Assembly: GCA_012729955.1 (NCBI GenBank)
Contig: JAAYBX010000050.1
Coordinates: 1 to 63,525 of the forward strand
Direction of reading: 5' to 3'
Origin: Clostridiaceae bacterium
GTDB taxonomy: Bacteria; Bacillota; Clostridia; DUPQ01
DNA: 63,525 nucleotides
Positions 1 to 63,525 of the stretch are shown here, piece after piece. The position numbers and the translations under genes were made by a program. The notes beneath the pieces are model-generated. The model did no database searches, was not told the origin of the DNA, and was given only the letters and a program-made list of their open reading frames with translations. Every line of letters starts with the position of its first letter. The first letter of the stretch is position 1.

Positions 1-3000
1 TATACGAATATAACTGGAATAGTATATAAGGATTTTAATGCAAATGCAGTTAAAGACTCCAATGAGACAAGCAGAAGCTACAGTATACTACTTTATTCCG
101 GTGCATCTGCTCAAGGCTCATATCTAAGTTCAACATATGCAGACAGCTCGACTGGATACTATTCATTAGGAGCGATATGTCCTGGAACATATACTCTTAA
201 AATTGCAAAAGACAGCACTGAATATTACCCTGCTTCAGGATCATTCCTTTTTGATAACGAAGGCATCTATACTTTTACACTTGGTTACCCGACTACAGAC
301 CAGATATCTAGTGTTAATCTTGGTATCATTTCACCAAGAACACTTGGTCTGAATTTCACATCAGTTAAAGTTCTCGAAGGCACAACAAGAAATATAGTTC
401 CTACTATAAATCCTGTTTTATCTTCTGAGGAGACTTCGATTATTTATTCTTCCTCAGATGAGGCTGTTGTTACAGTAAGCCCGACAGGAGTTTTGACCTA
501 TGTTTCAGACGGAACTGCAACAGTGACTGTTACAGTCCCTCAGTTATCCGGTTTTGCTGCATTAGAAGGGGAAGCAGACACGATATCAAAGACAGTATCA
601 GTAACATGTGAAAAGCCTGGGTGTAACATAACAGCAGATCCCTATGCTTCGCTTAATGGGACAAATGCTTCCGTCACCAGCCATAACATCCAGTTGACAA
701 GGGGAAGCACATCATCTCAGAGATTCTATTACAGCTTCAACCGTGGAGGATACTGCAACGCAGGCCATACGAATACAAAAGCAGTTACATGGTCAGTCTA
801 CGATGCAGGCGGAACAGATGCGGTTATGTCTTCTACCACATCAGGATATTATTACTCTTATGATTATGAATTCGCTACTTTATCAGTATCAACTCCAGGC
901 ACTGTTATTCTCAAGGCAACAGAAACCTGGTCTCACGATTCCTCACTAAAACCCGAAGACATTTATGTAACAGTGAATGTATACGGGCAGTATGTTATTT
1001 CCTTACCAACTGGTACTGGCTTCACTATAACTCCATATATGTCATCCAGCCCGGTTAATCATAACGGAACATACTCCTTTACTGTCAGCTTGTCAGCAGG
1101 ATATAACCAGTCAGAAATAACCGTTAAGTCAAACGGAACCATCCTTACTTTGACAGATGGAAGATATACTGTATCAGATATTACTGAAGACAAGAGCATT
1201 ACTATTGAAGGAGTAACACCAAATACATATACTGTTACACTTAATACTAATGGAGGTACTATCGGTTCTAATAATGTAACTTCATACACATATGGTACAA
1301 CGAGCACTCTGCCTGTCTCTTCTGATATATCAAGAGCTGGCTATACCTTTAGCGGGTGGACATTGACAGAAAGCGCTGATGATATTTCATATATTACTTC
1401 AATAACCAATACTGAAATTGGGAACAAGCAGTATTATGCAAAATGGGCAGCTATACCGGTTGTATCTCCAACATCTCTTTTTGCAGGAGGAGCTACAGCT
1501 GAATATGGATATTCCTCTGCGACAATAGATACAGCTGTAGTGACTGCTGATGGGCATACTGTTTTAGGATACCAGTGGTATTCATGTAATCAGGATAAGT
1601 CAGATGCTGCTATAATAACCGGAGCTGATACAGATGAATATTCACTTCCTACAGGATATAACGCAGGTTCTTACTACTATTACTGCACAGTAACAATTAG
1701 AAGAACAGATAACTCTCTGACACAGACCTTCGATACTGATGTTGTGTGTTTTGTTGTACAGAAAAAGGCATTAATTGCAACAGCTTCAGCTAATGATAAA
1801 ACATATGATGGTACAATGTCTGCAAGCGGAAGCGTAAGTCTTGCTGGAATATTGGCAACTGATGATGTAAGCGCGACAGGTGTATTCACATTCACAGATG
1901 CAGATACAGGAATTGATATTACTGTCAATGTTACGAGTATTACACTTACAGGTGCTGACTCTCAGAACTATACAGTTAATACATCAGCTTCGAGTTCTGC
2001 GGACATACAAAAAGCATTGCTTATTGCTACTGTAGGGAATTATTCCAAAACTTATGGTCAGGATAATCCTTTATACAGCGTTTCAGTAACTGGATTTGTT
2101 AACTCAGAGACTGCTTCAACAGCCTCAGGCTACATTGCGCCTACTGCCTACACGACGGCAGCGCTGTTATCTGATGTGAATTCTTATACTATTTTCTTAA
2201 CCGGAGGAGAAGCAGACAACTACAGTTTCGATATCACAGATACAGGCTTATTAACAATAAACCAGAAGACGCTTACGGCAGTACCAAGTGCTTCAAATAA
2301 AGAATATAGCGGGACATCCGCTACAACGGGAAGTATTTCCCTTGAAGGTATAATAGGAACAGATCAGGTCACAGCAACTGGAGAATTTAACTTTTCTGAT
2401 CCTGATGCAGGTGAGGGTAAAACAGTCAATGTTACAAATATAACTCTGTCAGGAGATGATGCATCGAACTATTCTGTTAATCCTGTCGCAACATGCACAG
2501 CGGATATATCAAAAGTTACTTTGACAGCAGTTATAGATAATTATACAAAGACATATGGGCAGATAAATCCTTCATTTTACGTGACTGTCACTGGTTTTGT
2601 TAACACAGAGTCCGAATTGACAGCTGCAGGATATACTGCTCCAACTGCAGTAACGACAGCTAGCCAGTATTCAGAAGCAGGGTTGTATGGCATTATGTTA
2701 ACTGGAGGTACAGCGGATAATTATGTTTTTGATATATCTGATACGGCAGTTTTAAGTATAACCAGAAAACAGCTGACTGCAATACCTTCTGCAGATGACA
2801 AGACATATGATGGGAACACAGGCGCAACCGGAACCATTGCACTTGAAGGCATAGTCGGGACAGATGATGTTCATGCAACAGGAAATTTTGCTTTTGCTGA
2901 TTCAGATGCAGCAGAAAACAAACAGGTCAGTGTTACAGGCATTACTCTTTCTGGTATAAAAGCGGATAACTATTTCATAAATCCTACATCATTATGTTAT

Positions 3001-5295
3001 GCCGATATTGATAAAGCATTGCTTAGTGCAGTAGTTGCTGATTATTCTAAAATTTATGGGCAGATGAATCCAGTGTTCACCATACTAGTTACAGGATTTG
3101 TCAGCGGAGAGGATGAGACGACTGCATCTGGATATGTATCACCTAGCGTGGTAACTGCAGCTTCACAGTACTCAGATGTTAATACCTATACGATATCTAT
3201 AACCGGAGGAGAAGCAGATAACTATATGTTTGATACTTCAGACACAGGAATACTTACAGTAAACAAGAAGATGCTGTTGGCTGTGGGATATGCGGATAAT
3301 AAGATATATGATGGGTTTGACAGCGCATCAGGAAACATTCTGCTTGAAGGAATAGTCAATGCTGATGATGTTACAGCACGAGCAGTATTCACATTCTCTG
3401 ATAGCAATAGTGGAGACGGTAAACTAGTGAATATCAGCGCAATTACCTTATCAGGCACAGGTGCAGGGAATTACAGTGTAAACACAAGCGCTTTCTGCCA
3501 TGCTGATATACAAAAAGCTCTCCTTACAGCGGCAGTTGGTGATTATTCGAAAATTTATGGACAGGCAAATCCAGTATTTACAGTGTCAGTATCAGGCTTT
3601 GTGAATGGAGAGGATGAAACGACTGCATCAGGTTATGTCGCACCTTTGGCATCGTCAGCCGCATCAGATTTTTCTGATGTAAATACATATGAGATCACAA
3701 TATCCGGCGGGCAGGCTGATAACTATACTTTTAATGAATCAGATACTGGTAATCTTGAGATTCAAAGGAAACAAATAACTTTTACTGCAAGAGCTTTTGA
3801 TAAAGAATATGATTCATATTTAAGGGCATATGGTTCCATAACTCTTAGCGGAGTAGTTAATGATGATATCGTCAATGCGACAGGGATATTCACTTTTGAT
3901 TCAATATTCCCTGGAACTGATAAAACTGTAACTGTTGCAGATGTTTTGCTGTATGGCACAGATGCTGATAATTATCTATTATCTTCAACATCAGCTACTG
4001 TTACTGCAACAATTACATATGATATAAATAGCGGAAATGATGACGGAATAGCTGTTTATGTAAACGGACAATCTGAAACAGCAGCACAAGCTTCTACAAA
4101 AGAAGAAGATGGTAAGAAAGTTACTACAATAACTGTTGATGATGACAAGATAAAAGCAAAACTGGAAAGTGAAGGCAACAACTCTACTGTAACTATTTTG
4201 TTTGACGAAACACCTGATACTCTGATAAGCCAGCTTAATGGACAGACAATAAAAAATATGGAAGATAAGGAAGCAGTTCTGGAAATTAAAACTTCGAACA
4301 TAGTTTATACAATTCCTGCATCCCAGATTAATATTGATGATGTTGCCTCAAAACTTGAGGATGTAAGCAAACTGAGTGATATTGAAGTAAGTGTTAATAT
4401 TAAGAATCCTCCTGATGATACTGTGAAAATAGTTCAGAATACTGCTGATATCAATAACTACAGTATAGTTATAGAACCGATACAGTTCAGCATAACCTGT
4501 ACTTCAAAATCAGGAGAAGTTGAAGTTACCAAGTTTAACAGTTATGTGGAAAGACTGATTGCAATACCAGAAGGCGTTGACCCATATAAGATTACGACAG
4601 GTATTGTGCTTAACGAAGATGGCTCCTTTACTCATGTGCCTACTCAGATAGTGATTATTGAAGGTAAATACTACGCAAGGATAAACAGCCTTACAAACTC
4701 AGTATATTCTCTTATCTGGAATACAGCAGAATTTACTGACATATCAGGGCATTGGGCAGAACAGGTAATAAATGATATGAGTTCGCGCCTTGTAGTTAAG
4801 GGAATATCAGAAGGACTATTCGCACCTTCAGAATCCATAAACAGAGCAGAATTCGCTGATGTGATTATAAGGGGGCTTGGACTATTGAGGATCGGTTCTG
4901 GGAAACAAGTATTTTCTGATGTGACAAGCGAGAATGAATACTTCGACAGCATATCGATAGGGCATGATTATGGAATTATAAACGGGATAGGTAACGGTTT
5001 GTATGATCCGGAAAAGATTATTACTAGAGAACAGGCAATGCTTATGCTCTATCGAGCTATGAAGATAACCGGATTGGACACATCAATGAAGTCATCAGAC
5101 ATTGCACGATTCAATGCTTCCTTCGATGATGATTCTCTGTATTCCAATTGGTCGCTCGATTCAGCTGCTGCTTGTTTCAAGTATGGAATAATAGAGGGTA
5201 AAGGTGATAGGGTTTCAGATCCTCTGGATGATTTAAGCAGGGCTGAATCTGCTGCAATGATACGAAGACTGCTTATAGCTGCAGGTCTTATATAG
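1..5295 (+). CDS. SLH-anchored multi-repeat surface protein, 5' end outside window
   Basis: The frame is open from base 1, so the gene starts upstream; 1,764 residues are visible. Seen in order: a Big_2-like Ig domain (about nt 367-560), a Cys-containing region, an InlB/Listeria-Bacteroides-type repeat (about nt 1228-1449, with the GYTFSGW signature), then alternating YDG (KTYDG) and MBG (YSKTYGQ) repeats over nt 1770-4010, an acidic linker domain, and three SLH domains (nt 4738-5295; DISGHWAEQ, FSDVTSENEYF and a third copy). SLH triplets in this family bind pyruvylated secondary cell-wall polymer, so the protein should be anchored at the S-layer with its repeats as a stalk. An adhesin or matrix role is inference. 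No terminator is evident before the riboswitch-led operon downstream. A TTG at 493 is internal and not a plausible start. Confidence 0.9.
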   Translation, partial: YTNITGIVYKDFNANAVKDSNETSRSYSILLYSGASAQGSYLSSTYADSSTGYYSLGAICPGTYTLKIAKDSTEYYPASGSFLFDNEGIYTFTLGYPTTDQISSVNLGIISPRTLGLNFTSVKVLEGTTRNIVPTINPVLSSEETSIIYSSSDEAVVTVSPTGVLTYVSDGTATVTVTVPQLSGFAALEGEADTISKTVSVTCEKPGCNITADPYASLNGTNASVTSHNIQLTRGSTSSQRFYYSFNRGGYCNAGHTNTKAVTWSVYDAGGTDAVMSSTTSGYYYSYDYEFATLSVSTPGTVILKATETWSHDSSLKPEDIYVTVNVYGQYVISLPTGTGFTITPYMSSSPVNHNGTYSFTVSLSAGYNQSEITVKSNGTILTLTDGRYTVSDITEDKSITIEGVTPNTYTVTLNTNGGTIGSNNVTSYTYGTTSTLPVSSDISRAGYTFSGWTLTESADDISYITSITNTEIGNKQYYAKWAAIPVVSPTSLFAGGATAEYGYSSATIDTAVVTADGHTVLGYQWYSCNQDKSDAAIITGADTDEYSLPTGYNAGSYYYYCTVTIRRTDNSLTQTFDTDVVCFVVQKKALIATASANDKTYDGTMSASGSVSLAGILATDDVSATGVFTFTDADTGIDITVNVTSITLTGADSQNYTVNTSASSSADIQKALLIATVGNYSKTYGQDNPLYSVSVTGFVNSETASTASGYIAPTAYTTAALLSDVNSYTIFLTGGEADNYSFDITDTGLLTINQKTLTAVPSASNKEYSGTSATTGSISLEGIIGTDQVTATGEFNFSDPDAGEGKTVNVTNITLSGDDASNYSVNPVATCTADISKVTLTAVIDNYTKTYGQINPSFYVTVTGFVNTESELTAAGYTAPTAVTTASQYSEAGLYGIMLTGGTADNYVFDISDTAVLSITRKQLTAIPSADDKTYDGNTGATGTIALEGIVGTDDVHATGNFAFADSDAAENKQVSVTGITLSGIKADNYFINPTSLCYADIDKALLSAVVADYSKIYGQMNPVFTILVTGFVSGEDETTASGYVSPSVVTAASQYSDVNTYTISITGGEADNYMFDTSDTGILTVNKKMLLAVGYADNKIYDGFDSASGNILLEGIVNADDVTARAVFTFSDSNSGDGKLVNISAITLSGTGAGNYSVNTSAFCHADIQKALLTAAVGDYSKIYGQANPVFTVSVSGFVNGEDETTASGYVAPLASSAASDFSDVNTYEITISGGQADNYTFNESDTGNLEIQRKQITFTARAFDKEYDSYLRAYGSITLSGVVNDDIVNATGIFTFDSIFPGTDKTVTVADVLLYGTDADNYLLSSTSATVTATITYDINSGNDDGIAVYVNGQSETAAQASTKEEDGKKVTTITVDDDKIKAKLESEGNNSTVTILFDETPDTLISQLNGQTIKNMEDKEAVLEIKTSNIVYTIPASQINIDDVASKLEDVSKLSDIEVSVNIKNPPDDTVKIVQNTADINNYSIVIEPIQFSITCTSKSGEVEVTKFNSYVERLIAIPEGVDPYKITTGIVLNEDGSFTHVPTQIVIIEGKYYARINSLTNSVYSLIWNTAEFTDISGHWAEQVINDMSSRLVVKGISEGLFAPSESINRAEFADVIIRGLGLLRIGSGKQVFSDVTSENEYFDSISIGHDYGIINGIGNGLYDPEKIITREQAMLMLYRAMKITGLDTSMKSSDIARFNASFDDDSLYSNWSLDSAAACFKYGIIEGKGDRVSDPLDDLSRAESAAMIRRLLIAAGLI
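1770..4010 (+). repeat. Tandem YDG/MBG protein-repeat array (about 0.5 kb period)
   Basis: Five YDG-type units (each with K-x-Y-D/S-G and ending DNY or NNY-like) alternate with four MBG-type units (Y-[ST]-K-[TI]-YGQ...NP). One YDG+MBG pair spans about 500 bp. DNA identity between copies is partial, so the array is old rather than freshly duplicated; the MBG units starting near 3040 and 3540 are the most alike, sharing an IYGQ-NPVFT core and a GEDETTASGYV block. Confidence 0.85.
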
Positions 5296-5363
5296 CTTTA
5301 AAAAGCATAAATAGGACTATTTCAGATATTTAATATAGATAAAAAATTCTCGTAAAATTTTTA

Positions 5364-5392
5364 TTTACAAATTTTGCATACTGTGATAATAT
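5364..5392 (+). promoter_or_regulatory. Sigma-A-like promoter of the riboswitch operon
   Basis: TTTACA at 5364-5369, 17-bp spacer, TAATAT at 5387-5392. Transcription would start just before the riboswitch aptamer. The -10 is imperfect, and an alternative GATAAT at 5385-5390 gives a 15-bp spacer. Confidence 0.5.
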
Positions 5393-5401
5393 GAATTTCA
5401 C

Positions 5402-5476
5402 AAGAAAGGCAAAATACCCGAAAGGGTGTGACGCAAAACTATAGGGCCGTAATGAGATTAAAAGGCAGCCAGTTGC
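5402..5476 (+). ncRNA. Cyclic-di-GMP class I riboswitch (GEMM-I) aptamer
   Basis: The hallmarks of GEMM-I occur in the right order: AAAGGCAAA, a short hairpin ACCC-GAAA-GGGT closed by a GNRA loop, GTGACGCAAAACTATAGGG, then GGCAGCCAGTTGC. The class binds cyclic-di-GMP between the first and second helices. The 3' GGCAGCC element is also the 5' arm of the terminator at 5461-5511, so the aptamer and terminator are mutually exclusive. This predicts that ligand binding turns the operon on (inferred from pairing only). Confidence 0.93.
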
Positions 5477-5511
5477 AATGATTTATTTGCACAGGCTACC
5501 TTTATTTTTTT
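5461..5511 (+). terminator. Riboswitch expression platform: intrinsic terminator
   Basis: AAAGGCAGCC (5461-5470) pairs with GGCTACCTTT (5494-5503) with one C-A mismatch; the interior TGCAA/TTGCA extends the stem with small bulges, and a T-rich tract follows to 5511. The 5' arm is shared with the aptamer. The Shine-Dalgarno sequence of the first gene starts directly after the T tract. Confidence 0.85.
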
Positions 5512-5527
5512 GCAAGGAGGAGGGAAC

Positions 5528-6400
5528 ATGAAGAAGAAACTGCTTTCAGCAGGAATCAGACTGGCTTTAGGCTTAGCAGCTGTTGCAGTTGTTTCCTATT
5601 GGTGGTTTTCTGACGCGTGGTTCTCTCAAAACATTAAGACAGGATCTGATGGAATTGAATTAAGTGCGATAGTGCCATTGAACATATATATATCTGGAAG
5701 TGAAGATGAAAGGCTTTCGCAAAATCTTACTTTCCCGATGGAGGATCTCATTGAATTAGGTTTTTCGAATGCATATGACTATGGTGACAATGTAGTATTA
5801 AGACCTGCTTCATCATCAGACGGAAAGAATTTCTGGTATGCGAAAAAAGTTAACTCTGATGGTATTGCTATTGAAGATGCAGCAAGCCAGTCAACATATG
5901 CTCTTGTTGAACAGACTGATATGGCATATTACATGGAAAAAACTGTATATATGGCTGCAACAACAGAAATGTACGATGATATTACATCAATTGACTGTTA
6001 TGTAAGCAGGGTTACAATATCTGCCCTAACAGCTAACCAGCTTTACAAAGCAGCAAGGATATCGATATCTGTGACAGATGACCAGCTTAATGAGACAACA
6101 TATATATACAGATATGCTGCAGATGCTTTGGATACAGAAGGACAAGCACTGCCAGCTTTAGATGCTCATAATAAAAATTCGATAGATCCTTCAATACCGA
6201 TGGGAACATATGAAAATGAGCAGACAGGAGCATTGCCATTCAACCTTATATGTGCTGATAATGGTATAATTAGTGTAAAGGAACTTACAGTAAGAGTCTG
6301 GTTTGAAGGTGAGAATGATTACGCTGTAAGAATACTTGCTGGAGGGGGATTTGCTTTTGAGATTGAGTTTATGCTTGTAGATCCCGCATTAGGAGATTAA
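5528..6400 (+). CDS. Secreted or anchored protein with SipW/TasA-substrate-like leader, first gene of c-di-GMP operon
   Basis: 290 residues. The start is ATG 5528, behind AAGGAGGAGGG at 5514-5523; a TTG at 5510 lies in the terminator T tract and is unlikely. Residues 1-35 are a Lys-rich N-terminus and hydrophobic segment ending in SDAWFSQ, resembling the [ST]-x-A-[WYF]-F-[ST]-[DQ] region of SipW-processed TasA/camelysin-type proteins. The rest is a beta-rich extracellular domain without Cys motifs; near the C-terminus VRVWFEGENDYA followed by a GG-F-FE-EF segment recalls domains common in clostridial SipW-class proteins. No enzyme motif is seen. Being the first gene after the riboswitch and next to the SipW homologue, it may be a fibre or matrix subunit (inference). 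Confidence 0.8.
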   Translation: MKKKLLSAGIRLALGLAAVAVVSYWWFSDAWFSQNIKTGSDGIELSAIVPLNIYISGSEDERLSQNLTFPMEDLIELGFSNAYDYGDNVVLRPASSSDGKNFWYAKKVNSDGIAIEDAASQSTYALVEQTDMAYYMEKTVYMAATTEMYDDITSIDCYVSRVTISALTANQLYKAARISISVTDDQLNETTYIYRYAADALDTEGQALPALDAHNKNSIDPSIPMGTYENEQTGALPFNLICADNGIISVKELTVRVWFEGENDYAVRILAGGGFAFEIEFMLVDPALGD

Positions 6401-6403
6401 CAG

Positions 6404-6991
6404 ATGACGAGAAAGAAAATCTTCAAAATCCTATACATAATTCTAGTGGTCATTTTCGTTGCTTCTGCAATAGTGACGACTGCCATGATTCTTAGTTTTG
6501 ACAAACAGTATGCATGCCCCAGATTCGGCAGTTATATATTAGTAAGTGTAAACGATTCGGAACTTTCACCCAAAGTACTTAAAGGCAGTGCTTTAATATC
6601 AGACTTGGATTATAACCAGGCAGAAAACGGTGAATATGTGATAATCGCTGCTAAAAATTCTTCCGGTGTACAATATGTGGCAAGAGAAGTCCAGAGAGTT
6701 GAAGAAGGCTATTATACAGTAGCGGGAACTGAAGGCAGAGGATCATTTTATGTAGCAAAGGACAGCATTATTGCAGTTAGCAAAATGCAGATTTATGGTC
6801 TGGGAGCACATATAAACATGATGAGGACACAGACAGGTTTCTTCATTTTTGTAATAATTCCTTTAGTTATTGTAATAATGATTCAGATTATAAGGATGGT
6901 CATGCTTATACAGGAAAAGAAGATAAAAGAGAAATATGAATCAAAAATGCAGATGAATGCTGACAATTCTGCCAATAAGGAGGATGTGTAA
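6404..6991 (+). CDS. SipW-type signal peptidase I homologue with degenerate catalytic motifs
   Basis: 195 residues. Architecture matches SipW-class signal peptidases: N-terminal membrane segment (residues 8-31), peptidase core, and a C-terminal membrane segment (about 145-168) reached through the family-typical T-x-x-GFFIFVIIPL. Catalytic positions look lost. The Ser-Met-x-Pro box corresponds to E53-L54-S55-P56, with Ser replaced by Glu unless register shifts to S52. The His-Arg box reads A93-R94. The TKGD-type box reads T-V-A-G-T-E (105-110). If the alignment is right this is a pseudo-enzyme, perhaps a substrate-binding chaperone, or one using other residues. The gene lies 3 bp after the previous gene, and its stop overlaps the next ATG by one base. 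Confidence 0.75.
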   Translation: MTRKKIFKILYIILVVIFVASAIVTTAMILSFDKQYACPRFGSYILVSVNDSELSPKVLKGSALISDLDYNQAENGEYVIIAAKNSSGVQYVAREVQRVEEGYYTVAGTEGRGSFYVAKDSIIAVSKMQIYGLGAHINMMRTQTGFFIFVIIPLVIVIMIQIIRMVMLIQEKKIKEKYESKMQMNADNSANKEDV

Positions 6992-7752
6992 TGCCAAAGA
7001 ATCTCATTAAAAAAGGCATATTCGCCGTTTCTGCGTTTTTAGTGCTTGTTGTGGCTTGCCTTTTCTGGTTTGGCAGCATTTCCACAGCATGGTTCAGAGA
7101 AGACAGAACATCATATATGTCAGCATCTCACATATACTCGATTACACAAGGTGAGGCAAATAACATTGCATCTTTCAAGAACGAGGGAGCATTTGATGCT
7201 GATCTTCAATTTGAAGTGATTAACGGGGAGTTTACAGAAAGATTCATTCCAGGTGATGTGCTTTACTATACTTTTATTGTCACAGATATAGATATTGCAT
7301 CAAATCAGAATTTCATGATGGAGCTTGCGGGGATGGAAGCGCTGGCTATAGGAGAGGGAGCTGATGCCATATCCTTTGTAAGTAACTGCCGTATTGAATC
7401 AGATACCCTGATATTAGCAGTTCTCGAGGAGTTCGTGAATGAACAGGGCGGTGAATATTATGAATTATACCCGTATGATATTAATGGAAACGCTTTTTAT
7501 GATTCCAGTGACGGCTTAAGCAATACAGGCGTGGACTATATTTACACTGAGCTTAACGGTTTGAATGTTGAACTTCAGTTTACATTACCAAGCAATATTG
7601 CATACCCTCCGGCTACTAATGGTATAGCAGATTTACTGGTAATCGTGCCAATCTGGTATATGGATACTGGAGCAAACCAGAATATTGAAATGGATTGTTC
7701 GTTAACAATAGCCGGATGCATTATGTATCCGTATACAGGAGGCGGGCAATGA
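6991..7752 (+). CDS. AWF-leader secreted/anchored protein (SipW-substrate-like)
   Basis: 253 residues; ATG 6991 follows AAGGAGGATGTGT and overlaps the preceding TAA. The N-terminus is basic, then hydrophobic (residues 8-27), and then STAWFREDRTSYMSASH, comparable with the SipW-type leader of TasA family members. The mature part is rich in acidic and aromatic residues, and segments such as GDVLYYTFIVTDIDIASNQNF recall the beta-sandwich of TasA/camelysin-like proteins. No sorting signal or SLH domain is present. It is translationally coupled to the next gene by an ATGA overlap. Function is not recognised beyond a likely matrix or fibre component. Confidence 0.75.
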   Translation: MPKNLIKKGIFAVSAFLVLVVACLFWFGSISTAWFREDRTSYMSASHIYSITQGEANNIASFKNEGAFDADLQFEVINGEFTERFIPGDVLYYTFIVTDIDIASNQNFMMELAGMEALAIGEGADAISFVSNCRIESDTLILAVLEEFVNEQGGEYYELYPYDINGNAFYDSSDGLSNTGVDYIYTELNGLNVELQFTLPSNIAYPPATNGIADLLVIVPIWYMDTGANQNIEMDCSLTIAGCIMYPYTGGGQ

Positions 7753-8621
7753 GAGAATTTATAAGAAAAAGAAAGGCGATACTGTTAAGTGCTCTGAGTA
7801 TAGTCTTACTAATAGCGATACTTATCACTGCAAGTGTGGCCTGGTTCTATTTTCCGACTACTCAGAACGTAACTATATATACAGATGTGCATTATGAGAT
7901 AAATGTGGACTTATACCAATACAGCAGCAGTTTAGGTTACTTTACCCAGGCAGGTTTAAACGATGAGCAGAATACCGTTATCGCAAATAGCGGTCTGACC
8001 ACAACTTTTGTTGAGTGGGGCGGTGTATTTTATCCTACTGTCCCCTTCACAAACTATTACATGCTTATACTAACTTATCCAGACAGTAACTTTTTAAATG
8101 GCTATCTTGAAGCGGATCTATCAATGATGCTCAGATCAGGTATGAATGGATTGGAACCTAATGATAAAGTCATATACACTAATATCGCATATTCAATAGC
8201 CCCAGATGCGAATATTAACCCGGCTTCGACAAGTGCAATTACACAGGTGCAATCTGCACAGTACATACAGATTTTTCTGCCTCCCGCTCCTATTGAAGCA
8301 CCTGAAGGTGCACCAGTTGACTATATAGATGATGACCATTTGAACATTTCGCTGTTAGATTTAAATTCTCAACAGTATACATATACAACTGCAGAAGGCA
8401 CACAATGCCGTCTTGTGTTATTTATCCGTATAAACAGCGATGCATCACGGATAAGGCAGACCATTGAAGATAATAATGTTCCAGTTAATGTTGTCCAGAT
8501 AGTTACAAATAACATATATACATTTTCCTGCAATTTTAAAAGTATACCATATAAAGCTAGTTATGTAGTTTATGGCAGGATATCTGTTGTGGTGAATTAT
8601 AGAAAGGAAGGGCTGCTATGA
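7749..8621 (+). CDS. AWF-leader secreted/anchored protein
   Basis: 290 residues. ATG 7749 is chosen over an upstream in-frame TTG at 7695 because it forms an ATGA junction with the previous stop and has GGAGGCGGG in front. The basic N-terminus (REFIRKRK) is followed by a membrane segment (about residues 9-31) ending TASVAWFYFP, the same AWF junction seen in its neighbours. The mature domain is polar and beta-rich, with no catalytic motif. It contains a proline-rich stretch (LPPAPIEAPEGAP) that could be a linker. It ends in an ATGA overlap with the giant gene, so all five genes appear to be one translationally coupled unit. Confidence 0.75.
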   Translation: MREFIRKRKAILLSALSIVLLIAILITASVAWFYFPTTQNVTIYTDVHYEINVDLYQYSSSLGYFTQAGLNDEQNTVIANSGLTTTFVEWGGVFYPTVPFTNYYMLILTYPDSNFLNGYLEADLSMMLRSGMNGLEPNDKVIYTNIAYSIAPDANINPASTSAITQVQSAQYIQIFLPPAPIEAPEGAPVDYIDDDHLNISLLDLNSQQYTYTTAEGTQCRLVLFIRINSDASRIRQTIEDNNVPVNVVQIVTNNIYTFSCNFKSIPYKASYVVYGRISVVVNYRKEGLL

Positions 8622-11600
8622 AAAAGAAACGAAGTGTAGTAGTAATAAGCATTATACTAGCAGTCCTGCTTTTAGCTATAGGAGCATATGCTTATTACGA
8701 ATATTACGGAAAGTACAGTGCGTTAATCCAGATTAATGGAGTTATAAGGCTGGATGCATTCGGAGCGCTTGATGATGAGTACCGTGGAATAGAAAACGGG
8801 TATGGCACTACTCCGGAAAACCCATTTATAATTGACAGTAAAGAAAGAATGAATAATCTTATTGTCCTTAATAATGACGGAAGGCTTCTTGCTGCAAAAG
8901 AAGTATACGGAGGTGCGGAAAAGTTCTATTTCGCATTTGATTTCACTGAGCAGCCTACCCCTCAGGTATTGAATCTTTCAGGTATTACCCAAAACCCGGT
9001 CGGTAATAACAAGCATCCCTTCATTGATGATTTAACAGGGCTTCTTTATGCATATCTGGTTAGCGAAGCAGAGTATGTGTATATGAGTGCAGGTGCATCA
9101 GCTGATGTGGAAGTCCTGGGAACTGATGTATATATTGACGGACAGCTTGTAACTGTTTCAGCAGGAAGTGCAGTTACAGCAGAATATATAAAAGTACCGT
9201 CTTTCTATTATTCAACATATGAGGCTATTGCTTCTGATCTTCATTTGATAGCTACATCATTGAATGAATACTACATACCAGTCAGCTCATTGATTCCTGC
9301 ACCTCAGATTGTTTCTAATGTCACAATCAAAGCACCTAATGATCAGATTGATGTGGGGTTCTTCAGCAGTATAGGAAGAGAATATGGAATACTTACTAAT
9401 GAGTTCGGAAATCCGGTTCTGGATGTATCAGGCAATCCGATAATTGATGAAAATACCATAGTAAGCCGATCTTCTGTTCATGATGTCATACTCTACAATG
9501 TTACGATAGACTGTACGGAAACCCAGCCTAACACGATAAAAGCTGCTTTTGATGCAATATGGAACACGATTATGAATAGTGTTCCAAGGCATATTTTTGC
9601 AGATACTGAAACACAGGCGGATAAGAGACATATTGGGCTTTTTGCAGGCCATATTGACGGTATGGCTGAAAATATAACTGTAGCTGGCGAAGGTGTTATA
9701 AAAATAAATGGTGCAGATATTAACACATATTCAAGGTTTACCACAGTTGGGTATATCGATGACAGGGCTATAATAAACGGAGTACAGTTTTCCGAACTTA
9801 TCGGTGCAGGTACCGGAATGGGATTGTTATCACAGCCTCTTTTTGCCGACTCGATATATGATCTTGCTACTATACAGCCGGATGTTTATGAATATCCTCT
9901 AACATCAATACCAGGACAGTCTGGCATATGGAGTGGGATAAGCACTACAGTACAGGGATTACAGAATATAAATCATTTCTCACAAGGCATATTCAGATTC
10001 ATATTGTCAAAAGAAAATGATACAGTTAGCACTATATGGCAGGGAAGAGGAAATGTTTATCTACTGAATGAAGCTGGATTTAATGCTACCCAATCCGTTC
10101 TGTACTGTTCCGATGAATACAGATATAGCGAAACACCTCAAGGTGGAGGAAGTCTGGTTTCTACTGGAGCATCATCAAATGAAACAAGATATGCTGGAAT
10201 AAGCCCGCTGTCAGCATCAAGCAGTATACTTGATAAAGGCAAATATATAATAGTCGCTAAGGTATTTGATAATGTACAGGCAAAATTCAGGTATTATGCA
10301 GTAAAGATAATCGCGGTAATCGGTGAAGACGGGACAATCGAATATGTTTTTGATGACTCTGAAAAAGTTGAAGTAACTGATTATATAAACGGAACTAGCA
10401 CAGAAGGCATTTACACAAGCTGCATATGGCAGACAGCTTCAGATACTCAGGAACCGACTTTCCAGAATACCCGTTTCAAATCGCAATTCTTATCAGTTCA
10501 GCATGGATCATCACTAGATCTGACTCTTGCAAATGATGTAAGCAGCGCAGCAGCATTCAGGGCAAGTGTGCTAAACAGTACATTCACATACTCTATAACT
10601 GAACAGGTAGGAGCTGGGTATGTTACAACAAGATACTATCTGAACTTTAATACAGCAACATCAGAGTTCTACTTTTCAACAGCAAACGACACAACTATAG
10701 AAATCTATCAGATATCCAATGGATTCAATCTGGAACTGGTGGATAGTGTTGCAGATATTACAGTGAATGATGACTATGTTATTGTTGCCCAATATGGTGG
10801 CAGCAATTACCTGATTGGTACAGGAACGACAGAAGGCATAGGCGGGACACTGGTTGTTGACGGTACATTTTCTTCTGATTTATCACTGTCACCGATGCCT
10901 GCCAACTGGAATATAAACGAATATCAGGCCTTAAAGAGATATATATGGAATGCTCCAAATGTTGCTGCAGGTACAGTAGCTTTCCGTGAGAAATTAAGTG
11001 GAACATACTATTTAGGGTATTCAGGCAGTACATTAGCATTGACTCAGCAGCAGAATATGTGGACATATACCCAGAATGCGGGAGCAGGCGGGACACTTGG
11101 CATAATATCAAACTATCTTACATATATATATAACCCTGGAGGATCAGGCTTCACGCTTGCTCCAAATCCATATACTATTTATTTATACAAACTGGTGCCA
11201 GATGATACTGAACCGGATTATAACACCTACCAGGGTGCAAAGCTTGTAACTTCAGACAGTTCTGTTGTACAGCAGGGCCAGTATATGATTGCTGTCAACA
11301 CTGGTACCTCATATCAGGCTGTAATAATGACTGCTGCCAATACTTTAGGTATTGCTGATATAACACAGTATGCAAACGGAACAGCTTCATCCGCGCAGCT
11401 TCAGCTGCTTTTAGATGGTGCAGCAAATGAAGGGTATAAATGGAGGGTAAATACCACATCATCTACCCCTTCATTACAGAATATAAAATACAGCTCTTAT
11501 CTTTCCAACTCTTCGAATATACAGCCAGCTTTGTCTGCAACTGAAGTCCAGTGGATGTACGATGCCGTATCAGGAAGGCTTTATTACTCTTCTTCGGGCA

Positions 11601-14600
11601 TACTATACTATTTGGCATATAACGGGACAGGTTTTGAGATTACATCAGATTCCAATAATGCAGCGCTTACATATGACATAAGGTTATATAAGGTTACATA
11701 TGAATATGAATATTCTGATGTTGTGCCTGTTCAATCCATATCGTATACAGATGCAACGTATATAGATAAAGTATATGTGGGAGAGAATAAGTATTACTTT
11801 CTCCTTACAGCTCCTCTTACAGATATGGCTAATACAGCACCATATATTCTAGGTTCATTTGGTACTGTTGATCAGGCTCCAATAGAATCATTAAATATTG
11901 CACCGACATCTTCATATGATTCTGTGAACAGTATATTTACGACTTCATCGGATCTCACATATTACAGATGGAGAATGGATACAAGGATGATAAATCCTAC
12001 TACTGTATATGAATGCGGATACCAGTTCAGAAATGATGTTACGAATATGTACATAGGTGCGTCCAATAATCCATCATCGCGTACTCTTGTTATGGTTGCA
12101 ACTTCTAATATAAATATGAACAGGACAAGTACTAACGCAAGTCTTGAAAACAACGATGACAGCGCATCACCTACAGGTATAGGACTTGGAGCTACTTCCA
12201 TATCACGTTCTCCTGGCAATTTATACCGTACTGATGTGAATGGTAATTACATAGGCAATTCCTTCTATATTATGGGAAGAAGATCACCATTTGAATATTA
12301 TGTTTGGAAAACTCCGTCACCGGGCGTTTTTGCATTAGCTTTAAACAACAGTTCATCTGCTGCACCATCTGAGTACTCTCTTCCATATTTATATGAAGCA
12401 ACAGGGTATACTACTAATGTAATAATCTCAGAAATCAGTGAAATTGGTGATAATCTTGATTCTGATATGCACTACATGATTACAGCTAAGGTTGATAATC
12501 TGGATACTACTTTCAGTTATTATGCATTGAGTGAAACACTTAATGAATTAAGCAATAAGGTTCTGACTGGAACTAATGTTACTTCTCAGGCTTCAGCTAT
12601 TAACAACAGCAATATTTTGGATGAATTCGGACAGATAGTTGAAGAAAGCAGTACTGATATGCTTATAATGGTTCCTGTAGAAGCAGACTGGTACCAGACC
12701 AGCAGTAATAAATCATTATACTTCTACCAGGATTACTATTCCACAAATGCTATCAAAGACTGGCTGACCGCTTCTGGTTCAAATGTCAATATTACAAGTA
12801 TAGATGTCAATGTCAGTACTCAGCCATCTACACAGTGGTATTACGATGCAATCTCCAAGTATATGTTTTATACAGACGGGATAGATAAGTATTATCTTAC
12901 TTATGACATTTTGACGGATGCTTTTTCCCTTACTACTGACCGCTCTTCAGCGACACATACTTATATATATAGATTTAAGCCGACATATGTTGTAAGCAGG
13001 GTTACAGATGCTGCAGAAGACAGTCTCAAAGATGGGGATTTTATAGTTGCCGGGAGAGATGCGGAAGGGTATACAGCGCTTGGGTTGTCTGACAGCGGGT
13101 TAAGCCTTGAAGCAAGGAATATTACCGAATATATAAAGGAGACATTGACAGAGACTGAACGTAATGAGATACTGCAGTTCATATGGAAGCAGCAGTATTA
13201 CGATTTCTACTCTGCAACATATAATCCTGTATCAACTACCCAGTATATGCAGCTTTTCTCATATATAACTGGAGGAGGATTTACAGTAATATACGACACT
13301 TCTACTGGAGGCATGGATTTAAGCTCTGATCCGATGATATGGAGAATTACAAAAGATAGTAATGGTTTATGGTCGTTTATTAATAACCGTTTAAACGGCA
13401 GTGTTGGTGCAAACACCCGTGCAATAAGATTTACTGGTGATACATCAAGGCTTACAGTAGCAGATACAGCCAAAACAGCTGAAAGATATATCACAGCAGG
13501 ATTAAGTTATGCTTTTTCCACTGCTGGATACCCAGTAATATTATGTGATACAAACGGTATTCCAGTTACCTCGCCTGTTGCAGGCACTTCGTATTTAGTA
13601 CTGGCAAGATATAACGGAGTTAACTACTCTGCAGTTAAAAATAGTTCAGGAACAATTACTCTTGTTAACTATACCTCAAGTACATATCAGGATACAGGAT
13701 GTTTGTGGACAGCAACAGAAAATGTCGGAGGCTGGACTCTAAATAATGGAGGAAGATATATTTCTGCAATTGCTGACGGAAGCATTACGTCAGCGACAAC
13801 AGCAAGTGGCACATGGGAATTAAGCGGAACTGGCCAGATGAGCTATTCAACATACAATTTTCCTTATCGTGCTTCAACAACTAGCATCAGCATGACTACA
13901 AATACCGGGACATATTCATCAAGGTTATATGATTACACATACAGCGGAGGAGTTGGAACTCTTGTACCGACTACTTCTGCAGGAAGTAATAAAGTGCTTG
14001 TTTTCAGATCAGGAACAACATATTACGCATTAAGGATAAATAATACCAGTTTTTCATATTACACTCTTGCAAGCGTATCAGTTCAGGCAAATGGTACAAT
14101 CACGACAACAACTAATTTGACAAATACTAATGCTATATTGACAGCAATACAATCAGGAACAGGCATTACGATACAAGGTGCAAGATATCTGACATCTGAT
14201 GGAAGTACTTTCGGAAGAAACCAATCAGCAGGAACGACATTCTATCTTGACTCAAAAGGTTACTTCTATTACTCACAAGGTACAGTATATACCCCTCTGG
14301 TTACCCCTGCATATAATACATCGGCAACAACTGGAGCTACCATATATATGTATGAACACAACTCAGGAGTGTATACTCCTGTTACAGGCAATCTCTCTGC
14401 AGGAAAAACCTATGTTATGCTTGTTTATGATGAATCAGTATATTATCTGATTGGACAGGATGGCTCTATACTTACCCGTACATTCATCGGTTCAACCTTA
14501 CCAAGCGGGTGGGAAAGCAGCATAAATCCTGATCTTCATCATATAACTGCTAATGCAGGAGCAATTGGTAATTATCTTGTTTTCAGTACAATATCTGGTT

Positions 14601-17600
14601 TCAGCCATCTGACTATTATCAACAATATGTTCCTGTTAACCGGTTCTCAGACAACACAGTGGGAATACAGCTATAGCGGGACATTAGGCGCTGATTCAAG
14701 ATTGTATAGTGTTGTCAATACCAATCTTACGGCAGCTCATCTCACTGTAGGTGCTACTAATCGAATTGAGACAACATCAACTGCAATGGATGTCATACTG
14801 TATCAGGCTGCTCTCCAGGGTGACGGGAGCTATACTCTGACAAGCAAAATTACATCTGGCGTGCCTACATCAGGAACATATGTGATAGTAATATTCAAAG
14901 ATGGGATATATTATGCAGTTAGATACTCGTCAAGCGGTATAATCGGGTACAATTTAGGTTCTTCTGTGCTTGCAGAAAACATAATTCCAGATTTAGTCTG
15001 GACAGCGGATGCATCAGGATTTAAGAAGGATGTGGGAGGACAGACATATTATTTAAGAAGAAATACTGAGGGGCTTTATGCAGGCACTTTGCCAGGTTCT
15101 ACATGGGCATATACATATACCAATGTGACAGCAGCTTTCACTGCAACCAATAGCTCGTCTACACCACTGTATATTTTCCGGGTAGATAAGAGCTCTGAAC
15201 TGGATGATGTTACTGATACAATTTCCATGCTTTCTGGAAAAGCTAAACTTACTCAGTCAGTCAGTCTTTTGGAATCCAGCAATTACGTTATAGTTGCTGA
15301 AGTAGACGAAGACAGCGACTCAATTGTAGACAGATATTATTCCTTATCCATGAATGATATATACAACACCAGGCCAATTGATATTACAGCACTGATGAAC
15401 CTGGCTTTAGGCTATAGCAGCAGCTACATAACTTTCTTTGATGCTAGCGTGTGGGTAAATCAAGGAACAGATCTGGAAGTCATCCTCAAAAATCGCGGAT
15501 TTACTGATACTTATTTCTTGACAGGAGCCAAGGGTAATCTCGAGGATATGACCCCTCAGATTGAGCTTGTAGACGAAGAAGCTGTGCTTGATCTGACAGA
15601 CTACAAATGGCGTATATACTCATATACGATAGGAAGTGAGAATGTATATCTTCTGGGTTATGTTGATACTTCAATTGGCGGGGGGACCATCTTCTATATG
15701 TATTTTGATCCTGCAGATCTGACCTTCAAATTAACTACAGATTATACTACTGCAGCAAGCACACAAGGGAGGGTGCAGCTTTATCAGCTCGCTGCTATGA
15801 CAACCGTACAGCCTACATTCCATTCATATGTAATTGAAGTAGCAGACGATAATCAGACGATATTATCTTATCCGGTTAATCTTGTGGAGTCGCAGGATGA
15901 TCTGTATATGTACTCCCAGTCTGAAGTGGAAGGCCAGATTACAAGGACAGGCGAATACCTCATATCTGCTGTTATAGGTAATCAGTACTATACGCTGACA
16001 GTCTCTGAATTATTGAACTTATCAAATGTTGATGTTAATCCATATTTCAGCGGTAATTTCAGCATAGATACCAATGGCAATTATTGCATATCAGTTAACA
16101 GTGAATATATATGGAAGCAGATATCCAATCCTGCTTCTGTCCTGAATTTTGAAAATACTGCATACACAGGTTACTATCTGTCTTCACAGAATGCTAACTT
16201 CATATATGACATTGAGAACCGTCAGCTTTCTAACGGAACAAGTTTTCTTGCATTTGATCTTGATAATGGTTTTTATCTTTCATCGACTGCTTCAGAAGTC
16301 CCTATAAATTTATATCTTCTTGGTCAGACAGGTGTTGAAGCAGGACTGCCAGGAGGAGATTTATCATACAATTATTTCACACAGCCTCTTACTACAATTG
16401 GAGGAGCTGTTGATTTTACCAAATTTAGTTTTACAAAGACTCTTATGCCTGATTTGAAGAGATACGGGATAGGTTATGACGGTACTATAGGAAGCGTTGA
16501 AGGCTGGACTTTGTATAATGCTGAACAGATACTATCAACTGCTGACTCCTCTGTATTCTTTTCTGAGGGGATTACTACCACAACTGATGTTGCTTTAATG
16601 AAAGAAGATTTCATAGAAATGACCCATACTACAGAATATGACAGTACTACTGTAGATATTTCATATTATGCACCTGCAGGTTCTGCATCATTTGTCATTG
16701 ATGAAGCAAGCCAGGAGAATCCGGTTTTTGTAAATGTTATAGTAACAACCGAATTTGATGATGTTCTGCTTAATCCGGAGTATCTTCGATATCTCGCATT
16801 ATGGAAAATCGCAAATATCGATCTTGGTACAGGACAAACAACACCTATTAAAACGTATGGAGACGGTTCTGATGAAGTAGGTAATTACGCATATACGTTC
16901 ATAGATGGAAGAAATACTCCATATGCTGCTATACCGCTTCCAAACAGGTATGGGACAACAGCAAGCGGGGCATCTTTTGCGAGAGTTGACGGTACAGATT
17001 ATACATTAAGTGATGTTGCATACGGTGAGGACTACTTTATCGCTCATACATATGTAATAACTGATCCGGGAGTCTATTATCTAGGAGCATCATATGGTTC
17101 TGTTGCCTTTACATATCTGGCAGTAGACAACAGGGCGCTTACTGAGGAAGGTGAGACTTCTGGTCTTGGATTTGAAGACCAGTTTACAATAGACTTCTGT
17201 TACGGCGATATTTTAACATCAGTAAACGGTCTGGTACCTAATGAAGCAGTAGGGGATCTTGTATATGTAGGATCTGATTTGTGGTACCAGAGCAATATAT
17301 ACCCTCAATGGATAAAAGGTACCGCTGTTAATCAGACAGATTATCTGTATATAAATGTTAATAGAACTAAATCAGATATTGATGCTACTTCAAGCGTGAA
17401 TTTCAAAGCTTATACGACTGCACCTATAGCACCTGGTATACTGCACATAAATGATAATACTGCAGCACAAAGATTGACAAGAAAAGTGGATTTCAGAGTT
17501 TACTCTAAAGGACTTGATGCAGCTGCATTTACTGGTGTGAGTGACAGGTTATGGGTATGTGATATTGATGAAGATGATCATGTGACATTCTCAACTGTTC

Positions 17601-17932
17601 TCAATACTGGTACAGAGGAAGGTAAATACTATATCAATGTATCGCAATACGCTATTGGTGATGTATTACAGGCTGATATTCCTGTTCTGACTACTACTAA
17701 TAAGTATAAGTGGGATGTGATAGGCGGATACCTTGTGACGGCTGATGGAAGGTACCTCATCAGGACGACAAGCGGATATGCTTTATCATATTCTATATCT
17801 AATGCAGTGTCAGTATATACTTATGATGGCACACTTACGCAGGTAACAGAGCTTGTTAATGGAACACCATATCTGCTTATAGCATATGATGGTACTGGTA
17901 ATAAATGTGTGACTGTTAATCTGACACAATAA
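8618..17932 (+). CDS. Giant 3,104-residue modular extracellular protein
   Basis: ATG 8618 overlaps the previous stop (ATGA) and has AAAGGAAGGG upstream. Residues 1-27 are a basic head plus a hydrophobic signal-anchor ending AYAYYEYYG. Residues 30-480 resemble GLUG-type beta-helix proteins (PFIIDSKERMNNLIVLN, IDVGFFSSIG, HIGLFAGHIDG). The remainder consists of about 13 degenerate modules, each opening with a strand pair of the form g-x-Y-[VIL]-[IL]-[VA] followed by YYa[LV], then a Trp-containing segment, a YL-containing strand and often a closing L-Y-x-[YFL]-K. The modules have the look of repeated small beta-domains, possibly carbohydrate-binding; the fold is not identified. There is no LPxTG, SLH or enzyme motif, and the C-terminus stops just after a new module opens. 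Expression is predicted to depend on the c-di-GMP riboswitch 3.1 kb upstream. Confidence 0.88.
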   Translation: MKKKRSVVVISIILAVLLLAIGAYAYYEYYGKYSALIQINGVIRLDAFGALDDEYRGIENGYGTTPENPFIIDSKERMNNLIVLNNDGRLLAAKEVYGGAEKFYFAFDFTEQPTPQVLNLSGITQNPVGNNKHPFIDDLTGLLYAYLVSEAEYVYMSAGASADVEVLGTDVYIDGQLVTVSAGSAVTAEYIKVPSFYYSTYEAIASDLHLIATSLNEYYIPVSSLIPAPQIVSNVTIKAPNDQIDVGFFSSIGREYGILTNEFGNPVLDVSGNPIIDENTIVSRSSVHDVILYNVTIDCTETQPNTIKAAFDAIWNTIMNSVPRHIFADTETQADKRHIGLFAGHIDGMAENITVAGEGVIKINGADINTYSRFTTVGYIDDRAIINGVQFSELIGAGTGMGLLSQPLFADSIYDLATIQPDVYEYPLTSIPGQSGIWSGISTTVQGLQNINHFSQGIFRFILSKENDTVSTIWQGRGNVYLLNEAGFNATQSVLYCSDEYRYSETPQGGGSLVSTGASSNETRYAGISPLSASSSILDKGKYIIVAKVFDNVQAKFRYYAVKIIAVIGEDGTIEYVFDDSEKVEVTDYINGTSTEGIYTSCIWQTASDTQEPTFQNTRFKSQFLSVQHGSSLDLTLANDVSSAAAFRASVLNSTFTYSITEQVGAGYVTTRYYLNFNTATSEFYFSTANDTTIEIYQISNGFNLELVDSVADITVNDDYVIVAQYGGSNYLIGTGTTEGIGGTLVVDGTFSSDLSLSPMPANWNINEYQALKRYIWNAPNVAAGTVAFREKLSGTYYLGYSGSTLALTQQQNMWTYTQNAGAGGTLGIISNYLTYIYNPGGSGFTLAPNPYTIYLYKLVPDDTEPDYNTYQGAKLVTSDSSVVQQGQYMIAVNTGTSYQAVIMTAANTLGIADITQYANGTASSAQLQLLLDGAANEGYKWRVNTTSSTPSLQNIKYSSYLSNSSNIQPALSATEVQWMYDAVSGRLYYSSSGILYYLAYNGTGFEITSDSNNAALTYDIRLYKVTYEYEYSDVVPVQSISYTDATYIDKVYVGENKYYFLLTAPLTDMANTAPYILGSFGTVDQAPIESLNIAPTSSYDSVNSIFTTSSDLTYYRWRMDTRMINPTTVYECGYQFRNDVTNMYIGASNNPSSRTLVMVATSNINMNRTSTNASLENNDDSASPTGIGLGATSISRSPGNLYRTDVNGNYIGNSFYIMGRRSPFEYYVWKTPSPGVFALALNNSSSAAPSEYSLPYLYEATGYTTNVIISEISEIGDNLDSDMHYMITAKVDNLDTTFSYYALSETLNELSNKVLTGTNVTSQASAINNSNILDEFGQIVEESSTDMLIMVPVEADWYQTSSNKSLYFYQDYYSTNAIKDWLTASGSNVNITSIDVNVSTQPSTQWYYDAISKYMFYTDGIDKYYLTYDILTDAFSLTTDRSSATHTYIYRFKPTYVVSRVTDAAEDSLKDGDFIVAGRDAEGYTALGLSDSGLSLEARNITEYIKETLTETERNEILQFIWKQQYYDFYSATYNPVSTTQYMQLFSYITGGGFTVIYDTSTGGMDLSSDPMIWRITKDSNGLWSFINNRLNGSVGANTRAIRFTGDTSRLTVADTAKTAERYITAGLSYAFSTAGYPVILCDTNGIPVTSPVAGTSYLVLARYNGVNYSAVKNSSGTITLVNYTSSTYQDTGCLWTATENVGGWTLNNGGRYISAIADGSITSATTASGTWELSGTGQMSYSTYNFPYRASTTSISMTTNTGTYSSRLYDYTYSGGVGTLVPTTSAGSNKVLVFRSGTTYYALRINNTSFSYYTLASVSVQANGTITTTTNLTNTNAILTAIQSGTGITIQGARYLTSDGSTFGRNQSAGTTFYLDSKGYFYYSQGTVYTPLVTPAYNTSATTGATIYMYEHNSGVYTPVTGNLSAGKTYVMLVYDESVYYLIGQDGSILTRTFIGSTLPSGWESSINPDLHHITANAGAIGNYLVFSTISGFSHLTIINNMFLLTGSQTTQWEYSYSGTLGADSRLYSVVNTNLTAAHLTVGATNRIETTSTAMDVILYQAALQGDGSYTLTSKITSGVPTSGTYVIVIFKDGIYYAVRYSSSGIIGYNLGSSVLAENIIPDLVWTADASGFKKDVGGQTYYLRRNTEGLYAGTLPGSTWAYTYTNVTAAFTATNSSSTPLYIFRVDKSSELDDVTDTISMLSGKAKLTQSVSLLESSNYVIVAEVDEDSDSIVDRYYSLSMNDIYNTRPIDITALMNLALGYSSSYITFFDASVWVNQGTDLEVILKNRGFTDTYFLTGAKGNLEDMTPQIELVDEEAVLDLTDYKWRIYSYTIGSENVYLLGYVDTSIGGGTIFYMYFDPADLTFKLTTDYTTAASTQGRVQLYQLAAMTTVQPTFHSYVIEVADDNQTILSYPVNLVESQDDLYMYSQSEVEGQITRTGEYLISAVIGNQYYTLTVSELLNLSNVDVNPYFSGNFSIDTNGNYCISVNSEYIWKQISNPASVLNFENTAYTGYYLSSQNANFIYDIENRQLSNGTSFLAFDLDNGFYLSSTASEVPINLYLLGQTGVEAGLPGGDLSYNYFTQPLTTIGGAVDFTKFSFTKTLMPDLKRYGIGYDGTIGSVEGWTLYNAEQILSTADSSVFFSEGITTTTDVALMKEDFIEMTHTTEYDSTTVDISYYAPAGSASFVIDEASQENPVFVNVIVTTEFDDVLLNPEYLRYLALWKIANIDLGTGQTTPIKTYGDGSDEVGNYAYTFIDGRNTPYAAIPLPNRYGTTASGASFARVDGTDYTLSDVAYGEDYFIAHTYVITDPGVYYLGASYGSVAFTYLAVDNRALTEEGETSGLGFEDQFTIDFCYGDILTSVNGLVPNEAVGDLVYVGSDLWYQSNIYPQWIKGTAVNQTDYLYINVNRTKSDIDATSSVNFKAYTTAPIAPGILHINDNTAAQRLTRKVDFRVYSKGLDAAAFTGVSDRLWVCDIDEDDHVTFSTVLNTGTEEGKYYINVSQYAIGDVLQADIPVLTTTNKYKWDVIGGYLVTADGRYLIRTTSGYALSYSISNAVSVYTYDGTLTQVTELVNGTPYLLIAYDGTGNKCVTVNLTQ
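10230..17930 (+). repeat. Degenerate protein-module array in the giant gene
   Basis: Module openings of the type GxYxIVA...YYAL lie near nt 10236, 10761, 11270, 11776, 12458, 13028, 13575, 13984, 14398, 14867, 15271, 15947 and 17858. Spacing is mostly 390-680 bp, with a non-modular insertion of about 1.3 kb near 16400-17700. DNA-level identity is low, so the repeat is visible only in protein. Confidence 0.65.
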
Positions 17933-17968
17933 TACAAAGCGGTATTTCCATTTGTATAACTTCTTTTC

Positions 17969-17994
17969 GATCTCATAGTTTATGAGATCTTTTT
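17969..17994 (+). terminator. Intrinsic terminator after the giant gene
   Basis: Perfect 9-bp stem GATCTCATA / TATGAGATC with a 3-nt loop and five T residues. It closes the riboswitch-led operon. Confidence 0.9.
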
Positions 17995-18011
17995 AAATTT
18001 TCATAAATCAA

Positions 18012-18040
18012 TTGTTTGTTGATGTAATGCATAATATAAT
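18012..18040 (+). promoter_or_regulatory. Promoter of the GH172 pair
   Basis: TTGTTT at 18012-18017, 17-bp spacer, TATAAT at 18035-18040, 24 bp before the ATG; AAAGGAG forms the ribosome-binding site. Confidence 0.6.
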
Positions 18041-18064
18041 TAATAGAGAAAAGGAGATTGTGTA

Positions 18065-19129
18065 ATGTTTGAGAATCTTTCACAGTATAAAAATTTCAAG
18101 GCGAAAAGAATAAGTTCATATGACAAAACAGGCGGTAATGCAGACAGATGGGTTATTGATGCGCAATCTTCACGGACTATTGCAGATATAGAAGGTCCTG
18201 GGAAAATAAGCCATATCTGGTGTACTATATTCGGAAAATGGGGAGAAGAGGATAAAAGGGAGTTTGATACATACTCGCTTCGAAAAGTCTTAATCAGAAT
18301 GTACTGGGATGATGAGAAGGAACCATCAGTAGACTGCCCGATTGGTGATTTCTTCGGGCTCGGACATGCTCGCGCATACTCATATCAGTGCGCTTTTTTC
18401 AATACATCATGTAATGATTCTATAGAGGGAACCATAAATCCAAGAATAGCGATGAACTGCTGGATACCTATGCCTTTTAGAAAGAAGGCAAGGATTGAAG
18501 TTGTTAATGAACAGGATATAAACATAATCATATATTTCTATGTAGATTATCAGGAACATAAGGAGATATCTACGGATACCCTGTATTTCCATGCCCAGTG
18601 GAAAAGAGAAAAACCAGTAGCAATTAAAGATAATGGTGGTGTTAACCTAACGGATAAGAATAACTATCTCATACTTGAAGCATTTGGGAAAGGACACTAC
18701 ATCGGAACCAACATGAGCATTGACAATACTGAGGGTAACTGGTGGGGTGAAGGGGATGATATGATCTTTGTGGACAGGGATAATGATGATAAATGGCCTC
18801 CGGATCTGCATGGTACAGGTTCTGAAGATTATCTCTGCCATGCATGGGGAATGCAGAAGGTCAGTCATTTATATAGCGGCCAGCCATGGTGTGAGTATAA
18901 CGAGTACGGAAATACTCATCATAACAAAGGTAAAGTCTGTGTATACAGATATCATGTCATTGATCCAATTCCTTTCAAAAAAAGTATAAGGGTCAGCATT
19001 GAGCATGGCCACGCAAACGACAGAGGGGATGACATATCTTCTGTTGCATATTGGTATCAGGATGAACCGCATACTGTATTTGTTAAGATGATTCCTGCAG
19101 AAAAAAGAATTCCTGAGGAAAGAAGGTAA
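18065..19129 (+). CDS. GH172 (DUF2961) family glycoside hydrolase-like protein, copy 1
   Basis: 354 residues, no signal peptide, so probably cytoplasmic. Family hallmarks: DIEGPGKISHIWCTI near the N-terminus, RMYWDDEKEPSVDCPIGDFF, a NCWIPMPFRKKARI segment, and GTGSEDY at residues 250-256. GH172 includes difructose-dianhydride synthase/hydrolase and alpha-fructo- and arabinofuranosidases, with paired Glu catalysis in a jelly-roll dimer or hexamer. The substrate here cannot be told. It is followed 5 bp later by a second member of the family, suggesting a hetero-oligomer or two related substrates. The start is supported by AAAGGAGATTG 6-8 bp upstream. Confidence 0.88.
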   Translation: MFENLSQYKNFKAKRISSYDKTGGNADRWVIDAQSSRTIADIEGPGKISHIWCTIFGKWGEEDKREFDTYSLRKVLIRMYWDDEKEPSVDCPIGDFFGLGHARAYSYQCAFFNTSCNDSIEGTINPRIAMNCWIPMPFRKKARIEVVNEQDINIIIYFYVDYQEHKEISTDTLYFHAQWKREKPVAIKDNGGVNLTDKNNYLILEAFGKGHYIGTNMSIDNTEGNWWGEGDDMIFVDRDNDDKWPPDLHGTGSEDYLCHAWGMQKVSHLYSGQPWCEYNEYGNTHHNKGKVCVYRYHVIDPIPFKKSIRVSIEHGHANDRGDDISSVAYWYQDEPHTVFVKMIPAEKRIPEERR

Positions 19130-19134
19130 TACAG

Positions 19135-20157
19135 ATGTTTTCAGAATTAACAGAAAAATCCTCATTCAAAGCCATGAGGGAATCCAGTTATGACAGATCA
19201 GGCGGAAATCTTGATCTAAGAAGCATAAAGCCTGGTGAGACATTAGTAATGGCGGACATAGAAGGCCCTGGGAAGATAGTTCACTGGTGGTGCACTATTG
19301 CTGCGGAAAAAATACATATGTTTAACAGAATGCTTGTATTAAGATTTTACTGGGACAATGAAGAAAAACCCAGTGTGGAGACACCAATAGGTGATTTTTT
19401 CTGTTCTGGCCATGGAATGGAAAGCGAGATAATATCTCTTCCGATTACTTCACTAAACAGGGGAAAGGGTCGTAACTGCTGGTTTGAGATGCCATTTAAT
19501 AAAAGAGCTCTGATGACTATAACTAATGAAGCTGAGGAGGAAGTCCGGTCTTTTTACTGGAACATTGACTGGCAGAAGCATGAAAGCATAAAAGAGGAAA
19601 TACTATATTTTCATGCTCAGTACAAACAGGAATATCCCACAGTACAAGGCAGGGACTACAATATTTTAGAAGCTGTTGGAACTGGCAACTATGTTGGTAC
19701 TGTATTAAGTGTAGAAAAGGATACCAGGCCGGGCTGGTTCGGCGAAGGAGATGAAAAGATATATATTGATGGAGAGAATCACCCGTCCATATGGGGTACT
19801 GGGACAGAAGATTACTTTCTGACTGCATGGAGCCCTCATGTATATCATTCACCTTTTTCTGGTTTTTCCATATGGCAGGGTTGCAACCATGCAGGAGACA
19901 AGACCACAGGTTACAGATTCCATATTATGGATCCGGTACCATTCACAAAAAGCATAAAAGTAGATATTGAACATGCATGGACTGTGGAAAACAAGGAATT
20001 CTGTGATTTTTATTCCTCCGTGGCTTTCTGGTATCAGACAGAACCGCATGTGCCTTTTTCTTCATTTCCTGATGCAGAAAAGAGACGGGCAGTCAGGCCT
20101 GAGGAAATAGTTTATGATAAGCACTGGCAGGACAAATGGGGAATGAAACTGGATTAA
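19135..20157 (+). CDS. GH172 (DUF2961) family glycoside hydrolase-like protein, copy 2
   Basis: 340 residues and clearly paralogous to the preceding gene: MADIEGPGKIVHWWCTI, RFYWDNEEKPSVETPIGDFF, RNCWFEMPFNKRALM and GTGTEDY at residues 221-227 all align. It starts 5 bp after its neighbour's stop, with GAGGAAAGAAGG as the ribosome-binding site. It lacks a signal peptide. The two copies differ in loops around the conserved core, so they have diverged enough for distinct substrates or subunit roles. No sugar transporter or regulator sits beside them, which leaves the pathway open. Confidence 0.88.
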   Translation: MFSELTEKSSFKAMRESSYDRSGGNLDLRSIKPGETLVMADIEGPGKIVHWWCTIAAEKIHMFNRMLVLRFYWDNEEKPSVETPIGDFFCSGHGMESEIISLPITSLNRGKGRNCWFEMPFNKRALMTITNEAEEEVRSFYWNIDWQKHESIKEEILYFHAQYKQEYPTVQGRDYNILEAVGTGNYVGTVLSVEKDTRPGWFGEGDEKIYIDGENHPSIWGTGTEDYFLTAWSPHVYHSPFSGFSIWQGCNHAGDKTTGYRFHIMDPVPFTKSIKVDIEHAWTVENKEFCDFYSSVAFWYQTEPHVPFSSFPDAEKRRAVRPEEIVYDKHWQDKWGMKLD

Positions 20158-20290
20158 TAAAAAAGATATTTATGGTATAATGTTTACATATTGAGTGCAG
20201 TGCTTGATAAATAGTATTTTTCATTGTTACACAGGATATTGTGGAAAAATTATTCTTATACTGCACAAGACTTTATGTGGGGGTTTATAT

Positions 20291-20959
20291 ATGTTTTGTG
20301 AGAACTGCGGGACCAGACTCGATAAAGGAACAGCTTTCTGTCATAATTGCGGACACAAACAGGAGGACGCATCTTTTGAGCATGATAAATCAAATAGTCT
20401 GATAGGATTTTCAAATAGATACAATGATCCAAGTATAATTCTTGCAGCTAAAAAAAATAGGAAAACTTCAATAGGCTGCATGTGGATACTTGTCATTGTG
20501 CCCTTAGTCGGATTTTTACTGGCGGGTCTGTTTATTGATGAATTTCCCATGAATGACGCTTTAATTATCGGAGGCGGAATATCGTTTATAATGCTTCTTG
20601 TTAATCTAATAGGTATTGCAGGTTCAAAAAAGCCCATGTGGGAAGGCCAGGTTGTGGACAAAACAGTTAAAGAAAAAAGCAAACACAGTAATTCTGATGA
20701 TTCTGAGACATATACTGAATACACAACAGTAATAAAGACTTTAGCTGGCAAGAGTAAAAGAATAACGGAAAGAGACAGCCGGAGGGATATGTATGATTAT
20801 TTAAAAGTAGGTGACAGGGTAAGATATTACCCGGTTTTTGGTACTTATGAAAAGTATGATAAATCTAGGGACAGGATCATATATTGCAATGTATGTAAAA
20901 TGATGAATCCGATAAAAAACGACAGATGCAAACGATGTGATAATCTATTATTTAAATGA
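20291..20959 (+). CDS. Zinc-ribbon membrane protein
   Basis: 222 residues from ATG 20291 (GTGGGGG upstream); an earlier in-frame start at 20195 lacks a ribosome-binding site and would precede the ribbon by 32 non-conserved residues. It begins with a zinc ribbon, CENCG...CHNCG (residues 3-21), followed by two membrane segments (about 60-80 and 86-110), a soluble beta domain with LKVGDRVRYYP, and a second ribbon, CNVCKMMNPIKNDRCKRC, at the C-terminus. Zinc ribbons at both ends of a two-pass protein suggest an assembly or scaffold role; no enzyme is recognised. A 42-83 nt-scale leader with a TATAAT at 20176 precedes it. Confidence 0.7.
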   Translation: MFCENCGTRLDKGTAFCHNCGHKQEDASFEHDKSNSLIGFSNRYNDPSIILAAKKNRKTSIGCMWILVIVPLVGFLLAGLFIDEFPMNDALIIGGGISFIMLLVNLIGIAGSKKPMWEGQVVDKTVKEKSKHSNSDDSETYTEYTTVIKTLAGKSKRITERDSRRDMYDYLKVGDRVRYYPVFGTYEKYDKSRDRIIYCNVCKMMNPIKNDRCKRCDNLLFK

Positions 20960-20971
20960 CAAGGAGGATCT

Positions 20972-21358
20972 ATGAAAAAATTTACTACACTTTATCAAGC
21001 GTCGCAATACGCGCTGACTCTGTGTTCGGCCTGGAAGTTTTCCACATCAAATGATTTTTATGATACTATGAGCCTGCCGCAAATAGCCAAAACCCATGAT
21101 GAGGAAAGTATAAGCGATGAAGACAGTTTTTATGTGGTAGCTGATTCAGGCGCAATAGGATTTGTTGCTGACAGTGAGGCTGATATTGACTGGTATTTCT
21201 TGTGCAGGAATAATCCTGATGAGTTACTACCAGCTGTATTTCAAGAAATCCAGCCTGTATTTCAAGAAATCCAGCAGAAGAGATTCTGTACTAACTGCGG
21301 AAAACAGGTTAAAGCTGATGCGAGGTTCTGCATATACTGCGGCTCAAAACTTTCTTAA
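20972..21358 (+). CDS. Small protein with C-terminal zinc ribbon
   Basis: 128 residues, 12 bp behind the other zinc-ribbon gene, with AAGGAGG at the start; likely one operon. Residues 1-85 form an unrecognised mixed alpha/beta domain; the C-terminus is CTNCGKQVKADARFCIYCG, a classic double-CxxC ribbon. Between them lies a 21-bp exact tandem duplication giving AVFQEIQ-PVFQEIQ. Its 3' end overlaps the convergent nucleoside hydrolase by 4 bp. Confidence 0.7.
   Translation: MKKFTTLYQASQYALTLCSAWKFSTSNDFYDTMSLPQIAKTHDEESISDEDSFYVVADSGAIGFVADSEADIDWYFLCRNNPDELLPAVFQEIQPVFQEIQQKRFCTNCGKQVKADARFCIYCGSKLS
21234..21275 (+). repeat. 21-bp exact tandem duplication
   Basis: Two adjacent identical 21-bp copies (21234-21254 and 21255-21275, starting CTGTATTTCAAG) add seven residues in frame. 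This is either a recent slippage event or an unstable length polymorphism. Confidence 0.95.
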
Positions 21359-22269
21359 TCAGCAGATGCAGCTATTTCCAATAATTCATTTATATAATCT
21401 GATATAGCTATATTGTCAGTGTTCTTAATCATATATTTGTGCTTGCCAGAAGGGGAGGGAGTGAATACTGTTATTCCCTCATCTGTAAATGATATGTGCC
21501 CGTTTTCTGATAGCTTGAAATATTCAGATACTCCTTCTGTTGCGAACATAACAGCAGTAAGATCCCAGGAAGGTCTTGTATTTTGCCCGTCTGTAAACAG
21601 ATAATATGCCATTTTTACAGGATTGAACAAATCCGGCATATTCATTTGGGGAAATCCTGTTACTATATCTGCACCTACTTCCAAACCTGTACAAATAATA
21701 TGATTATTAAAATTATCGAAAAAATACTGGGTGGACTGGAGATTCCAAACAGCGTTAAATTCCTGCTTCTTCTGATTGAAGCATCCTGCCATGGATATGA
21801 CTGCATGTACCTTCTTGTTCCATAATTCCGGATAAGCTTTTATTGCTTCACTTACAGAAAGGAAAGAGCCTATAGTGATAACTATAACTGTGTCATCTTC
21901 TGCCTTCTCAAGTATTGATTTGTACAGCTCTATGGAATTCATTACTATATTATCTTTACCATTTAATACTGGCAGTATTTTTTCTGCAAGATACTTATTG
22001 TATTTATTCTGATCACCCAATCCGTCAAAACTTCCGAATTCCCCTATAAGTATATCCTCAAATCCATAGTACTTGCATAGAGTCTGAAGCGCTTTGGTGC
22101 CATATGGATTTGATGTGCAGTTTACAAATCCTTTAATGGGGAAATTATATTTCTTTTGATAGTAGAATAGCAAAGCAATAGCGCCTGCATCATCACAGTC
22201 AGGACCGATGTCGGAATCCAGTATGACAGTTCTTTTATTGTCTTTTAACGGTTCAAACAGGTTGTTCAT
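21355..22269 (-). CDS. Inosine-uridine preferring nucleoside hydrolase-like protein
   Basis: 304 residues. The N-terminal Asp cluster D18-x-D20...D24-x-D26-D27 (DSDIGPDCDD) is the calcium-binding motif of the family, which normally reads DxDPGxDD, so this copy carries a two-residue variation. IVITIGSFLSVSEAI, an ISMAGCF segment and EFNAVWNLQ(S) match the core and the typical E-x-N motif. The family hydrolyses the N-glycosidic bond of ribonucleosides, or of related ribosides in divergent members. No signal peptide is present. The gene is convergent with the preceding zinc-ribbon operon, and GAGGAAGTGATA lies upstream of the ATG. Confidence 0.8.
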   Translation of the reverse strand: MNNLFEPLKDNKRTVILDSDIGPDCDDAGAIALLFYYQKKYNFPIKGFVNCTSNPYGTKALQTLCKYYGFEDILIGEFGSFDGLGDQNKYNKYLAEKILPVLNGKDNIVMNSIELYKSILEKAEDDTVIVITIGSFLSVSEAIKAYPELWNKKVHAVISMAGCFNQKKQEFNAVWNLQSTQYFFDNFNNHIICTGLEVGADIVTGFPQMNMPDLFNPVKMAYYLFTDGQNTRPSWDLTAVMFATEGVSEYFKLSENGHISFTDEGITVFTPSPSGKHKYMIKNTDNIAISDYINELLEIAASAD

Positions 22270-22359
22270 ATTATCACTTCCTCTAATTACGATTAATAAT
22301 CATGTATATATTAACATAATTACTCCAATGTAAAAAGTTTGTAAAGTTTAAATAATATA

Positions 22360-22392
22360 TTGACAGATATCTATATGTTAACTAGAATTAAC
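22360..22392 (+). promoter_or_regulatory. Strong sigma-A promoter with overlapping palindrome, metalloid/redox operon
   Basis: TTGACA (22360-22365), 17-bp spacer, TAGAAT (22383-22388). The palindrome GTTAA-CTAGAA-TTAAC (22377-22392) covers the -10 box, where a repressor would block polymerase. The repressor gene is not in the cluster; an ArsR-type protein is a guess from the operon content. Confidence 0.75.
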
Positions 22393-22420
22393 GTATTGAT
22401 GGTTGTCAATGTGAGGTTAT

Positions 22421-23434
22421 ATGGAAATACTTAAAGCAATAGGGCTTTTTATACAAAACGAAATATTAGGGATGAAGTGGCTAGACAGGCTGATAGCAGA
22501 TTTACTGAGCTTGATAGGAATGGATACTGAAGCATGGTACACTTCGAGCATTAGATTTTTTATATATGATGTTATAAAGATATTTATACTTCTGTCAGTA
22601 CTGATTTTCATTATTTCATATATCCAAAGTTATTTCCCGCCTGAAAGGACAAAAAAAATTCTTGGTAAATTTAAGGGTCTGCCAGCTAACATACTTGCAG
22701 CATTGCTAGGGACGGTAACGCCATTCTGCTCCTGTTCATCCATACCTTTATTTATAGGGTTCACTTCAGCAGGACTTCCAGTTGGGGTTACTTTTTCTTT
22801 CCTTATCTCTTCTCCCTTAGTTGACCTGGGCTCTTTAGTGCTTTTGACAAGCATTTTCGGGTTTAGGATAGCTATAGCATATGTAATAGTCGGTCTGGTG
22901 CTTGCAGTTATAGGAGGGACGATTATAGAGAAAACAGGGATGGAGAAGTATATTGAGCCTTTTATAAAACAAGCTCGTTCAATTTCAATAGAAGATCAGG
23001 TACTTTCAATCAAAGACAGGCTCAAATATGCATGGGAACAGGTATCCGCAACCGTAAGAAAAGTAGCTCCATATATTTTTATCGGAGTATTTATCGGAGC
23101 GTTGATACATAATGTAATACCAGAAGAATTGATTCAGGCAGTGTTAGGTTCGAAAAATCCATTATCTCCTGTTTTAGCTGCTGTTGTAGGCATACCCATG
23201 TATGCGGATATATTTGGGACAATACCTATTGCAGAGGCCCTATATGCAAAAGGAGTAGGGCTTGGTACAATTTTATCATTTATGATGGGTGTAACAGCTT
23301 TATCACTACCTTCGATTATTATGTTGAAAAAAGCTGTTAAAGCAAGACTTTTGGTTGTTTTCTGTGCTATTGTCACAGTGGGAATTATATTTATAGGGTA
23401 TATTTTTAATGCATTACAGGGTTTATTTATGTAG
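22421..23434 (+). CDS. DUF318/ArsP-type permease
   Basis: 337 residues with about eight membrane segments. The signature T-P-F-C-S-C-S-S-I-P-L at residues 100-110 and the paired half-repeat (SFLISSPLVDLGSL and SFMMGVTALSLPSII) mark the COG0701 permease family, which includes ArsP, an exporter of trivalent methylated or aromatic arsenicals; the conserved Cys residues are ligands in ArsP. It is the first gene of an eight-gene unit that ends in an ArsC-type reductase, so metalloid export is the best reading, though some COG0701 members have other or unknown cargo. The short leader (about 25 nt after the presumed start site) ends in GTGAGGT. Confidence 0.82.
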   Translation: MEILKAIGLFIQNEILGMKWLDRLIADLLSLIGMDTEAWYTSSIRFFIYDVIKIFILLSVLIFIISYIQSYFPPERTKKILGKFKGLPANILAALLGTVTPFCSCSSIPLFIGFTSAGLPVGVTFSFLISSPLVDLGSLVLLTSIFGFRIAIAYVIVGLVLAVIGGTIIEKTGMEKYIEPFIKQARSISIEDQVLSIKDRLKYAWEQVSATVRKVAPYIFIGVFIGALIHNVIPEELIQAVLGSKNPLSPVLAAVVGIPMYADIFGTIPIAEALYAKGVGLGTILSFMMGVTALSLPSIIMLKKAVKARLLVVFCAIVTVGIIFIGYIFNALQGLFM

Positions 23435-23443
23435 GAGGTTATA

Positions 23444-24211
23444 GTGGCAAAGAAATGGTATCCGGTTATAGATTATATGGAATGTATCGAGTGCGGCATA
23501 TGTTCAAAAATGTGTCCACATGAGGTTTATGATATGGACAAAACACCGACTCCGGTTGTAAAAAATCCTGAGAACTGTGTAGATCACTGTCATGGGTGCG
23601 GTAATAAATGTCCTAAAGGAGCAATAACATATGTTGGAGATGATACAGGCTGGGTACCAAAGAATAAAAAGGATGATACTGTATCATGTGCTGCATGCAA
23701 TTCAAATTCATTAAAGAAGATACTGATAGAATATATGTATCTGGATTTGAATGTATGTGACAGATGCATAGGTACTGAGGAAATACTTGTAAAAGCTATG
23801 GAAGAGATAAAAGAAGAACTATACAATGCAGGATTTGAGATGATTTACAGGAAAGTTCTTATAGATACAGAGGAAAAAGCCATAAAGCATCATTTTAACT
23901 CATCACCTTCAATAAGGGTAAATGGATATGATTTATGTGAAACGGTTCAGGAAAACCACTGCGGATGCTGTTCGGACATTGCATGTGATTCAGTCCAGTG
24001 CAGGACATATGAGTTCGAAGGTCAGATGTATGAGATACCGCCTGTTAGAATGCTTGCTGAGTTTATATTAAAACAAGCTTATTCAGGAAATACTATTAAT
24101 ACTCGAAAAATCGATTATATGTTACCAGAAAATCTTAAAATATTTTATACAGGTAAGAAAAAGATAAATAATGCGGCATGTGGCTGCACGAGAGGATGCA
24201 ACTGTGAATAA
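23444..24211 (+). CDS. Ferredoxin-DUF2703 fusion protein
   Basis: 255 residues, GTG start at 23444 behind GGAGG. The N-terminal dicluster ferredoxin carries C14-x2-C17-x2-C20-x3-C24-P and a second set C45-x3-C49-x2-C52-x3-C56-P. The middle holds CAAC, and the C-terminal half matches DUF2703-like proteins: LDLNVCDRCIGT, SSPSIRVNGYDL, then a Cys-rich HCGCCSDIAC and VQCRTYEFEG. DUF2703 domains are thioredoxin-like and often sit by arsenic genes. Fusion to a ferredoxin suggests direct electron feed from an iron-sulfur donor to a thiol redox partner. The C-terminus adds more Cys (CGCTRGCNC) that could bind metal or metalloid. Confidence 0.8.
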   Translation: MAKKWYPVIDYMECIECGICSKMCPHEVYDMDKTPTPVVKNPENCVDHCHGCGNKCPKGAITYVGDDTGWVPKNKKDDTVSCAACNSNSLKKILIEYMYLDLNVCDRCIGTEEILVKAMEEIKEELYNAGFEMIYRKVLIDTEEKAIKHHFNSSPSIRVNGYDLCETVQENHCGCCSDIACDSVQCRTYEFEGQMYEIPPVRMLAEFILKQAYSGNTINTRKIDYMLPENLKIFYTGKKKINNAACGCTRGCNCE

Positions 24212-24764
24212 CACAAATAAAACAGATAGAAAGAAACTTTTAAAAATACTTGTACCTGTCGCTATAGTTATCCTTATAGCTGGTGTATGGGTTTTAAAGA
24301 ATATAGACTTTTCAAGAAGCGATAATTTAATGAATGCCGATGTTATTGCTCCGATTGACCAAGAGCATTTTGAACTTGATGCCAAAACTTTGAATATGGA
24401 TGTTCTGCTTGAGTATAATATGCCGATAATATTGGATTTCGGTTCTGATTCATGCCTGCCCTGTGTAAGTTTTTACCCTACTTTAAAAGCTATGCATAAT
24501 GAGATGTACGGTAAGGTAATTATCAAATACCTGGATGTATATAAGCTTGGAGAAGAAATACAGGGTTATCCTGTATCAGTCATCCCAACTCAGATATTCA
24601 TTAATGCTGATGGAACTCCATATGTGCCAAGCAGAAATATAGATATTGAATTTACCATATATAACTACAATTCAACTGGAGAGCATGCATTCACTGCTCA
24701 TGAAGGAGTTCTTTCACAAAAACAGCTGTTAGCGATTATTGAGGATATGGGGGTGGGGAAATGA
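24204..24764 (+). CDS. Membrane-anchored thioredoxin-fold protein
   Basis: 186 residues from GTG 24204, which overlaps the previous stop by 8 bp and has AGAGGA seven bases upstream; an ATG at 24171 would add an implausible Arg/Ala-rich tail. One membrane segment (about 12-32), then an extracytoplasmic thioredoxin fold: LDFGSDSCLPCVSFYP with C84-x2-C87, and the cis-proline in VSVIPTQIFINADG. It probably receives electrons across the membrane from the CcdA encoded next. Stop and start of the two genes overlap (ATGA), supporting a functional pair. Confidence 0.82.
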   Translation: MNNTNKTDRKKLLKILVPVAIVILIAGVWVLKNIDFSRSDNLMNADVIAPIDQEHFELDAKTLNMDVLLEYNMPIILDFGSDSCLPCVSFYPTLKAMHNEMYGKVIIKYLDVYKLGEEIQGYPVSVIPTQIFINADGTPYVPSRNIDIEFTIYNYNSTGEHAFTAHEGVLSQKQLLAIIEDMGVGK

Positions 24765-25450
24765 CAGAGCTTCTGGATAAAATTGCTCCACTGCTAACAG
24801 AAGTAGGCTGGTTAACTCCTGTACTTGCTCTTTTGGCGGGAGTAATTACTTCATTTATGCCGTGTGCTTTGTCTACAATACCTTTGGTAGTGGGTTATGT
24901 AGGAGGTACTTCACAAAAGGATTCAAAAAAAGCATTCAGGCTGTCCCTTATCTTTATACTTGGTATGGCTGTAACTAATACAGGTTTAGCAGTGGCTGCG
25001 ACATTGGCAGGGAAGATAGTGGGAAACACAAATCCTTGGTGGTACATCGCACTAGGAGTACTGATGGTTTTTATGGCGCTTCAGACATGGGGTATATATG
25101 AGATAATACCCTCAAGCTATCTCATCTCAAAGAATACGAAAAAAGGCGGTATCGGCGCATTTGTTGCCGGACTTTTAGGAGGTATATTTTCCTCTCCATG
25201 TGCAACCCCTGTGCTGGTCGTGCTTTTGGCTATAGTATCAATTCAAGGCAATATACTTTGGGGTATACTGTTGTTCGTACTGTATTCAATTGGACATGGA
25301 GTCCTGTCAGTTATTGCCGGAACATCTTTAGGTTTCGTACAAAAACTTGCAGCAAACGAAAAATACGGTAAATTCAGTAAAATACTAACTATTGTAATGG
25401 GATTTTTGATTCTGGCAATGGGGTTATATATGTTCTATCTGGGATTTTAA
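24761..25450 (+). CDS. ccdA: CcdA-type thiol-disulfide electron transporter
   Basis: 229 residues, six predicted membrane segments. The two conserved Cys lie in SFMPCALSTIPL and SSPCATPVLV, the positions that shuttle electrons in CcdA/DsbD-beta proteins, moving reducing power from cytoplasmic thioredoxin to an outer thioredoxin. The gene overlaps the anchored thioredoxin by 4 bp and precedes a small cytoplasmic-type thioredoxin, so all three parts of the relay are encoded together. No cytochrome c maturation genes are nearby, so a role in metalloid or thiol reduction is more likely than cytochrome assembly. Confidence 0.88.
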   Translation: MTELLDKIAPLLTEVGWLTPVLALLAGVITSFMPCALSTIPLVVGYVGGTSQKDSKKAFRLSLIFILGMAVTNTGLAVAATLAGKIVGNTNPWWYIALGVLMVFMALQTWGIYEIIPSSYLISKNTKKGGIGAFVAGLLGGIFSSPCATPVLVVLLAIVSIQGNILWGILLFVLYSIGHGVLSVIAGTSLGFVQKLAANEKYGKFSKILTIVMGFLILAMGLYMFYLGF

Positions 25451-25480
25451 TATTATAGGATTGAGATAAGGAGACCAAAT

Positions 25481-25798
25481 ATGAAGATATTTGAAAAGTT
25501 CAGAAAAAAAGAAGAGAAAGCTTCATGCTGCAGTTGCTGTAGCTGCAATGAAGGAGCATCTGTAAAGGTGCTTGGAAGCGGATGCGCAAAATGCAATCAG
25601 CTGGAATCTGCAGTAAAAGAAGCATTGTCAGAATTAAATATGGATACAACTATTGATCATGTTACAGACTTCAATCAGATTGCAGCTTATGGTGTTATGT
25701 CAACACCTGCGCTGGTCGTTGATGGTAAAGTCGTATCATATGGTAAAGTATTAAAGACTGATGAAGTTTTGAAGTTGTTGAAGAAAATCAGAGGATAA
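25481..25798 (+). CDS. Small thioredoxin-like protein with Cys-rich N-terminal tail
   Basis: 105 residues. The core (residues 27-105) is of the TM0996/MTH895 redox-active disulfide family: VKVLGSGCAKCNQLE with C35-x2-C38 and the cis-proline in VMSTPALVVDGKV. The first 25 residues are basic and carry CCSCCSC (16-22), which is not part of the standard fold and could bind a soft metal or arsenic(III). The family is typically found next to DUF318 permeases. The start is supported by AAGGAGACCAA. Confidence 0.85.
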   Translation: MKIFEKFRKKEEKASCCSCCSCNEGASVKVLGSGCAKCNQLESAVKEALSELNMDTTIDHVTDFNQIAAYGVMSTPALVVDGKVVSYGKVLKTDEVLKLLKKIRG

Positions 25799-25799
25799 A

Positions 25800-26279
25800 A
25801 TGACTTTTACTTATGTTTTATATGCATTAGCTTTAATAGGGCTTACCTTGTCCTTATTTAAAGATAAAAACAAGACAAAAATGGCTTTGAAAAAAGCATG
25901 GAAGTCTTTTGAGAATATACTTCCTCAATTCCTATCTATCCTTGTAATTATAGGCATTGTATTTGCTGTTTTAAGCCCTGAAACCATAACAATGCTTCTT
26001 GGAAGCAATTCAGGTTTCTTAGGTGTAATTGGAGCATCATTGATAGGAGCTATAACTCTTATACCGGGTTTTGTCGCTTTTCCTCTTGCCGCCGCTCTTT
26101 TAAATAGCGGAGCAGGATATATGCAGATAACAGCATTTGTCGCTTCCCTTATGATGGTCGGTATTGTTACTTTGCCGCTCGAGATAAAGACATTTGGAAA
26201 GAAAGCAGCGATTATAAGGAATGTTAGCGCATATGTATTTTCACTTATAGCTGCCTTGATAATGGGGGTATTATTATGA
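25800..26279 (+). CDS. Split DUF318-type permease, N-terminal half
   Basis: 159 residues, four predicted membrane segments. The arrangement and the motif IPGFVAFPLAAALLNSGAG match one half of a COG0701 permease. It overlaps the next gene by 4 bp (ATGA); together they make about 340 residues, the length of a full permease such as the first gene of this operon. The CSCSS motif of the full-length copy is absent, so cargo recognition must differ. A hetero-dimeric permease is the natural inference. Confidence 0.72.
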   Translation: MTFTYVLYALALIGLTLSLFKDKNKTKMALKKAWKSFENILPQFLSILVIIGIVFAVLSPETITMLLGSNSGFLGVIGASLIGAITLIPGFVAFPLAAALLNSGAGYMQITAFVASLMMVGIVTLPLEIKTFGKKAAIIRNVSAYVFSLIAALIMGVLL

Positions 26280-26818
26280 TTAAAAACTTTTTGAAAAGGT
26301 ATTGGATTTTTTTACTTCTGGTAGTGATTAATGTTGTTTTAGGGTTCATATTCCCTGAAATAGGTGTAAAATCTTTAGATATAACAAAAAGGAATGTTAT
26401 TGAAATGATGCTTGTTATTCCCCCGATATTTGTTTTACTGGGACTTTTGGATGTATGGGTAGACCGGGCAGTTATGATGAAATACACAGGTAAGGGTTCT
26501 GGTTTTAAGGGTATATTAATTGCATTTCTATTAGGTTCAGCTGCTGCAGGACCGCTTTATGCAGCTTTTCCGGTAGCGGGAGTTATGTTGAAGAAAGGAA
26601 GCAGTCTATTTAATGTGTTTATTTTCATAGGAGCTTGGTCTACTACTAAAATACCAATGCTGACATTTGAAGCAGCAAGTCTTGGACTGCCTTTCACACT
26701 TATAAGATTAGGATTGAGCATAATAGGAATATTCATTATTGCCATTTTTACAGATAAAGTTTTATCCAAAGAAGATAAAGAACATATATATGAACTATCA
26801 GATAAGGAAAGCAAATAA
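26276..26818 (+). CDS. Split DUF318-type permease, C-terminal half
   Basis: 180 residues, four to five membrane segments. AAAGPLYAAFPVAGVMLKKG is a second copy of the half-repeat motif seen in the partner gene (IPGFVAFPLAAALLNSG), as expected for the inverted-repeat permease family. It carries a charged cytoplasmic C-terminus. Overlap with the upstream half (ATGA) implies coupled translation and an equimolar complex. No Cys occurs at the motif. Confidence 0.72.
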   Translation: MIKNFLKRYWIFLLLVVINVVLGFIFPEIGVKSLDITKRNVIEMMLVIPPIFVLLGLLDVWVDRAVMMKYTGKGSGFKGILIAFLLGSAAAGPLYAAFPVAGVMLKKGSSLFNVFIFIGAWSTTKIPMLTFEAASLGLPFTLIRLGLSIIGIFIIAIFTDKVLSKEDKEHIYELSDKESK

Positions 26819-26819
26819 G

Positions 26820-27227
26820 ATGAAACCAAAGGTAGCATTCATATGTGTTCATAACTCTTGCAGGTCGCAGATAGCCGAAGCACTGGGTAAACATTTAGCC
26901 GCGGATGTGTTTGAAAGTTATTCTGCAGGTACGCAGACGGTTGATAGGATTAATCAGGATGCAGTACGGTTAATGAAACAAAGATATGGTATTGATATGG
27001 AAAAGACACAGAAATCCAAGCTCATATCCGAATTACCGGCGATCGACGCAGTAATTACAATGGGATGTAATGTGAATTGCCCGTATCTTCCAAGCAGGTA
27101 CCGGACTGACTGGGGGATAGATGACCCCACAGGTAAGGATGATTCTGAGTTTATTAAGGTTATAAATGTTATTGAAGGGAAAATACTTCTTTTAAAGGAA
27201 AAGATAGAAAATAGAGAAATTCTATAG
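26820..27227 (+). CDS. arsC: Arsenate reductase-like low-molecular-weight phosphatase fold protein
   Basis: 135 residues from ATG 26820, 1 bp after the upstream stop. The P-loop C9-V-H-N-S-C14-R15 fits CX5R, and C83 and C87 in MGCNVNCPYLP followed by DWGIDDPTG match the redox Cys pair and the WG-DDP motif of thioredoxin-coupled ArsC (pI258/B. subtilis type). The spacing between the last two Cys is three residues, shorter than in pI258, which may change the disulfide relay. It reduces arsenate to arsenite using thioredoxin. It closes the operon and gives it its most specific functional clue. Confidence 0.88.
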   Translation: MKPKVAFICVHNSCRSQIAEALGKHLAADVFESYSAGTQTVDRINQDAVRLMKQRYGIDMEKTQKSKLISELPAIDAVITMGCNVNCPYLPSRYRTDWGIDDPTGKDDSEFIKVINVIEGKILLLKEKIENREIL

Positions 27228-27315
27228 CTATATACCATATTAATGGTAGATTCATAATCAGTATATATTATTTGCCTATGAGAATAATTCACAATCCACT
27301 TTTTTCTATATTGTG

Positions 27316-27344
27316 TTGTAAAGAGAACAGAGTGAAGGTAGAAT
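27316..27344 (+). promoter_or_regulatory. Promoter of the acyltransferase gene
   Basis: TTGTAA, 17-bp spacer, TAGAAT, 17 bp before the ATG, with GGGGG as a ribosome-binding site. An inverted repeat TACCAT-ATTA-ATGGTA at 27233-27248 lies upstream, without a T tract. Confidence 0.55.
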
Positions 27345-27360
27345 AAATAGGGGGTATATT

Positions 27361-28548
27361 ATGAGCGGTACAAGGCTTCACAGGGCAGTTATAGAATTTG
27401 CACGACTTATATATGATCCGTACATAAGGATTAAGTACAAGTACAAGTTTGAAAAAGTTGATTACAGAAAAGGTAATTTTATAGCTCTCGCAAACCATAC
27501 TACGAATCTTGACAGTATGATTTTAGGTATATCTTTTAAGCAGCATATGTATTTTGTAGCAGGAGAACAGCTTTTCCGTATGGGCTGGATTTCCAAGCTT
27601 CTACGTGTTTTTCTGAATCCAATAAAAAGAATGAAAGCAAAGACAGAGGCCAAGACTGCTGTTAATATGCTTAAGGCTTTAAAAGCAGGTCATAATATCT
27701 GTATGTTTCCTGAAGGGAGCTGCACTTGGAATGGCGAAACATCTACTATTATACAGTCTACTGCCAAACTTATTAAAAGAGCTGGAGTGACAATGATAAC
27801 CTATCGTGTTGAGGGTGGTTATCCTACAATGCCAAGGTGGTCAAAATCGATAAGGCCTGGCAGGATGACAGGTGCTATAGGTAATATTTATGAACCTGAC
27901 CAGCTGGAAAAAATGACTGTTGAAGAAATTTACAAAGCGATTTGTGATGATCTTTATGTAAATTCCATTAACATGTCTGAAAAGTATGAATACAAAGGTA
28001 AAACACTGGCAGAAAACCTTGAGTCTGCATTGTTCATATGCCCGGAATGTCATGGAATAAGCACATATGTATCGAAAGATGATATGTTTACTTGTTCATG
28101 CGGAGTAAAGCTAAGATATGATACACACTGCAGACTGAATGATGTTGAGAATAAAGGATTCCCTTTTACCAGTGTTCTGGAATGGGATAATTGGCAAAGA
28201 GATTGGATTAAAATGAATATCGAAAGACTGAAAGAAGATCCGGATAAGATAATAACTGAGGATGGGTGTCAGGATTTGTATACATATACTGAAGATGAGA
28301 CTACTGAACATATGCTGACAGGATCAATGGCTCTGTATCCGGACAGATTTGTATTTAGGGATAATGATAATAAAAAAGAGATTGTCGTAAAACTTGCAGA
28401 CATAACAGATATTGCAATAATAACGATGACAACTCTGACTTTTTCATGTTCAGATATTCATTATGAAATTAAATGCAAGATACCAAGATCCGCATTAAAA
28501 TATCTGCTTATTGCCACAGCCCTTTCTCCTATGAGATATATAATATAG
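27361..28548 (+). CDS. PlsC-family acyltransferase with C-terminal extension
   Basis: 395 residues. The acyltransferase domain shows ANHTTNLD (HX4D, H46-D51) and FPEG (116-119), the two main catalytic boxes of 1-acyl-glycerol-3-phosphate acyltransferases. Residues 220-245 form a zinc ribbon (CPECHG...CSCG) and the last ~100 residues a beta-rich domain with ALYPDRFVFRDNDNK that looks PH- or GRAM-like. This extra half is not found in ordinary PlsC, so the acyl acceptor may be an unusual lipid or glycolipid. It acts at the inner face of the membrane. Confidence 0.82.
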   Translation: MSGTRLHRAVIEFARLIYDPYIRIKYKYKFEKVDYRKGNFIALANHTTNLDSMILGISFKQHMYFVAGEQLFRMGWISKLLRVFLNPIKRMKAKTEAKTAVNMLKALKAGHNICMFPEGSCTWNGETSTIIQSTAKLIKRAGVTMITYRVEGGYPTMPRWSKSIRPGRMTGAIGNIYEPDQLEKMTVEEIYKAICDDLYVNSINMSEKYEYKGKTLAENLESALFICPECHGISTYVSKDDMFTCSCGVKLRYDTHCRLNDVENKGFPFTSVLEWDNWQRDWIKMNIERLKEDPDKIITEDGCQDLYTYTEDETTEHMLTGSMALYPDRFVFRDNDNKKEIVVKLADITDIAIITMTTLTFSCSDIHYEIKCKIPRSALKYLLIATALSPMRYII

Positions 28549-28588
28549 CAGTTATCTTTGTCTAAAAAGAAGTAAAAATGCGGTAAAT

Positions 28589-28617
28589 TTGACATTTATA
28601 TATGTATATCTTAAAAT
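28589..28617 (+). promoter_or_regulatory. Promoter of the CofE-like/HD pair
   Basis: TTGACA (28589-28594), 17-bp spacer, TAAAAT (28612-28617), followed by a 46-nt leader and GGAAGGAAG. Confidence 0.65.
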
Positions 28618-28663
28618 TAGAGTGTTGGCTATATAGAGATTTTGAAGGAAGGAAGTACGGGAA

Positions 28664-29842
28664 ATGAGGTTTACAGGTGTTACATCAAGAGGAATCATAA
28701 CTCCTATATTCAAGCAGGGGGATGATTTAGTATCATTAACAGCAGACAGTATAATAGAAGCTGCACAGAAAGAGAATTTCACTATTCAGGACAGGGATAT
28801 AATCGGAGTAACTGAAGCAGTTGTAGCAAGGACACAGGGTAATTATGCTACATGTGAACAAATAGCAGCTGACATAAAAAACAAACTAGGCGGGAAAGAT
28901 ATGGGTATAGTTTTTCCGATTTTAAGCCGCAACAGGTTTTCAATACTTTTAAAAGCAATAGCTATGTCCTGTGAAAAACTGTATATACAGCTGTCATACC
29001 CATCAGACGAAGTCGGCAACGCGCTAATTACTTTAGATGACCTTGATGAAAAAGGAATAGATCCGTACAAGGATAATTTCACTGAATCACAATTCAGAAA
29101 ACTGTTTAAAAATACAGTCCATGTGTTTACCAAAGTGGATTATATAGAAGCATATAAAAGCATGGGTAAGGATATTGAGATTATATTTTCAAACAATCCA
29201 GCATATATTTTAAATTACACTAAGAATGTTTTAAACTGTGATATACATTCAAGGAAACGTACTCAGAGGATATTAAGAGAAGCCGGAGCAAAGAAGGTGT
29301 ACAGGATGGATGAAATATTAACATCCAGTGTGGATGGATCAGGATATAACTCTGATTACGGACTTCTTGGGTCTAATAAGGCTACAGAGAGTAAAGTTAA
29401 GCTATTCCCTAGAGACTCGCATATTTTTGTAGAAAAACTTCAAAACAGGATGCTGGAATTAACTGGTAAGCATGTCGAAGTAATGGTTTATGGAGATGGG
29501 TGCTTTAAAGATCCGGTAGGCGGTATCTGGGAACTTGCAGATCCAGTAGTCTCTCCTGGTTACACATCCGGACTTATTGGTACGCCAAATGAGCTGAAGA
29601 TGAAGTATTTTGCTGATAATGAATTCGCATCATTAAGAGGAGAACAGCTTGCTTTGGCAATGAAGGAAAGAATAAAAGCGAAAGATAAGGACCTATCCGG
29701 AAATATGGAATCACAAGGCACAACTCCGAGAAGACTTACTGATCTTTTAGGCTCGTTATGTGATCTTACAAGCGGGAGCGGAGACAGGGGTACTCCAGTT
29801 GTCCTTATACAAGGCTATTTTACTAATTTTGCTACGGACTGA
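28664..29842 (+). CDS. CofE-like (F420-0:gamma-glutamyl ligase family) protein
   Basis: 392 residues, ATG after GGAAGGAAGTACGGG. The N-terminus has the CofE pattern (ITPIFKQGDDL, QDRDIIGVTEAVVARTQGN) and DGCFKDPVGGIWELADP downstream. True CofE adds glutamate to coenzyme F420, but no other F420 gene is nearby and most Clostridia lack F420. A different amide-ligase substrate is therefore likely. The 1-bp overlap with an HD-domain gene (TGATG) suggests a two-step or coupled function. Confidence 0.75.
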   Translation: MRFTGVTSRGIITPIFKQGDDLVSLTADSIIEAAQKENFTIQDRDIIGVTEAVVARTQGNYATCEQIAADIKNKLGGKDMGIVFPILSRNRFSILLKAIAMSCEKLYIQLSYPSDEVGNALITLDDLDEKGIDPYKDNFTESQFRKLFKNTVHVFTKVDYIEAYKSMGKDIEIIFSNNPAYILNYTKNVLNCDIHSRKRTQRILREAGAKKVYRMDEILTSSVDGSGYNSDYGLLGSNKATESKVKLFPRDSHIFVEKLQNRMLELTGKHVEVMVYGDGCFKDPVGGIWELADPVVSPGYTSGLIGTPNELKMKYFADNEFASLRGEQLALAMKERIKAKDKDLSGNMESQGTTPRRLTDLLGSLCDLTSGSGDRGTPVVLIQGYFTNFATD

Positions 29843-30483
29843 TGACATATAAATTTGAAGAAATATCTGCCTATGTGAAGGATGTTTTTCAGAAAAACAA
29901 GGGAAGCCATGACTGGGACCATACTGAAAGAGTATTACATATGGCCGAAAAGCTTGCTGCAGCAGAAGGTGCGGATATCGATATAGTCAGATATGCAGCT
30001 CTTCTCCATGACATATCAAGACATGATGAAGATATTTCAAAAGGTTATGTGCATCATGAAGAGAAAGGTGCGACTGAATCGAAAAAGGTACTTATAATGT
30101 TCAACATTGATGAAATAACTGCGGACAAGGTTTCTGACTGCATACGGACGCATCGGTTTAGAAGGGGAAACAAACCAGAAACAATAGAAGGCAAGGTATT
30201 ATTTGATGCTGATAAGCTGGATGGAATCGGAGCTATCGGGATAGGCAGAGCATTCGTATTTGCTGGAGAAAATGGTGCAAGGGTACACGATCCATATATT
30301 CAGGTTGATAAGACATACAGTTATACAAAAGAAGATACTGCATACAGGGAATATCTTGTCAAGTTATCCAATATTAAGGACAGGATACTGACTGCTACCG
30401 CTAAGAATATAGCTATTGAACGCCATCAGTTTATGATTGATTTCTTTGATAGAATAAATGCAGAGTGTAAAGGTGACTTGTAA
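29842..30483 (+). CDS. HD-domain phosphohydrolase
   Basis: 213 residues. H23 and H27 in HDWDHTERV, and H56-D57 in ALLHDISRHD, form the metal-binding HD set, with a later Asp in FDADKLDGIGAIGIGRAF. This is the YpgQ/YedJ-like HD subfamily layout, acting on nucleotides or phosphoesters in the cytoplasm. It overlaps the CofE-like gene by one base, so they are presumably coexpressed. The exact substrate is not visible. Confidence 0.85.
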   Translation: MTYKFEEISAYVKDVFQKNKGSHDWDHTERVLHMAEKLAAAEGADIDIVRYAALLHDISRHDEDISKGYVHHEEKGATESKKVLIMFNIDEITADKVSDCIRTHRFRRGNKPETIEGKVLFDADKLDGIGAIGIGRAFVFAGENGARVHDPYIQVDKTYSYTKEDTAYREYLVKLSNIKDRILTATAKNIAIERHQFMIDFFDRINAECKGDL

Positions 30484-30497
30484 AAACATATAACTGA

Positions 30498-30526
30498 TTG
30501 TATATATGACATAATAATGATAGAAT
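30498..30526 (+). promoter_or_regulatory. Promoter of the zinc-ribbon/propeller gene
   Basis: TTGTAT, 17-bp spacer, TAGAAT; 39 bp before the ATG, with GCGGGGG as the ribosome-binding site. Confidence 0.55.
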
Positions 30527-30565
30527 AAAGTTGTATCAGTTTATTAATAACAGCGGGGGTAAAAA

Positions 30566-32335
30566 ATGAATAAGGATAGTTTTATCAAACAGGCTACAGA
30601 GCAGCTTAACAAGATAAATGTTCCATACAGGGTTCAAGATTCAGCAGACATTGCTATATCTGGAACATTTAAGAAAAAAGAGGATGAAGACGAATCTGCT
30701 GCAATACTTTATGCGGCATTTATTTTCTTCAATCCTGATGATAATACTGTTTATGCATATGAAAGAGCAATGTCAAACGGAGTGGATATCTCAAAGGATC
30801 CTTCATACAGCGGGGTAGTTGTAAGAAAAGTGGATAACAGTGGTAATGATGAATCCTTATTGCCAATCGGTACTATTTTATCGACCATTGCAGGTATAGC
30901 AGTGTCTTTTGGAGCTGCTTTTAGAAGAACAGACAATGAGCAGCTTGCTAAGTATCCGAATATATCTATTCCTCCAATTTCTTCCGCAAATGCATCAGAT
31001 TCAGCTTTTTGCACCAATTGCGGAGCCAAAATGCCTGCAGGGACGAGATTCTGCACCAGCTGCGGTACAGATTCCAAATCACCTCCTGCAGCACAAGCAA
31101 AACCATTTGTGTCCAATGATGCTCCTCCAGTGTATGTGAATGCAAATATGACTCAAAGAGCTAATCCTGCTTATATAAATCCGGGTGTTCAACCTGTAAA
31201 ACCAAGGCGAAAAGTACCTGTTGCAGTTATAGCGATAGTGTCAGTACTTATTATTGGTGTACTGGTAACAGGCGGTATTCTTATAAGAAACTGGATACAG
31301 AATAAAAAACCAAACGATAATACGAATATTAATCCCACAGCTTCTTCAGCTCCAGGTTTGAATATTGGTTCTCAAGAAGGTTCTTCAGTTGTATCTCTAG
31401 GGGTGGCCCAATATGATCTTGGCAATATTATGAACGGTCAGTATTATTTCGCAACTAAAGATTACATATTCTATTCCAGTTTTGATGAGAACTATAAAGC
31501 GCATATTTACCGCATAGATAAGGATGGCAGGAATTTTCAATCAATATTCAATGGCTTCGGATGGTCTCTTGTAGTTATTGAAGACTGGCTTTATTTTTCC
31601 GGGAATCAAGGAGATACAATAGACGGCACATACAACATATTCCGGATGAAGCTTGATGGCAGTTCAGTTGAAAGAATAAACAATACCTATAGTTATGGTA
31701 TGTTCCTGTACGATGAATATCTGTACTATATGAAGAGAAACACCGATTATACCAGTACATATGCTGTCTGCAGGTCCTTACTGGATGGGACAGGTGAAGA
31801 GGTTCTTGCCCAATACGGATACAATCCCGTTATATGTGACGACCTTTTATATTACTACGACAACCAAGGGAACATGTTCAGATGCAAACCTGATGGAACA
31901 GATCCACAGGTATTGTTAACAGCAGAAGTGGGATTTTATGTTTTGAGTGATGAGAAAATAATATATAAGGACTTTAGTTCAGGTATTTATATGTGTGATC
32001 TGAATGGTGAAAATAAAAAACTAGTAAAAACTGTACAGGATATGAGTATCAATACTGTTAATGTCTACAATAATCGAATATATTTTGTTCAATATAATCA
32101 GGATAATTACAATTACACAACATATTCATGGCCATATGATCTGGTAAGCATTAAAACTGACGGCTCAGATGAAAAAGTGATATTTTCAAGCTCATCCTAC
32201 GGAATGTACTTAAATATAGTAAGTGGCAGACTTATGCTTATGGATTATAAATATGATACTCAAACCGGTTTGATGTATACAGACATAAATTCTATGAATA
32301 CAGATGGATCAGATTTGAGACTGCTTACAAGATAG
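30566..32335 (+). CDS. Zinc-ribbon, single-pass protein with DUF5050-like propeller
   Basis: 589 residues. Order: an N-terminal alpha/beta domain (1-115), a zinc ribbon CTNCGAKMPAGTRFCTSCG (about 148-167), a Pro-rich linker, one membrane segment (about 218-240), then a low-complexity Asn/Ser spacer and an outer domain of repeated blades (YIFYSSF, WLYFSGN, YLYYMKR, DLLYYYDNQG, KIIYKDF, RIYFVQY) each followed by a D-G or L-D-G motif. That is the DUF5050 TolB-like six-bladed propeller. A cytoplasmic ribbon joined through the membrane to an outer propeller suggests sensing or scaffold work; no enzyme motif is present. Confidence 0.78.
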   Translation: MNKDSFIKQATEQLNKINVPYRVQDSADIAISGTFKKKEDEDESAAILYAAFIFFNPDDNTVYAYERAMSNGVDISKDPSYSGVVVRKVDNSGNDESLLPIGTILSTIAGIAVSFGAAFRRTDNEQLAKYPNISIPPISSANASDSAFCTNCGAKMPAGTRFCTSCGTDSKSPPAAQAKPFVSNDAPPVYVNANMTQRANPAYINPGVQPVKPRRKVPVAVIAIVSVLIIGVLVTGGILIRNWIQNKKPNDNTNINPTASSAPGLNIGSQEGSSVVSLGVAQYDLGNIMNGQYYFATKDYIFYSSFDENYKAHIYRIDKDGRNFQSIFNGFGWSLVVIEDWLYFSGNQGDTIDGTYNIFRMKLDGSSVERINNTYSYGMFLYDEYLYYMKRNTDYTSTYAVCRSLLDGTGEEVLAQYGYNPVICDDLLYYYDNQGNMFRCKPDGTDPQVLLTAEVGFYVLSDEKIIYKDFSSGIYMCDLNGENKKLVKTVQDMSINTVNVYNNRIYFVQYNQDNYNYTTYSWPYDLVSIKTDGSDEKVIFSSSSYGMYLNIVSGRLMLMDYKYDTQTGLMYTDINSMNTDGSDLRLLTR

Positions 32336-32388
32336 TGTTTATATTTTAGGAAAATATGATATAATAATGCTTGGAAGGAGAATAAAAG

Positions 32389-32901
32389 ATGCCAGGTATT
32401 TTAAGTTTTGTTGAGAACATTGATGTTCTGCAAGCAGTCTTGCTAATTATTGGTATGGTATTTCTCATTATAGAAGCTTTTATTCCAAGTTTCGGAATTT
32501 TTGGCGTTCTTGGAATATTACTGCTTTTATTGGCAATTTTCCTTACTGCAAAGACTTTCATAGAAGGATTGGTGATGTTCCTTATTCTATTAGCGATAGC
32601 AGTAGTTCTTCTGATTATTGCAATAAGGATTGCTACTAAAAGCAGGCTTTCCAAAAAGCTTATCAACGCTGATACATTTTCTGAGAAAGAAGGCTATCTT
32701 GGGGTGCAGGACATGAGTGCTGCAGTCGGCCTTAAAGGCAAGTCAGTTACAATATTAAGGCCTGCAGGAAAAGCTGAGTTTGACGGTAAGATATTGGATG
32801 TTGTCACTAAGGGTGAGTTTATCGAAAATGAAAAGGAAGTAATAGTCGAGCATGTTGAAGGTGTAAGAATTGTAGTTAAAGAAATAAAGGAGAATGATTA
32901 A
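32389..32901 (+). CDS. NfeD-like membrane protein
   Basis: 170 residues. Three membrane segments (about 10-95) with the [15 protein letters not shown] motif, then a soluble OB-fold (about 100-170) containing [20 protein letters not shown]. This is the short NfeD1b type that partners flotillin-like proteins. Its stop overlaps the FloA start by one base. AAGGAG gives the start; a TATAAT at 32360-32365 may drive the unit. Confidence 0.88.
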
Positions 32902-33899
32902 TGGAACCAGTAGTATTAGTATTAGTAATTATAGCAGCCGTAATAGCATTCTTTGCCATACTGTTAAGCCTTGTACCTATAGGGCTATGGATATCGGCAA
33001 TAGCTGCCGGAGTAAAGGTAGGCCTGATGAGCCTTGTAGGAATGAAATTCAGGAGGGTAGAACCTGCTAAGATAGTTAACCCTCTTATAAAATCCATTAA
33101 AGCGGGATTAAATGTAACTATAAATCAGCTGGAAACACATTATCTTGCTGGAGGAAATGTAAATAAGGTCGCAGATGCTTTAATTGCAGCGCAGAAAGCA
33201 CGCATACAATTATCTTTCGAAACTGCTGCAGCAATTGATTTAGCTGGAAGAGATGTTTTGGAAGCAGTAAAAATGAGCGTAAATCCGAAGGTCATAGAGA
33301 CTCCGATTATATCTGCAGTAGCCAAAGATGGAATTGAAGTTAAGGCAAAAACTAAAATCACTGTCCGGGCTAACATCTCAAGATTAATAGGTGGAGCAGG
33401 AGAGCAAACTATAATAGCGAGAGTCGGTGAAGGAATAGTAACCTCTGTAGGTTCAGCTGAATCATACAAGGAAGTTCTGGAAAACCCGGATCTTATCTCT
33501 CAGACTGTTCTTAAAAAGGGACTTGATGCAGGTACTGCGTTTGAAATTTTATCTATCGATATTGCTGATGTTGATATCGGGAGAAATGTAGGCGCTCAGC
33601 TGCAGACCGATCAGGCAGAGGCTGACAAGAAAATCGCACAAGCAAAAGCTGAAGAGAGAAGAGTAATGGCTGTTGCAAGAGAACAGGAAATGAAATCCAA
33701 TGTTCAGGAAATGAGAGCTAAGGTTGTGGAGGCGGAAGCTTTGATTCCAAAAGCCATGGCTAAAGCTTTTGAACAAGGAAATCTAGGAGTTCTGGATTAT
33801 TACAATATGAAAAATGTAATAGCAGATACCCAGATGAGAGAGTCCATTTCTGAAGCAGGAAAAGCAAGTAAACCTCAAACTGACAAGAAAGAGAAATAA
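32901..33899 (+). CDS. floA: Flotillin-like protein FloA (SPFH family)
   Basis: 332 residues, close to the B. subtilis FloA (YqfA) length. One N-terminal hairpin membrane segment (about 5-45), the SPFH domain with [16 protein letters not shown] and a long Glu/Ala-rich coiled coil (about 225-290; [16 protein letters not shown]). It forms oligomers at membrane microdomains that organise signalling and secretion proteins. Gene order NfeD-FloA-YqfB is the standard one in Firmicutes. Confidence 0.93.
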
Positions 33900-33902
33900 C
33901 GG

Positions 33903-34094
33903 ATGAACGAGTATTATAGGAAACCTGATGATATTAATGAAACAAAACAGGAAGAAACACCTTCAGCAGTTGTTAAACAGCTTGAAGAGCATGAGGATTA
34001 TGATCTTATCAAAGATTTGCTTGAGAACAGCGAAACTTTAGTTAAAGGCATAATTTTAAGCGAGATTCTAAGCAAACCAAAAGCAAAGAGATAG
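33903..34094 (+). CDS. YqfB-like small protein
   Basis: 63 residues, acidic, 3 bp after floA. Position and size match YqfB of the yqeZ-yqfAB operon, a small protein of unknown role. Sequence similarity could not be tested here. A strong terminator follows. Confidence 0.6.
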   Translation: MNEYYRKPDDINETKQEETPSAVVKQLEEHEDYDLIKDLLENSETLVKGIILSEILSKPKAKR

Positions 34095-34108
34095 TTTGAG
34101 ATAAAGAT

Positions 34109-34147
34109 AAAGCTGCCTTATTAAGCAATTAATAGGCAGCTTTTTTA
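34109..34147. terminator. Bidirectional terminator between floA operon and glmS
   Basis: AAGCTGCCT-T-ATTAA / TTAAT-AGGCAGCTT hairpin with a GCAA loop and a single bulge, flanked by A-rich and T6 ends; it can serve both converging units. Confidence 0.9.
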
Positions 34148-34154
34148 TATCGTT

Positions 34155-35981
34155 TTACTCAACAGTTACAGATTTAGCAAGATTCTTGGGTTTATCTATA
34201 TCACACCCATTATGTAATGCAACATAATATGCAAACATCTGCAAAGGGATAACCTGTACAACTGCATTGAACAGAGTTTCTCCTACAGGTATATAAATGA
34301 TATCATCTGTCTCAGGAATTATTTTTGTGCTGCGTTCAGTAATAACTCCAAGCACTTTGGCTCCACGGGCTTTTACTTCGCGAATATTACTAATAAGTTT
34401 ATCTAGTAATCTGTCATTGCAAGCCAGAGCCACTACAAGCCTGTCATTATCGATTAATGCTATTGTTCCATGCTTCAATTCGCCTGCAGCATATGCTTCA
34501 GAATGAATGTATGAAATTTCCTTTAACTTTAAGGAACCTTCAAGGCAGACAGCATAATCTGTGTTTCTTCCTATGAAGAACATAGACCTCTCATTGTGAT
34601 ATTTTTTTGCCAGATATGGTATCTGCGGATTAAGGTCTATTGCTCTTTGTGCCAATTGTGGGATCTTCTGAATTTCACTTGTAAGCCTTAATGCTGTTTC
34701 TGCATCAATTTTTTTATTTTTTTCAGCAAGATAAACAGAAAGCAGACAAAGCACAGTCACCTGGGTTGTGTAACCTTTTGTTGTCGCAACAGCAATCTCA
34801 GGGCCTGCCCAAGTATATATCACATAATCAGCAAGTTTAGAAATTGCAGAACCTACCACATTTACTATTGCTAGAACAGAAGCACCGTTTTCTTTAGCTT
34901 CTTTCAATGCGGCAATCGTATCTGCCGTCTCTCCTGACTGGGATATCACAATCACAAGAGTTGATTTATCTATAATAGGTCTTCTATATCTGAATTCTGA
35001 AGCAAGGTCTACATCGACAGGTATTCTTGCAAGCTCCTCTATCATATACTTTCCAGCACACGCTGCATGATAAGCCGATCCGCAAGCAGTAATTGAAATT
35101 CTACTTATACCTTCCAATAAATCTGTGGGAATATTTGAATCCTCAAATGAAATACAGCCTTTTTTTATTCTAGGTTCAATTGCTGACTTAATTGCTCTTG
35201 GCTGTTCCATAATTTCTTTCAGCATGAAATGTTCATATCCGCCTTTTTCTGCTGCTTCAACATCCCATACTATTCTGGTCTTTTCCCTTGTCACCGGTTC
35301 ACCTGTATTGCTATATATTAATATGGTATTGCTGGATATTTCTGCGAAATCACCTTCTTCGATATATATTACATTCTTTGTTCTCTGAACAAGCGCTGTA
35401 ACATCAGAAGCGAAATAATTCTCGCATACACCAACTCCGATTATTAAAGGGCTGTTAAGCATTGCTGCAAACATTGTGTCAGGATAATCTTTACAAATGA
35501 CTCCCAAAGCATACGAACCTTCTAGTCTGGAAATAGTCTTCATAAGCGCTATCTTGAAATCTTTGTCATAGTACATATCCAGAAGATGGACTATAACTTC
35601 AGTATCAGTTTCGCTATTAAATTTATAACCTTTATCCAAAAGTTCTTTCTTAAGTTCCATGTAGTTTTCAATGATTCCATTATGTACCACAGCAAACTTT
35701 TTATTATTACTAACGTGGGGATGCGCATTTGCATCATTTGGCGCACCATGAGTAGCCCATCTTGTATGTGCTATACCGATAGTTCCTGAAATGCTTTTCC
35801 CATCATCAGTCTTCTCGCATAAGTTCTTAATTTTGCCTGATGCTTTTATCATATTTATTTCTTTATTGTTAATTACAGCGATTCCTGCTGAATCATATCC
35901 TCTATACTCAAGTTTCTTTAGTCCTTCTATAAGTATCGAAGCTGCATGTTCATTACCGACATAACCTACTATACCGCACAT
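34155..35981 (-). CDS. glmS: Glutamine-fructose-6-phosphate aminotransferase
   Basis: 608 residues, the usual length. MCGIVGYVG places the nucleophile Cys at position 2; HTRWATHG and SNNKKFAVVHNG belong to the glutaminase domain, and two SIS domains (ACGSAYHA, VISQSGETADT, SEAYAAGELKHG) follow. It makes glucosamine-6-phosphate for peptidoglycan and the UDP-GlcNAc used by the tagO/mnaA genes nearby. It is preceded by a strong promoter with a leader of only about 25-30 nt, so no glmS ribozyme is present and control must be by other means. Confidence 0.97.
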   Translation of the reverse strand: MCGIVGYVGNEHAASILIEGLKKLEYRGYDSAGIAVINNKEINMIKASGKIKNLCEKTDDGKSISGTIGIAHTRWATHGAPNDANAHPHVSNNKKFAVVHNGIIENYMELKKELLDKGYKFNSETDTEVIVHLLDMYYDKDFKIALMKTISRLEGSYALGVICKDYPDTMFAAMLNSPLIIGVGVCENYFASDVTALVQRTKNVIYIEEGDFAEISSNTILIYSNTGEPVTREKTRIVWDVEAAEKGGYEHFMLKEIMEQPRAIKSAIEPRIKKGCISFEDSNIPTDLLEGISRISITACGSAYHAACAGKYMIEELARIPVDVDLASEFRYRRPIIDKSTLVIVISQSGETADTIAALKEAKENGASVLAIVNVVGSAISKLADYVIYTWAGPEIAVATTKGYTTQVTVLCLLSVYLAEKNKKIDAETALRLTSEIQKIPQLAQRAIDLNPQIPYLAKKYHNERSMFFIGRNTDYAVCLEGSLKLKEISYIHSEAYAAGELKHGTIALIDNDRLVVALACNDRLLDKLISNIREVKARGAKVLGVITERSTKIIPETDDIIYIPVGETLFNAVVQVIPLQMFAYYVALHNGCDIDKPKNLAKSVTVE

Positions 35982-36015
35982 ATTGCCTCCTATTTAAAAC
36001 CTTTCTACGGAAAAG

Positions 36016-36044
36016 ATTGTACAACTATGAACTATGCATGTCAA
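36016..36044 (-). promoter_or_regulatory. Promoter of glmS
   Basis: On the minus strand TTGACA (36044-36039), 17-bp spacer, TACAAT (36021-36016); the ATG is 35 bp downstream with AGGAGG in between. Confidence 0.75.
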
Positions 36045-36175
36045 ATAAAATTCAGGTATTTTTTGTATATTAAATATGTGATGACCTGTAATACACCATA
36101 TTATATGGATTTGATATATGTTGAATTAGAAATAATGGTAAATAATGGTATAATATTGCTCTGACAGGAGCTGCT

Positions 36176-37099
36176 ATGGATAAGATAAGATTAAATATAA
36201 AGTTATCAGATAATGAATACGTCAAACATTTATCAGAGTATATAAGAATTAACGGATTGAATATAATCAGTTTAACAGAAGAAAACCCTGACATTACACT
36301 TATTGATTCGCAACAGAACAAAGATGAGTTTATTCTTAAAACACATACTAAAGAAACACATATGTACAGATATAAGTCTGCAGACAGGATTATAGGTTCG
36401 ATTATAGAAAATGTTGATATATCTTTAGGCGTAAAAGGAAAATCAAACAACAGGACGATATTTGTAACATCCGCTCATGGAGGAGCAGGAAAAACATATA
36501 TTTCTCAGGCTCTATCTATATATTTATCAAGAAACGGCAGGAAGGTTTTATATGTAAATCTGGATGGCTTATGCGTAAAGGATTCAATTTTCAAATGTGA
36601 TGAACAGAATGATATATCCTTGATAAACTACTATGCGAAGAAAGGTAATGAAAATATTAATGCATATATCGAAAGATACAAAAATTATGATGCTGCAAAA
36701 AATGTATTCTTTTTAAAAAGCATATATCCTTCGTATGATGTATGCTTTGATATGAACAGTGCCAAAGTCTTTATTGACAGTCTTAATTCAAATGATCTAT
36801 ATAACTATACAATAATTGACTGTCCCCTATATCCATTCAGCCAATATGCCCTGATTATGAAAAATTCATATAAGACTCTGCTTATAAAAAACAGGGGAAG
36901 TGAAAGGGAAGAAGAAGCTGCTGTTTTTTTAAAAAAGAACGATATTAAAATTATGCTCATATGCAACATGATCAGGTATACAGAAGGAATATATGTACCA
37001 AAAGCCGAAGAGGATATATCGCATAATCCAAAAGTTTTTTATGAATCTATTGAGCAGATAGTATATGAACTGGAGAAAAGTGATGATGCAGGATTATAG
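36176..37099 (+). CDS. tadZ: TadZ/CpaE-like pilus-locus ATPase
   Basis: 307 residues. Residues 1-80 form a receiver-like atypical domain; the P-loop of the MinD/ParA type reads SAHGGAGKTYISQAL, followed by VLYVNLDG and YTIIDCPLYP. TadZ proteins place the Tad machinery at its cell site. It is first in the cluster and overlaps tadA at its 3' end. The upstream sequence has TATAAT at about 36150 and GGAGCTGCT before the ATG. Confidence 0.85.
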   Translation: MDKIRLNIKLSDNEYVKHLSEYIRINGLNIISLTEENPDITLIDSQQNKDEFILKTHTKETHMYRYKSADRIIGSIIENVDISLGVKGKSNNRTIFVTSAHGGAGKTYISQALSIYLSRNGRKVLYVNLDGLCVKDSIFKCDEQNDISLINYYAKKGNENINAYIERYKNYDAAKNVFFLKSIYPSYDVCFDMNSAKVFIDSLNSNDLYNYTIIDCPLYPFSQYALIMKNSYKTLLIKNRGSEREEEAAVFLKKNDIKIMLICNMIRYTEGIYVPKAEEDISHNPKVFYESIEQIVYELEKSDDAGL

Positions 37100-38213
37100 G
37101 AAAATTATAAAGCAGTGTCTCGAAAGGGTATCTGGCAAGGAGGAAAATGAAATTGAAACAACTGTTGCCGAGTATATATATGATTTTAAGAACAGGGATA
37201 TGGGAGATAAATCAGAAGTCATAAAGCAAATAATGGATTCTATAACTGGTTATGGGATTTTACAGCCATTGATGGAAAAAGAAGGTATTACTGAAGTCAT
37301 GGTAAATGCAGACAAGATATTTTATGAAGAGAAGGGTATGATTTACAGATATGATATAAATTTCACAGAACAGGATATAGACAAACTGATATCCATATTA
37401 TGCCGAAAGACTGACAGAACGATAAATATGGCAAATCCGATACTGGATGGCAGTATAGGACATGATATACGAGTGAACATAATACTGGAACCTATTGCGA
37501 ATAATGGCAACAGCATTACGATAAGGAGATTCCCTAAAAAACAGATAACCCATGTAGATATGATAAGAGAAAGCTTTTTTACAGAAGAGATATCTGAATT
37601 TTTAGAAAATGCAGTAAAGGAAAAGCGGAATATTTTCATTTGCGGAGGAGCAGGATGCGGGAAGACCACATTATTAAATGTACTGACAGGATTCATACCA
37701 AAAAATGAAAGAGTTATAACAATTGAAGATTCAATAGAACTAATGATTGACCGTATAGATAACATAATCCGTCTGACATGCCGTAATCCCAATAATGAAG
37801 GAAAGGGAGAGATAAGTATTGACAGTCTGATACGGGCAAGTCTAAGAATGAGACCGGATAGGATTATTGTAGGAGAGATAAGAGGAAAAGAAGCTTTATA
37901 TATGCTCCAAGCTATGAACACAGGACATATAGGTTCTATATCGACTGGCCATGCGAATTCCTGCAAGGATGCGTTTTCCCGTATAGAAACAATGGTGCTA
38001 ATGGAATGTGATATGCCTTTTATGGCAATCCGAAAGCAGATTTATGATGCTATTGACATCGTAATCTCATTGCAGAGGATAAATGGAAAGAGAGTACTGA
38101 CTGAAATTGCACAGGTAGTGGATTTTGAAGATGGTGAAATTAAACTTAATTACCTGTATGCATATGATATTGCTTCAAGAAAGCATATCAGAATACAAGA
38201 AGGAGGAGCATGA
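37083..38213 (+). CDS. tadA: Tad pilus assembly ATPase TadA/CpaF
   Basis: 376 residues. Walker A in CGGAGCGKTTLLNVL, Asp box in RVITIEDSIEL, and Walker B in RPDRIIVGEIRGKEALYML, then the His box TGHIGSISTGHANS. This is the hexameric secretion ATPase that powers pilus polymerisation. Start 37083 (MMQDYRK) is preferred because GGAG lies 7 bp upstream; ATG 37065 has no ribosome-binding site, and 37086 is a near alternative. It overlaps tadZ by 17 bp. Confidence 0.92.
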   Translation: MMQDYRKIIKQCLERVSGKEENEIETTVAEYIYDFKNRDMGDKSEVIKQIMDSITGYGILQPLMEKEGITEVMVNADKIFYEEKGMIYRYDINFTEQDIDKLISILCRKTDRTINMANPILDGSIGHDIRVNIILEPIANNGNSITIRRFPKKQITHVDMIRESFFTEEISEFLENAVKEKRNIFICGGAGCGKTTLLNVLTGFIPKNERVITIEDSIELMIDRIDNIIRLTCRNPNNEGKGEISIDSLIRASLRMRPDRIIVGEIRGKEALYMLQAMNTGHIGSISTGHANSCKDAFSRIETMVLMECDMPFMAIRKQIYDAIDIVISLQRINGKRVLTEIAQVVDFEDGEIKLNYLYAYDIASRKHIRIQEGGA

Positions 38214-38248
38214 ACTTTCAAAGACGGTATCATGTAAACACAAAATGA
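38210..38248 (+). other. 12-codon mini-ORF bridging tadA and tadB
   Basis: ATG 38210 sits 4 bp behind AAGGAGG and overlaps the tadA stop (ATGA). It reads MNFQRRYHVNTK and stops at 38246-38248, overlapping the tadB ATG (ATGA). It could couple translation between the genes, since tadB itself has no Shine-Dalgarno sequence. Confidence 0.4.
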
Positions 38249-38955
38249 AATTTGTATTTATAAGAAGAGCATTTGTAACAGGTTCTGTATATGCAATTTG
38301 TATTTACTATCTTTATTTGTCGCTCTTTGTATCAGTAATTGCAGGCGTACTTGTAACAGGGATATGCTTGTGCGATAAAAAATATATGAAGCAAATTGTC
38401 TGTAAAAGAAACAGAGATAGTTTTGAGAGATTTTTAGAGATATTATTATCTTACACTGCTATACCTTCTGACTTTATACATGCATTCTCAAAAGCTCTGG
38501 TGGAATTTAAGAGAATTTATCCGAAAGATAATATGATTCCATTAACAGACAAGATATATGCAAAAACAATTGCGAATTTAAGTACGGATAGTATTATGGA
38601 ATCCTTTTCTGGGTATCTTGATATTGAAGAAGCATATCTGTTTTGTGAAAGCGTCGTTATCTGCGAGAAAAAAGGAGCAGACATGAACAGGACTATTAAG
38701 GAGACTATTGCATTTATAAGGGAGAAGAGAAGTATCGAACAAGAGATAGAGATAATAACTGAGGAGAAAAAAACTGAAAGGTTTATTGTCAGCCTGTGTC
38801 CCTTCCTAATACTTGCCCTCTTTAATAATATGGGTACAGGTTATCTGGATATTCTATATAGCGGGATTTTAGGCAGGACAATAATGACTGCAGCAGGCAT
38901 ATTGTTTTTAATATCCTCATATCTTGCTAAAAAGATATTAGAGGTTAAAATATGA
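38245..38955 (+). CDS. tadB: TadB-like inner-membrane platform protein
   Basis: 236 residues from ATG 38245, four membrane segments: about 6-45 as a pair, and 175-235 as a pair, with a helical cytoplasmic region that has ADMNRTIKETIAFIREKRSIEQEIE, typical of the GspF/TadB family. The frame is open further upstream to 38125, but that would overlap tadA by 89 bp and lacks a ribosome-binding site. Translation may be coupled through the mini-ORF at 38210. It ends in an ATGA overlap with tadC. A frameshift in the first codons is an alternative explanation. Confidence 0.82.
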   Translation: MKFVFIRRAFVTGSVYAICIYYLYLSLFVSVIAGVLVTGICLCDKKYMKQIVCKRNRDSFERFLEILLSYTAIPSDFIHAFSKALVEFKRIYPKDNMIPLTDKIYAKTIANLSTDSIMESFSGYLDIEEAYLFCESVVICEKKGADMNRTIKETIAFIREKRSIEQEIEIITEEKKTERFIVSLCPFLILALFNNMGTGYLDILYSGILGRTIMTAAGILFLISSYLAKKILEVKI

Positions 38956-39776
38956 GCTTATTCGTGATTTATATATTTCTTATGCTCTTTACCTTGTTCT
39001 GGTCCAGAAAAGTAAAATTTGATTTTCCTTTAAGTCACTGTACATTTCTGAAGTCAACTTATAAAGCATTTGTTCCTTTGGCAAAATTAACTGTACGATT
39101 TACTTTGGCAGACAACCGGCTTAGCCTTTTGTATCCAAAAGAAACAAAAGAAGATATATATATTGCCAATACCAGTTTAAAGATTAATATATTTGCGATT
39201 ATGCTTTTTCTTCCGATTGTTGCAATTATCAGTAAAGCATCAGTAATAGTCATAATAATTTCTGTTTTTCTTTGTTTTGCATGCATGAAATGTGTGGATT
39301 TTGATATATTAAAAGTATATGAGAAGAAAAAAGAAGAAATACTAACAGATTTTTCTATTTTTCTGACGAAGCTTACATTGTGTATAGGAGCAGGCATGAC
39401 TCTTAATCAGGCATTTACGCGCCAGAATTATAACCTTCCAAATAAAACATTTAAAATGCATATAAACCAGCTTATAAATAGTCTTACTATACATTCAGAT
39501 CCTGAGTATTCATTTCTTGAATTATCCCTGATGCTTCCAATAACACAGGTTAATGCCTTTTGCTCTATCATGATAACAGGTTTTAAAAATACTGAAGCAG
39601 GAATAAAGGATACACTGAAAACATATACTTCTTCTATATGGGCAGATAGAAGGAATAATGCGAAAAAAAGAGCAGAGCAGTCATCTGCTAAAGCAGTATT
39701 AGCGCTTGCCATAGGCTTAATAGGTATTTTAATGGTTCTTACTGCTCCTGCATTGATTATGCTTATGAATATTTAA
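38952..39776 (+). CDS. tadC: TadC-like inner-membrane platform protein
   Basis: 274 residues, overlapping tadB by 4 bp. Paired membrane segments near residues 75-120 and at the C-terminus, with LTKLTLCIGAGMTLNQAF and a late RAEQSSAKAVLALAIGLIGILMVLTAPALIML that match GspF-type TadC proteins. It forms the platform with TadB for pilus assembly. Spacing to the pilin gene is 11 bp. Confidence 0.85.
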   Translation: MSLFVIYIFLMLFTLFWSRKVKFDFPLSHCTFLKSTYKAFVPLAKLTVRFTLADNRLSLLYPKETKEDIYIANTSLKINIFAIMLFLPIVAIISKASVIVIIISVFLCFACMKCVDFDILKVYEKKKEEILTDFSIFLTKLTLCIGAGMTLNQAFTRQNYNLPNKTFKMHINQLINSLTIHSDPEYSFLELSLMLPITQVNAFCSIMITGFKNTEAGIKDTLKTYTSSIWADRRNNAKKRAEQSSAKAVLALAIGLIGILMVLTAPALIMLMNI

Positions 39777-39787
39777 GGAGGAAAAAG

Positions 39788-39955
39788 ATGAAAGCAAAAA
39801 AGAGAGGAATGGGTACTGTGGAAGTAGTAATAATACTTGCTGTTTTGGTAGGTATCGCATTAATTTTCAGAGAAGCAATCACTAATTTTGTTGAAAGGAT
39901 AATTGATGGCACGCTGAATGATCAAAGCATACTGGAGAAATTAAGGATTGATTGA
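39788..39955 (+). CDS. Flp1-type prepilin, 55 residues
   Basis: Only 55 codons, so it is easy to miss. GGAGGAAAAAG precedes ATG 39788. The N-terminus MKAKKRG-MGTVEVVIILAVLVGIALIF has a basic leader ending in Gly, then Glu at +5 of the mature part, and a 20-residue hydrophobic helix, which is the prepilin plan of Flp/TadE-like and Flp1-like proteins. Directly after tadC and before an FHA protein, it is the likely major pilin. No prepilin peptidase (TadV/CpaA) is in the window, so processing must be by a peptidase encoded elsewhere. Confidence 0.85.
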   Translation: MKAKKRGMGTVEVVIILAVLVGIALIFREAITNFVERIIDGTLNDQSILEKLRID

Positions 39956-39956
39956 A

Positions 39957-40784
39957 ATGATTAGCGAGATTATACAAAGCAACCAAGATAAGCTTCTCCT
40001 TCTGACAGGCGATATGATACTGTGTCCGGAATATATGATACGAATGCTTCAAAACTGTGTTATTGACTGTTTCATGCCTGTAAAACATAGTAATAGTGAT
40101 GAGCTTATATTTGATACACTTAATGGAACGAGCTTATCTGTATATCTGCAAAAGAAAGGATATACGCCAGACCTCTTGAAAAAACTGTTATACAGCATAA
40201 AAGACATGATGTGTATAACCAGTTCTTATCTTCTTGATGCTGAATATGTGGTACTGGATGTACGGTATATATATGTTTATAAAAATGAAACATTCAAGTA
40301 TATATTAAATCCATTTAATAAATATGACTTAAACAATAGTTTAAAACAACTTGTATGTGAAATTACTGCGGGCAAATATACCAATAAAAACATTAAAGAA
40401 GCCCTTTATGATGACGAATTTAGTATTAACCACATTATAAAGGCTGCTGATGATGAAGATAATAAGGCAGATGACTCTACTTTTGAAGAGCCAAAGAAAG
40501 CCATATTAAAGAATATTATTGATACTGACGACTGCATAACCATTACAAAAAAGGACATAATAGTTGGAAAAGTTAAGCTTATATGTGATTTCAAGCTTTC
40601 TGGGAAGCTTGTTTCAGCAAGACATGCATGTATGAGATACTCTCATGATACTGTTTATGTGAGGGATCTTAACAGCAGAAATGGTACCTATATAAATGGT
40701 GAAAGAATCAAACCTGAAAGTTTTACAAAGATTAAGAGAGGCGATATAGTTGCATTCGGTGATAATGAATATATATTAATGTAG
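39957..40784 (+). CDS. FHA-domain protein of the Tad locus
   Basis: 275 residues. The start is ATG 39957, 1 bp after the pilin stop, with AAGGA nine bases upstream; an in-frame TTG at 39948 is less likely. Residues 1-180 are an uncharacterised domain common upstream of FHA domains in clostridial Tad loci (DUF6382-like). Residues 190-275 form the FHA domain with VSARHACM and RDLNSRNGTYINGERI, which binds phosphothreonine. It may link pilus assembly to Ser/Thr kinase signalling. Confidence 0.83.
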   Translation: MISEIIQSNQDKLLLLTGDMILCPEYMIRMLQNCVIDCFMPVKHSNSDELIFDTLNGTSLSVYLQKKGYTPDLLKKLLYSIKDMMCITSSYLLDAEYVVLDVRYIYVYKNETFKYILNPFNKYDLNNSLKQLVCEITAGKYTNKNIKEALYDDEFSINHIIKAADDEDNKADDSTFEEPKKAILKNIIDTDDCITITKKDIIVGKVKLICDFKLSGKLVSARHACMRYSHDTVYVRDLNSRNGTYINGERIKPESFTKIKRGDIVAFGDNEYILM

Positions 40785-40861
40785 GATTTAAAAAAAATAA
40801 TGTAGATATCTATCATCATTTATGATAAAATTCTTTTTAATGAAAATGAAGGAGATATCCT

Positions 40862-41950
40862 ATGTTAGCTATAGGTTGTGATCATGCAGGTTTCACGCTG
40901 AAAAACGAGATACTCTCGTATCTTGAGAAAAAAAACATACCATACCGTGATTTCGGAGCATATAGCGACGATTCATGCCATTTCCCGTTTTATGCCTCTT
41001 TAGTAGCATCAGCTGTTCAAAAGAATGAATGCGAAAGAGGCATTTTAATATGCGGAACAGGGATAGGTATGAGCATTGCTGCTAACAAATTCAAAGGAAT
41101 AAGAGCAGCATTATGCATGGATGAGTATCAGGCTAGGATGGCCAAGCGCCATAACAATGCGAATATACTTGTGCTTGCGGGTAGAATCACGCCCAAAGAT
41201 ACAGCTTTTGAGATAATTGACATATGGTTAAATGAAAATTATCTTGAAGGAAAATACGAGACAAGGAATGGATTGATCCGCAGAATAGAAGAAGGAGGAA
41301 GTATGTCAGGAACTAATTATATGGACATGGCGTTCGTATTTGATCATCCTCTTATACAGCATAAAATATCAATTATGAGGGATAAGAATACAAACACAAA
41401 GGAATTCAGAGAGCTTGTAAAAGAGGTATCCACATTGATGGGATATGAAGTTACACGCGAGCTGCCTTTAGAAGAGATTGAGGTGGAAACGCCAATAGCA
41501 AAAACTACAGTGAAGGTGCTTTCAGGGAAAAATGTAGGATTTGTCCCTATACTTAGAGCTGGACTTGGTATGGTTGATGGTCTTTTAACTTTAATTCCCA
41601 CAGCAAAAATAGGTCATATAGGATTATACAGAGATCATGAAACCTTGCAGCCAGTAGAGTACTACTGTAAACTTCCAGAAGATGCTCATGACAGAATGAT
41701 AATTTTACTTGACCCGATGCTTGCCACTGGAGGTTCAGCTTCTGCTGCCATAGGCTTTTTAAAACAAAGAGGCGTTAAGAACATCAAGCTTATGAGCATT
41801 ATAGCAGCACCGCAGGGCATACAGAAAGTCCACAAGGATCATCCTGATGTAAACATATATTGCGCGTGTGTAGACCAGACATTGAATGATAACGCTTACA
41901 TTGTACCGGGATTGGGCGATGCCGGAGACAGATTATTTGGTACAAAATAA
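40862..41950 (+). CDS. RpiB-uracil phosphoribosyltransferase fusion
   Basis: 362 residues in one frame. Residues 1-147 are ribose-5-phosphate isomerase B ([33 protein letters not shown]). Residues 148-362 are a complete uracil phosphoribosyltransferase ([30 protein letters not shown] and the PRPP loop [12 protein letters not shown]). The junction [10 protein letters not shown] has no linker, and DNA there reads as a Shine-Dalgarno then an ATG (41303), so the second enzyme could also be made alone. In many Firmicutes rpiB and upp are neighbours with a stop between them; here the stop is missing. The two activities join ribose-5-phosphate, the PRPP precursor, with pyrimidine salvage. Sequencing error at the junction cannot be excluded. 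Confidence 0.9.
41292..41305 (+). promoter_or_regulatory. Internal Shine-Dalgarno and ATG at the RpiB-UPRT junction
   Basis: AAGGAGG at 41292-41298, 4 nt, ATG at 41303-41305, in frame with the fusion. This would permit internal initiation of a free 215-residue UPRT. Confidence 0.6.
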
Positions 41951-42396
41951 TGGAAAGACCTTCATGGGATGAATATTTCATGCAAGTGGTCCATCTTGTC
42001 AAGACCCGTTCGACTTGTTTAAGACGTAAAGTCGGTGCAGTAATTGTCAAGGATAAGAGGATATTAGCTACAGGATACAATGGAGCTCCTGTCGGATGCC
42101 GGCATTGTGAAGAGACCGGATGTTTACGACAGAAGTTAAACGTTCCTTCAGGAGAAAGACATGAACTTTGCCGTGCGATACACGCAGAGCAGAATGCGAT
42201 CGTACAGGCTGCTAAAGCAGGAACATCAATTGATGGTTCGACAATATATGTTTCTGCCCAGCCATGTGTCATATGCGCAAAGCTGCTTATAAATGCTGGT
42301 ATAATAAGAATCGTATTTGAAGGGGATTATCCTGATGAATTATCAAAAGAGCTTTTGGACGAATCAGGTATTGAATTGGTAAGATACGGAGGATGA
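41950..42396 (+). CDS. comEB: dCMP deaminase (ComEB-like)
   Basis: 148 residues, ATG directly overlapping the previous TAA. The zinc deaminase motif HAEQNAI and [10 protein letters not shown] are present, as is the extra Cys/His set of dCMP deaminases ([12 protein letters not shown]). It converts dCMP to dUMP for thymidylate synthesis. It lies in the usual Firmicutes order between upp and tagO. Confidence 0.92.
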
Positions 42397-42397
42397 T

Positions 42398-43516
42398 GTG
42401 AGTTATCTATATACTTTCTTGGCGTCATTTGTCATTGCATTCGGTCTAAGCCCGTTAGTAATAAAATTTACTAAAGCTAAGAAAATTTTAAAATATCCAA
42501 AAAGAAACCGAGATGTCCATACTGAACCGGTACCGCTTCTAGGCGGTACTGCTATTATTATTTCTTTTGCTCTTGCAGTTTTTTTAAATTACCTTCTGAA
42601 TCCGAATTTTATAGTCACTATTGAAGTCATCGGATTAACAGCTGGAATAGTAATTGTAGCGGTAATGGGCATACTGGATGATGTATATGATTTAAAACCT
42701 GTTATAAAAGCAGCTTTCCAGTTTGCTGCAGCGATTACGACTGTTGCTATATCAGGGTCTAAGATTGCATATTTTACGAATCTTGGATCAAAAAACAATC
42801 TTGTTTATCTTCCAGATATAATATCCTTTATAGCTACTGTACTATGGATATTCATGCTTACCAATGCGTTTAATATCATAGATGGACTTGATGGGCTAAC
42901 AACAGGAACTGCCATCATATGCAGTCTTACTCTTTTCTTCGTTACATTTGTAAGGCCTGATGCAGGTTTGGTGGGTGAATATATTCCAATACTTTTAATT
43001 GCTCTAAGCGGTGCTGCAGCCGGCTTTTTACCTTTCAATTTCAATCCTGCAAAGCTTTACCTCGGAGAAACCGGAGCAGCCTTTTTAGGTTTCTGTATCG
43101 CAGTAATATCTATACAGGGTACGATGAAAGCGCATGCTGCAATCGCTGTGTTTATCCCTCTTATAGCTATGGGATTACCTATACTGGACATATCATTGGC
43201 ATATTTCAGAAGAATAATCATGAAAAAACCCATTGCAGTCGGAGACAGGGATCATATACATCACAGGCTTATGAAAATGGGCTTATCTCAGAAAAAGACT
43301 GTGCTTATACTATATTTACTAGACATTGTTTTCGGAGTGACAGCATTTATACTTTCAGGCGAGCAGTACAGCAGATTCTGGTTGTATTTTGCAATCGTCA
43401 TCATACTTCTTGGCATATCTATATATATTCTGTATGGACCATTATTGAAACAAGCTGCAAAGAACGGAAATGGCTATGTTAAAGATGAGGAGTACAAACA
43501 TGATAAAGACGATTAA
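42398..43516 (+). CDS. tagO: UDP-GlcNAc:undecaprenyl-phosphate GlcNAc-1-phosphate transferase (TagO/WecA-like)
   Basis: 372 residues, GTG start after CGGAGGATGAT. Ten or so membrane segments; MGILDDVYDLKP and NAFNIIDGLDGL are the Asp-rich catalytic boxes, and GDRDHIHHRLMKMG is the His-rich cytosolic loop of the family. It makes the lipid-linked GlcNAc that starts teichoic acid or secondary cell-wall polymer, which the SLH domains of the first protein in the window would need. Its stop overlaps mnaA by 17 bp. Confidence 0.92.
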   Translation: MSYLYTFLASFVIAFGLSPLVIKFTKAKKILKYPKRNRDVHTEPVPLLGGTAIIISFALAVFLNYLLNPNFIVTIEVIGLTAGIVIVAVMGILDDVYDLKPVIKAAFQFAAAITTVAISGSKIAYFTNLGSKNNLVYLPDIISFIATVLWIFMLTNAFNIIDGLDGLTTGTAIICSLTLFFVTFVRPDAGLVGEYIPILLIALSGAAAGFLPFNFNPAKLYLGETGAAFLGFCIAVISIQGTMKAHAAIAVFIPLIAMGLPILDISLAYFRRIIMKKPIAVGDRDHIHHRLMKMGLSQKKTVLILYLLDIVFGVTAFILSGEQYSRFWLYFAIVIILLGISIYILYGPLLKQAAKNGNGYVKDEEYKHDKDD

Positions 43517-44627
43517 GATAATATCTGTATTCGGTACAAGACCTGATACGATTAAAATGGCTCCTTTGGTGAATCTTCTTGATAAAGACAAGGATATAGA
43601 CCACATAGTATGTGTGACAGGGCAGCACAGGGAAATGGTTAATGAGATACTGCAAATATTCGCAATATTTGCAAAATATGACCTGGATATAATGAGAGAA
43701 GGGCAGACTTTGGAGTATGTCACTTCATCAGTATTAACAAAATTCTCTGAAGTTCTTGAAAAAGAAAAACCTGACATGATATTAGTCCACGGAGATACTA
43801 ATACCTGTTTCTCTGCAGCTCTTGCAGCTTTCTATAAAAAAATCCCCATAGGTCATGTGGAAGCGGGATTAAGGACAGCCGATATATATTCTCCATATCC
43901 TGAGGAATTTGTCAGGAGGACTGTGGATTCCATTGCAACACTGTATTTCTGTCCAACAAAGAATAATGCTGACAATCTTATAAAAGAAAATGCAGATAAG
44001 GAAAAAATATACATAACCGGGAATACTGTAATTGACACATTACAGACAACAGTTCAAAAGGACTATATTTTCAAAGAGTCTATTCTGAACAGGATAAACT
44101 TTGATAAGAAAAAAGTCATACCTATCACAGCTCACAGAAGGGAAAACATCGGTATAAATCTGGAGAACATATGCAAAGCTATTAAACAGCTTGCCTCAGA
44201 ATATAACGACAGCCAATTTATCTATACTGTGCATCCGAATCCAGCAGTTAAAAAAACTGTGAACAGCATACTTAAAGGTATAGACAATGTAACATTGCTG
44301 CCACCTTTAGTATTTACAGATCTTCACAACCTGATATCAAGATCATATTTCGTTATGACTGATTCTGGGGGATTGCAGGAAGAAGCACCATCATTAGGAG
44401 TTCCTGTGCTTGTTTTAAGGAAAGAAACCGAACGTCCAGAAGCAGTGACAGCTGGTACTGTTAAACTGACGGGAGTGGATTATAGCGAAATAGTCAAAGA
44501 CGGCAGGATGCTATTTGAGGATAAATCAATATATGAGAAGATGAGCAATGCTGTTAATCCATATGGTGATGGCAATGCTTCTCACAGAATAGTCGGAGCA
44601 ATAAAGGAATACTTCAATAATCTTTAA
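43500..44627 (+). CDS. mnaA: UDP-N-acetylglucosamine 2-epimerase
   Basis: 375 residues from ATG 43500, with GAGGAG seven bases upstream; the earlier in-frame ATG at 43470 lies deep in tagO. SVFGTRPDTIKMAPLV, VHGDTNTCFSAALAAF, GHVEAGLRT, HRRENIG and DSGGLQEEAPSLG are signature boxes. It makes UDP-ManNAc for wall polymer. Directly coupled to tagO. Confidence 0.93.
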   Translation: MIKTIKIISVFGTRPDTIKMAPLVNLLDKDKDIDHIVCVTGQHREMVNEILQIFAIFAKYDLDIMREGQTLEYVTSSVLTKFSEVLEKEKPDMILVHGDTNTCFSAALAAFYKKIPIGHVEAGLRTADIYSPYPEEFVRRTVDSIATLYFCPTKNNADNLIKENADKEKIYITGNTVIDTLQTTVQKDYIFKESILNRINFDKKKVIPITAHRRENIGINLENICKAIKQLASEYNDSQFIYTVHPNPAVKKTVNSILKGIDNVTLLPPLVFTDLHNLISRSYFVMTDSGGLQEEAPSLGVPVLVLRKETERPEAVTAGTVKLTGVDYSEIVKDGRMLFEDKSIYEKMSNAVNPYGDGNASHRIVGAIKEYFNNL

Positions 44628-44754
44628 CTAGGCAGTATTGCAAATATCCTATATCCCTTTTAACGGGTTTATAAGGTATAATTTTTACGGGTATTTTCCA
44701 ATGTTTATTTATTAAACGCTAATAATGTATAATATGAATGATAAGAGGTAAAAG

Positions 44755-45828
44755 ATGTTAGATAAATTAAAAGATATAGAGAGTAGATTCGAAGAGATAA
44801 ATTTGCAGCTATCCGATCCTGCTGTTATTTCAAACCAGGAGAAATATGTTGCCTTAATGAAAGAGTTGAATGATATTTCACAGATAGTTAAGGTATACAG
44901 AGAATATGCAGAAGCCTTGAAAGGAATTGATGATGTATATCTTATGCTGAAAGAAAACTCTGATGATCCTGATTTTAAACAAATGCTGCAGGATGAGCTG
45001 CATGAGCTTGAAGACAAGAAACCAGTTCTTGAACAGAAATTAAAGATTCTTCTTCTTCCAGCAGATCCCAATGATGAAAAAAATGTAATTATCGAGATAA
45101 GAGGCGGTGCTGGCGGGGATGAAGCGGCTCTTTTTGCATCCAGCCTGTTAAGAATGTATACGATGTATGCTGAAACCAAGAAATGGAAAACAGAAATACT
45201 TGATATTAACGAGATTGGGATAGGCGGAATAAAAGAAGTCGTATTCTTAATATCTGGTAACGGGGCATACAGCAGATTTAAATATGAAAGAGGAGTGCAC
45301 AGGGTGCAGAGAGTTCCTGAAACGGAATCTCAGGGAAGGATACATACTTCTACTGTCACTGTAGCAGTTCTTCCTGAGGTTGAGGATGTGGATGTTGATA
45401 TAAATCTTAATGATGTTCAGGTTGACACATACAGATCTTCCGGAGCAGGAGGACAGCATGTTAATAAAACAGACTCAGCAATAAGGCTGACTCATATTCC
45501 TACTGGTATCGTTGTAGCCTGCCAGGATGAGAGAAGCCAGCATAAGAACAAGGAAAAAGCTTTTAAGATACTCAGAAGCAAACTTTATGAGATGGCTCAG
45601 GAAAACCAGGACAAAGAAATAGCTCAGAACAGGAAAAGCCAGGTCGGCACAGGTGATAGGAGTGAAAGAATCAGGACATATAATTTTCCGCAAGGAAGGG
45701 TTACAGATCACAGAATAGGGCTCACGCTATACAAAATAGAAGCAATTATGAATGGAGATCTTGATGATTTAATGGATGCTCTTATAACAGAAGATCAGGC
45801 AAGAAAGCTGTCAAATCAAAATGGATAG
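44755..45828 (+). CDS. prfA: Peptide chain release factor 1
   Basis: 357 residues, the usual size, ATG after AGAGGTAAAAG. The GGQ motif lies in [17 protein letters not shown] and the codon-recognition stretch precedes it. It terminates translation at UAA and UAG. The customary partner gene prmC (the GGQ methyltransferase) is absent between it and the Sua5-type gene. Confidence 0.96.
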
Positions 45829-46837
45829 AGTTAATACTAAACTGATTAATTTCCCTGATGATATCAGTTTAAAACATTGTGCAGAAATAATTGTAAAAGG
45901 CGGTATTGTGGTGTTTCCTACTGAGACCGTTTACGGATTAGGTGCAGATGCCTTGAATCCTTCCGCAGTGGAAAAGATATTCACTGCAAAAGGAAGGCCT
46001 AATGATAATCCTCTTATAATCCATTTGCATGACATCTCTGTGCTGGATAAATATGTAATGGAAGTTCCTCAAGTATTGTCTTTGCTTTCAAAACTATATA
46101 TGCCAGGCCCGCTTACAGTTGTATTGAAGAAGAAAAATATAATACCAGACTGTGTTACTGCGAATCTTGATACTGTTGCAGTAAGAATACCAGATAATGA
46201 TATAGCCCGTAAACTGATTGAATATTCTGATACTGCAATAGCTGCACCAAGCGCGAATATCTCAGGAAAACCTAGTCCGACAATGTACGAGCATGTAGTA
46301 TCTGACCTATTTGGAAAAGCTGATGCAATAATAAACGGAGGCAAATGCAGAATCGGAGTGGAGTCCACAGTTTTAGATCTTACATCCGAAAAGCCGGTTA
46401 TTCTTCGCCCTGGTGGAGTTCCGTATGATAGTTTAAAGCTTGTTATAAAGGATCTTCAGGTAGCGAATACATCTTCTTCCGATACCCCTAAATCACCAGG
46501 AATGAAATACAAGCATTATGCGCCGAAAGCAGATATGGTAATAATAAAAGGGGACATGTTAAGAGTTTTGGAAAGAATAAATAGTATGTCAGATGACTAT
46601 AGTGGTGTCCTTTGCTGCAAAGAGACATATGACAGATATGATACTGCAAATAAACTATGTGCTGGTAGCATAAAGGACCCTTCAGAAATCGCATCCAATA
46701 TTTTTGAATGTTTAAGGCTGTTTGACGAAATGCAGATAAAAATAATATATTGTGAATATTTTGATACTAAAGGAATAGGTGAAGCAGTAATGAACAGGCT
46801 TTTAAAAGCAGCATCACAGAATGTGATCGAGGTATAA
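45821..46837 (+). CDS. Threonylcarbamoyl-AMP synthase (Sua5 type)
   Basis: 338 residues, overlapping prfA by 8 bp. The YrdC fold is seen in [40 protein letters not shown] and [15 protein letters not shown], with the longer C-terminal Sua5 domain ([11 protein letters not shown] linker). It makes the intermediate for t6A at tRNA position 37. Confidence 0.93.
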
Positions 46838-46838
46838 A

Positions 46839-47129
46839 ATGGCGCAGATTTTAGAAGCCGGAATGGTAATATGTTTTGGGATTTCATGGCCGGTAAATAT
46901 TGCAAAATCAATTAAATCAAAGACAGCAAAAGGTAAAAGCCTTGTTTTTTTGTTTTTTGTGCTTTTAGGTTATATATGCGCGGTATGCGGTAAAATTATT
47001 TCGGATAACATTAGCTGGGTGTTCTGGTTTTATGTCGTGAACATGATTATGGTTTCCTTGGACATATTTATGTATTTTATTAACAGAAAAAGGGATATTG
47101 CTCTTTATGAAAATACTGACAATAGGTAA
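46839..47129 (+). CDS. SemiSWEET/PQ-loop small membrane protein
   Basis: 96 residues, three membrane segments, with SWPVNIAKSIKSKTAKGKS carrying the PQ-loop-like motif (W-P-x-N-I) of bacterial SemiSWEET proteins. These form dimers and move small sugars. It starts 1 bp after the Sua5-type gene and overlaps the next gene by 23 bp. Confidence 0.7.
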   Translation: MAQILEAGMVICFGISWPVNIAKSIKSKTAKGKSLVFLFFVLLGYICAVCGKIISDNISWVFWFYVVNMIMVSLDIFMYFINRKRDIALYENTDNR

Positions 47130-47820
47130 CAGCTTCTCACAGGATGCGACAGCATATGTTGAAAGGATAGCTCTGTCGGATATATATGTCCGTAATCTGT
47201 ATATACCTGGATGCAGCTTGGAAATGCATTACAACAATATGCTGACTGGAGAGAAAGCATATGAATACCAGAAAAACGGTAAAAAAATATGTATGACAAA
47301 CCTTGAAAAAGCGCTTGATAAGATGCAGTGGGATGTTGTGACAATACAGCAGGTAAGCTATCTTAGCGGTATCATAGACAGTTACTTCCCATACATCAAT
47401 GAATTAGTTAAATTTATAAAACAAAATATTCCAAACGCGAAGATAGTATTCCATAAGACATGGCCATATGCAACAGGATGCCCGCATACAGGTTTTTCTA
47501 ATTATGAATATAATACAAAGACCATGTATGATAGCATAAATCAGACTGTGAAAGAGATAGCCAGTCAGTTTAATATTGCGGTTATAGATACTGCATACTA
47601 TGTATATAACTCATATTTAAAGAATATGGATATGCCGCTTTATCGTGATGGTTTCCATCTTTCCATACCACATGGGCGGTATCTTGCTGCATTATGCTTC
47701 TATATGCATTTCTATAAAGAAGAAGAAATAAATCTTAAATATCTGCCAAAAGGCATGACCAGTCAACAAAGGGACTCTTTACTTTTCCTTGCCATGCAGT
47801 ATCATATGAACAAACCATAA
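47107..47820 (+). CDS. DUF4886-like SGNH-type protein
   Basis: 237 residues from ATG 47107 (a TTG at 47098 is possible). MKILTIGNSFSQDA supplies the GNSFS form of the SGNH GDS box, WDVVTIQQVS a second block, and the C-terminal RDGFHLS carries the Asp/His pair of the catalytic triad. No signal peptide. It is probably an esterase or deacetylase on a sugar; DUF4886 members often sit in carbohydrate loci. The overlap with the SemiSWEET gene suggests linked function. Confidence 0.78.
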   Translation: MKILTIGNSFSQDATAYVERIALSDIYVRNLYIPGCSLEMHYNNMLTGEKAYEYQKNGKKICMTNLEKALDKMQWDVVTIQQVSYLSGIIDSYFPYINELVKFIKQNIPNAKIVFHKTWPYATGCPHTGFSNYEYNTKTMYDSINQTVKEIASQFNIAVIDTAYYVYNSYLKNMDMPLYRDGFHLSIPHGRYLAALCFYMHFYKEEEINLKYLPKGMTSQQRDSLLFLAMQYHMNKP

Positions 47821-47913
47821 CAAAGATAATCTGCATCATTAATAAATAAAGGAAGAAAAAACAAAAAAAGAGGAAAAGTATAAGAAAAAAAGTAAGTATA
47901 TTGGTGAACAGAT

Positions 47914-48858
47914 ATGATAAATGATTTTATGAATGAGATCAGAAACGGCAAATTTTACACAAAGAAAACATTAAAAAAAATCGGTACCCTTAAAGTAGGG
48001 ATTGTAGAGACAACTCCTGTTGTATGGAAAGGTAAACTTTTGCGTTTCGAATGGATGCGTAAAAGCAATGAATATGGGTATCCAGTGAACCTGAAAGGGC
48101 ATGATTATTACCATTTTGTTGACATGGAAACAGGTGAATCAACACCTGAATTCGGAGTGAACCATATATTCGGATGCCCATATGTGGAAAACGGTATTGT
48201 TTATGTTTATGGAGTAAAAGGATCATGTAATGGCTGTATTATTGATATGTTCTGGTCGGAGGACCTTATCAATTGGCGGACAAAAACGGTATTTGATCTT
48301 CCTGGTTGGGCTTTCTTTAACACATCGGTATGCAAAGGACACGATGGGTACATAATGGCTGTGGAAATTAATAAGCCAGCAGAATATACTGGTAAGGCTT
48401 TTACCATCCTGTTTGCAAAATCCAAAGACCTTTTTAACTGGGAATTTCTATCCCCCATGGAACACTCATACTCTCGTGACCGTTACACTGCTTGTCCTAC
48501 CATAAGGTTCTTTAATGGTCAGTACTATATGATTTACTTGGAAGCTATGCCTCTTCACAGATATATGCCATATATAGTCCGTTCAAAAGATATTGAACAC
48601 TTTGAACTGGGTATGCTAAATCCCTTTATGACTCCAGACAATACAGATAAACTTGTTATAACTCCGGACTGCTTTACAAAAGATGAACTTGAATATATAA
48701 ATAGCGCAGTAAACTGCAATAACAGCGATGTTGACCTTTGCGAGTACAAAGGCAAGACAGTCATACTGTACAGTTGGGGAAATCAGCTTGGAAAGGAATT
48801 CCTTGCTTTAGCAGAATATGACGGTACGCTACAGGAATTCCTGGAGTCTTTCTTTTAA
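47914..48858 (+). CDS. Five-bladed propeller protein (GH43/GH130-like fold), function unknown
   Basis: 314 residues, no signal peptide. Propeller blade motifs recur: FWSEDLINWRTKTVF, FAKSKDLFNWEFLSP, YIVRSKDIEHFELG, each with S-x-D-x-x-x-W/F as in clan F glycosidases and GH130 phosphorylases. The catalytic acid residues cannot be assigned by eye. A purine-rich 60-nt leader (47845-47900) precedes the start, and the ribosome-binding site is weak (GGTGA). It may act on the same sugar as the SGNH gene upstream. Confidence 0.62.
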   Translation: MINDFMNEIRNGKFYTKKTLKKIGTLKVGIVETTPVVWKGKLLRFEWMRKSNEYGYPVNLKGHDYYHFVDMETGESTPEFGVNHIFGCPYVENGIVYVYGVKGSCNGCIIDMFWSEDLINWRTKTVFDLPGWAFFNTSVCKGHDGYIMAVEINKPAEYTGKAFTILFAKSKDLFNWEFLSPMEHSYSRDRYTACPTIRFFNGQYYMIYLEAMPLHRYMPYIVRSKDIEHFELGMLNPFMTPDNTDKLVITPDCFTKDELEYINSAVNCNNSDVDLCEYKGKTVILYSWGNQLGKEFLALAEYDGTLQEFLESFF

Positions 48859-48937
48859 TACACCTATAATAAAAACAACACAAGAGATTTTATTAACTAA
48901 TAACTCATCAGATTTTATTTAAAAGCAGTTATCTTCA

Positions 48938-48966
48938 TTGCATGATACATTCAAATATTGTATAAT
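48938..48966 (+). promoter_or_regulatory. Promoter of the SRP RNA
   Basis: TTGCAT (48938-48943), 17-bp spacer, TATAAT (48961-48966). Confidence 0.75.
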
Positions 48967-48971
48967 TTCTA

Positions 48972-49221
48972 GTACCATACTAGACGGGGAGTTAGCGGTG
49001 CCTTGTAATCTGCAATCCGCTATAGCAGAGTGGAAATCCTGTCTTAGGGCAATTAATAGTGAGGCAGCCGTATAAAAGCGGTTATGACGGCCGGGTCTTG
49101 TGCAATTTGAGCTTGTGAACCTCGTCAGGTCTTAGCGGAAGCAGCGATAAGCAGGAAATCAGATGTGCCATAAGAGCGCCTGGCCTGAGCAGGCTGTATA
49201 CGTAACGCTTGTTATTTTTGT
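48972..49221 (+). ncRNA. ffs: Signal recognition particle RNA, large bacterial type
   Basis: The 5' Alu part has the conserved GGGGAGTTAGCGGTGCC and CAATCCGCTATAGCA strings of Gram-positive scRNA. The S-domain apex reads GTCAGG-TCTTAGCGGA-AGCAGC, aligning in length with the standard GTCAGG-TCCGGAAGGA-AGCAGC. The hairpin tetraloop would be UAGC (URRC class) rather than GGAA. The 3' end is placed at the T-rich stretch near 49216-49221, so both ends are approximate. It stands directly upstream of dnaX, as in many Firmicutes. Confidence 0.92.
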
Positions 49222-49259
49222 TCGAAGACAGGTGTATGGTCTTCGATATAGGAGTTAGA

Positions 49260-50756
49260 ATGTCGCACAAAGCACTATACAGGGAATGGCGCCCTTCTTC
49301 ATTTGAACAAGTCGTGGAGCAGGGACATATAACGAAGACATTAAAAAGAGCTGTTGTAACAGGCCGTATAACACATGCTTATCTTTTCTGCGGAACCAGA
49401 GGAACAGGGAAGACTACATTAGCAAAAATATTCGCAAGAGCTGTCAATTGTTTAAATCCTCATGAAGGGGATCCATGCAACAAATGTGACATATGCAAAA
49501 AAGCTTTGGATGAAGTATTGATGGACATAGCTGAGATTGATGCAGCATCTAATAATTCTGTAGATAACATCAGGAAAATATGTGATGAAGTGAATTATAT
49601 GCCTGGGCTTTCAAAGTATAAGGTATATATAATTGATGAAGTACATATGCTCAGTACATCGGCATTTAATGCTCTTTTGAAGACTTTGGAAGAACCGCCG
49701 ACACATGCCATTTTCATTCTCTGCACAACAGAACCAAACAAACTTCCTGCAACAGTGCTGTCAAGGTGTCAGAGATTTGATTTTCACAGAATAACAACTA
49801 AGGGAATTAAGGAACGTCTAAGAAAAATCGCTGACGCAGAAAAACAGCAGATTACTGAAGAAGCTTTGGACATGATCGCCAGAATCTCTTTTGGTGCATT
49901 GAGAGATGCGATAAGCCTGTTGGACCAGTGCATATCTGCCTCTGATGACACGATTGGCATTCAAGATGTTTTAAGTTGTGCAGGCCTGATTGACGATCAG
50001 TCTAATGCAAAAGTTGTAAAAGCTCTTGTAAATAATGATGTAACCGCAATACTTACCAGTATCAATGATGTTATAGCCGAAGGGAAAAGCCCGGCAAGAT
50101 TCCTGTCAGGATTGCTGGGATATCTGCGGAATATTCTTGTCTGCATGAATGTACAGGAACCCTCGCTCTTTATCGAAGCAGACAATAATGCTATTATTGA
50201 AATGAAGAGGCTTTCCTCTCTTATAGAGCATGAAACTGTTATAAGGTATATAAAGGAGCTTTCGGAAAACGAAGCTGTGCTGAAAAGAGCATCTCAGCCA
50301 AAAACATACCTTGAAATAATGCTGATAGGGTTACTTGTGAAAAAAACTACACATATGGAAAAGCAGGATGTGAAAGAGGATATTAAAACGGATGTCGCAA
50401 AGCCTGTTATTAAGGAACCTGTTAAGAAGGATCTTGCGGTAAAATCTAAAGAAGATATATCTTGGACAAAATATATACAGGACAGAATCGATAAAGGATC
50501 TAAGGATGTGTTTGAATTAGCAGAGTCATCTATTGAGATAAGTGGTAATCAGGCTGTAATAACTGTTGGAAACGGATTTTTAAAAGACAGTCTGGAATCA
50601 AATAAAGATTCAGTATTGGAAGAAGTAAGAGGATTTAATGCAAACGTAGTGAACATAAGATTCGTATGTACAGGTATGAACAGAATTACTGGTTCACCGC
50701 AGCAGGAAATATTAGAAATCGGGAAAAAACACAATATACCCGTAGAAATCGTGTAA
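49260..50756 (+). CDS. dnaX: DNA polymerase III subunit gamma/tau
   Basis: 498 residues from ATG 49260 (GGAG nine bases upstream). YREWRPSSFEQVVEQ, the Walker A GTRGTGKTTLAKIFA, the zinc Cys set (C-x8-C-x2-C-x2-C in DPCNKCDICKKAL) and VYIIDEVHMLS with the SRC arginine finger (LSRCQRFDF) are present. It forms the clamp-loader core. A run of seven A (50340-50346) lies at codons 361-363, just after domain III. A perfect hairpin TCGAAGAC/GTCTTCGA stands at about 49222-49246 between the SRP RNA and the start codon. Confidence 0.95.
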   Translation: MSHKALYREWRPSSFEQVVEQGHITKTLKRAVVTGRITHAYLFCGTRGTGKTTLAKIFARAVNCLNPHEGDPCNKCDICKKALDEVLMDIAEIDAASNNSVDNIRKICDEVNYMPGLSKYKVYIIDEVHMLSTSAFNALLKTLEEPPTHAIFILCTTEPNKLPATVLSRCQRFDFHRITTKGIKERLRKIADAEKQQITEEALDMIARISFGALRDAISLLDQCISASDDTIGIQDVLSCAGLIDDQSNAKVVKALVNNDVTAILTSINDVIAEGKSPARFLSGLLGYLRNILVCMNVQEPSLFIEADNNAIIEMKRLSSLIEHETVIRYIKELSENEAVLKRASQPKTYLEIMLIGLLVKKTTHMEKQDVKEDIKTDVAKPVIKEPVKKDLAVKSKEDISWTKYIQDRIDKGSKDVFELAESSIEISGNQAVITVGNGFLKDSLESNKDSVLEEVRGFNANVVNIRFVCTGMNRITGSPQQEILEIGKKHNIPVEIV

Positions 50757-50770
50757 CGGAGGTAAAAGGT

Positions 50771-51100
50771 ATGGCACGTGGAATGATGGGCGGAAATATG
50801 AACTATAACAATATGCTCAAACAGGCTCAGAAAATGCAGGCTGATATGGCTAAAGCACAGGAAGAGCTGGAGCAGAGCAGTTTTGAGTCTAAAGCAGGAG
50901 GCGGAGCTGTTGTTGTTACTATGAAAGGTGACTATACAATGGAATCCATTACGATTGATCCAATGATTTTAGAGGATTCTGATGTGGAAATGCTTCAGGA
51001 TATGATTCTGACTGCTGTTAATGAGTCTATAGAAAAGATAACTGCAAAAAAAGAAGAGACCTTAGGAAAAGCGACAGGCGGCATGAGGATGCCTTTTTAA
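50771..51100 (+). CDS. YbaB/EbfC nucleoid-associated protein
   Basis: 109 residues from ATG 50771, behind CGGAGGTAAAAGGT; the frame is open upstream within dnaX but has no start signal. N-terminal Met/Asn-rich MARGMMGGNMNYNNMLKQAQ then the YbaB pattern (AQEELEQSSFESKAGGGAV, MILTAVNESIEKI). It binds DNA as a dimer. Standard position between dnaX and recR. Confidence 0.95.
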   Translation: MARGMMGGNMNYNNMLKQAQKMQADMAKAQEELEQSSFESKAGGGAVVVTMKGDYTMESITIDPMILEDSDVEMLQDMILTAVNESIEKITAKKEETLGKATGGMRMPF

Positions 51101-51697
51101 ATGGCTGATATGTATCCAAAACCACTATCAAGATTGATAGCTGCATTTGAAATGTTCCCAGGTATAGGACGAAAAATGGCTTCCCGACTGGCTTTTCATC
51201 TTCTTACCATGGATGACGAAAGAATCCAGTATATATCTGAGTCAATCAGGGATGCCAAAGCTGGGCTTTCATACTGTTCAGTCTGTTGCAATATCACCCA
51301 AAAAGATCCTTGTGATATATGCTCATCAGGAAGAGACCATTCTGTAATATGCGTAATGTCTTCAGTAAAGGATCTTATGGCTATGGAGAGAACATGCGAG
51401 TATGACGGAGTGTACCATGTTTTACATGGTGTAATATCACCAATGGAAGGAGTGAATCCTGAGGATTTAAAGATAAAGGAACTCTTAAGAAGACTGGATG
51501 GAAATGTGAAGGAAGTCATAATCGCAACTAACTCATCAGTCGAAGGAGAAGCTACAGCAATGTATCTTTCCCGTCTTATAAAGCCTTTTAACATAAAAGT
51601 TACAAGGATTGCTCATGGTATTTCTGTAGGAACAGAGATAGAGTATGCTGATGAAGCAACATTGATAAGAGCACTAAAAGGGAGAACTGCTATATAA
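51101..51697 (+). CDS. recR: Recombination protein RecR
   Basis: 198 residues, the family length, starting immediately after the ybaB stop. It has the helix-hairpin-helix FPGIGRKMASRLAFHLL, the zinc finger (C-x2-C...C-x2-C, CSVCCNITQKDPCDIC), the Toprim domain with VIATNSSVEGEATAMYL, and a terminal Walker-like end. Acts with RecF/RecO in gap repair. Confidence 0.97.
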   Translation: MADMYPKPLSRLIAAFEMFPGIGRKMASRLAFHLLTMDDERIQYISESIRDAKAGLSYCSVCCNITQKDPCDICSSGRDHSVICVMSSVKDLMAMERTCEYDGVYHVLHGVISPMEGVNPEDLKIKELLRRLDGNVKEVIIATNSSVEGEATAMYLSRLIKPFNIKVTRIAHGISVGTEIEYADEATLIRALKGRTAI

Positions 51698-51744
51698 TTT
51701 ACAAAATAGTGTTTGATTTGTTACAAAACTGCAACAAATTTGTA

Positions 51745-51774
51745 TTGACATATCTAAAACTCATTGTATATAAT
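51745..51774 (+). promoter_or_regulatory. Promoter of the ABC exporter leader
   Basis: TTGACA (51745-51750), 18-bp spacer, TATAAT (51769-51774); TATATA with a 16-bp spacer overlaps it. Confidence 0.75.
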
Positions 51775-51808
51775 TGCAGGAGTGAGATTTGAAAGAAAGG
51801 GGCATACG

Positions 51809-51883
51809 ATGATCAGAATTACAAAAATGATAGTAGCGTTAGATGATAACGGGATAAGTATGCCTGTGGCACGTTCAAAGTAG
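51809..51883 (+). CDS. 24-residue leader peptide of the ABC exporter operon
   Basis: ATG 51809 has GAAAGAAAGGGG upstream and a strong promoter, and encodes MIRITKMIVALDDNGISM-PVARSK. It is followed by an attenuator terminator, and then two ABC half-transporters. This is the layout of B. subtilis bmrB-bmrCD, where ribosome stalling on a leader releases a terminator when antibiotics are present (established for bmrB; inference here). Its last codons carry GCCTG, which can pair with CAGGC at 51902-51906 just after the ORF. Confidence 0.65.
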   Translation: MIRITKMIVALDDNGISMPVARSK

Positions 51884-51949
51884 TCGAGTGAATGTATTCT
51901 GCAGGCAAAATGACCTGTGGAATATTTATGACATATATGTATATGCATA
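51884..51949 (+). promoter_or_regulatory. Candidate attenuator switching segment
   Basis: CAGG (51902-51905) can pair either with GCCTG inside the leader ORF or with CCTG at 51914-51917, and GACCTG (51912-51917) can pair with CAGGTC in the 5' part of the terminator hairpin. Three mutually exclusive pairings are what a ribosome-controlled attenuator needs. Confidence 0.45.
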
Positions 51950-51988
51950 AACCCTCAGGTCGGAAAATAGGACAGAGGGTTATTTTTT
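51950..51988 (+). terminator. Attenuator terminator in front of the ABC exporter
   Basis: AACCCTC (51950-51956) pairs with GAGGGTT (51975-51981) and a T tract runs to 51988. The 3' arm also contains GAGGG, the only Shine-Dalgarno candidate for GTG 51989, so the hairpin blocks both transcription and translation of the first exporter gene. Confidence 0.8.
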
Positions 51989-53785
51989 GTGAAAAAATTA
52001 GGATTATTAAAACAGTTTTTAAGGGGGAATGGTACAGCATACACAGCAGGGATAGTCTTCATGATTATCGGGCAGCTGCTGAGCCTTGCCAACACTTTCG
52101 TAATAGGCGTCATTATTGACTCAGTAATCGGAGAGATTCTTCCTGAAGGTATAGCTTATAGGGGATTACTGATATTAGGCGGCAGAGAGCATTTAATGCA
52201 GAATCTATGGATTTGCGGACTGGTACTTGTTTCTTTCTCGGTTATTAATGGTATATTCATGTTTTTATCCAGGAAGTATTCTGCCATCGCTAGCGAAGGT
52301 ATAGCAAAAAAGATACGTATGGATTTGTATGAGCATCTTCAGAATTCGACATATTTGTACAATACGAATATAAAGACCGGGGACATGATGCAAAGATGCA
52401 CATCTGACCTTGAGACAGTAAGGAACTTCTTAGCCACTCAGTTTCAAGATCTTGTAAGATGTATCGTCCTTATAGTCGCATCCGTTACGGTAATGGGAAA
52501 GCTTAATACTACTTTGACTCTGGCAGGCTTCTCATTAATACCTTTCATAGGACTTGGAGCGTTTTTCTTTTTCAAGTATGTATCAAAGATGTTTTTGCTA
52601 GCTGATGAGGCAGAAGGTGCAATGTCTACAGTAATAGAAGAAAATCTTTCCGGAATGAGGATTGTACGTTCCTGTGCGACACAGAGCAGGGAGACAGAAA
52701 AGTTTATAAAGTCTTCAGTAGATTACAGAAACAAGGATCTTAAGATAACGGTAGCTTTTGCCTGGTACTGGGGTCTTTCAGATGCAATATGCCAGCTGCA
52801 GATAGGTATAGTATTAGTAACTGGAATATTTTTAGCGGTTAGGGGAAGCATCTCAGTAGGTATGCTTACAGTCTTCATGACATATGTGACTAATCTGATC
52901 TGGCCTATAAGAGGTATGGGAAGAGTTCTTGGAGATATGGGTAAAGCGAATGTAGCACTGGGACGTATAAAGGAAGTTCTTGATGCCCCAAGAGAGCCAG
53001 GAAGTGATGATAAAGGACTCACTCCTGACATTGAAGGCCAAATAACTTTTGAGGATGTCTCCTTTGCATATACGGCAGATAATGAAGTGTTAAAGAATGT
53101 ATCATTTAGTATCGAAAAGGGCAAGACTCTTGCAATTCTCGGTAGAACTGGTTCTGGAAAATCCACTTTGCTTCACATGCTTGTCGGGCTTCTGCCTTAT
53201 GAAAAAGGAAGCATAAAAGTTGATGGAATTGAACTGAAGGATATAAATAAAAAGCATTTAAGGAAGAATATAGGGATTGTACTACAGGAACCATTTTTGT
53301 TTTCCAAGACAATTAAGGAAAACATATCAGACAACAATCCTGAAATAACTGATGAGGACATTGAAAACGCGACAACCATTGCATCAGTAGACCAAGCAAT
53401 AAAAAACTTTGAAAAGGGTTATGATACGATGGTAGGAGAAAAAGGAGTTACATTATCTGGTGGACAGAAGCAGAGAGTCGCTATAGCAAGAACTCTTATC
53501 AATAACTGCAAAGTATTGATATTTGATGATTCGCTCAGTGCTGTAGATATGCAGACGGATAAGAATATAAGGAATGCCTTGAAAAAGCACTGTGCAGGTA
53601 CTACAACAATATTAATATCACACAGGATAAATACATTAAGACAGGCTGACCTTATATTAGTAATGGAAGATGGCCAGATAACCGACAGAGGTACTCATAA
53701 CGAACTCATACAAAGAGAGGGACTGTATAAGCAGGTATATGACATGCAGAGCTGTGTACTTCAGATGGAGAAGGCAGGTGAATAA
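51989..53785 (+). CDS. ABC exporter half-transporter with degenerate Walker B (BmrC-like)
   Basis: 598 residues from GTG 51989. Six membrane helices (about 15-310), then the nucleotide-binding domain: Walker A LGRTGSGKSTLL, canonical signature LSGGQ (in GVTLSGGQKQRVAIA), and Walker B VLIFDDSLSAVD, where the catalytic Glu is replaced by Asp. H-loop SHR is intact. Partner of the next gene; in heterodimeric exporters such as BmrCD and TM287/288 this subunit contributes the canonical signature while its own Walker B is degenerate. The tight attenuator upstream suggests drug-induced expression. Confidence 0.93.
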   Translation: MKKLGLLKQFLRGNGTAYTAGIVFMIIGQLLSLANTFVIGVIIDSVIGEILPEGIAYRGLLILGGREHLMQNLWICGLVLVSFSVINGIFMFLSRKYSAIASEGIAKKIRMDLYEHLQNSTYLYNTNIKTGDMMQRCTSDLETVRNFLATQFQDLVRCIVLIVASVTVMGKLNTTLTLAGFSLIPFIGLGAFFFFKYVSKMFLLADEAEGAMSTVIEENLSGMRIVRSCATQSRETEKFIKSSVDYRNKDLKITVAFAWYWGLSDAICQLQIGIVLVTGIFLAVRGSISVGMLTVFMTYVTNLIWPIRGMGRVLGDMGKANVALGRIKEVLDAPREPGSDDKGLTPDIEGQITFEDVSFAYTADNEVLKNVSFSIEKGKTLAILGRTGSGKSTLLHMLVGLLPYEKGSIKVDGIELKDINKKHLRKNIGIVLQEPFLFSKTIKENISDNNPEITDEDIENATTIASVDQAIKNFEKGYDTMVGEKGVTLSGGQKQRVAIARTLINNCKVLIFDDSLSAVDMQTDKNIRNALKKHCAGTTTILISHRINTLRQADLILVMEDGQITDRGTHNELIQREGLYKQVYDMQSCVLQMEKAGE

Positions 53786-53787
53786 TT

Positions 53788-55635
53788 ATGGAACAAGACA
53801 ACAAGGAAATATTTAACAAAAGCATAGATGTAAATCTGTGGAGGAAAGTAATGAAGTATCTTGGCCGGTACTGGAAGCATGTAATGGGCATAATCATTGC
53901 AATGGTTATCCAGGCAGCTACTGATGCGACATTCCCGCTATTTACTGAATATGCGATAGACAATTTTATAGCGAATAAGACAACAGAAGGAGTTATTCTC
54001 TTTGCGGTACTATTTGTGGTATTACTGATACTTAAAGGCCTTACTATATATATTTTTATATATCTTGCAGACAGGCTCTGGCATTTGGTAAGCCATGACA
54101 TAAGGGTTGACGGCTTTATGAAGCTTCAGGAGCTAAGCTTCTCATACTATGACCGCAATGCGACAGGTAGTCTGTTTACAAGGATAACTTCTGATGTCGG
54201 AAGGCTGACCGGGATTATCTCATGGGGGCTTGTAGACATGATCTGGGCGATTAGCATGATAACTATGATGACGGTATTCATGTTCATGAAAAACACGAAA
54301 ATTACATTGGTAGTGCTGACTGTAGTCCCAGTACTTGTTGTAATATCTATATTCTTCCAAAAAAGAATACTTTTCTACAGCAGAGAAGCCAGAAGGTATA
54401 ACTCGATCATAACAAGCGGATTCTCTGAAGGCATACAAGGCGCAACGACATCCAAGACTCTAGTGAGAGAAGAAAGCCATATTAACGAGTTTGAGAAAAA
54501 GACAGATGATATGAAAACTGCTGCAGTTAAAAGTGCGGTGTATTCAGGATTGTTCTTTCCAATAGTATCAATACTGGGTATTGTAGGGACTTCGCTAGCA
54601 GTTTGGCAGGGCGGTGTCATGATACTTGGTGAAGTAATTACAGTTGGAACCCTTACATTGTTCATACTGTATACTCTGCAGTTCTTCAATCCGATAAACG
54701 ATATGGCAAGGGTATTCGCAAACTTCCAGTCATCACAAGCGGCAGGAGAGAGGATTATGGCTTTGCTTGAAGCAGAAATAGATATCAAGGACTCTGATGA
54801 AGTTATTCAGAAATACGGAAAAATCACACCGGATATGCCAGTGCCCAAACTGAAAGGTTCGATAAGATTCGAAGATGTCTCCTTCCAGTACAAAGAAGGT
54901 GAGAAGGTTTTAGAGACATTTAATCTGGATGTGGAACCAGGACAATGCATAGCTTTAGTTGGGGAAACCGGATCTGGGAAGACCACGATAGTAAATCTGG
55001 CCTGCAGATTTTATGAACCTACTGAAGGGACAATATATGTTGATGGAGAGGATTACAAGAAGATACCTCTGATGTACATCCATAAGAATCTCGGTTATAT
55101 GCTTCAGTCTCCACATCTGTTCAGCGGGACAATAATGGACAACATCCGTTACGGTAAGGAAGATGCAACAGATGAAGATGTGATGAATGCTGCAAAAATG
55201 GTTGAAGCGCATGACTTCATTATGAAGTTTGAAGATGGATACAATCATGTGATTTCCAAAGGAGGTGGAGGTATATCCACAGGACAGAAACAGCTCATAT
55301 GTATAGCAAGAGCAATTGTAAATGATCCATGCATTTTCGTTCTGGATGAAGCCACCAGCTCAGTGGATACGCAGACTGAGAAAGTGGTGCAACGTGCTAT
55401 TTCCAAGGTATTAAGCAATAGGACAAGCTTTGTTGTCGCACACAGACTGTCGACAATAAGAGAAGCTGACAAGATACTGGTAATAGACAAGGGTCATGTA
55501 ATAGAGCAGGGAAGCCATGATGAGCTGATGGAGCTTAAAGGCCACTACTATAATCTCTACACCAACCAGTTCATCGAAGACAGCAACAAAGACATATTCG
55601 GCACTCCTGAACTGATACCGGCAGAATGCCAATAA
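53788..55635 (+). CDS. ABC exporter half-transporter with variant signature (BmrD-like)
   Basis: 615 residues, 2 bp after its partner. Six membrane helices, Walker A VGETGSGKTTIV, Walker B CIFVLDEATSSVD with the catalytic Glu intact, but the signature reads ISTGQ (in GGGISTGQKQLICIA) in place of LSGGQ. Together with the DD Walker B of the first subunit this gives one consensus and one degenerate ATP site, the asymmetric pattern of heterodimeric multidrug exporters. The substrate is not shown by sequence. Confidence 0.93.
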   Translation: MEQDNKEIFNKSIDVNLWRKVMKYLGRYWKHVMGIIIAMVIQAATDATFPLFTEYAIDNFIANKTTEGVILFAVLFVVLLILKGLTIYIFIYLADRLWHLVSHDIRVDGFMKLQELSFSYYDRNATGSLFTRITSDVGRLTGIISWGLVDMIWAISMITMMTVFMFMKNTKITLVVLTVVPVLVVISIFFQKRILFYSREARRYNSIITSGFSEGIQGATTSKTLVREESHINEFEKKTDDMKTAAVKSAVYSGLFFPIVSILGIVGTSLAVWQGGVMILGEVITVGTLTLFILYTLQFFNPINDMARVFANFQSSQAAGERIMALLEAEIDIKDSDEVIQKYGKITPDMPVPKLKGSIRFEDVSFQYKEGEKVLETFNLDVEPGQCIALVGETGSGKTTIVNLACRFYEPTEGTIYVDGEDYKKIPLMYIHKNLGYMLQSPHLFSGTIMDNIRYGKEDATDEDVMNAAKMVEAHDFIMKFEDGYNHVISKGGGGISTGQKQLICIARAIVNDPCIFVLDEATSSVDTQTEKVVQRAISKVLSNRTSFVVAHRLSTIREADKILVIDKGHVIEQGSHDELMELKGHYYNLYTNQFIEDSNKDIFGTPELIPAECQ

Positions 55636-55643
55636 GAGAATAA

Positions 55644-55674
55644 GACGCGCATCCGTAAGGGTGCGTGTCTTTTC
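55644..55674 (+). terminator. Intrinsic terminator of the ABC exporter operon
   Basis: GACGCGCATCC/GGTGCGTGTC stem with a GTAAG loop and a short T run. Confidence 0.85.
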
Positions 55675-55802
55675 ATCTGATCCCTTTACATTATGCCAGG
55701 GAGAGGTGCATCATGATAACCTTATATTCAAACCGGATAATTCAGGTTTTTGGGAGAAGATGCATAGAGATACTTAAAGTCGTGTTCAATCCGGGAAAAA
55801 AA

Positions 55803-56552
55803 TTAATCATCATCCTCTTCAAAAGCTATATTAAAGCAGTGAGTCTGTAATGAAGACAATGCTCTGAATTGTTCGGCATATTTGTACTTTGTACCCTTTG
55901 CGGCTATCTTCGCCAGTTCTTTTACGAACATCAGAAGGTTATTGTCAACCTGAGATTTGTGGCATTTTATGGAATCCATCTTCTTGTCTATGTATTTTGA
56001 TATATCCACTTTTCTGTTCGGCTTGTCAGTATAGTAAAAAGCAAGAATAGGTGTTGTCCATGTCTCATGACGGGCTTTGCCATCTTCTGAATATGGATAA
56101 AAATCACACATAGCATCAAGTACCGCGTATTTTACTGCTGTTCCTGTCTTTATATGGTCGCTATGGCATTCAGTTGCTAGATTCGGATCAACAGTGAATA
56201 CAGCATCCGGTTTTATTTCCCTTATAACTTTTAATATTGCTTGGGATATCTTTTCAACCGGTTCCTGTGTTTTGTCGCAGAAACCTAAGAATCCCGCGTT
56301 TTTCACATTTAAAAAATTCTGTGCAGACAATGCTTCCAACTGGCGGGTGGTAAAACCTTCCTTGTCCTGTTCAAGTTTTCTGTCATCAGTTACAGTTAGT
56401 TCAAATACTTCTGCACCTGAATCAATAAGTAATGCCATCATTCCTCCAGCACCTATCTGATTGTCATCAGCATGAGGCTGTATGAAAAGAGCTCTCTTAA
56501 TACCTTTTAGTTTTGGTGGTTTTCTTAAATGCGAAATAATAGGATTGTCCAT
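55803..56552 (-). CDS. PIG-L/LmbE family deacetylase
   Basis: 249 residues. RALFIQPHADDNQIGAGG has the zinc-binding P-H-x-D-D motif, and SDHIKTG carries the third ligand (A-T-E-C-H-S-D-H). The family removes N-acetyl groups from GlcNAc-containing lipids or small thiols (mycothiol, bacillithiol pathways) but substrate here is unknown. Cytoplasmic, no signal. It diverges from the epimerase gene, with 131 bp between the two starts. Confidence 0.85.
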   Translation of the reverse strand: MDNPIISHLRKPPKLKGIKRALFIQPHADDNQIGAGGMMALLIDSGAEVFELTVTDDRKLEQDKEGFTTRQLEALSAQNFLNVKNAGFLGFCDKTQEPVEKISQAILKVIREIKPDAVFTVDPNLATECHSDHIKTGTAVKYAVLDAMCDFYPYSEDGKARHETWTTPILAFYYTDKPNRKVDISKYIDKKMDSIKCHKSQVDNNLLMFVKELAKIAAKGTKYKYAEQFRALSSLQTHCFNIAFEEDDD

Positions 56553-56683
56553 TGGTCACCTCGATATCAAAATTATATCATAATACCTTTGTTTGTTCAT
56601 ATATAGTTCAATATGGTCATATATTATATAGTCACAAAGCTGGATTTAACTAATATTAACAGTTTTTAAAGGAGATAAAGCAG

Positions 56684-57718
56684 ATGAAAGAGATTTACGC
56701 AGTTACAGGAGCATTAGGATTCTTAGGAAATGCTATTGTTGACAACCTGCTCTCTAAAGGAAAAACAGTAAGGGTTTTAGATATAGGACAAGACAAACAC
56801 GGATTACTAAAAGATAGGGATGTGCATTTTTTCAGAGGTGACATATGTCTTACATCATCATTAGAGGATTTTTTCACAGTGGAAGATGATGATAATCTTA
56901 TCGTAATTCATGCAGCAGGAGTTGTTTCAATATCGTCTAAATACAGCCAGGTTATGCATGATGTCAATGTGACAGGGACGCAGAATATAGTGGATATGGC
57001 ATTAAAGCATAAAATCAGGAAATTGGTTTATGTCAGCAGTGTTCATGCCATTCCTGAGCTTCCAAAGAATGAAACAATAATTGAAACTTTGAATTTTGAT
57101 CCTGATCTGGTTAAAGGGGAATACAGTAAAAGTAAAGCTATAGCAACAAAGATTGTGTTGGATAGTGTGAAAAAAGGTCTGGATGCAGTTGTAGTTCATC
57201 CTTCCGGGATAATTGGGCCTGGAGATTATGCAGGCGGGCATACCACACAGCTTGTTAAAGACTGTGCTAACGGAAATCTTACAGCTTGTGTCAATGGAGG
57301 ATATGACTTTGTTGATGTAAGGGATGTAGCAGAAGGAGTTGTTTTAGCAGCGGAAAAAGGTATAAGCGGAAATACATACATACTTTCAGGTGAATATTAC
57401 CCGGTAAGGAAAATTACTGATGCTATTTGCTCTGTTATTGGCAGAAAACAGATAAAGACAATTCTTCCTTTGTGGTTTGCTAAAATGACTGCTCCTTTTG
57501 CAGAGTTGTATTACAGGATAAGAAAACAGAAGCCTTTGTTTACAAGTTATTCGCTGTATACATTACAGAGTAATTCCAAATTCAATTCCAAAAAAGCTCA
57601 GGAAGAGTTAGGATACAAAAAGAAATTTTCCTTGAAGCAGTCTATAGAAGACACATATTTATGGTGTAAAGCAAATAACCTTATAAACCGCAAGAAGAAA
57701 GCGGGAGGGAAAGCATAA
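56684..57718 (+). CDS. NAD-dependent epimerase/dehydratase (extended SDR)
   Basis: 344 residues, AAAGGAGA before the ATG. TGALGFLGNAIVDNLL supplies the G-x-x-G-x-x-G nucleotide motif, and VYVSSVHAIPE with GEYSKSKAIAT gives the Ser and Y-x-x-x-K catalytic residues. FVDVRDVAEGV is typical of the family. Substrate is likely a nucleotide sugar or a hydroxysteroid-like alcohol; not decidable. The C-terminus is basic. Confidence 0.85.
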   Translation: MKEIYAVTGALGFLGNAIVDNLLSKGKTVRVLDIGQDKHGLLKDRDVHFFRGDICLTSSLEDFFTVEDDDNLIVIHAAGVVSISSKYSQVMHDVNVTGTQNIVDMALKHKIRKLVYVSSVHAIPELPKNETIIETLNFDPDLVKGEYSKSKAIATKIVLDSVKKGLDAVVVHPSGIIGPGDYAGGHTTQLVKDCANGNLTACVNGGYDFVDVRDVAEGVVLAAEKGISGNTYILSGEYYPVRKITDAICSVIGRKQIKTILPLWFAKMTAPFAELYYRIRKQKPLFTSYSLYTLQSNSKFNSKKAQEELGYKKKFSLKQSIEDTYLWCKANNLINRKKKAGGKA

Positions 57719-57722
57719 TATC

Positions 57723-58784
57723 CTAAATAGTATAGTAAGCTATAACTTTAGTGATATCAGAATTATCGACCTTAAGTACTACAGGACCATTTATAAGCAG
57801 AGGAACATCCTTTGCTTTTTCTTTTAACATGACAAAATACTTACACCATATATGGTTATCAAGTTTAACTATGTTCATTGGGTCATAACCGCATATTGTA
57901 AAGGAATTTTCTGTACATACCGGCTTTTTGTCAAAGAACTCGGAAAATAGTTTCTGCTTATTAACCAAATAATACTTTAGTGATGCATCAATTGCATCTT
58001 TGCATGTATAAATCGGCAACGCACCGCAAGAGATATTTTCAGATACCAGTTCATAAACAGTATGGCTTTCTTTTGAAATGTCATGATGAAAGGGTATATC
58101 CGCTTTATGCAAAGCAAGCAATAGCAAAGCTCCGGAGAAATATGAAAGCCTGCGGTTGTCAAATAAAACAGCTGACGTATCAGAAAGATTCTCAATGTAT
58201 TTATTAATCTTATTGCCATACTTTTCTGCATCAAGCTGTTTTAAAGCTCTTAAACCTATATATTCAGCCATTCCTTCTACAGTCTCAATACAGTACTCAT
58301 AATCGATATGCTCTTTGACTATTTCTTTCCTTCTTTTTCTGGAAGCTATGAAATCCGATAGATACTCTTTAACTTTCTTTTTATCGTTTTCCTTGACTGC
58401 TTTAATAATCAACTGGTTTTCAGCATATTTTAAAAGGATATTTTCCAGACTCACCGGATAATCTAGTGCCTTTAAATCATTCGGGAATCTTTTCTCACCT
58501 AATTCATACTGATATGCATGGAACATTTCATGTACCATGTTAGCAGCAAGTATAACAGGATCTTCCTTGGTATAGTCGTCAATTTTCCATATGGCAATCT
58601 GTTCGTCATCGTATTTTATAGTGGTATTACCTAAAAAGCAATCCTCGTAATCTACTGTTTTGTTTTTAAGATATACCGTATCGTTTGTATATAAAGCGAA
58701 GTGATATGCATGGAATCCATCCCATAGTGATTCAAAATCCACTTTGCATATCTGTTCATAAACCTTGTCATATAAAAGTCTCAT
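57723..58784 (-). CDS. Putative zincin-like metallopeptidase protein
   Basis: 353 residues, no signal peptide. NMVHEMFHAYQYE matches HExxH (H-E-M-F-H), the core of gluzincins and related peptidases, with EGMAEYIGLRAL about 85 residues further on as a candidate third ligand (E-x-x-x-[EY]). The protein is rich in Lys and Asp. Family membership was not recognised beyond the motif. It ends 4 bp from the end of the convergent epimerase gene. Confidence 0.68.
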   Translation of the reverse strand: MRLLYDKVYEQICKVDFESLWDGFHAYHFALYTNDTVYLKNKTVDYEDCFLGNTTIKYDDEQIAIWKIDDYTKEDPVILAANMVHEMFHAYQYELGEKRFPNDLKALDYPVSLENILLKYAENQLIIKAVKENDKKKVKEYLSDFIASRKRRKEIVKEHIDYEYCIETVEGMAEYIGLRALKQLDAEKYGNKINKYIENLSDTSAVLFDNRRLSYFSGALLLLALHKADIPFHHDISKESHTVYELVSENISCGALPIYTCKDAIDASLKYYLVNKQKLFSEFFDKKPVCTENSFTICGYDPMNIVKLDNHIWCKYFVMLKEKAKDVPLLINGPVVLKVDNSDITKVIAYYTI

Positions 58785-58944
58785 ATAAAACCTGATTTCT
58801 AAATATTATATTTAAGTATATAATGGTATGGATGGTATAGCAACACAATGATTTATTAAAATTAAACTATTTGTATATTCATAAGTCAGATTTAGGATAT
58901 TTAAAGCGGGAATCTTCGGTAATTCAAATGCCGATGTAGCTCAC

Positions 58945-60309
58945 TTATAGAAGCATAGCCATATAGACAGGCAGGTAAATAATTCCGTCTTTAATTGACA
59001 CATCTTTAGTATAAAGTACATATGAATTACCTATCTTCCTGGAAAATTTATATCTGAACTTATCTAGTGACACATGAGATATATTCCGACCGGATTTTAC
59101 ATCAATGGGTACAACCTTCTTTCCTTCAGTAATAAGGAAATCTATTTCCATATGATTTTCCCTGTGTTCTTTATCATAATGAGAGTAAAAGTAGAGTTTG
59201 TGACCGTTTGCTCTCAACATCTGGGCAACAATATTCTCCATGATCATTCCTTCATTTATATCAAGATGGTTGAATAAAACTGCTTTATATAAATTATTGT
59301 CTATATATTGTCTGTCCATAAAAGTTTGAGTTATTAGGAGTCCTGTATCACCCATATAACATTTTCGTGTTGCGAAATCAGCACTCAGAGCAAGTCCTAT
59401 ACCAGGATCTGTTGCATTAAAACAGGTATTGCATATCATTGCTTCATTCAGCCATATAAAAGAATCTTTAAAATTTCTGAAACGTGCTTGCTTTGATATT
59501 ATTGAAATACGATATTTCTTTTCCCTTTTAGAGAGATTTCCAGGTATACCATCAAAGATAGCAAATACTTTGTCTTCATGCCCAATAGCAAATTTTGAAA
59601 TATCATCACGATATAATTTTAATATACGTCTTTTTAGTAAGTCTACTTCTTCAAAACTTTTGTTTGTTATATATTGAACTACTGCTTGAGGCATTCCACC
59701 AACTAAAATATACTGTCTAAAATCATTCATTATTTTCCTATGAAGAGCTTGTCCCAGAGGGACTCTTTCTTTAAAAGATTCCCGTATTAAAGACGCAGTA
59801 ACAATATCCCCTAAAGCCCAAAGGAATTCTTCAAAGTCAAGAGGGAAAAGCTCAATATGTTCTTCTTCTGATGGAATAACTATGTCAATTACATTTTTTT
59901 TCAAATTAATTAGCGAGCCAGTTTCTATATAGTCATATCTACCATCTGCTACCAGATACTTTATCAATTGTCTTGCACGAGGGAATTGTTGAACTTCATC
60001 GAAAATTATAACTGAATTTCGTGTGAATAGAGTTTTAGAATAGAATGCAGATAACTTTAAAAAGAATAAATCTAAGTTATAACTATCATTATTGAATAAA
60101 TCAATTATCTCATTTGAAATGTTACCGAAATCAATAATGATATAGCTACCATATTCATTCTTGGCAAATTGCTCACAAAGGTAACTTTTACCGACTCTGC
60201 GTGCTCCATTAATCATCAATGCTGTTTTACCTTTACTCCTTTTTTTCCAGGCGAGCATTGTAGAATATGTTTTTCTTTGTAAATTAATATGGGTATTTTC
60301 AGTATTCAT
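58945..60309 (-). CDS. DUF4143/COG1373-type AAA ATPase
   Basis: 454 residues from the ATG at 60309, which has GGAAAGG upstream; an ATG 18 bp earlier lacks a ribosome-binding site. Walker A in MINGARRVGKSYLCEQF, Walker B in NSVIIFDEVQQFPRA, and a C-terminal nuclease-like domain (EIDFLITEGKKVVPIDVKSGRN, a PD-(D/E)xK-like core). Such proteins are common singletons in Clostridia with a possible defence or mobile role. Three 33-bp spaced repeats lie right upstream, and the AT content rises, which fits recent acquisition. Confidence 0.86.
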   Translation of the reverse strand: MNTENTHINLQRKTYSTMLAWKKRSKGKTALMINGARRVGKSYLCEQFAKNEYGSYIIIDFGNISNEIIDLFNNDSYNLDLFFLKLSAFYSKTLFTRNSVIIFDEVQQFPRARQLIKYLVADGRYDYIETGSLINLKKNVIDIVIPSEEEHIELFPLDFEEFLWALGDIVTASLIRESFKERVPLGQALHRKIMNDFRQYILVGGMPQAVVQYITNKSFEEVDLLKRRILKLYRDDISKFAIGHEDKVFAIFDGIPGNLSKREKKYRISIISKQARFRNFKDSFIWLNEAMICNTCFNATDPGIGLALSADFATRKCYMGDTGLLITQTFMDRQYIDNNLYKAVLFNHLDINEGMIMENIVAQMLRANGHKLYFYSHYDKEHRENHMEIDFLITEGKKVVPIDVKSGRNISHVSLDKFRYKFSRKIGNSYVLYTKDVSIKDGIIYLPVYMAMLL

Positions 60310-60361
60310 TAAGACCTTTCCATTCAAAAAATTTTTATTATCTTTATTATAATATGTTCAT

Positions 60362-60460
60362 CACGAAAATACAAGTATCAATACTTCAAAAATGCACGAA
60401 AAGACATGTATCAAAATACTCATACTGCACGAAAATACATATTTCAAAAATAAAACTTGT
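60362..60460. repeat. Three imperfect direct repeats with a 33-bp period
   Basis: Copies begin CACGAAAA at 60362, 60395 and 60428, exactly 33 bp apart (three helical turns), each followed by ACA and TATCAA-like sequence. They sit just upstream of the minus-strand ATPase start, as an operator array would. Confidence 0.85.
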
Positions 60461-60872
60461 ACTTGTCAAGTATAGTAGACAAAAAAAAGTTTTAATGATG
60501 TCTGTTTTCTACAATAGACAAATAAGACTCTTTTGACTTTATTGTCATGTATGAAAGTAAACATTTCTATCACTTTCAGTAGTTTTACTTTTATAAAAGT
60601 ATACACATTAATTTCAAGTGTTGGTAATATTTGATTTTCACTCTACAGTTAATATCCAAGGTTTGAATATTGTCATTTCAGAAACAATCACTTATCTTGA
60701 ATTGTCCACATTATTCTATGTTCTGAAAACAAGGTTGGGGTACTTGTCCCTGGTTATTCGTGGTCTGTGGCGTTCCTTTTACTTTGTCTTAGATAGCGAA
60801 GAACAGATCAACCTGATGGTTGAAAAGATATGAACAATAACCAAATAAGATAATCAAGGTATCAATATAAGA

Positions 60873-60908
60873 AAAAACGTCTTGTGATTGTCAGAAGACG
60901 TTTTTTTA
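60873..60908 (-). terminator. Terminator following tRNA-Val
   Basis: A 12-bp stem AAAAAACGTCTT/AAGACGTTTTTT with an 11-nt loop; on the minus strand it directly follows the tRNA CCA end, and it can also stop plus-strand transcripts. Confidence 0.9.
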
Positions 60909-60985
<77 letters not shown>

Positions 60986-60998
60986 GTGCCTATATATA

Positions 60999-62129
60999 TT
61001 ACAATATGCGAAGCAATCCTGCAATATTAAAAGTCTGAAGATATAATAAGTTTTCACTGTCATGTAGAGATTGTTCCAAAGTAATAGGTCCTCTGCTTAT
61101 GGAAAACAGGGAAGTGATACCATAATCTTTTAATACTTCAGCATCTTTTGTCACTGCACCTGATATGCATATAACCGGTTTGTTATATTTCTTAGATAAA
61201 ATCCCGACTCTCATTGGCAGCTTTCCGTATCTTGTCTGTGCATCAGTACGGCCTTCTCCTGTTATAACGACATCACAGCTTTTTATTGTATCTTCCAAAT
61301 CGGTATAGTTCAGAATTACATCAAACCCGCTTTTTATAACCGGCTTGCAGACTGTCATAAGTCCTCCGACTAATCCACCTGCAGCACCTGAGCCTGGTAT
61401 ATCGGATATATCCTTACCAAGTTGTTCCTTGAAAATTTTTGAAAGGTTTATAAGCCCGGTGTCAAGCTCAACAACTTGAGCTGGAGTTGCACCTTTTTGA
61501 GGAGAGAATATATAAGCCGCTCCTTCTCTGCCATGATATACATTTTCTACATCACAGGCGAATTCTATATATGCATCCTCTAATTCTTTAATAATACCTC
61601 GTGCGTCAATACTGTCAACATTCACCATTGCAGCACCGCAGGGATTTAATACATTTTTATCCTTATCATAAAAAATCATCCCTAAAGCCGCTAGTGCACC
61701 CATACCGCCGTCAGATGTCGCAGTCCCACCAAATCCTACAATAATCTTTTTATAACCTTTTTCCAAAGCTGCCCTTATTAACTGTCCTGTACCATAGGAT
61801 GAAGCTTTCATTGGATTAAGCTCGTTTTTAGGTATACCCTGTATACCTGAAGCGCATGCTGATTCAATAACAGCAGTCTCATTATCGCCAAGTATTCCAT
61901 AGTATCCTGTCATTTCATTTCCGAAAACGTCTTTGACAGCAGCATTCTCAATATGTCCTTTAGTCGCGAAAACCAAACAGTCAACTGTACCTTCACCGCC
62001 ATCAGCCATAGGGTACTTATATACAAGACATTCATGCATTGCATCAGTTAATGCTCTGTCAATTATGTCACAGCATTTCATTGCGCTCATGCACCCTTTA
62101 TATGAATCCATTGCTACTGCTATTTTCAT
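60999..62129 (-). CDS. Glycerate kinase
   Basis: 376 residues. MKIAVAMDSYKGCMSAM, PMADGGEGTVDCL, IVGFGGTATSDGGMGAL and GTGQLIRAAL match the GlxK/GarK-type glycerate 2-kinase family, which phosphorylates D-glycerate with ATP. Directly upstream of tRNA-Val on the minus strand. It may feed the aldo/keto reductase product, but the two genes lie 35 bp apart and only the direction links them. Confidence 0.9.
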   Translation of the reverse strand: MKIAVAMDSYKGCMSAMKCCDIIDRALTDAMHECLVYKYPMADGGEGTVDCLVFATKGHIENAAVKDVFGNEMTGYYGILGDNETAVIESACASGIQGIPKNELNPMKASSYGTGQLIRAALEKGYKKIIVGFGGTATSDGGMGALAALGMIFYDKDKNVLNPCGAAMVNVDSIDARGIIKELEDAYIEFACDVENVYHGREGAAYIFSPQKGATPAQVVELDTGLINLSKIFKEQLGKDISDIPGSGAAGGLVGGLMTVCKPVIKSGFDVILNYTDLEDTIKSCDVVITGEGRTDAQTRYGKLPMRVGILSKKYNKPVICISGAVTKDAEVLKDYGITSLFSISRGPITLEQSLHDSENLLYLQTFNIAGLLRIL

Positions 62130-62164
62130 ACCTTTACCTCTAATATCTTCTTATATATTATATT

Positions 62165-63133
62165 CTACCTAATTGCTGATTCCACTCTCCACATGTCTGC
62201 ATTGTATCCCATCATGTTGAAAAGCTTATCAGTACATTCATCAAGTATATCCATAATCTCTTTATCAAGTTTAAGCTCGGCTGCAGCTATATTCTGTTTA
62301 AGCTGCTCGGTATTTCTTGCTCCTGCAAGTACGGATGTAATGCCTTCTCTATGCATATCATAAGCAATTGCTACTACTGATAAAGGTTGATTAATTGATT
62401 GGGCAATATTCTTAATGCAGTTTATGGTCTGGAATATCTGCGGATGAAGATACTTAAATTCATCAGACAGATACCAAACCCTTCTTAATCTTTCTGGAAT
62501 CTCATCAATATTGCTGTATTTGCCTGTGCATAGTCCCTGGGCAAGAGGGCTGTAACATAATATCCCAATGTCTTTTTTTATGCATAAAGGTCTGATTTCA
62601 TGGTCAATTGCTCTAAACAGTAAATTGTATGCCATCTGATTGGTATGTATAGGTCCGTATTTGGTTATTTCATTTAAATCCTGTACTCCGAAATTACTTA
62701 CCCCTATGGCTCTTATTTTTCCATCTTTATGAAGCTTTAATAATCCTTCCATTGTTTCAGAAAATGGTACAGTTCTTCTTAGCCAGTGAATCTGGTATAT
62801 ATCAATATAGTCAGTATCAAGTCTTTTTAAACTGTCTTCACATGCTTTAATTACTGTCTCTTTATCAGGATGTGCATCTGCTGTCTTAGTCGCAACTACT
62901 ACTTTATCTCTTCTTCCTTTTAGCGCTTTACCTAATACTTCCTCGCTTCTTCCATTCCCATACATTGCGGCTGTATCTATAAGGGTAATACCGGCATCAA
63001 TTGCTGCATGAGTCGTCTTGATTGATAACTCATCTTCCTGTGAACCCCATGTTGTATCATTTGAAAAGACCCATGTCCCCAATGCCATCTTCGATACGGT
63101 GATATCAGTATTTTTGATCTTTATGTAGTTCAT
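62165..63133 (-). CDS. Aldo/keto reductase
   Basis: 322 residues from the ATG at 63133, behind GAGGAGCTTTACC; an upstream TTG-type extension to 63211 has no ribosome-binding site. Catalytic tetrad D, Y (DTAAMYGNGRSEE), K (KVVVATKT) and H (IYQIHWLRR) are all present, with the NADPH site near GVSNFG. The substrate, likely a small aldehyde or ketone, is not known. Confidence 0.9.
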   Translation of the reverse strand: MNYIKIKNTDITVSKMALGTWVFSNDTTWGSQEDELSIKTTHAAIDAGITLIDTAAMYGNGRSEEVLGKALKGRRDKVVVATKTADAHPDKETVIKACEDSLKRLDTDYIDIYQIHWLRRTVPFSETMEGLLKLHKDGKIRAIGVSNFGVQDLNEITKYGPIHTNQMAYNLLFRAIDHEIRPLCIKKDIGILCYSPLAQGLCTGKYSNIDEIPERLRRVWYLSDEFKYLHPQIFQTINCIKNIAQSINQPLSVVAIAYDMHREGITSVLAGARNTEQLKQNIAAAELKLDKEIMDILDECTDKLFNMMGYNADMWRVESAIR

Positions 63134-63225
63134 AGGTAAAGCTCCTCTGTATTTGATATATAAAATTATACCATTATTATTAAGAAGTTGTATTACACGA
63201 ACCACTATCATCTTAGCGTTAGTTC

Positions 63226-63254
63226 TTGACCAAACATATATTGTTTGGTATAAT
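63226..63254 (+). promoter_or_regulatory. Promoter containing a 21-bp palindromic operator
   Basis: TTGACC (63226-63231), 17-bp spacer, TATAAT (63249-63254). The palindrome ACCAAACA-TATAT-TGTTTGGT (63229-63249) fills the spacer, which fits a TetR-family style operator. The regulator is not in the window. Confidence 0.7.
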
Positions 63255-63282
63255 CATAATATTACAATATAAGGAGAAAATC

Positions 63283-63525
63283 ATGAAGCGATATACTGGA
63301 ATTATAGCAAATACTGTTATAATTATACTAACTCTTTCTTTTATTTTCGTATTTCCATCTGCCTCAAGTGACTTCTACGAAAATGAACATAATAATGAAA
63401 ATTATATGTGTAGGTCTGCATTAACTACTGGTTATGGAAAATCGAAAATTGAGTATTCGGATAGTACAGTTTTACTTACATCAGAGTTAACAATTACTTG
63501 GAGATTTAATGGTTCATATACTCAA
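63283..63525 (+). CDS. Secreted protein, 3' end outside window
   Basis: 81 codons to the edge, AAGGAG before ATG 63283. A signal peptide is clear: a short basic head (MKRYTG), a hydrophobic segment and a possible cleavage after SASS. The mature part is polar; no family recognised. Its promoter carries the palindrome described at 63229. Confidence 0.72.
   Translation, partial: MKRYTGIIANTVIIILTLSFIFVFPSASSDFYENEHNNENYMCRSALTTGYGKSKIEYSDSTVLLTSELTITWRFNGSYTQ

Follow-up and report, generated by a model that had tools for sequence, protein, structure and literature searches.

A candidate ON-type c-di-GMP-I riboswitch, with one strand shared by aptamer and terminator, ahead of a probable surface operon in a Clostridiaceae bacterium

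The closest described systems differ in the direction in which the ligand acts. In Bc2 of B. thuringiensis, a GEMM-I aptamer is followed by an intrinsic terminator directly before the gene of a surface adhesin, transcription terminates without ligand, and c-di-GMP raises read-through into the adhesin gene both in vitro and in vivo (PMC4933901). The pilM switch of Geobacter metallireducens, a c-GAMP sensor whose P1 forms upon ligand binding, is also ON; its aptamer and terminator are mutually exclusive, and the terminator sequesters C75, the ligand-pairing C (PMC9262584). In contrast, Cd1 of Clostridioides difficile, a c-di-GMP-I aptamer ahead of flagellar genes, is OFF, and its terminator can form alongside the aptamer, the two competing with an antiterminator (PMC9262584). 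According to PMC6200980, functional class I switches of C. difficile are OFF and class II switches ON, and one class I locus that rose with c-di-GMP was ascribed by the authors to its promoter; thus, riboswitch class alone predicts no direction. Class I ON switches have been predicted for Desulfobacca in a review-type survey (PMC9481103).

The stretch of DNA analysed here (the window) comprises 63,525 nucleotides from a Clostridiaceae bacterium and carries on the + strand, at 5398-5480, a c-di-GMP-I (GEMM-I) aptamer that aligns to Rfam RF01051 over its full length (model positions 1-87) with 64.5 bits, passing the gathering cut-off of 35. The features of the leader and of the five genes behind it are collected in Table 1. 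This leader very probably acts as an ON-type c-di-GMP-I riboswitch at the level of transcription. As in Bc2, the terminator lies directly before a gene, and transcription is predicted to stop when ligand is absent and to continue when c-di-GMP is bound; at the G20 position, however, Bc2 carries A (A11) where the window has G, and its target is the gene of a collagen adhesion protein, whereas five genes follow here. The locus shares with pilM a terminator that excludes the aptamer and captures the ligand-pairing C, and with it the predicted ON direction, whereas the G at G20 and the unseen P1 set it apart; in these last two features it resembles Cd1, whose P1 is described as undetectable (PMC9262584). 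Elsewhere in the window, a Large SRP RNA (48975-49239, + strand, 178 bits) and a tRNA gene (60912-60985, - strand, 70 bits) were identified.

Table 1. Coordinates of the leader and of the downstream genes in the window.
Feature	Position	Strand	Basis
Promoter-like site, sigma-70-like, TTTACA-17-TAATAT, TG ahead of the -10	5364-5392	+	scan, 9/12 matches
P2 base	5409-5410/5433-5434	+	Rfam alignment
P2 with GAAA loop	5414-5419/5424-5429	+	Rfam alignment
P3	5437-5440/5471-5474, 5444-5445/5469-5470, 5446-5448/5464-5466	+	Rfam alignment
Shared strand: P3 3' side and pocket C of the aptamer = terminator 5' arm	5461-5478	+	alignment, folding
Terminator hairpin (3' arm 5487-5503, loop 5479-5486; -16.0 kcal/mol)	5461-5503	+	folding
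Terminator tail: A5504, then seven U (U5505-5511)	5504-5511	+	sequence
Shine-Dalgarno-like AAGGAGGAGGG	5514-5524	+	sequence
First gene, 290 aa, N-terminal hydrophobic stretch and AWF motif	5528-6400	+	translation
Second gene, 195 aa, degenerate SipW-like	6404-6991	+	weak family match
Third gene, 253 aa, without family match	6991-7752	+	family scans
Fourth gene, start uncertain (7716 or 7749)	7749-8621	+	translation
Fifth gene, 3104 aa, without family match	8618-17932	+	family scans
Terminator-like hairpin past the fifth gene	17969-17989	+	sequence

On mapping the Rfam alignment to coordinates, both pocket letters are present, with G20 at G5408 and C92 at C5476 in Vc2 numbering. This placement of the Vc2 numbers on the Rfam model is consistent with PMC11218506 and PMC9262584. 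Across the 97 surveyed aptamers (see below), C occupies the C92 position in all, and at the G20 position 85 have G and 12 have A. Within the aptamer, the segment GGCAGCC (5464-5470) contributes G5464, G5465 and C5466, which pair with C5448, C5447 and G5446, as well as C5469 and C5470, which pair with G5445 and G5444, while A5467 and G5468 belong to the unpaired part of P3. Folded alone, the aptamer has an unremarkable energy (z -0.72), its support coming from the covariance model. A simple pattern for the 11-nt receptor of the GAAA loop had no match in this P3; the pattern is crude, having also missed 21 other aptamers of the 97 and passed L016, a leader of the same genus, by a chance match. 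Another receptor for the loop may be usable here. By eye, the receptor is absent from L016 as well. Besides the receptor result and the OFF direction of the C. difficile class I switches, it was counted against the ON reading that no P1 appeared in the fold with the aptamer pairs enforced and that the bit score is below every score among the best class matches listed. Counted in its favour were the 19 GGDEF matches of the source genome (96% complete, 202 contigs), in which this aptamer is the single GEMM-I match.

The promoter-like site, detected by a scan for which chance matches are expected, indicates that transcription probably starts near the aptamer, and 5399 was the start assumed for folding. 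The terminator pairs 5461-5465 with 5499-5503, 5467-5470 with 5494-5497, 5472-5473 with 5491-5492 and 5475-5478 with 5487-5490, and within the last helix the pocket C5476 pairs with G5489. Since the terminator takes the 3' strand of P3 together with C5476, aptamer and terminator are mutually exclusive; this is the layout of a strand-sharing ON design. An earlier note on this DNA had assigned GGCAGCC to the aptamer and to the terminator 5' arm alike, which the Rfam alignment and the hairpin bear out; its coordinates were right, but it understated the extent of the shared strand, which reaches from 5461 to 5478 and includes C5476. Its prediction that ligand would raise expression also gains support, because a terminator that consumes the P3 3' strand and the ligand-pairing C should be disfavoured by ligand, and because the arrangement matches, by analogy, those of pilM and Bc2. 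In the proposed mechanism, RNA polymerase would start near 5399 and transcribe the aptamer. If c-di-GMP, the presumed ligand, were bound before 5487-5503 emerges, P2, P3 and C5476 would be locked into the ligand pocket, formation of the terminator would be blocked and the genes from 5528 to 17932 would be transcribed. Without ligand, 5461-5478 would pair with 5487-5503 and transcription would stop in the U-tract at 5505-5511, just before the ribosome-binding site.

The hairpin is better than expected from composition: when the 27 nt downstream were shuffled preserving dinucleotides, with the aptamer strand fixed, only 18 of 5000 shuffles matched or surpassed it in energy and linked pairs (20/5000 with a longer tail), and the segment 5464-5511 folded alone gave z -3.09. 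Against the ON reading we counted that the hairpin is imperfect, with one C.A and one A.A mismatch as well as a U bulge, and that a simple terminator scan did not list it, in keeping with these imperfections. Two motifs flanking the U-tract (window 5485-5515), UUUGCA on its 5' side and UGCAA on its 3' side, are kept in this leader and in that of a sister genome (L021, genome G002). They could pair once the terminator opens, and L021 shows this pairing in the fold that retains the aptamer.

L021, the only orthologous leader compared (n=1), is identical to the window in the promoter hexamers, the pocket, the P2/P3 pairing letters and GGCAGCCAGUUGC, with the differences concentrated in the loops of P3 and of the terminator and in the stretch after the stem. 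The 3' arm of the terminator agrees at 13 of its 17 positions, and the changes fall at 5492, 5498, 5500 and 5501: one turns the C.A mismatch into C-G, two alter outer pairs, and the one at 5492 abolishes the G5472-C5492 pair. This lost pair and a shorter U-tract in L021 were counted against the ON reading. The L021 hairpin is kept (-18.1 kcal/mol, 11 linked pairs; 40/5000 shuffles as good). Genes one to four are orthologous in G002, in conserved order and with identities of 67, 67, 62 and 62%, whereas the upstream regions differ, with other ORFs of 169 and 275 aa in L021 and an SLH protein in the window. The latter (493-5295) has 1600 residues with YDG, MBG_2, List_Bact_rpt and SLH domains. 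The scan of genome contigs yielded one orthologue and one weak match, too few for covariation. In the order-level search of 11 genomes, P0005 had matches in four, the one in G001 being a distant homologue only; the orthologue in G003 runs to a contig end, and the leader comparison is therefore limited to L021.

To place the design among relatives, we surveyed GEMM-I leaders, which occur in 10 of 11 family genomes (28 matches in all) and in 166 of 391 genomes of the class. The survey contained 98 aptamers, or 97 after removal of L072, a duplicate of L045; these are the 28 of the family and 69 among the best-scoring class matches listed, so they are not a random sample, and tandem copies were counted apart. 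As a raw count, the first terminator starts 14 to 0 bases before C92 in 16/97. One of these, L015, is doubtful, given the enclosing stem also present in its leader. In a further six the first terminator lies further upstream and takes in most of P3, in 41 it comes after C92, a layout compatible with OFF, and in 34 none was found (among them L031, with two bases only past the aptamer). Another labelling rule gave 20 overlapping, 43 separate and 34 without terminator. With an arm at a similar place in 16/97 aptamers, the design is already known and this leader is a further example of it. In L016 and L025, GEMM-I leaders of the same genus, the terminator arm likewise lies at the pocket C and the operon holds a gene distantly homologous to the first gene of the window (24-28% identity), but the arm begins one base before C92 instead of in P3, and the operon opens with an EAL-domain protein (L016:338-1120 and L025:1670-2434; 83 and 88 bits). 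On inspection by eye, neither protein carries the EAL signature letters. In five family genomes (leaders L011, L015, L017, L027 and L035), the aptamer sits inside a stem of 6-7 bp, AACUUUC (AGCUUUC in L027) with GGAAGUU, leading directly into U's; judged from sequence, it looks as if P1 itself served as terminator stem, in which case ligand would favour termination (OFF). The pairing between the flanks is clear in the free optimum of L011 and L035 and not in L015, and a looser scan, applied to all 97, gave 12 enclosing pairings of this kind, the five among them, so that by that scan alone they could have arisen by chance.

Folded from 5399 with ViennaRNA, the leader reaches -15.1 kcal/mol with the aptamer pairs enforced and -28.0 kcal/mol in the free optimum with the terminator, an advantage of about 13 kcal/mol for the terminator fold over the bare aptamer, in energies that leave out tertiary contacts and ligand. 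PMC9262584 gives a sub-micromolar KD for Cd1 and pilM, and micromolar ligand would presumably add only a few kcal/mol; thus, the terminator should win at equilibrium. In the folding of the growing chain, the lower P3 is populated at 0.57, falling to 0.19, for RNA ends from 5476 to 5494, and at 5496 it is lost and the terminator closed (0.95). Given this equilibrium and the transient lower P3, control in the model is most likely exerted kinetically, within a window of some 20 nt (61 nt for Cd1 in the same paper). Using a borrowed on-rate of 2e4 per M per s, within the range given in PMC9262584, the estimated occupancy at 20 nt/s without pause is 2% at 1 uM, 18% at 10 uM and 87% at 100 uM, and a 10 s pause would bring it to 89% at 10 uM.

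The size of the energy gap, the 2% occupancy at 1 uM, the missing P1 and the unrecognised receptor motif all count against the ON reading and would also suit a ligand-independent attenuator or a decayed switch, in which the terminator is too stable and the aptamer too weak for a useful effect of c-di-GMP. We regard this as improbable, since L021 retains the pocket and the P2/P3 letters while the P3 and terminator loops vary, and since pilM is ON with a window of 25 nt and a high sensitivity to transcription speed, and Cd1 binds with no P1 detected (PMC9262584).

A switch of transcription could also be offset at translation, as in Bc1 of B. thuringiensis, whose ribosome-binding site and start codon are reported to be trapped with ligand (PMC11218506): read-through would rise, the freed arm and U-tract would pair with the region of the ribosome-binding site and start, and protein output would change little. 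Holding the aptamer indeed leaves 5521-5526 largely paired (unpaired 0.06-0.33), with the start codon (5528-5530) unpaired at 0.21-0.32 compared with 0.83-0.99 in the free fold. The Shine-Dalgarno core (5516-5518) behaves in the opposite way, being unpaired at 0.76-0.78 with the aptamer held and at 0.19-0.20 in the free fold, and in L021 the terminator fold keeps most of GGAGGAAUAAU closed (0.00-0.11), while holding the aptamer makes it more accessible (0.37-0.77). The modelled accessibility is therefore mixed and does not favour occlusion of the ribosome-binding site, and there is little chance that such dual control operates here. An OFF switch in which ligand promotes termination, as in the uniformly OFF functional class I switches of C. 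difficile reporters (PMC6200980) and as the layout of 41/97 surveyed aptamers would allow, is very improbable and was rejected, since a terminator built from the aptamer strand itself cannot be favoured by ligand and no other + strand terminator is listed in 5250-5650 by the scan, which had also missed the 5461-5503 hairpin.

Returning to the ON switch, its targets would be five genes that are tightly spaced (a 3-nt gap or overlaps) and probably co-transcribed. Neither the third nor the fifth product had a match in scans of Pfam and NCBIfam at E up to 1, and the matches of the first (Pfam DUF627, E 0.08) and the fourth (one NCBIfam match, E 0.99) are at chance level. The second product resembles SipW weakly (E 8e-4, 19 bits against a cut-off of 190); it also matches TMEM154 (E 7e-4, under the cut-off), other matches being weaker. 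In the alignment columns where L040 and L041 have Ser and His, which we take to be the catalytic residues of SipW, it carries E and R, and so is not classed as a SipW peptidase. Its orthologue in L112 (10874-11452) has E and R in the same columns. With the SipW-like protein of L040 as query, window 6404-6991 was the sole match in the source genome at E <= 0.001. Thus, compared with a TasA/SipW-type surface fibre operon, a SipW-like second gene is present with the Ser/His columns not conserved, and no family match to a TasA-like substrate was found; an AlphaFold2 model of the first product from a two-sequence input has a mean pLDDT of 34, too low for fold comparison. The fifth product shows, by eye, an N-terminal hydrophobic stretch and repeats. 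A surface role of the operon is likely from sequence, and a sessile one conceivable, on the strength of the hydrophobic N-terminal stretches seen by eye, the AWF motif that the first product has in common with L040 and L041, and the weak SipW resemblance.

The leader is real, well formed and ordinary in kind, and our literature search found no paper whose title or abstract opening concerns it, which is not proof of absence. It is a rather unlikely, although conceivable, extension that in this genus GEMM-I became a purely kinetic ON sensor responding only to high c-di-GMP, with an altered P3 top devoid of the canonical GAAA receptor and no P1, and that the sole c-di-GMP-I switch found in the source genome is dedicated to a surface operon with a giant protein. 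If the switch is ON in the cell, as we predict, it would add an example of class I ON control in a clostridium, in front of genes that probably encode surface proteins, unlike the class I OFF and class II ON arrangement of C. difficile. The principle itself is established; an ON switch here would link c-di-GMP to an uncharacterised operon encoding a protein of 3104 residues.
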